This document shows, piece by piece, positions 1 through 19,279 of a stretch of DNA of 19,279 nt. Below the pieces are notes generated by a model that was not told the DNA's origin, did not search any database, and saw only the letters and a program-made list of their open reading frames with translations. The translations under genes were made by a program, and so were the position numbers. Origin of the DNA: Spirochaetales bacterium (GTDB taxonomy: Bacteria > Desulfobacterota_D > UBA1144); the NCBI GenBank assembly GCA_002730475.1, contig PCAG01000051.1, positions 1-19,279 of the forward strand, in the 5' to 3' direction. Position 1 is the stretch's first letter. Each line of letters begins with the position of its first letter.

Positions 1-557
1 AATGTATTCTTCCACTGATTACCAGGAGTTGTGGGTGATGCTTTAGCTTTTGTAATCTGAATACCAGATCCGCCCTTGATATGATACATCCAAATTTCAA
101 AAGTTCGAGCAGGCCATGAGGTTTGTGACACATAAACATAATTGCCATCATTTGAAAATACTGGGGATGCAAATTGCCCATCATTTGATTTCGTGAGTTG
201 TTTTGGATTACTTCCATCATTATTGGCAACCCATAAATTTTCTGAACCACCTCTATCGCTAATAAATGATATCTTCTCACCATTAGGTGAAAAAACTGGT
301 TGTGAATCAAATGCAATACCTGAAGTGATTCTTCTAGCTTCACCACCACGAAAGGGGATTGAATAAAGATCGCCTACTAAATCAAAAATGATTGTCTTCC
401 CATCAGGTGAGACATCAAGTGACATCCATGTTCCTTCATTTGTTGTAAATGAAATAGTACGAGTAGGTTCTAAAGGAAGATTGTTTCCTAAGCTGTCTGC
501 TTTCTCTTCAGCAAATAAAAATCCAATTAAAACATTAGTAATTAATAATTTTTTCAT
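1..557 (-). CDS. TolB-propeller amidohydrolase, N-terminal part (truncated by window edge)
   Basis: Only the first 185 codons are in the window; the gene continues beyond base 1. The start ATG (557-555) follows a clear AAAGGAG ribosome site. Residues 1-16 form a signal peptide (MKKLLITNVLIGFLFA), so the product is exported. Residues about 45-66, 88-109 and 140-158 are PD40/WD40-like blades (VSPDGKTIIF, FSPNGEKISFISDR, FSNDGNYVYVSQ). The opening EGTWMSLDVSPDGKTIIFDL with the following GDLYS and RITSGIAFDSQP is characteristic of long (about 1000-1100 aa) bacterial proteins that join a TolB-type propeller to an imidazolonepropionase-like amidohydrolase domain. The hydrolase half is outside the window, so that domain is inferred from family resemblance. 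It is the last visible gene of the peptidase operon, 12 nt after the prolyl oligopeptidase stop. Another propeller protein, such as a Tricorn-like one, is less likely. Confidence 0.8.
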   Translation of the reverse strand, partial: MKKLLITNVLIGFLFAEEKADSLGNNLPLEPTRTISFTTNEGTWMSLDVSPDGKTIIFDLVGDLYSIPFRGGEARRITSGIAFDSQPVFSPNGEKISFISDRGGSENLWVANNDGSNPKQLTKSNDGQFASPVFSNDGNYVYVSQTSWPARTFEIWMYHIKGGSGIQITKAKASPTTPGNQWKNT

Positions 558-569
558 TATCTCTCCTTT

Positions 570-2726
570 TTATTTTTTAACTAAACCTAATTCTTGTGCC
601 ATAAATGTAAATTCCATTGCTCTATCCTTAATACCTTGGCTAAAACTTAACCCTCTTCCTGCCGCATGGCCTGCTTTCTGATGGTATCTTAATATTATTG
701 GGTTTCCAGAGCTTCTAGATGCTTGTAATCTAGCAACGCTCTTTCTAGCTGCAAGAGGTGGAACGCGAGTATCAAGAGCCCCAGTAAATATCATAATTGA
801 TGGATAAGGTGTATTTTTCTTAATATTTTGATATGGGGAATATTCTTTAATGGCCAAAAAGTGTTCATAAATTTTAGAATTTCCATACTCTAATAATGCA
901 GGAGCATTATTATTATTTATATACCAGGGAAAACGCAAAATATCTATATCTGGGAATCCACAAAGAACTGCACCATAAAGTTCAGGTCTTTGGGTAAAAG
1001 CAGCACCAACTAGAAGTCCACCGTTACTTCCTCCTTGAATACCAAGTCGATCTGGATTAGTATATTGATTATCGACTAACCATTCAGCGGCTGATATAAA
1101 ATCATCAAAAACATTTTGTTTATTCAATAACATTCCATTTTTATGCCATAACTCACCATATTCACTTCCACCTCTTAATGTAGCTACTGCAAAAACACCT
1201 CCTCGTTCAATCCACATGGCTGCATTTCTATTAAAACTTGGTTTAATAGCAACATAAAACCCACCATAACCACTGAGCCAGGTAGGGTTATTACCATTAA
1301 GTTTTGTATCTTTATGATGTATAATCCACATAGGTAGATCCGTACTATCTTTTGATTTTCTCCAAACCTGTTTAACTATAAAATCATTTGGATCCCAATT
1401 TAGTTTTTGTTGGTATTTCAATGTTTGTTCTTTACTTATTTCATCATAGATATAAGTTTTTACAGGTTTTAAAAAAGAAGATATTGTTAACAATAAGGAG
1501 CCATCACTTTTGCTAATTGAAGCATTACTAAACTTAGGAAGTGAAATATTTTCTAAAAAATCACCTGATTTTGTAAAAACTTTTATCTCGTTACTTCCAT
1601 TTACAAGATAGGTTACATAAAACTTATTATTGATTAAGGTAAAATTCTCCATAACATGATCTGACTCGGGGATGATCTCTTGCCAATTCGAAATTGAAGG
1701 TTTGTCTAGATCAATGGCTAATAAACGATTTTTATCAGCATCATAATTTGTTCTAACATAAAGTTTTCCATCTAGAAACTTTGAATAAAACCTTGCATCA
1801 ACATCTTTTATTATGGTAATTATATCCCGATCATTTTTTAAATCTTTAAAATAAATTTCTGAACGTGCCCATCCGTGTTGAACACCAAAAATCATACTTG
1901 CTCCATCATTTATATAATTTGCACTAATAAATGATTCTGGACCAAAATCTTTGCCAAAAATTTCTTTATCATTTTTTATATCTGTACCAAGTTTATGATA
2001 CATGACTCGCGGTCCATTTATTCTTGAGCGTTTAACATAATAATAGTCTTGATCATTATTATCAAAAGTAAACCCTCCTGAATAATTATAAAGTGACCAT
2101 GGTAAGCTATCAGGTAATTCAACTTCATTAACTAAGTCATAAATTTTTATTTTTATTTCATCTTCACCACCATCCCTAACGCTATAAGACATAAGATTTC
2201 CATCACTTGTAAAATCTAAAATTGAATATCGCAGAGTATTTTCTTTGGTTTTACCATTTGGATCAAGAACAACTTCATGGTCTGATGAAGGCGAAATTGG
2301 TAATGATTTTTTAGTACTATCTTCTGGAGTTTGACGTCTAAAAATAATAGGAAGTTCGGCATTATTTGGTCGATATGTAAAATATTGATATTCACCAGCA
2401 CTAGTTGGAGAAATCGATGGTTCATAATTATTTAATTCAAAAAGTCTTTTTTCTATATCTGACCTTAAATCTGAATTGCCAACTATCTTTTCAGCAAATA
2501 TATTTTGAGTTTCTATCCAATCAAGTGTTTCAGTCGAATATCTATCTTCCAACCATCGATATGGATCTTCAAAAGCAATCCCATGAATTGTATCAATCAC
2601 CGTTTCAATTCTTGAATAGGGATATTTTGATTGAACCTTACAGGAAGTTCCGCTAAGTGCAATAAAAATTAATACAGTTGAAATTAATTTTTCTATCCTG
2701 ATATGTATCAATTTTTTAAATTTCAT
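570..2726 (-). CDS. Prolyl oligopeptidase (S9A), exported, probable lipoprotein
   Basis: This 718-aa serine peptidase should cleave after proline in short peptides. The N-terminal propeller domain (about residues 35-440, starting with the family signature DPYRWLED near 54-61) gates an alpha/beta-hydrolase domain. The catalytic triad is intact: Ser567 in GGSNGG, Asp652 in GALDTRVPP, His687 in KAGHAAG. I use the ATG at 2726 rather than an upstream in-frame start at 2783, because it gives a normal basic n-region and hydrophobic core ending in SGTSC (Cys29). That could be a lipoprotein site, although its -3 residue (Gly) is atypical. The start lies one base after the TAG of the upstream subtilase (TAG-T-ATG), which suggests translational coupling; there is no strong separate Shine-Dalgarno. 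The substrate is probably oligopeptides in the periplasm or at the surface. Confidence 0.93.
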   Translation of the reverse strand: MKFKKLIHIRIEKLISTVLIFIALSGTSCKVQSKYPYSRIETVIDTIHGIAFEDPYRWLEDRYSTETLDWIETQNIFAEKIVGNSDLRSDIEKRLFELNNYEPSISPTSAGEYQYFTYRPNNAELPIIFRRQTPEDSTKKSLPISPSSDHEVVLDPNGKTKENTLRYSILDFTSDGNLMSYSVRDGGEDEIKIKIYDLVNEVELPDSLPWSLYNYSGGFTFDNNDQDYYYVKRSRINGPRVMYHKLGTDIKNDKEIFGKDFGPESFISANYINDGASMIFGVQHGWARSEIYFKDLKNDRDIITIIKDVDARFYSKFLDGKLYVRTNYDADKNRLLAIDLDKPSISNWQEIIPESDHVMENFTLINNKFYVTYLVNGSNEIKVFTKSGDFLENISLPKFSNASISKSDGSLLLTISSFLKPVKTYIYDEISKEQTLKYQQKLNWDPNDFIVKQVWRKSKDSTDLPMWIIHHKDTKLNGNNPTWLSGYGGFYVAIKPSFNRNAAMWIERGGVFAVATLRGGSEYGELWHKNGMLLNKQNVFDDFISAAEWLVDNQYTNPDRLGIQGGSNGGLLVGAAFTQRPELYGAVLCGFPDIDILRFPWYINNNNAPALLEYGNSKIYEHFLAIKEYSPYQNIKKNTPYPSIMIFTGALDTRVPPLAARKSVARLQASRSSGNPIILRYHQKAGHAAGRGLSFSQGIKDRAMEFTFMAQELGLVKK

Positions 2727-2727
2727 A

Positions 2728-5700
2728 CTATTGCCCAATTTGAATAAAATCAATTGGTATAAAATTATCTTTAATAATATCACTTTTAATCATTAAACCT
2801 TTTAATGGTATTCTACCTTTAGGTATAGTACCTGACCGCCAAGGAAATGTTTTAATGATCCATTTTGAATTAGCTAAGCGGTCTTGAGGCATATCAAGTA
2901 CATTTAAAGTGCCATAGATTGGATTAAATACAGCATCTAAATACTCAAAAGAAGTTGATTCATCATCCATCGAAAATGCATCAATTACTATTTTCCACTT
3001 TCCTGCTTTTGGATTTGAAATATAAACTATTTCTTGACCTTTAGGATCCGCATCAACTTTTGCCGGTTCACATTTTTCTTCTGTGCAATCAAAAACGTAA
3101 ATATCTAAATCAACTTTTGTATCATCATAACCATATGCTTTGGCCATGAATGCTTGTGACCCTGGATCAATATTAACTTCAAAAACTTTTTGCTCTTTAT
3201 TCTTAATATTGATTTTTTCTTTCCACGCTGTGCCAAAAGCAGTAGTAACTGGACTTCCATTAAATTTAGCCATTTGATTTGTTACCCAATAATCTACATT
3301 TTTATCTTCTTCAGCTGTTGCATTGTTGCCTTCAATTTCATCAATAGATAAAGCAAAAGTTTTTATCTTTAAAGTAGCTTTAGTTGGTTTAACCGGTTCT
3401 ATTTTTTTTGCTTGTTGCCAATCAAATTCTCTGGTATCCATTATATCAGATAATCTAATCTCCCATACGCCCGGTGTAGGATTATGAATAATTTTTAATA
3501 CTCCATTATCTTTATTGTGAATCTTACCTTGAACTGATCTTGTATCAGGATTTGAAGTTGCAAGACTTACTTTGCGCTCTCCCCAGTTTAGTTCAATAGC
3601 TAAAGAACCTGCACCTTCAGGAATTTTATAGAAATAACTTTGAAGTCCAGGTCTTGGAACTTCCACTGAATCAACAATACTGTAATTATTTGAAGAATCA
3701 AGAACCTTTGGTGCAACAATTGCAAATAACATCCGATAAATAAAATCTTTACTATCTGAATGAGTTATGGTAAGGTGCGCAGTATGCTCTCCAGCAGATT
3801 TTGGCAGAATATTTACTGGAATCTGCACTTCTTTATTTAAAGGAAGCTTGATTGTTGATTGAGATGAAAATGTGCCATTCTCATTTCCTTCCCATTCAAT
3901 ATTGAACTCCATTGCACTACTTTTTCCAGAAGTTCGTTTTAATATAATTTTCCTTTGTTGATTTTCACCAACTTTCCAACCTGTCCTTTCATATAATCCT
4001 TCACCTCTATGTGGCTCATGCAATAAATGACTATAGGAATGTTTAACAGATGCTTTTCCTTCAATAGTAATATTTTTATTATTTTTCTTTTTTCGTTTTT
4101 TTAGAATTTCCCAAGCGCCAGCAACACTAATAACCCCATTCCCTTGTTTATGCGCTGAAATATTAGGGACCCATCTTGCACCTCTTGTAACTGCATGTTT
4201 AATGATATCAGGGTCATACTTTAGATTATTTTGTTTTGCAGCACTCAACAATAAAGCTACAGCACCTGCAGCAGTTGGAGTAGCTGTAGAGGTTCCACCT
4301 GCTATTGTGTACCCAGCAGGTAATTGAAATAAACCAGGAATTGCCCTTCCTTCCAAAAAACCTAATGCAGTACTAACGTAATTGGATGGAGAAATAATAT
4401 CTGGTTTAAATGCACCATTCCCCATTGGACCATAACCACCAGTAATGAGTAAATTATCATCATATTCTACACGAACACCATGATTGGTAAAAAAATTATT
4501 TTTACTTTCATGACCATTTACACCAATTATTCCTTTTGCTAATACAATATCATCAATACCTCCTAAAATAGGATAGTTATGTGTTGGTGATAGGATAATT
4601 GGCTTATGTTTTTCGATAAGTCTTCCATAAATCACCGTTGCCACTAATCTTCCATCTCGTAATAAATAGTTTCTAGTTATGTTTGAGCTGTGTTCAAAAT
4701 ACACAACGTCTGCACCGTATTTTTTTACAGATATTATGGGCGACTCGATTTGACCATAAGCAGAACCGCCTTCTGAAATATTAATTAACTGTGCTCCTGG
4801 CGCAACACCATCAAATCTTCCATCAGTTCCTCTATTGGCTAAAGCCGCTCCAACAACCAACGTAGCATGCCTTTCTTTACCCATGTTAATGGAAACTAGA
4901 TTTTTTTCTTTAATTATCTGTAATGCAAACGCAATTGATTCTCTCACATCAGTATCAGGGTCATCTTTTCCAAAAACACCAAACTCTGGTCTTATATCAT
5001 AATCAGTTAAAGCTTTTTCATCATTAAATTTTAGATCTTGATCCGTATCTACCCACACATTATTACTTTTTTTATCCCAAATAACAGTAAACAATCGGCT
5101 AGAGCCTTCAGGATTTCCATCTCGGTTTAAATCTTTTTCAATTGAGCTGCCATAAAGCGCCAGAGAATCCACAATTAACTCGTTTAACTGCGCAATGCGA
5201 AACTGTCCATTCTTTGGAGCAATATATTCTTTATCATTAAACTGAAATTTATTGGACTTAGCTTCCACAATTTGTTCCATTTTTAGCCATCTTCCATCAT
5301 CATCTAGTCGTGCATCAAGTGCGGTACCATAGGCAAATATTTTAGGTATTGTCTCACCTTTCAATGATGTGGCATCTTGCAATTCTGGAAGTAAAGGGTC
5401 CGCATTCATATCAATCATTGCTATTTTTATACCTCGACCATCATAAGTAGGATTGTTTTGTAAAAACTCATTAGCTCTAAGATCTTTTATTGGGTTATAA
5501 CGATTTGTTATGGGGTAATCTGATAATTTAGGTGGCCAAACAACGCTCTTTTGTTTCACATCTCTACTATTTTGGGATGGTTTTGAATCAGATAAATTAT
5601 CAGGAGCAAAAGCTCTTCCAAAAGCCCTTGAACGATTATGCATAGATAAGTCAATACTATGGATATCATCATTACCAACAATACTCTGTAATTGATCTAT

Positions 5701-5976
5701 AGGAATAAGTGCTCTTAAATAATCAAGCTCATCGTCCTGATATTGAACTGTTCCTGAGAGCTGTTTAATTAATCTTGCTACATTAATATTTTTACCAGGC
5801 ATTGATGCAATTACTAATAAAACTTCTTTTTCTCCTCTTGCCCTTGCTTGTGCAATTTCACCTCTTGCATCTTTAAATAAGAATGGTCTTCTTGGTACTT
5901 CAGCAAATAAAGAAATACCATTAATAAATAATATTATCAGGAATAAAGATTTGATTGTTAAGTGATAGTTATTCAT
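2728..5976 (-). CDS. Large secreted S8 subtilisin-family peptidase, TPP2-like layout
   Basis: The 1082-aa protein has a signal peptide (hydrophobic core 9-24, likely cleavage after SLFA), a pro-like region to about 150, an S8 catalytic domain of about 175-600, and a long beta-rich C-terminal part (about 640-1082). The triad is Asp189 (IAMIDMNAD), His370 (RHATLVVGA) and Ser563 (GGTSTATPTAAG). The probable oxyanion-hole Asn is Asn467 in SPTHN, where classical subtilases have AGN. About 180 residues separate Asp and His, as in tripeptidyl-peptidase II and unlike typical subtilisins; the Asp-rich stretch DTDQDLKFND (310-319) lies in this insert. The C-terminal region contains pre-peptidase-like beta-sandwich segments, for example 940-1000 (DLDIYVFD, GKWKIVIDA). 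The start at 5976 lies 2 nt after the stop of the preceding DPP gene, so coupling is likely. Its probable job is extracellular or periplasmic release of peptides from proteins. Confidence 0.88.
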   Translation of the reverse strand: MNNYHLTIKSLFLIILFINGISLFAEVPRRPFLFKDARGEIAQARARGEKEVLLVIASMPGKNINVARLIKQLSGTVQYQDDELDYLRALIPIDQLQSIVGNDDIHSIDLSMHNRSRAFGRAFAPDNLSDSKPSQNSRDVKQKSVVWPPKLSDYPITNRYNPIKDLRANEFLQNNPTYDGRGIKIAMIDMNADPLLPELQDATSLKGETIPKIFAYGTALDARLDDDGRWLKMEQIVEAKSNKFQFNDKEYIAPKNGQFRIAQLNELIVDSLALYGSSIEKDLNRDGNPEGSSRLFTVIWDKKSNNVWVDTDQDLKFNDEKALTDYDIRPEFGVFGKDDPDTDVRESIAFALQIIKEKNLVSINMGKERHATLVVGAALANRGTDGRFDGVAPGAQLINISEGGSAYGQIESPIISVKKYGADVVYFEHSSNITRNYLLRDGRLVATVIYGRLIEKHKPIILSPTHNYPILGGIDDIVLAKGIIGVNGHESKNNFFTNHGVRVEYDDNLLITGGYGPMGNGAFKPDIISPSNYVSTALGFLEGRAIPGLFQLPAGYTIAGGTSTATPTAAGAVALLLSAAKQNNLKYDPDIIKHAVTRGARWVPNISAHKQGNGVISVAGAWEILKKRKKKNNKNITIEGKASVKHSYSHLLHEPHRGEGLYERTGWKVGENQQRKIILKRTSGKSSAMEFNIEWEGNENGTFSSQSTIKLPLNKEVQIPVNILPKSAGEHTAHLTITHSDSKDFIYRMLFAIVAPKVLDSSNNYSIVDSVEVPRPGLQSYFYKIPEGAGSLAIELNWGERKVSLATSNPDTRSVQGKIHNKDNGVLKIIHNPTPGVWEIRLSDIMDTREFDWQQAKKIEPVKPTKATLKIKTFALSIDEIEGNNATAEEDKNVDYWVTNQMAKFNGSPVTTAFGTAWKEKINIKNKEQKVFEVNIDPGSQAFMAKAYGYDDTKVDLDIYVFDCTEEKCEPAKVDADPKGQEIVYISNPKAGKWKIVIDAFSMDDESTSFEYLDAVFNPIYGTLNVLDMPQDRLANSKWIIKTFPWRSGTIPKGRIPLKGLMIKSDIIKDNFIPIDFIQIGQ

Positions 5977-5978
5977 AA

Positions 5979-8336
5979 TTAATACATCTTTCTATTACTT
6001 GTCTTTTTTTCAATCTTGTATTCTTTCGGAGGATTAGATCCTAATAAATGTTTTACAAAATAATCCCAAGTCCGTCTTGCAATATACTCTTCTCTAGCGT
6101 ACCCATGATTTCTATTGGGTAAAACTAACATATCAAAATCTTTATTATGTTTAATTAATTCATTTGCAACAAGTAGGGTCAAATTTGGATGTACATTGTC
6201 ATCGAGTGATCCATAAGTAAGTAATAATTTCCCCTTTAAATTTGCTGCAATATTTTGATTTGCTTGGGAGTCATAAGTATCTGTGCTGTCATTAAGTTCT
6301 TTTAATAGCCCTTGGTATTTTTCACCCCATTCGAAATAATACCCTCTATTATCATGATTTCCAGCACCAGAAACAGCCACTTTAAAAAAGTCTGGATGCC
6401 TAAGAATCGCATCAGTAGAACTAAAGCCACCTCCAGAATGTCCATAAATACCTATTCTATCAAGATCTATAGGGTATTCTTTGGAAAGTTCCTTTAATGC
6501 AGAAATATGATCAGGAAGACCATTGTCACCCATATCAGCATAGTAACCATCATGGAATTCCTTAGATCTGTAAGGCGTACCAAGAGCATCAACTACAAAT
6601 ACGATGAATCCTAACTCCGCAAGGGCATGTCCTTGGGATGATGGAGAAGAAGTAAATCCATGAGTTCGTATAGGTCCAATTTGAGGACCAGGATATATGT
6701 AATCAATTACTGGGTATTTAGCGTCCTTTTTCAAATCTTTAGGCAAGACGATATATCCATAAAAATCATATTTGCCCTCCCTACCCTTTGTTTTGAACCT
6801 AATGGGTGCTGTCCATCCCTCAGCAATGAGGGGTTTGATATCTGCTTCTTCGACAGTCATTACAACTTTCCCAGATAATTCGCGAATAACCGTTACAGGA
6901 GCAGTACTTCTTGTACTATATGTATCAATAAAATAATTTTTATTTGGCGATAATTTTACAATATGATGTGCATTTTCATTACTTAACAATGTCACCTTAC
7001 CAGTATTTAACGAAGCTTTGTAAAGGTGAATAAGATATGGATCTCTATCTTTTTCTCTTCCAACACCTGTAAAGAATACTTCATCATTCTTTTCATCTAC
7101 AAAAAGAACCTCAATAACTAACCATTCTCCCTTTGTTATTTGTTTTTTAAGCTTCCCACTCTTATTATAGAGATATAAATGTCCCCATCCATCACGCTCA
7201 GAAAACCACAAAACTTCTTTTCCATTTTTTACAACACGCCAATTATGTGGAAATCTCATCTGATTTAGCTCAACATATGTCGAGTTTGATTCCGAAATAA
7301 TTAGTTTTGTTTTTTTTGTTTTGACATCTAGTGAATATAGTTCCCTTTTTTGAAAATTTCGAGTTCTTGTAGTAAAAAATATTTTTTTGCTATCGCTAGT
7401 CCATTGTACATCTTTCCAGAGAGTATCAGATCGAGCAAATCCACCAGGAATTGGGTCAACTTTTGCCGAAACCTGATTGCCATTTTTCACATCAAACACA
7501 TGTAATCCCCAGGTAGGAATATTTTTATCACCTGGTAGTGGATATTTCCAGCTATGTAAAATTGCCCTTCCAGTTGCCGCTTCCAGCAAATGAAAATCTT
7601 CTACATTTCGCTCATCATACTTGTGAGTTGCTATTTTTTTCCCATTTGGAGACCATGATAGTGTGGCCGGTGGATTATACTCATTTCTTCTATTTGTTAT
7701 TTCTCGACAACAACCTTCTGCAACAACAGCATATCCATGATTTTTTTCTCCATCTCTGCTCAATCGTTTTGTCTTACCACTATTGATATATCTTATCCAC
7801 AAATTTTCATTTTGAGAGTATGCAACTTTTGATCGGTCTGGTGAAAAGATCTCATTAGTTACTTTCTTTACACTATCAGGGCCACTTATTGAATAATCGC
7901 TTATATCTACTATCCAACTTTCATTTTTCTTTAGATAAACTTTGATCTTATTCTTGGCTACAAATTCAAAACTCTCAAATGGCAATTTTTTTGATTCATA
8001 AGTTGTATCCTTTGCGCTTGATAAAGAAGCTGCTAATTTTAAATGATCAAAAGCTTGAGATCTGGATTTATTTTTTACATCAATTAAAATAAATTCATGT
8101 CCACCAAATACTTGATTACGATACCAAAAACGTTCTAAGTCTATCCATTTTGGGTCTACAACTGTTCCCGATGTATACTGTTCCGCATTTTTATTAAAGA
8201 AATTTGCTGCTCTATCATATTCACCAATAGATACTTCATTTGGTAAATACGCTTCTAACTTTTGAGATAATAAATCATTTGAAAGGTTCATTATTATCAA
8301 TAGACATATAATCCTACTTAAGTATTTAGTCCTCAT
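5979..8336 (-). CDS. S9B/DPP-IV-like serine peptidase, paralog 1
   Basis: The 785-aa exported peptidase has a signal peptide (residues 1-25, ending LLSQ), a DPP-IV-type eight-bladed propeller (about 50-500, with SERDGWGHLYLYN near 379-391) and a prolyl-oligopeptidase-type hydrolase domain (about 510-765). The triad is Ser634 (GHSGGG), Asp712 (GSLDDNVHP) and His744 (NRNHGY). The DDNVH segment matches the DPP-IV active site. The DWVYEEE segment that binds the free N-terminus in classical DPP-IV is not recognisable. The equivalent region is AEGCCREITNRR (207-218) with adjacent cysteines, so cleavage specificity may differ. The ribosome site AGAGAGG precedes ATG 8336. The gene starts 25 nt after the cytochrome stop and ends 2 nt before the subtilase start, consistent with one operon. 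It is paralogous to the 842-aa peptidase at the right of the window. Confidence 0.9.
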   Translation of the reverse strand: MRTKYLSRIICLLIIMNLSNDLLSQKLEAYLPNEVSIGEYDRAANFFNKNAEQYTSGTVVDPKWIDLERFWYRNQVFGGHEFILIDVKNKSRSQAFDHLKLAASLSSAKDTTYESKKLPFESFEFVAKNKIKVYLKKNESWIVDISDYSISGPDSVKKVTNEIFSPDRSKVAYSQNENLWIRYINSGKTKRLSRDGEKNHGYAVVAEGCCREITNRRNEYNPPATLSWSPNGKKIATHKYDERNVEDFHLLEAATGRAILHSWKYPLPGDKNIPTWGLHVFDVKNGNQVSAKVDPIPGGFARSDTLWKDVQWTSDSKKIFFTTRTRNFQKRELYSLDVKTKKTKLIISESNSTYVELNQMRFPHNWRVVKNGKEVLWFSERDGWGHLYLYNKSGKLKKQITKGEWLVIEVLFVDEKNDEVFFTGVGREKDRDPYLIHLYKASLNTGKVTLLSNENAHHIVKLSPNKNYFIDTYSTRSTAPVTVIRELSGKVVMTVEEADIKPLIAEGWTAPIRFKTKGREGKYDFYGYIVLPKDLKKDAKYPVIDYIYPGPQIGPIRTHGFTSSPSSQGHALAELGFIVFVVDALGTPYRSKEFHDGYYADMGDNGLPDHISALKELSKEYPIDLDRIGIYGHSGGGFSSTDAILRHPDFFKVAVSGAGNHDNRGYYFEWGEKYQGLLKELNDSTDTYDSQANQNIAANLKGKLLLTYGSLDDNVHPNLTLLVANELIKHNKDFDMLVLPNRNHGYAREEYIARRTWDYFVKHLLGSNPPKEYKIEKKTSNRKMY

Positions 8337-8361
8337 TATTTTACCTCTCTTATATTAAAAT

Positions 8362-9798
8362 TTATTCATCAGATAATATTGATAATTGATTATCTGAATT
8401 AAACTCTACTATTTTTTCATCAACGATAAAAATATCAGAATAGGGCACTTGTCCTTTTAATCCTAAATGATCAATAAATCCAGGTGATCTAGCACGAAAC
8501 TTTAATTTTGCAATAATTTTAAAATCATTCTCAGAAATATTTGAAACATTTATTATGTAATTCTTTCTAAAGGATTCAAAAGTTGGAATAGTATAGTCAG
8601 ATTTTTTTGTCATTCGTTGGGGAGATGTTTTATATATACCTGAATCACCCTTTTCTTCATAAAATACTGTTCTGAAAATGACAAGGTCAGGATCTATCTC
8701 ATTTTTTGGATCAATACTGAAATCATATAATTCGTTATTCTCATTTACAAAACCAGTTTGATATATAGTATCATTTTCTGATAAAACTTTTATGTCCAAC
8801 CATAGTTCTCTTGCAAATGTAGCGCCAGAAGGAAGGTTATGACCTGCACGATTAAATACTTCCACTTCAAATTTTATTTTATTTTGTTCAGTTATTAACG
8901 CTAAATCATTGATATTTAGATTTGCAGTTTGTTCTAATAATCTTTTTATTTCGTTTCTTTGGAGATCTTTATGTGGAAAAGCTGTTCTGGCTTCATCTAT
9001 TCCTGCGAAGAAATGTCGGTGTAAATTATATCTTTTTTTTGCCTCAGGGAATAATTTTGGATCTACTGCAAAACCTTCATATGACTCCATATGACACTCT
9101 TGACAGGCAAAATTACTGGTCTTGTACTTTGAACTTTCCCACTCTGAAAAAGTTACTTCAGCATTATTTCCATCAACTAATAAATTATGACAAGGAAGAC
9201 ATGTCTCAGATGTAGAAAAGTCTTTAATATATACGGATTCATGAAAAACATTAGGTAAAGGATCATTTATACTACCATACATCTTATTACTTGGGTCAAT
9301 ATGGTATTTCACCACATTAAATAAGAATTTTTTTGTATTTATATTGGGCGTACCTGAGGTATGTATCATGGCATGGCAAAATGAGCAACCAACCCCTTCA
9401 GTTACTTGATTGGGTAATTTTTGGGAATTTTTAAATGTTAATTCATCAGGCTTTGATATGAGATTAGTTGTATATGCAACAGGACTATGGCATTCAATAC
9501 AAAATTGTCCAAGGTCTTCACCTTTATCTTTATGATAATTCTGTTCATTGGTATTTATTGCAAAAAAAACAGGATCTTTAAAAGCATAGGCATGCATTGA
9601 ACTTGACCACTCTAAATAATGCTGAGGATGGCATGACTGGCAACTTTCAGCAACTTGAAATTGATCAATTTGATAGGGGTTTTCTGAATAAGGAGTATAG
9701 CTAGAGGACCTTTTATTATAATTATAATGGAAATATAAAACAGTAATTATAAATACCGATAAGGCAATCGTAGCATTTTTTCTATTATTTTTTATCAT
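8362..9798 (-). CDS. Five-heme c-type cytochrome (cytochrome c554-like)
   Basis: The 478-aa protein has an N-terminal membrane anchor or uncleaved signal (about 8-27) and five CxxCH heme-binding motifs: Cys53 (CQSCH), Cys100 (CIECH), Cys138 (CSFCH), Cys200 (CLPCH) and Cys232 (CQECH). His residues suited as distal ligands include His69 and His260/262. The C-terminal half holds RAGHNLPSGATFARELWLDI (317-336), a motif that I associate with multiheme cytochromes of the c554/nitrite-reductase-related group. The role should be periplasmic electron transfer; the redox partner cannot be told from sequence. The start is weak: no Shine-Dalgarno is visible and the T-tract of a terminator hairpin ends about 10 nt upstream of the ATG. 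It is unusual as the leading gene of a peptidase operon; whether it serves respiration linked to peptide oxidation is inference. Confidence 0.88.
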   Translation of the reverse strand: MIKNNRKNATIALSVFIITVLYFHYNYNKRSSSYTPYSENPYQIDQFQVAESCQSCHPQHYLEWSSSMHAYAFKDPVFFAINTNEQNYHKDKGEDLGQFCIECHSPVAYTTNLISKPDELTFKNSQKLPNQVTEGVGCSFCHAMIHTSGTPNINTKKFLFNVVKYHIDPSNKMYGSINDPLPNVFHESVYIKDFSTSETCLPCHNLLVDGNNAEVTFSEWESSKYKTSNFACQECHMESYEGFAVDPKLFPEAKKRYNLHRHFFAGIDEARTAFPHKDLQRNEIKRLLEQTANLNINDLALITEQNKIKFEVEVFNRAGHNLPSGATFARELWLDIKVLSENDTIYQTGFVNENNELYDFSIDPKNEIDPDLVIFRTVFYEEKGDSGIYKTSPQRMTKKSDYTIPTFESFRKNYIINVSNISENDFKIIAKLKFRARSPGFIDHLGLKGQVPYSDIFIVDEKIVEFNSDNQLSILSDE

Positions 9799-9808
9799 CC
9801 ATTAAATT

Positions 9809-9853
9809 AAAAAAAAACGGACCCTTAAGTGTAATGTTTAAAAGGGTCCGTTT
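9809..9853 (-). terminator. Rho-independent terminator after susD-like gene
   Basis: A perfect 12-bp inverted repeat (AAACGGACCCTT at 9815-9826 and AAGGGTCCGTTT at 9842-9853) encloses a 15-nt loop. Read on the minus strand the stem is followed by an unbroken run of T (9 As on the plus strand, 9809-9817). It lies about 120 nt after the SusD stop and only about 10-20 nt before the cytochrome ATG, so it either ends the susCD transcript or attenuates read-through into the peptidase operon. Confidence 0.85.
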
Positions 9854-9887
9854 ACTTATCTAATCTATCCTTGCTCTATCTTTTTTT

Positions 9888-9903
9888 ATAAGTGGAGACT
9901 TAT
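9888..9903 (-). other. Small hairpin in the susD-cytochrome gap
   Basis: ATAAGT (9888-9893) and ACTTAT (9898-9903) form a perfect 6-bp stem with a 4-nt loop (CTCC on the minus strand). It is flanked by a run of seven T on the plus strand, which is a run of A on the transcribed strand, so it does not look like a minus-strand terminator. It may be a processing or stability element of the susCD mRNA, or chance in AT-rich DNA. I saw no convincing promoter for the cytochrome operon in 9854-9973. Confidence 0.3.
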
Positions 9904-9973
9904 GATGTTTTGATCCTACAACTGTTAAACGGATCCCATAATATTAGAGTAAGGCATCTCGATTAAAATTTAA

Positions 9974-11278
9974 TTAATTCCCACTCATTGGTAGACATCT
10001 AGCAGATAGTGCATTATCTATATTAGTATTATAGGTTGCTTCTGAGTAAGACATTGGGAATTTAGTTGGTCTAGGAAGTGGACGTAAATTTTCAGCATCA
10101 TTAAGCGGTCTGAATATATCTGCCGTTTTACCCCAACGATGTAAATAAGACATACGTCTTCCTTCAACCCAAAGCTCTGCGAATGTTTCATGCAATAGAT
10201 ATTCCATAACTACAGATGCATCAGTTGTAATTGGAAGCGCATCAAGTCCTACAGTCGCTCTTAGACCATTTAATACAGTTTGCGCACCAGCAAGATTACC
10301 ATTTTGGTAATAAACTTCTGCCTCAATTAATTTCATTTCATCAGAATGAGTCATTGGAACGTCAGCTTCACCATCTTTGTATTTCCATTGACTATAATAA
10401 TCGGTTTTACCATCTACACCAATAGTACCTGGATCATGCCAAATCTCTACACGACTATCTAATTGACCACTATATGGATCTATTAACATTTCGGCATCTG
10501 TATCTACCATTGGCCACCATTTTTCTCTTACCCCTCCAGCATTATTGTATCCAATTGTTGCAACAAAAACAATCCAATTTTGCTGACGAGAGCTATTACC
10601 AGAATACTGGGCATAATGAACAAAACCTTCAGGTACCGCTTTTGCATCAGCTAAAGCAGCATCCCAATTACCAAGCCATAAATTTGCACGTGCTCTACCT
10701 GCAAGTGCCCAATTATAATATGCTGTTGCACCCGCTGCTTGAGCCGTAGCCATTGCAGTTGTTAATTCAGCTACAGCTGCTGTGGTCATTTGCACATCGG
10801 TAACTACATCGCCATTTTCTTCAATAACACCTTCACAAAAACCTTCACCCATCATTAACAATGCCCAGGCCTTCGTTGTTTGAATTTGTGCCATCATTGG
10901 ATCTGTAGCTGCCGCTGTACCTAAAACATTCTCTAATCTTTCTTTAGTACTCTTAGCGAACCATCTTACACGTAAGTAACCATTCATAATTCCATCAGTT
11001 GCTGCTGTACCATATTTAAATCTACCATGGTCTACATCATCCCAGCCAGCCCACGTACCTGTATGCTGATATTCATCAGAGGCTAATGCTGAGTAAGCAA
11101 CAAAACCATCGTGCGTCGCATATAAATCACCTTCAACACCATTGGCTACAGCATCTAAAGCACCATCTAAGTCAGGAGACGTATATCTTGCTGGATCTTG
11201 AACAGTTAGTAAATCATCATCACAAGCAAGAAAAGCTAATAATGAAGTAAGTATTACAAGTTTATTTGTGATTTTCAT
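9974..11278 (-). CDS. SusD/RagB-family outer-membrane substrate-binding lipoprotein
   Basis: The 434-aa product has a lipoprotein signal with lipobox LAFLAC (Cys19) followed by an acidic DDD, typical of surface lipoproteins. The C-terminal half carries SusD-family features: MKLIEAEVYYQNGNLAGAQT (315-334), a TPR-like helix pair followed by LNGLRATVGL, and ETFAELWVEGRRMSYLHRWGK (364-384). It is shorter than the usual 500-600 aa of SusD proteins and unusually rich in alanine. It follows the SusC-like gene by 17 nt, has an AAGGA ribosome site, and would form the lid over the SusC transporter, capturing substrate at the cell surface. Given the downstream peptidases, oligopeptides are a more likely substrate than glycans; that is inference from context. 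Its base composition looks more GC-rich than the neighbouring peptidase genes, perhaps reflecting high expression. Confidence 0.9.
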   Translation of the reverse strand: MKITNKLVILTSLLAFLACDDDLLTVQDPARYTSPDLDGALDAVANGVEGDLYATHDGFVAYSALASDEYQHTGTWAGWDDVDHGRFKYGTAATDGIMNGYLRVRWFAKSTKERLENVLGTAAATDPMMAQIQTTKAWALLMMGEGFCEGVIEENGDVVTDVQMTTAAVAELTTAMATAQAAGATAYYNWALAGRARANLWLGNWDAALADAKAVPEGFVHYAQYSGNSSRQQNWIVFVATIGYNNAGGVREKWWPMVDTDAEMLIDPYSGQLDSRVEIWHDPGTIGVDGKTDYYSQWKYKDGEADVPMTHSDEMKLIEAEVYYQNGNLAGAQTVLNGLRATVGLDALPITTDASVVMEYLLHETFAELWVEGRRMSYLHRWGKTADIFRPLNDAENLRPLPRPTKFPMSYSEATYNTNIDNALSARCLPMSGN

Positions 11279-11295
11279 TTTATATCCTTTCTTAC

Positions 11296-14244
11296 TTAAA
11301 GTGCTGTCTTAAGTGTTAATAAAAACGTTCGCGGTGCCGGCATTGCTAAAAACCCTGAAGCATTTGTAGCTCCAGTATTACCATTGTAATTAGCACCCTG
11401 TGAATACTGCATATCAGGATCATCGCAATGACAATCATCCCACCACCATATATTTTGACCTGAGAATGTTATAGTGGTAGCACCTAAACCAATTTTTGAT
11501 GATAAACTAGTAGGGATTGAGTATGTTACAGAAAGCTCTCTTAATCTTAGAGCATCTCTACTATCATATGCACCGGTCAAACTCCAATAATTTAACGTAG
11601 AATCCGTTTGAGCAGTTCTTGAAGGATTACCATTTTCATCTAATTTATCAAAGTCATAGGTACTAAGGATTTCATCAGAACCGCCCTGTCTAACTTTATA
11701 CGGTCTATCACTATTGCTAAAGACTGCACCTTTAGTTTGAGAAATCAAGGCGTAGAATCTGAAATCACCAAAAGTAATGGTATTTCCTAATGAATAGTTA
11801 TTCTTTGGTAAAAAAGGACCTCTATACTTAGCATAATCAGAGCGTGTATGTGTTTTATTTTCAGCATCCCAGCCTGTAATAACACCGCCCCATAAACCAT
11901 TAACTGGATATCCTAATCTGTGGCCACCAACAACATAGACAGAATCTCCACCATCAACTTCATTAGCATAAATTTTCTGCCAATTTCCTTCATCACCCAA
12001 TTCTGTGATTTTATTTTCATTTCCATCAAAATTAACATTCACATCCCAACGTAAGTTGCTTGTATTAATCAATGATGTATTTAATGAAAGCTCCCAACCT
12101 GAATTTTCTATCTCACCAATATTCGATAGCTGAGAAGATGCGAAACCCGCACTTGGAGGAAGAGTTAAAGGAAGAAGTGCATCACTAGTAACATTCTTAT
12201 ATGAAGTAAATGTAACGCCTACTTTATTTTCCAATAAACCTAGGTCAAATCCAAATTCAGTTTCGGTTGTGGTCTCAGGTTTTAATTCTGCATTACCTGG
12301 ATTATCAGGAGTTACGCCTGCAACATTTGCAAGTACTGCAGTTGGTGTAAATGTTAAGAACTGGTCATATGCACCAGGAAATTTTCCAGCTTTACCCCAT
12401 GCCATTCTTAATTTTAAAGTACTAATTGCACTTGGTATAAACTTCTCTTCAGATATCATATACGCTACATCAAATTTTGGAAATTGTTTAAATCCATAAT
12501 TTTCACCGAAAGCACTATTTCCATCAATACGAAGACCAAAAGATGTAAACAGTTTATCAGCTATATCAAATCTATTTTGAAAAAATACACCTGTGTTGAT
12601 CACCTCATTAGCAAATTCTGCTGAAAATGTCTCTGCACCACCACTTAAGGTTGTGACACCAGGACCTGCATAAGTTTTACCTGTTCCCATTTGCTGTGTT
12701 TCTGTTTCCCAAAATGTTTGAGTACCAATTGAGAAATCACCACCTATTCCAAAAATGTTATAAGTTAGATTTCCAACATACTCAATGTTGAACTTTTGTG
12801 ATCTACGATACCCAAGAGTCTTTTCACCTGTTGTTCCAACATATACATACTGATTACCATAAGGCATAATTCGCATTTTTTCTTCGTCCACTAGGTCAAT
12901 GCCCACTGTCACTTTATTACTTAGATTTTTAGCAGGAGTATATAAAAGATTTAATGAGCCATTCCAACGATGAGCATCATTTGTTGTTATCACATCTTTA
13001 ATATAACTAACTGTAGTCCAAGGTTCACCAAAAGGTCTTTCAGCCGTCGCATTAAGCGGATTACCCATAAGCATATTACCTAATAATGCCATCCAGTTAT
13101 TTCCAGCTTGAATAGGATTTGTTATATTTTTAGAAAAGGCTGTATTAACACCCAATTGCCATTTACTAGATGGAATCCAACGTAAATTCAATCTTAAGTT
13201 TGTTCTTTCAGCACTATTTGGTTTAATAGAACCTTCTTCTGTAGAATAACCTGCTCCAAAGAAATAAGTTACATCATTACCGCCACCTTGAGCTGTTAAA
13301 TCAACGTTGCGAATGGCTCCATTTTCAATAAAATCATTTGCATCAAGCGCTTGAGTTCCATCGGTACCTTTAAATTTAGGCTTTAATGTTGTTGCAAAGT
13401 TCTCTCTATGACGGTTATAGCCACTTGATGTAGTCACAGTAAATGAAGGTTTGGTATTAAGTTTTCCACGCTTTGTAAAAATTTGTATCACACCATTGGA
13501 TGCCTCAGCACCAAACATGGTTGCTGCAGCTGCACCTTTAAGAATTTCAATTCTTTCAATTTCTTCAGGGTTAATATCCGCAAGGCGATCTTCACCACCT
13601 CCACCACTAAAATAGCAGCATGCATTTCCGGCCATCCAACCCCACTCATTCTTATTTGCATCAACACGAACACCATCAATATAAACTACGGGCCTTTGCT
13701 CTAGACTAAAACTATTCGCACCTCTTATTTGTAATGAACGTGATGCACCAACTCCACCTGAAGTTGCCACAGATCGCACACCTGGAATTCTTGCTTGCAG
13801 TGCCGTACCAAAGCTATTAATTGGAACCTTATCGGCAATAGCTCCAATATCTATACTAGTCATTGAAGAACCAACTTTTCTTAAGTCGGTTGCACCAACT
13901 GTACCAGTCACAACAACCTGGTCCATTTGAAGTGCATCTTCTTTTAATGAAAAATTTTGTGTTACCTCACCAGATAGTAGAAGTTCTACCGTTTGATTAC
14001 TATAACCTATATAACGAACTGTTAGTGTACCACTTTCACCAGAAATAGGCACTTCAAAAGAGTAAGTGCCATCTGTGGCTGTGGCTGTACCAAAGTCAGT
14101 TCCATCCAAGCTTATGCTTGCTCCAGCCAGTGCATTACCATTTGTTGCATCTGTTACTGTACCACTAATATCTGTGGATTGAGCAAATAGAAATGTGAAT
14201 AATGTTAATAAAAGTATAGATATTTTTGAATAGCTTTTTAACAT
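11296..14244 (-). CDS. SusC/RagA-family TonB-dependent outer-membrane transporter
   Basis: The 982-aa transporter has a signal peptide (cleavage likely after FLFA, residue 21), a carboxypeptidase-regulatory-like domain (about 25-105, DISGTVTDATNG and VRYIGYSNQTVEL), a TonB-box-like DQVVVTG near 108-114, a plug (about 115-262, with RGANSFS, VYIDGVRVD and the family hallmark IERIEILKGAAAATMFG), and a 22-strand barrel ending in LLTLKTAL. I chose ATG 14244 over an in-frame start at 14295, because TAGGAG lies at proper distance and the signal peptide begins there. It pairs with the SusD-like gene downstream. Two cysteine clusters are unusual: CC at 209-210 in the plug and CHC at 938-940 in a late extracellular-type loop. 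The substrate is probably peptides, inferred from the operon. Energy comes from TonB-ExbBD, which is not in the window. Confidence 0.94.
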   Translation of the reverse strand: MLKSYSKISILLLTLFTFLFAQSTDISGTVTDATNGNALAGASISLDGTDFGTATATDGTYSFEVPISGESGTLTVRYIGYSNQTVELLLSGEVTQNFSLKEDALQMDQVVVTGTVGATDLRKVGSSMTSIDIGAIADKVPINSFGTALQARIPGVRSVATSGGVGASRSLQIRGANSFSLEQRPVVYIDGVRVDANKNEWGWMAGNACCYFSGGGGEDRLADINPEEIERIEILKGAAAATMFGAEASNGVIQIFTKRGKLNTKPSFTVTTSSGYNRHRENFATTLKPKFKGTDGTQALDANDFIENGAIRNVDLTAQGGGNDVTYFFGAGYSTEEGSIKPNSAERTNLRLNLRWIPSSKWQLGVNTAFSKNITNPIQAGNNWMALLGNMLMGNPLNATAERPFGEPWTTVSYIKDVITTNDAHRWNGSLNLLYTPAKNLSNKVTVGIDLVDEEKMRIMPYGNQYVYVGTTGEKTLGYRRSQKFNIEYVGNLTYNIFGIGGDFSIGTQTFWETETQQMGTGKTYAGPGVTTLSGGAETFSAEFANEVINTGVFFQNRFDIADKLFTSFGLRIDGNSAFGENYGFKQFPKFDVAYMISEEKFIPSAISTLKLRMAWGKAGKFPGAYDQFLTFTPTAVLANVAGVTPDNPGNAELKPETTTETEFGFDLGLLENKVGVTFTSYKNVTSDALLPLTLPPSAGFASSQLSNIGEIENSGWELSLNTSLINTSNLRWDVNVNFDGNENKITELGDEGNWQKIYANEVDGGDSVYVVGGHRLGYPVNGLWGGVITGWDAENKTHTRSDYAKYRGPFLPKNNYSLGNTITFGDFRFYALISQTKGAVFSNSDRPYKVRQGGSDEILSTYDFDKLDENGNPSRTAQTDSTLNYWSLTGAYDSRDALRLRELSVTYSIPTSLSSKIGLGATTITFSGQNIWWWDDCHCDDPDMQYSQGANYNGNTGATNASGFLAMPAPRTFLLTLKTAL

Positions 14245-14326
14245 ATAGATTTCTCCTAAACTTTTTAGAAAAATTGTTGTAAAATAGCAATACATAATCA
14301 GTTGATTAATTGATTGATACTACTCG

Positions 14327-14355
14327 ATATTAAACACTGATTAACTTAATTACAA
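14327..14355 (-). promoter_or_regulatory. Candidate promoter of the susCD-like operon
   Basis: On the minus strand a TTGTAA (14355-14350) is followed after exactly 17 nt by TAATAT (14332-14327), close to a sigma-70 -35/-10 pair. It lies about 80 nt upstream of the SusC start. If the organism uses the Bacteroidota-type -33/-7 consensus, this call would be wrong. Confidence 0.4.
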
Positions 14356-14370
14356 CTTTTTTATCATAAT
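14341..14370 (+). promoter_or_regulatory. Candidate promoter of the HTH-DUF1028-selenoredoxin operon
   Basis: TTAACT (14341-14346) and CATAAT (14365-14370) are separated by 18 nt on the plus strand, about 42 nt before the TTG start of the regulator gene. They overlap the candidate susCD promoter on the other strand, so the two units may be co-regulated. The match is weak and AT-rich sequence gives chance hits. Confidence 0.28.
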
Positions 14371-14411
14371 TAATCATTTTATCTACTTTTATTTATAAAA
14401 GGAAAAAGAAT

Positions 14412-15110
14412 TTGGACACAAAAATATTTATAGACTCAATTAAACAGAAATATAAATTTTATACAAATAAAGAAGTTGCCGAATATTTTGGCGTTACTCG
14501 TTCAAGAGTTAGTCAATGGCTGAATACTAATAAAATACCAAAAAGATATATTGATAAAGAAAGATATATTGAGGAAGAAAAAATAAATCATCATAATGAT
14601 ACTGAAATAATAGATTATAAAAAAATTATAAAAAAACAGCTTAATCATATTGAGTTATTAGAAGAGAGAATAGAATTATATAAATTTAAAAGGGAAACCT
14701 TTATTAAAGAAGTTCACGAAAATTGGGATTATGATGTGAAAATCTCTTTCATATTTAACTCCCTTAGAAAAACTCTACCAGAAGAGGTAATTACTTCTAG
14801 TGTTGAAGTCAAAAAATTAAATGATTATTTAGGATATACTCGAGAAGAATTCAAAAATAATATTCTGTCTTGGTTAAATAGTCCAATGGTTGATAAAAAA
14901 GAAGTTCTCAAACTGTATACTCTATCTGAGGAAAGAAGGATGAATGCAATAAAGAATGAAATTGATAGCTATATTGTAAGTAATCATATCAAGTACTACA
15001 AAAAGAATGGTGATTCTGTGTGGACAATTTATAGAGCTTACTATGACCTAAATCAAAATTCTTGTATAACAAAACTTAAAATACTTCATGAAAATGCATT
15101 AGACGATTGA
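14412..15110 (+). CDS. CI-repressor-like HTH protein, putative regulator of the locus
   Basis: The 232-aa protein begins with a TTG codon, since no ATG occurs near the N-terminus; AAAAGGA sits about 8-10 nt upstream at 14397-14403. Residues 17-45 (TNKEVAEYFGVTRSRVSQWL, then IPKRYI) form a helix-turn-helix like that of phage CI-type repressors: recognition helix about 29-37, followed by the IP..Y segment typical of that family. Residues 68-100 (KKIIKKQLNHIELLEERIEL and following) look like a coiled coil, probably for dimerisation. I do not recognise the C-terminal region (about 105-232). It is lysine- and tyrosine-rich, may sense a ligand or be a second helical domain, and has no membrane segment. 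Its divergent position across a 167-bp spacer from SusC suggests control of the susCD operon, its own operon, or both. Anti-sigma/ECF control, the common SusCD arrangement, is absent here. Confidence 0.75.
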   Translation: MDTKIFIDSIKQKYKFYTNKEVAEYFGVTRSRVSQWLNTNKIPKRYIDKERYIEEEKINHHNDTEIIDYKKIIKKQLNHIELLEERIELYKFKRETFIKEVHENWDYDVKISFIFNSLRKTLPEEVITSSVEVKKLNDYLGYTREEFKNNILSWLNSPMVDKKEVLKLYTLSEERRMNAIKNEIDSYIVSNHIKYYKKNGDSVWTIYRAYYDLNQNSCITKLKILHENALDD

Positions 15111-15117
15111 GTTTTTC

Positions 15118-15840
15118 ATGCTAAAACAAATTTTATCTTTCTTCGTTTTGCTTCAAGTTGGCTTTTCTCAGCCTACAAACCCAGTTGCCACATTTTCTAT
15201 TCTTGCATATGATCCAGAAACCGGTATGGTTGGTGGTGCAGTTCAATCCAGAGTTTTTTCTGTTGGAAATGGCGTTCTTTGGGCTAAAGCTGATGTTGGC
15301 ATAGTGGCAACGCAGGCTTACGTTGATGTGAGCTATGGTCCACAAGGATTAGAGCTCCTAGAAAAAGGGCTGAACCCAGATGAAGTGGTAAAAACTTTAT
15401 TAAGGAATGACCCAGACCCCCACCCGGAAGATTGGCCCAAGCTTGCTAGGCAATTTTCTGTAATGGATGCCAATGGAAGTTTTTCAACTCACACTGGAAC
15501 CAAAACCTCATACTGGGCTGGGCATAAATATGGTAAATACTCAAGTGCTCAAGGTAATATTTTAGCAAGTGAAGATGTTGTTAATGATATGATAAGTGCC
15601 TTTGAGAAAACTAAGGGTCACTTATCTATGCGCCTTTTACACGCACTTGAAGCTGGACAAAAAGCAGGTGGCGATACCCGAGGAATGCAATCTGCTGCAA
15701 TATTAATTGTAAAAAAAGATGGTGGTGTTTGGCTAAATAATGATGTGGTATTACGACTTCAGGTAGATGACAACCCTGAACCCATCAAAGAATTAAGAAG
15801 GCTAATTGAGAAAGCACATGAGCGATTTAACTGGAAATAA
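15118..15840 (+). CDS. Secreted DUF1028 family protein (Ntn-hydrolase-like)
   Basis: The 240-aa protein has a signal peptide (MLKQILSFFVLLQVGFSQ) and then a complete DUF1028 domain: TFSILAYDPETGMVGGAVQS (25-44), VGNGVLWAKADVGIVATQA (49-67), YGPQGLELL, the variant DPDPHPEDWPKLARQFSVMD, WAGHKYG, QGNILASEDVV, LLHALEAGQKAGGDTRGMQS and LNNDVVLRLQVDDNPEPIKE. The family is, to my recollection, placed by fold with Ntn hydrolases; its substrate is unknown. Conserved Thr25 of TFSI lies a few residues after the predicted signal cleavage, where an Ntn nucleophile would need to be exposed, but this is speculation. The gene starts 7 nt after the HTH gene with no good Shine-Dalgarno, suggesting coupling, and ends 7 nt before the GTG start of the selenoredoxin. 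A hydrolase acting on peptide or amide bonds would suit the locus. Confidence 0.9.
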   Translation: MLKQILSFFVLLQVGFSQPTNPVATFSILAYDPETGMVGGAVQSRVFSVGNGVLWAKADVGIVATQAYVDVSYGPQGLELLEKGLNPDEVVKTLLRNDPDPHPEDWPKLARQFSVMDANGSFSTHTGTKTSYWAGHKYGKYSSAQGNILASEDVVNDMISAFEKTKGHLSMRLLHALEAGQKAGGDTRGMQSAAILIVKKDGGVWLNNDVVLRLQVDDNPEPIKELRRLIEKAHERFNWK

Positions 15841-15847
15841 TTTTAGA

Positions 15848-16414
15848 GTGAAGACTTTACTTTTTCCTCTAATTCTCATCGCAGGTCTCTGTTATGGTTG
15901 CGAGGATAAACCTGATGAGCAAGTTATTGATCCAAATAATCTATTTCAATTTATTCTTAAAGATGAAAATCCAAATTCTAAGAGTTTTGGAAGTAATATT
16001 GGCCCAGCCAAATATATAGGAAGAGTTTCTGTTTATTATTTTGGTGATCCTGGATGAGGAATGTGTCGAAGCCGGTTCGGTGTCTTAGATTATATGTTTG
16101 ATGATATAAATAAAAATGATAAAAATAATATTGTCTTTTTAGGTATAAGCAATAAAAGTCACTCAAAAGTTGAGATACCTAAGATGATCGAAGGAAAAAC
16201 ACTCCCTTGGGCGCATGACAATGCGAGTCAAGATGTTTGGACCAAGTGGGATGTTCGATTAAGAGATTTATACATACTCAATGAGGAGGGTATATTATAC
16301 GGTATGGTTAATTTGACCGGTTATGACCCTGACCCTCAGATAAATGGCGGTCGTAACTATAATGACCTAAAGCAACTTATTCTAGATGCAAAAAAGACTT
16401 CTAGCTCTAATTAG
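15848..16414 (+). CDS. Thioredoxin-fold lipoprotein with in-frame TGA: probable selenoprotein (UxxC)
   Basis: Reading through the TGA at 16055-16057 gives one 188-aa protein. Residues 1-18 from the GTG start are a signal with Cys18 (AGLCYGC, then ED), a plausible lipoprotein site. Residues 58-100 follow the TlpA/redoxin pattern: strand RVSVYYFGDPG, then U70-G-M-C73, helix RSRFGVLDYMF, and strand NNIVFLGIS. Residues 110-155 (LPWAHD, WDVRLRDLYILNEEG) match the later half of the fold, although the usual cis-proline before the strand is absent. The TGA falls exactly on the first redox cysteine. TGA is not tryptophan here: tryptophans are TGG throughout and the HTH gene ends in TGA. A nonsense mutation or sequencing error from TGT/TGC is the main alternative. 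The start could instead be ATG 15818, overlapping DUF1028 by 23 nt. Role: periplasmic or surface thiol-disulfide or peroxide chemistry, inferred. Confidence 0.75.
16063..16083 (+). promoter_or_regulatory. Candidate bacterial SECIS hairpin inside the redoxin gene
   Basis: Immediately after the in-frame UGA the mRNA can fold in two exclusive ways. Form A pairs GCCG (16071-16074) with CGGU (16078-16081) around a GUU loop starting 18 nt after the UGA. Form B pairs GUGUCGAA (16063-16070) with UUCGGUGU (16076-16083), four of the pairs being G-U, around GCCGG. Position and a G at the start of the loop fit known bacterial SECIS rules best in form A. The stretch is locally GC-rich inside an AT-rich gene. 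Confidence 0.5.
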
Positions 16415-16423
16415 ATCCTAGAA
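16390..16423 (-). terminator. Weak terminator-like hairpin between convergent genes
   Basis: TTCTAG (16399-16404) and CTAGAA (16418-16423) flank the perfect 10-bp palindrome TCTAATTAGA (16406-16415), giving a low-GC two-part stem. On the minus strand it is followed by six T (As at 16390-16395), so it could end the minus-strand S9 transcript. It overlaps the last codons of the redoxin gene. The stem is weak. Confidence 0.35.
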
Positions 16424-16428
16424 AAACT

Positions 16429-18957
16429 CTATTTATTCTTTTCTTTTTCCAGATTTAATTGGTTTATATCAACATTCCAATAATTATCGCCGATTAAGTG
16501 CTTCACAAAATATTCTGCTCGTAGCCAAGCCCAATAATCATTCATATCCCCAAAACCATGTCGTTGACCTGGAAATATAAAAAAGTCAAACCTTTTATTT
16601 GCTTTAATTAGTGCTTCTGTCATTCGCAGTGTTCCTGCCATATGAACATTATTATCAACATCACCTGTAGTTAACATTAAATGACCTTTTAAATTGTTAG
16701 CCAGTTCAGAATTTTTAGCAATATCATACTCAAAGGTTATCTCTCCATCTTCATCTATCACTTCTTTAATACCATGATGCTTTTCAGACCAATAACTATT
16801 ATAAACATTATTTTCATGATTACCAGCTGATGAGACAGCAACTTTAAAGAAATCAGGATAAACAAGCATAGCTGCTGTGGACATAAAACCACCACCAGAG
16901 TGACCATAGATACCTACTCGTTCCATATCAATAAAGTTATGTTTATCAGCTAATTGTTCGATTCCAGCTTTTTTATCCGCTAATCCATAATCTCTTAAGT
17001 TTCCATAACCATAATTATGATACCATTTTGAGCGCCATGGATGCCCCCCACGATTTCCAATAGTAATTACTATAAACCCAAATTGAGCTAAATGAGTTGT
17101 ATGATGCCTTAATTGGTTAAATGCTTTTGCCACTGATTCTGTTTGTGGACCCGGATAAACATACGTAATAATTGGGTAGGTTTTATTTGGATCAAAATCA
17201 AATGGCTTCGTCATTACGCCATATATGTCTGTAACACCATCTGCTGATTTAACCTTAAATGTTTCAGGATATTTAAAGCCCGCAGCCATTAACTGAGACA
17301 TATCTGAACTTTCTAAGTCAATTATTTTTTTCCCCGTTGCATTATAAAGAGCTGATTTTGGTTGAGTATTTACTCGTGAAAAATTATCAATGAAATACTG
17401 ATTAGATTCATCCATATTAACGCGATGATCAAAGTTTCTACTATTCAATAGTTTTAAACGAGTTCCATCCATTGAAACACGATATAAATGTTGATAGTAA
17501 GGATCTTCATTCTTCTCTTTACCATTAGCCATAAAGTATACATTCCCTTTGGTTTCATCAATGCCAACAATTTGACGAATAGAGTATGCACCACTTGTGA
17601 GCTGTCTTAGAACTTTTCCTTTTGAATTATAAAGATATAAATGACCCCAACCATCTCTTTCAGACCACCATATCATATTACCATTATCCATTAACTCAAG
17701 CCTTTGTAAATCAATATATGTATTCAGTCTTTCTTCAAATAAAACCTCAACTTCTCCTGTTTCTGTATCAGCTCTACATACATCTACTTTATGCCAATCC
17801 CTACTCTGTCTATTAAAGTAGAGATACCTTGAATCTTCAGAAAGCCATAAACTTCTTTTTGGTTCATCACTATCTGGATAAATAAAGTTTCTTGATGAGT
17901 AAATACCTACTCTTTGATCTTTAAAATGTTCTGTATCAATTACTATAGATCTATCAGCTTCTAGATCATATGTCATCATTTCGTATTGAGAAACAATGGA
18001 GTCTCCAGCCATATCATATTTATATGTTTCAAGTTCAGGTCTTTTATAGCCAACCGAATGTATTACCCACAGATTTTCCACATCTCTTCTATCGGAGCGT
18101 AGAAGTGCAAACTTTTTAGAATCCTTTGACCAGTAAAGGTTTACTTTTTTACGATCATGCTTGTCTTTTTCTCTTTTAGAATCAATAGTCCCTCGAGCAT
18201 AAAACCTTGTATTAGAATAACTAAAATCTTCTTCTCCATTGAAAGTTAATTGTATTTCATTTAATTCTACTTCTTTCGAAGCTTTATCTGCTGCTTTTTT
18301 ATCTTTATCCCGTCTAGCATCAAGAACTTTTTTATACTCTAATTTATTTATTTTGAAGAGATTATGGTCTCGAACAAAGATAATATTTTTACCATCTGGG
18401 GATACACTTGCCCAGCTAGGATGATTATCAGGAGCTTCCCATTTATCTAATTGTCTTAATTTTTTTGTTTTTATGTTATACTCAAAATGGAAAACTTTCT
18501 TTTTTACTTTTTCCTTCTTCCCTTTTTCATCTTGTTGATTCTCAATTTCTTCATCAACTTTTTCTTCATCTTGTGATGAGGTAACATCAAATTGAATAAT
18601 ATTTTTTTTAATAAATTTTATTTTTTCAATTGGTAAATGTTTCCCATCCCATGGATCTAAAGTTAAACGAGTTAGTTCAGCAGCAATCTTATCATTATCA
18701 AATAATTTTTCTTTAATTCCTTTTAAAGGATCTACAATATAGAAGGCACTTCCATTTGAAGTCTTCCATTCATACCAAAAACGATTTGATCCCTTAATCC
18801 ATTTAGGATTTATGGATGTTGAATAGGTCATTTTTTTTATTTTATACGGAGCAAAACGTGTTGCCAGGTCATAATTGGCTTTATTACTTTCATCTATTGC
18901 AAATGATAGAGACGTAACAGTAAATACAGTAAAAATTATTTTAATTAGGGCTTTCAT
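16429..18957 (-). CDS. S9B/DPP-IV-like serine peptidase, paralog 2
   Basis: The 842-aa exported peptidase starts at ATG 18957, preceded by the strong GAGGAGG site. An upstream in-frame start at 19026 would bury the signal peptide (MKALIKIIFTVFTVTSLSFA). The propeller (about 40-560) shares SERDGWGHLYLYN (432-444) with the paralog in the minus-strand operon. The hydrolase domain (about 570-825) has Ser687 (GHSGGG), Asp768 (TGDVDNNVH) and His800 (GQRHGF). Compared with paralog 1, the first part of the propeller carries two very charged insertions: about 124-155 (Glu/Lys/Gln-rich) and about 209-272 (RRDKDKKAADKASKE and KREKDKHDRKK). The DPP-IV DWVYEEE motif is again not recognisable, though a GEEDFSY segment (241-247) lies nearby. 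It stands alone, convergent to the redoxin operon with a 14-nt gap, downstream of an apparent permease gene. It is likely periplasmic, releasing di- or tripeptides. Confidence 0.9.
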   Translation of the reverse strand: MKALIKIIFTVFTVTSLSFAIDESNKANYDLATRFAPYKIKKMTYSTSINPKWIKGSNRFWYEWKTSNGSAFYIVDPLKGIKEKLFDNDKIAAELTRLTLDPWDGKHLPIEKIKFIKKNIIQFDVTSSQDEEKVDEEIENQQDEKGKKEKVKKKVFHFEYNIKTKKLRQLDKWEAPDNHPSWASVSPDGKNIIFVRDHNLFKINKLEYKKVLDARRDKDKKAADKASKEVELNEIQLTFNGEEDFSYSNTRFYARGTIDSKREKDKHDRKKVNLYWSKDSKKFALLRSDRRDVENLWVIHSVGYKRPELETYKYDMAGDSIVSQYEMMTYDLEADRSIVIDTEHFKDQRVGIYSSRNFIYPDSDEPKRSLWLSEDSRYLYFNRQSRDWHKVDVCRADTETGEVEVLFEERLNTYIDLQRLELMDNGNMIWWSERDGWGHLYLYNSKGKVLRQLTSGAYSIRQIVGIDETKGNVYFMANGKEKNEDPYYQHLYRVSMDGTRLKLLNSRNFDHRVNMDESNQYFIDNFSRVNTQPKSALYNATGKKIIDLESSDMSQLMAAGFKYPETFKVKSADGVTDIYGVMTKPFDFDPNKTYPIITYVYPGPQTESVAKAFNQLRHHTTHLAQFGFIVITIGNRGGHPWRSKWYHNYGYGNLRDYGLADKKAGIEQLADKHNFIDMERVGIYGHSGGGFMSTAAMLVYPDFFKVAVSSAGNHENNVYNSYWSEKHHGIKEVIDEDGEITFEYDIAKNSELANNLKGHLMLTTGDVDNNVHMAGTLRMTEALIKANKRFDFFIFPGQRHGFGDMNDYWAWLRAEYFVKHLIGDNYWNVDINQLNLEKEKNK

Positions 18958-18985
18958 TCGAACCTCCTCAAAGAAATATTTAGCT

Positions 18986-18991
18986 ATTATA
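18986..18991 (-). promoter_or_regulatory. Candidate -10 element for the S9 peptidase paralog 2
   Basis: On the minus strand a perfect TATAAT lies 29-34 nt before the ATG at 18957, giving a short leader that still contains the GAGGAGG ribosome site. No good -35 hexamer sits at 16-18 nt upstream, so support is limited. The rest of 18958-19180 is very AT-rich and I see no gene in it. Confidence 0.3.
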
Positions 18992-19180
18992 AATACATTA
19001 TCAATATAAGTAATTCGTTTAAACATATTTAAATAAAACTAAACAAAATTTAAAATAATTAAAAAAATAGCAAATATGGTTCATTGAATTGGTTTTTTAA
19101 TCACATGCTTTATGTTAGTATTATCAGTCCTTGATCAGAGTAAAGATGAGGTTCTCCTTCAGTTAATGTCATTACCAATA

Positions 19181-19279
19181 CTATTGGTGATTCATTCGTT
19201 TTTTGAATAAAAGAAAATATACCGGAATACCTGTTAAAACAAATGTCAGATCCTGAACTGATTTTCCCGTTTCATAATA
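19181..19279 (-). CDS. C-terminal end of a probable APC-family amino-acid permease (partial)
   Basis: The last 32 codons before TAG (19183-19181) are in the window; the start is beyond base 19279. The visible peptide is DLTFVLTGIPVYFLLFKKR followed by MNHQ. It shows one hydrophobic segment ending in a basic cytoplasmic tail, and GIPVYFL is what I would expect in the last transmembrane helix of APC-superfamily amino-acid transporters. With so little sequence this is a suggestion only; another polytopic transporter is possible. The perfect inverted repeat ACCAATA-C-TATTGGT (19174-19188) spans the stop codon but has no T-run behind it. An amino-acid importer here would fit the peptide-utilisation theme of the window. 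Confidence 0.5.
   Translation of the reverse strand, partial: YYETGKSVQDLTFVLTGIPVYFLLFKKRMNHQ

Follow-up and report, generated by a model that had tools for sequence, protein, structure and literature searches.

The closest catalogued relatives of the protein described here are the thioredoxin-fold proteins of NCBIfam family NF053656 (redoxin_TUGYCR, "TUGYCR motif thioredoxin fold (seleno)protein"), whose name motif has a U-x-x-C-R core, where U is selenocysteine (Sec). SelL and SelL-related proteins (NF040769) share the thioredoxin fold with this family, and SelL has a UxxU active site, like a sister group of redoxins treated below. ResA-type thiol-disulfide oxidoreductases and peroxiredoxins differ from the protein studied here, which has Sec at the attacking position and probably Arg in place of the cis-proline. 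A literature search returned no paper that names NF053656 or TUGYCR, and none that ties UGMC, UGTC, UGYC or GDPGU to selenoproteins.

Two metagenomic names are also relevant. The passages of Zhang and Gladyshev (2008, PMC2398784) on the family GOS Prx-like 2 describe it as commoner in marine samples, with UxxC and several UxxU members, with fused domains, and with weak similarity to pfam04592, and count 100 Cys homologs. The Sargasso "thiol-disulfide isomerase-like" family is placed under PF13905 in the relevant part of PMC9312934. For the RNA element that directs Sec insertion, the bSECIS model, as outlined in PMC13188914, has a loop of 3–9 nt with G in one of its first two positions, an upper stem of 4–16 bp, a distance of 16–37 nt from the UGA, and a minimum free energy at or below −7.5 kcal/mol.

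Here, we analyze a redoxin gene in a 19,279-nucleotide stretch of DNA (contig PCAG01000051.1 of the Spirochaetales bacterium assembly GCA_002730475.1), referred to as the window. Its in-frame TGA is almost certainly read as Sec, giving a redox protein. As a whole explanation, we hold it highly probable that this gene specifies a thioredoxin-fold UxxC selenoprotein of the envelope, probably anchored to the membrane, with SelB decoding its UGA by way of a hairpin in the coding sequence.

Results

Reading frame and start codon

The gene and its upstream neighbors comprise the following features.

14412–15110, forward strand: HTH gene (PF12728, 30.4 bits) with TGA as its stop, likely the first gene of the same transcription unit
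15118–15840, forward strand: DUF1028 gene (PF06267, 223.3 bits), whose 3′ end overlaps the redoxin start, ATG 15818, by 23 nt
15818–16414, forward strand: Sec redoxin coding sequence, 198 codons from ATG to TAG when TGA is translated as U, with Sec80 and Cys83
15848–15850, forward strand: GTG, an earlier and less likely choice of start codon
16055–16057, forward strand: in-frame TGA, read as Sec in view of its conservation, the hairpin and selection
16064–16066, forward strand: TGT for Cys83, the resolving Cys of UxxC, with Cys or Sec in 58 of 58 aligned rows (U written as C)

The first-pass annotation had described a continuous frame from 15848 to 16414, interrupted by a single TGA at the position of the first Cys of a CxxC-type motif. 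Both points hold: translated with TGA as U, the frame is otherwise open and reads ...VYYFGDPG-U-GMCRSRFGVL... around the site, with the U in the first-Cys slot. The same annotation had begun the protein at GTG 15848, which we replace by ATG 15818 as the probable start, because the protein database contains, for the window itself, an N-terminal fragment (P0195, 79 aa) that runs from this ATG to the codon preceding the TGA, and because 33 of the 35 N-terminal database fragments of 79–83 aa end in GDPG. In addition, the closest relative (L001, below) carries a Lys codon where the window has GTG.

The gene belongs to a catalogued family

NF053656 matches the window with 147.1 bits against a cut-off of 100, spanning residues 34–181 on model positions 3–146 of 146. 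The U-x-x-C-R core is present as GUGMCR, which differs from TUGYCR in having G and M for T and Y. Since the match exceeds the cut-off, the family is already catalogued and the window gene is a further member of it; the earlier suggestion of an undescribed Sec redoxin subfamily is thus not supported. The family is probably also GOS Prx-like 2, with the two set side by side by description rather than by sequence: as far as the published passages on Prx-like 2 go, both are marine, include UxxC and UxxU forms, have fused domains and show weak similarity to pfam04592 (PF04592 reaches an E value of 0.01 or better in 6 of 58 aligned family members, the window not being one of them). They differ in that 100 Cys homologs are counted for Prx-like 2, whereas none is present for the window's family among the rows listed.

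Pfam gives only sub-threshold matches, to Thioredoxin_8 (23.6 bits, cut-off 27) and AhpC-TSA (13.8 bits, cut-off 26). With PF13905 reached below its cut-off (23.6 against 27), identity with the Sargasso family, as placed in the part of PMC9312934 cited above, is possible. GOS Trx-like 3 was dropped as a candidate identity, as no feature ties the window's family to it. The SelL-related model NF040769 did not match the window, and its best score among ten family members was 19.1 bits against a cut-off of 120. Solved-structure sequences yielded three matches only, at E values of 0.82 and worse; viral contigs gave three pattern matches, none of them confirmed, and phage records no match.

Active site, fold and N-terminus

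Two further positions bear on the fold and location of the protein.

15899–15901, forward strand: codon of Cys28, a putative lipid-modified Cys after a candidate signal peptide, read from the sequence as LCYG-C
16262–16264, forward strand: Arg codon (residue 139 of the aligned protein P0001), just before the strand that bears the cis-proline in thioredoxins; from alignment A4, with the cis-proline correspondence being presumptive

A lipoprotein signal had been proposed from the outset. By the lipobox rule, LCYG-C is a plausible lipobox and Cys28 a candidate for lipid modification, but the Cys at position −3 is unusual. The cis-proline is apparently missing, as first described: the Arg at residue 139 is kept in at least 90% of the 58 rows of alignment A4, and strand 140–144 of the structure model directly follows it. 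This Arg likely occupies the cis-proline slot of the thioredoxin/TlpA fold, if the two slots are equivalent.

The TGA is conserved and the codons after it are under selection

A genome scan found two relatives, L001 in a Marinimicrobia MAG (75% identity) and L002 in TMED6 (33%), both with TGA at the window's Sec codon. Among 245 genomes of the relative's phylum, NF053656 matched in 80 and exceeded its cut-off in 47. Of the distinct loci that score above it, 50 by a hand count of the rows that leaves out the second pieces of two split matches, every one has a single TGA in its matched frame. This is the unbiased figure; a larger count of 92 out of 92 is biased because its lower-scoring rows had been selected by the presence of a TGA. 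Matches lacking a stop are found in G129 (68.2 bits, positions 52–145, at a contig start), in G166 (34.4 bits, positions 40–126) and in G125 (59.2 bits, positions 43–145), the last being the continuation of a frameshifted copy (L113). The remaining ones are the second halves of the two split matches and others at or below 33.5 bits. The expected homologs, with an in-frame TGA and conserved sequence on both sides, thus exist.

If the TGA were a true stop, the locus would be a pseudogene, an assembly error or a pair of proteins, the second of which restarts at ATG 16061. Such an ATG does lie 3 nt after the TGA, and pieces of 79 aa and 114–117 aa are deposited in the protein database. However, an ATG stands at this codon in only 11 of 85 UxxC loci, whereas the TGA is present in every locus over the cut-off. 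Selection is also alike on both sides: between the window and L001, pN/pS is 0.145/0.794 over the 67 codons 5′ of the TGA and 0.135/0.749 over the 114 codons 3′ of it, with synonymous sites near saturation in both parts. Constraint on the codons that follow the TGA equals that on the preceding ones, and the downstream part is therefore translated in frame. None of the signs that would speak against a selenoprotein appeared: there is no homolog with a Cys codon among the rows listed and no decay after the TGA, and Sec genes are present in relatives. Together with the covarying hairpin described below, these observations make a true stop very improbable, and argue for the TGA as a Sec codon.

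Broken and tryptophan-containing database entries

The prediction that annotation pipelines would split the gene is borne out by the 79-aa and 114–117-aa fragments. A first protein-database search listed nine proteins, eight of which start at the Met after the TGA. The N-terminal fragments are widespread in sequence collections, occurring on up to 269 contigs (P0178), with 49 for P0195. Full-length relatives have W at the Sec slots: 127 aligned database proteins comprise 114 with WxxW, 3 with WxxC, 9 starting after the Sec slot and 1 without the region, and a further 77 comprise 7 with WxxC, 1 with SxxS and 69 without the Sec slot. No Cys form of the family is present among the matches listed (the best 120 of 893 in one search, and 9, 127 and 77 proteins in the others).

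Taken at face value, the W forms would suggest that UGA is read as Trp in the window's organism. However, closely similar genes carry TGA (P0130 is 95.5% identical to L059, and P0013 93.9% to L103), so the W residues are most likely gene calls made with genetic code table 4. Moreover, the HTH gene, alone among ten window frames checked, ends in TGA, and its product has nearly the same length as its counterpart beside L001 (228 and 232 aa). Since tRNA-Sec, selA, selB and selD are all present in relatives (see below), we give decoding as Trp hardly any credence and retain decoding as Sec.

Several other features of these entries may be mentioned. The full-length W relatives, apparently code 4 calls, are P0012–P0129, P0130–P0136 and P0153; many of them have a dockerin domain (PF00404) in their precomputed annotation, and Dockerin_1 scores 24.1 bits on P0014 (cut-off 22.9). 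P0135, with Ser at both active-site positions, may be inactive or may reflect an error in the sequence. P0010 joins the redoxin N-terminus to a piece resembling the window's HTH gene and looks like an assembly or gene-call chimera. In L017, L019, L020, L021, L024 and others, frames of about 510–535 aa run past the redoxin domain, which seems often to be fused.

A covarying hairpin follows the UGA

Directly after the active-site codons, the window contains a candidate element for Sec insertion.

16068–16084, forward strand: SECIS-type hairpin with loop GGUUC at 16074–16078, starting 16 nt after the UGA, from covariation on alignment A3 and a local fold

If a G-C pair closes the loop, the loop is instead GUU and starts 17 nt after the UGA. 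Alignment A3 holds 81 of the 85 UxxC loci, leaving out two duplicate rows, one that contains N, and L113, whose frame shifts after the motif. Across the seven pairs that surround GGUUC (columns 13–19 with 25–31), 78.3% of cells are paired compared to 57.2% in shuffles, covariation is 0.545 compared to 0.178, and 127 cells have double changes compared to 41.9; each of these values was reached in 0 of 500 shuffles. Slid versions of the hairpin have covariation of 0.10–0.18. The two remaining measures, of five in all, are not above shuffles: 6 pairs show a double change (vs 5.8) and 20 pair types occur (vs 18.6). The outermost pair forms in only 36 of the 81 rows. Five of the seven pairs are recovered by RNAalifold, all of them showing double changes.

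Constraint on the protein is an unlikely cause of this covariation, because a synonymous position takes part in it: of 69 rows, 62 have the wobble base of Gly codon 8 paired with base 2 of codon 5 (shuffle mean 35.2, with 62 reached in 0 of 10,000), as do 15 of 19 when each cluster is represented by one row (7.7, with 15 reached in 2 of 10,000). A control Gly codon has no excess pairing (16 of 58, mean 19.1). Codon choice in the hairpin is also distinctive, as Phe7 is TTC in 76 of the 85 UxxC loci compared to 117 of 486 nearby in the same genes, and Arg6 is CGG in 74 of 85 compared to 18 of 221.

The geometry agrees with the bSECIS model as outlined above, with a loop of GGUUC (or GUU), a family stem of up to 7 bp and a distance of 16 (or 17) nt. 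The energy of the window hairpin, which contains one G·U pair and one A·G mismatch, is −4.7 kcal/mol (local fold of 34 nt, 16055–16088) and thus weaker than the model's value; a 56-nt fold reaches −8.5 kcal/mol, but in a different structure. Single-sequence folds are no better than shuffles (z = −0.11 for the window, 0.27 for L001 and 0.02 for L002), and neither Rfam at the gathering score nor ARAGORN reported anything on the window. The comparative evidence nevertheless supports the hairpin as a SECIS-type element within the coding sequence.

The UxxU sister group has a displaced hairpin

Sister redoxins of the UxxU type are found in the same phylum (L006, L107–L111, L114, L115 and L119–L138). 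All 28 loci examined have two TGAs, having been chosen for two reported TGAs, and they give 23 distinct rows in alignment A6. Across these 23 rows, all 138 cells (100%) of their hairpin (columns 23–28 with 33–38, loop AGUU) are paired. Covariation is 0.538, compared to 0.259 for the shuffles, of which 0 of 500 attained the observed value; double changes occur in 3 pairs compared to 1.7, a number that 75 of 500 shuffles attained. The proteins of the two groups align codon by codon around the motif, and the UxxU hairpin lies three codons (9 nt) downstream of the UxxC one. Its loop start is therefore 25 nt downstream of the first UGA and 16 nt downstream of the second, while in the UxxC group the loop starts 16 nt after the sole UGA. 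From these positions, one SECIS may serve both UGAs in the UxxU group. Among the literature matches listed, no title concerns a single bacterial SECIS for two UGAs, although such a paper may well exist.

Sec machinery in relatives

The genomes of L001 and L002 (G001 and G002) each contain tRNA-Sec with a TCA anticodon, selA, selB and selD, so that all four markers are present in the genome of the window's closest homolog, and we infer the Sec machinery of the window's own organism from these relatives. The selD genes of G002 and G001 (L054 and L055) themselves have an in-frame TGA and probably encode Sec-containing SelD.

In the phylum, selB or tRNA-Sec is present in 45 of the 47 genomes whose family match exceeds the cut-off, compared to 147 of the 198 without the family (p = 6e-4). 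We preferred this set of 47 over a wider one of 67, which includes G129 with its matched piece lacking a TGA. The selB list comprises 167 genomes (E 1e-64), 166 of them over the cut-off; the tRNA-Sec list was made at E 1e-9, with 54.8 bits as its weakest score, as the model also picks up tRNA-Ser near the cut-off (L039, 47.4 bits, is tRNA-Ser by ARAGORN). The two remaining family genomes, G145 and G171, have neither marker at the cut-offs used; at a looser one, G145 has a tRNA-Sec match of 45.6 bits, under the cut-off, and G171 none. Judged by the adjoining S9 peptidase gene, the nearest genomes to the window are G082 (0.9 Mb, 82% identity) and G081 (1.4 Mb, 81% and 85% in two pieces). Both have selB, with no tRNA-Sec match at 1e-7 and no match to the redoxin family.

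The Cys-like position of the codon in the fold might suggest recoding of the UGA as Cys or by another near-cognate tRNA, but this is scarcely credible, being unnecessary given the SECIS-type hairpin and the relatives' Sec genes, with no Cys form among the rows listed.

Gene neighborhood

The order HTH–DUF1028–redoxin, including the overlap of the last two genes, is shared with L001, the sole syntenic relative found. The first-pass annotation had stressed a location beside a SusCD/peptidase locus. That cluster is present in the window, but in L001 the HTH and DUF1028 genes accompany the redoxin instead; in G081 and G082 the S9 gene has other neighbors. At 8362–9798, the window also has a cytochrome c554-type gene (PF13435) beside the S9 and S8 peptidase genes and the SusC/SusD pair.

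Discussion

The selenoprotein reading put forward at first is upheld by four lines of evidence: orthologs have TGA at the equivalent codon, relatives possess Sec genes, the region after the TGA is under purifying selection, and a SECIS-type hairpin covaries. In the model that we propose, the redoxin is probably co-transcribed with the HTH and DUF1028 genes, as suggested by a gene order conserved in one relative. SelB with Sec-tRNA(Sec) would decode the UGA at 16055–16057, guided by the hairpin, the loop of which begins 16 nt further on. The Sec80 selenolate would attack a disulfide or peroxide outside the cytoplasm, and Cys83 would resolve the selenenylsulfide, followed by reduction by some partner, as the chemistry of the family suggests.

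A broader proposal is that this is a Sec-only redoxin family, Cys-free as far as seen, in which the change from UxxC to UxxU was accompanied by a three-codon shift of the SECIS, one hairpin then serving UGAs at 25 and 16 nt. We consider the chances of this proposal evenly balanced. If true, it would amount to an experiment by nature on the spacing rule in SelB decoding, and the UxxC/UxxU pair is a ready test of how one SECIS may place two selenocysteines. The SECIS evidence and the hairpin shift of the UxxU group are, in our view, the parts of this analysis most worth keeping.

This gene and close relatives of it turn up often in sequence collections, stored either in two broken halves or, where the TGA seems to have been translated as Trp, as a WxxC/WxxW protein. 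Once they are read correctly, an uncultured marine lineage gains a Sec-dependent redox step, located probably in the envelope.
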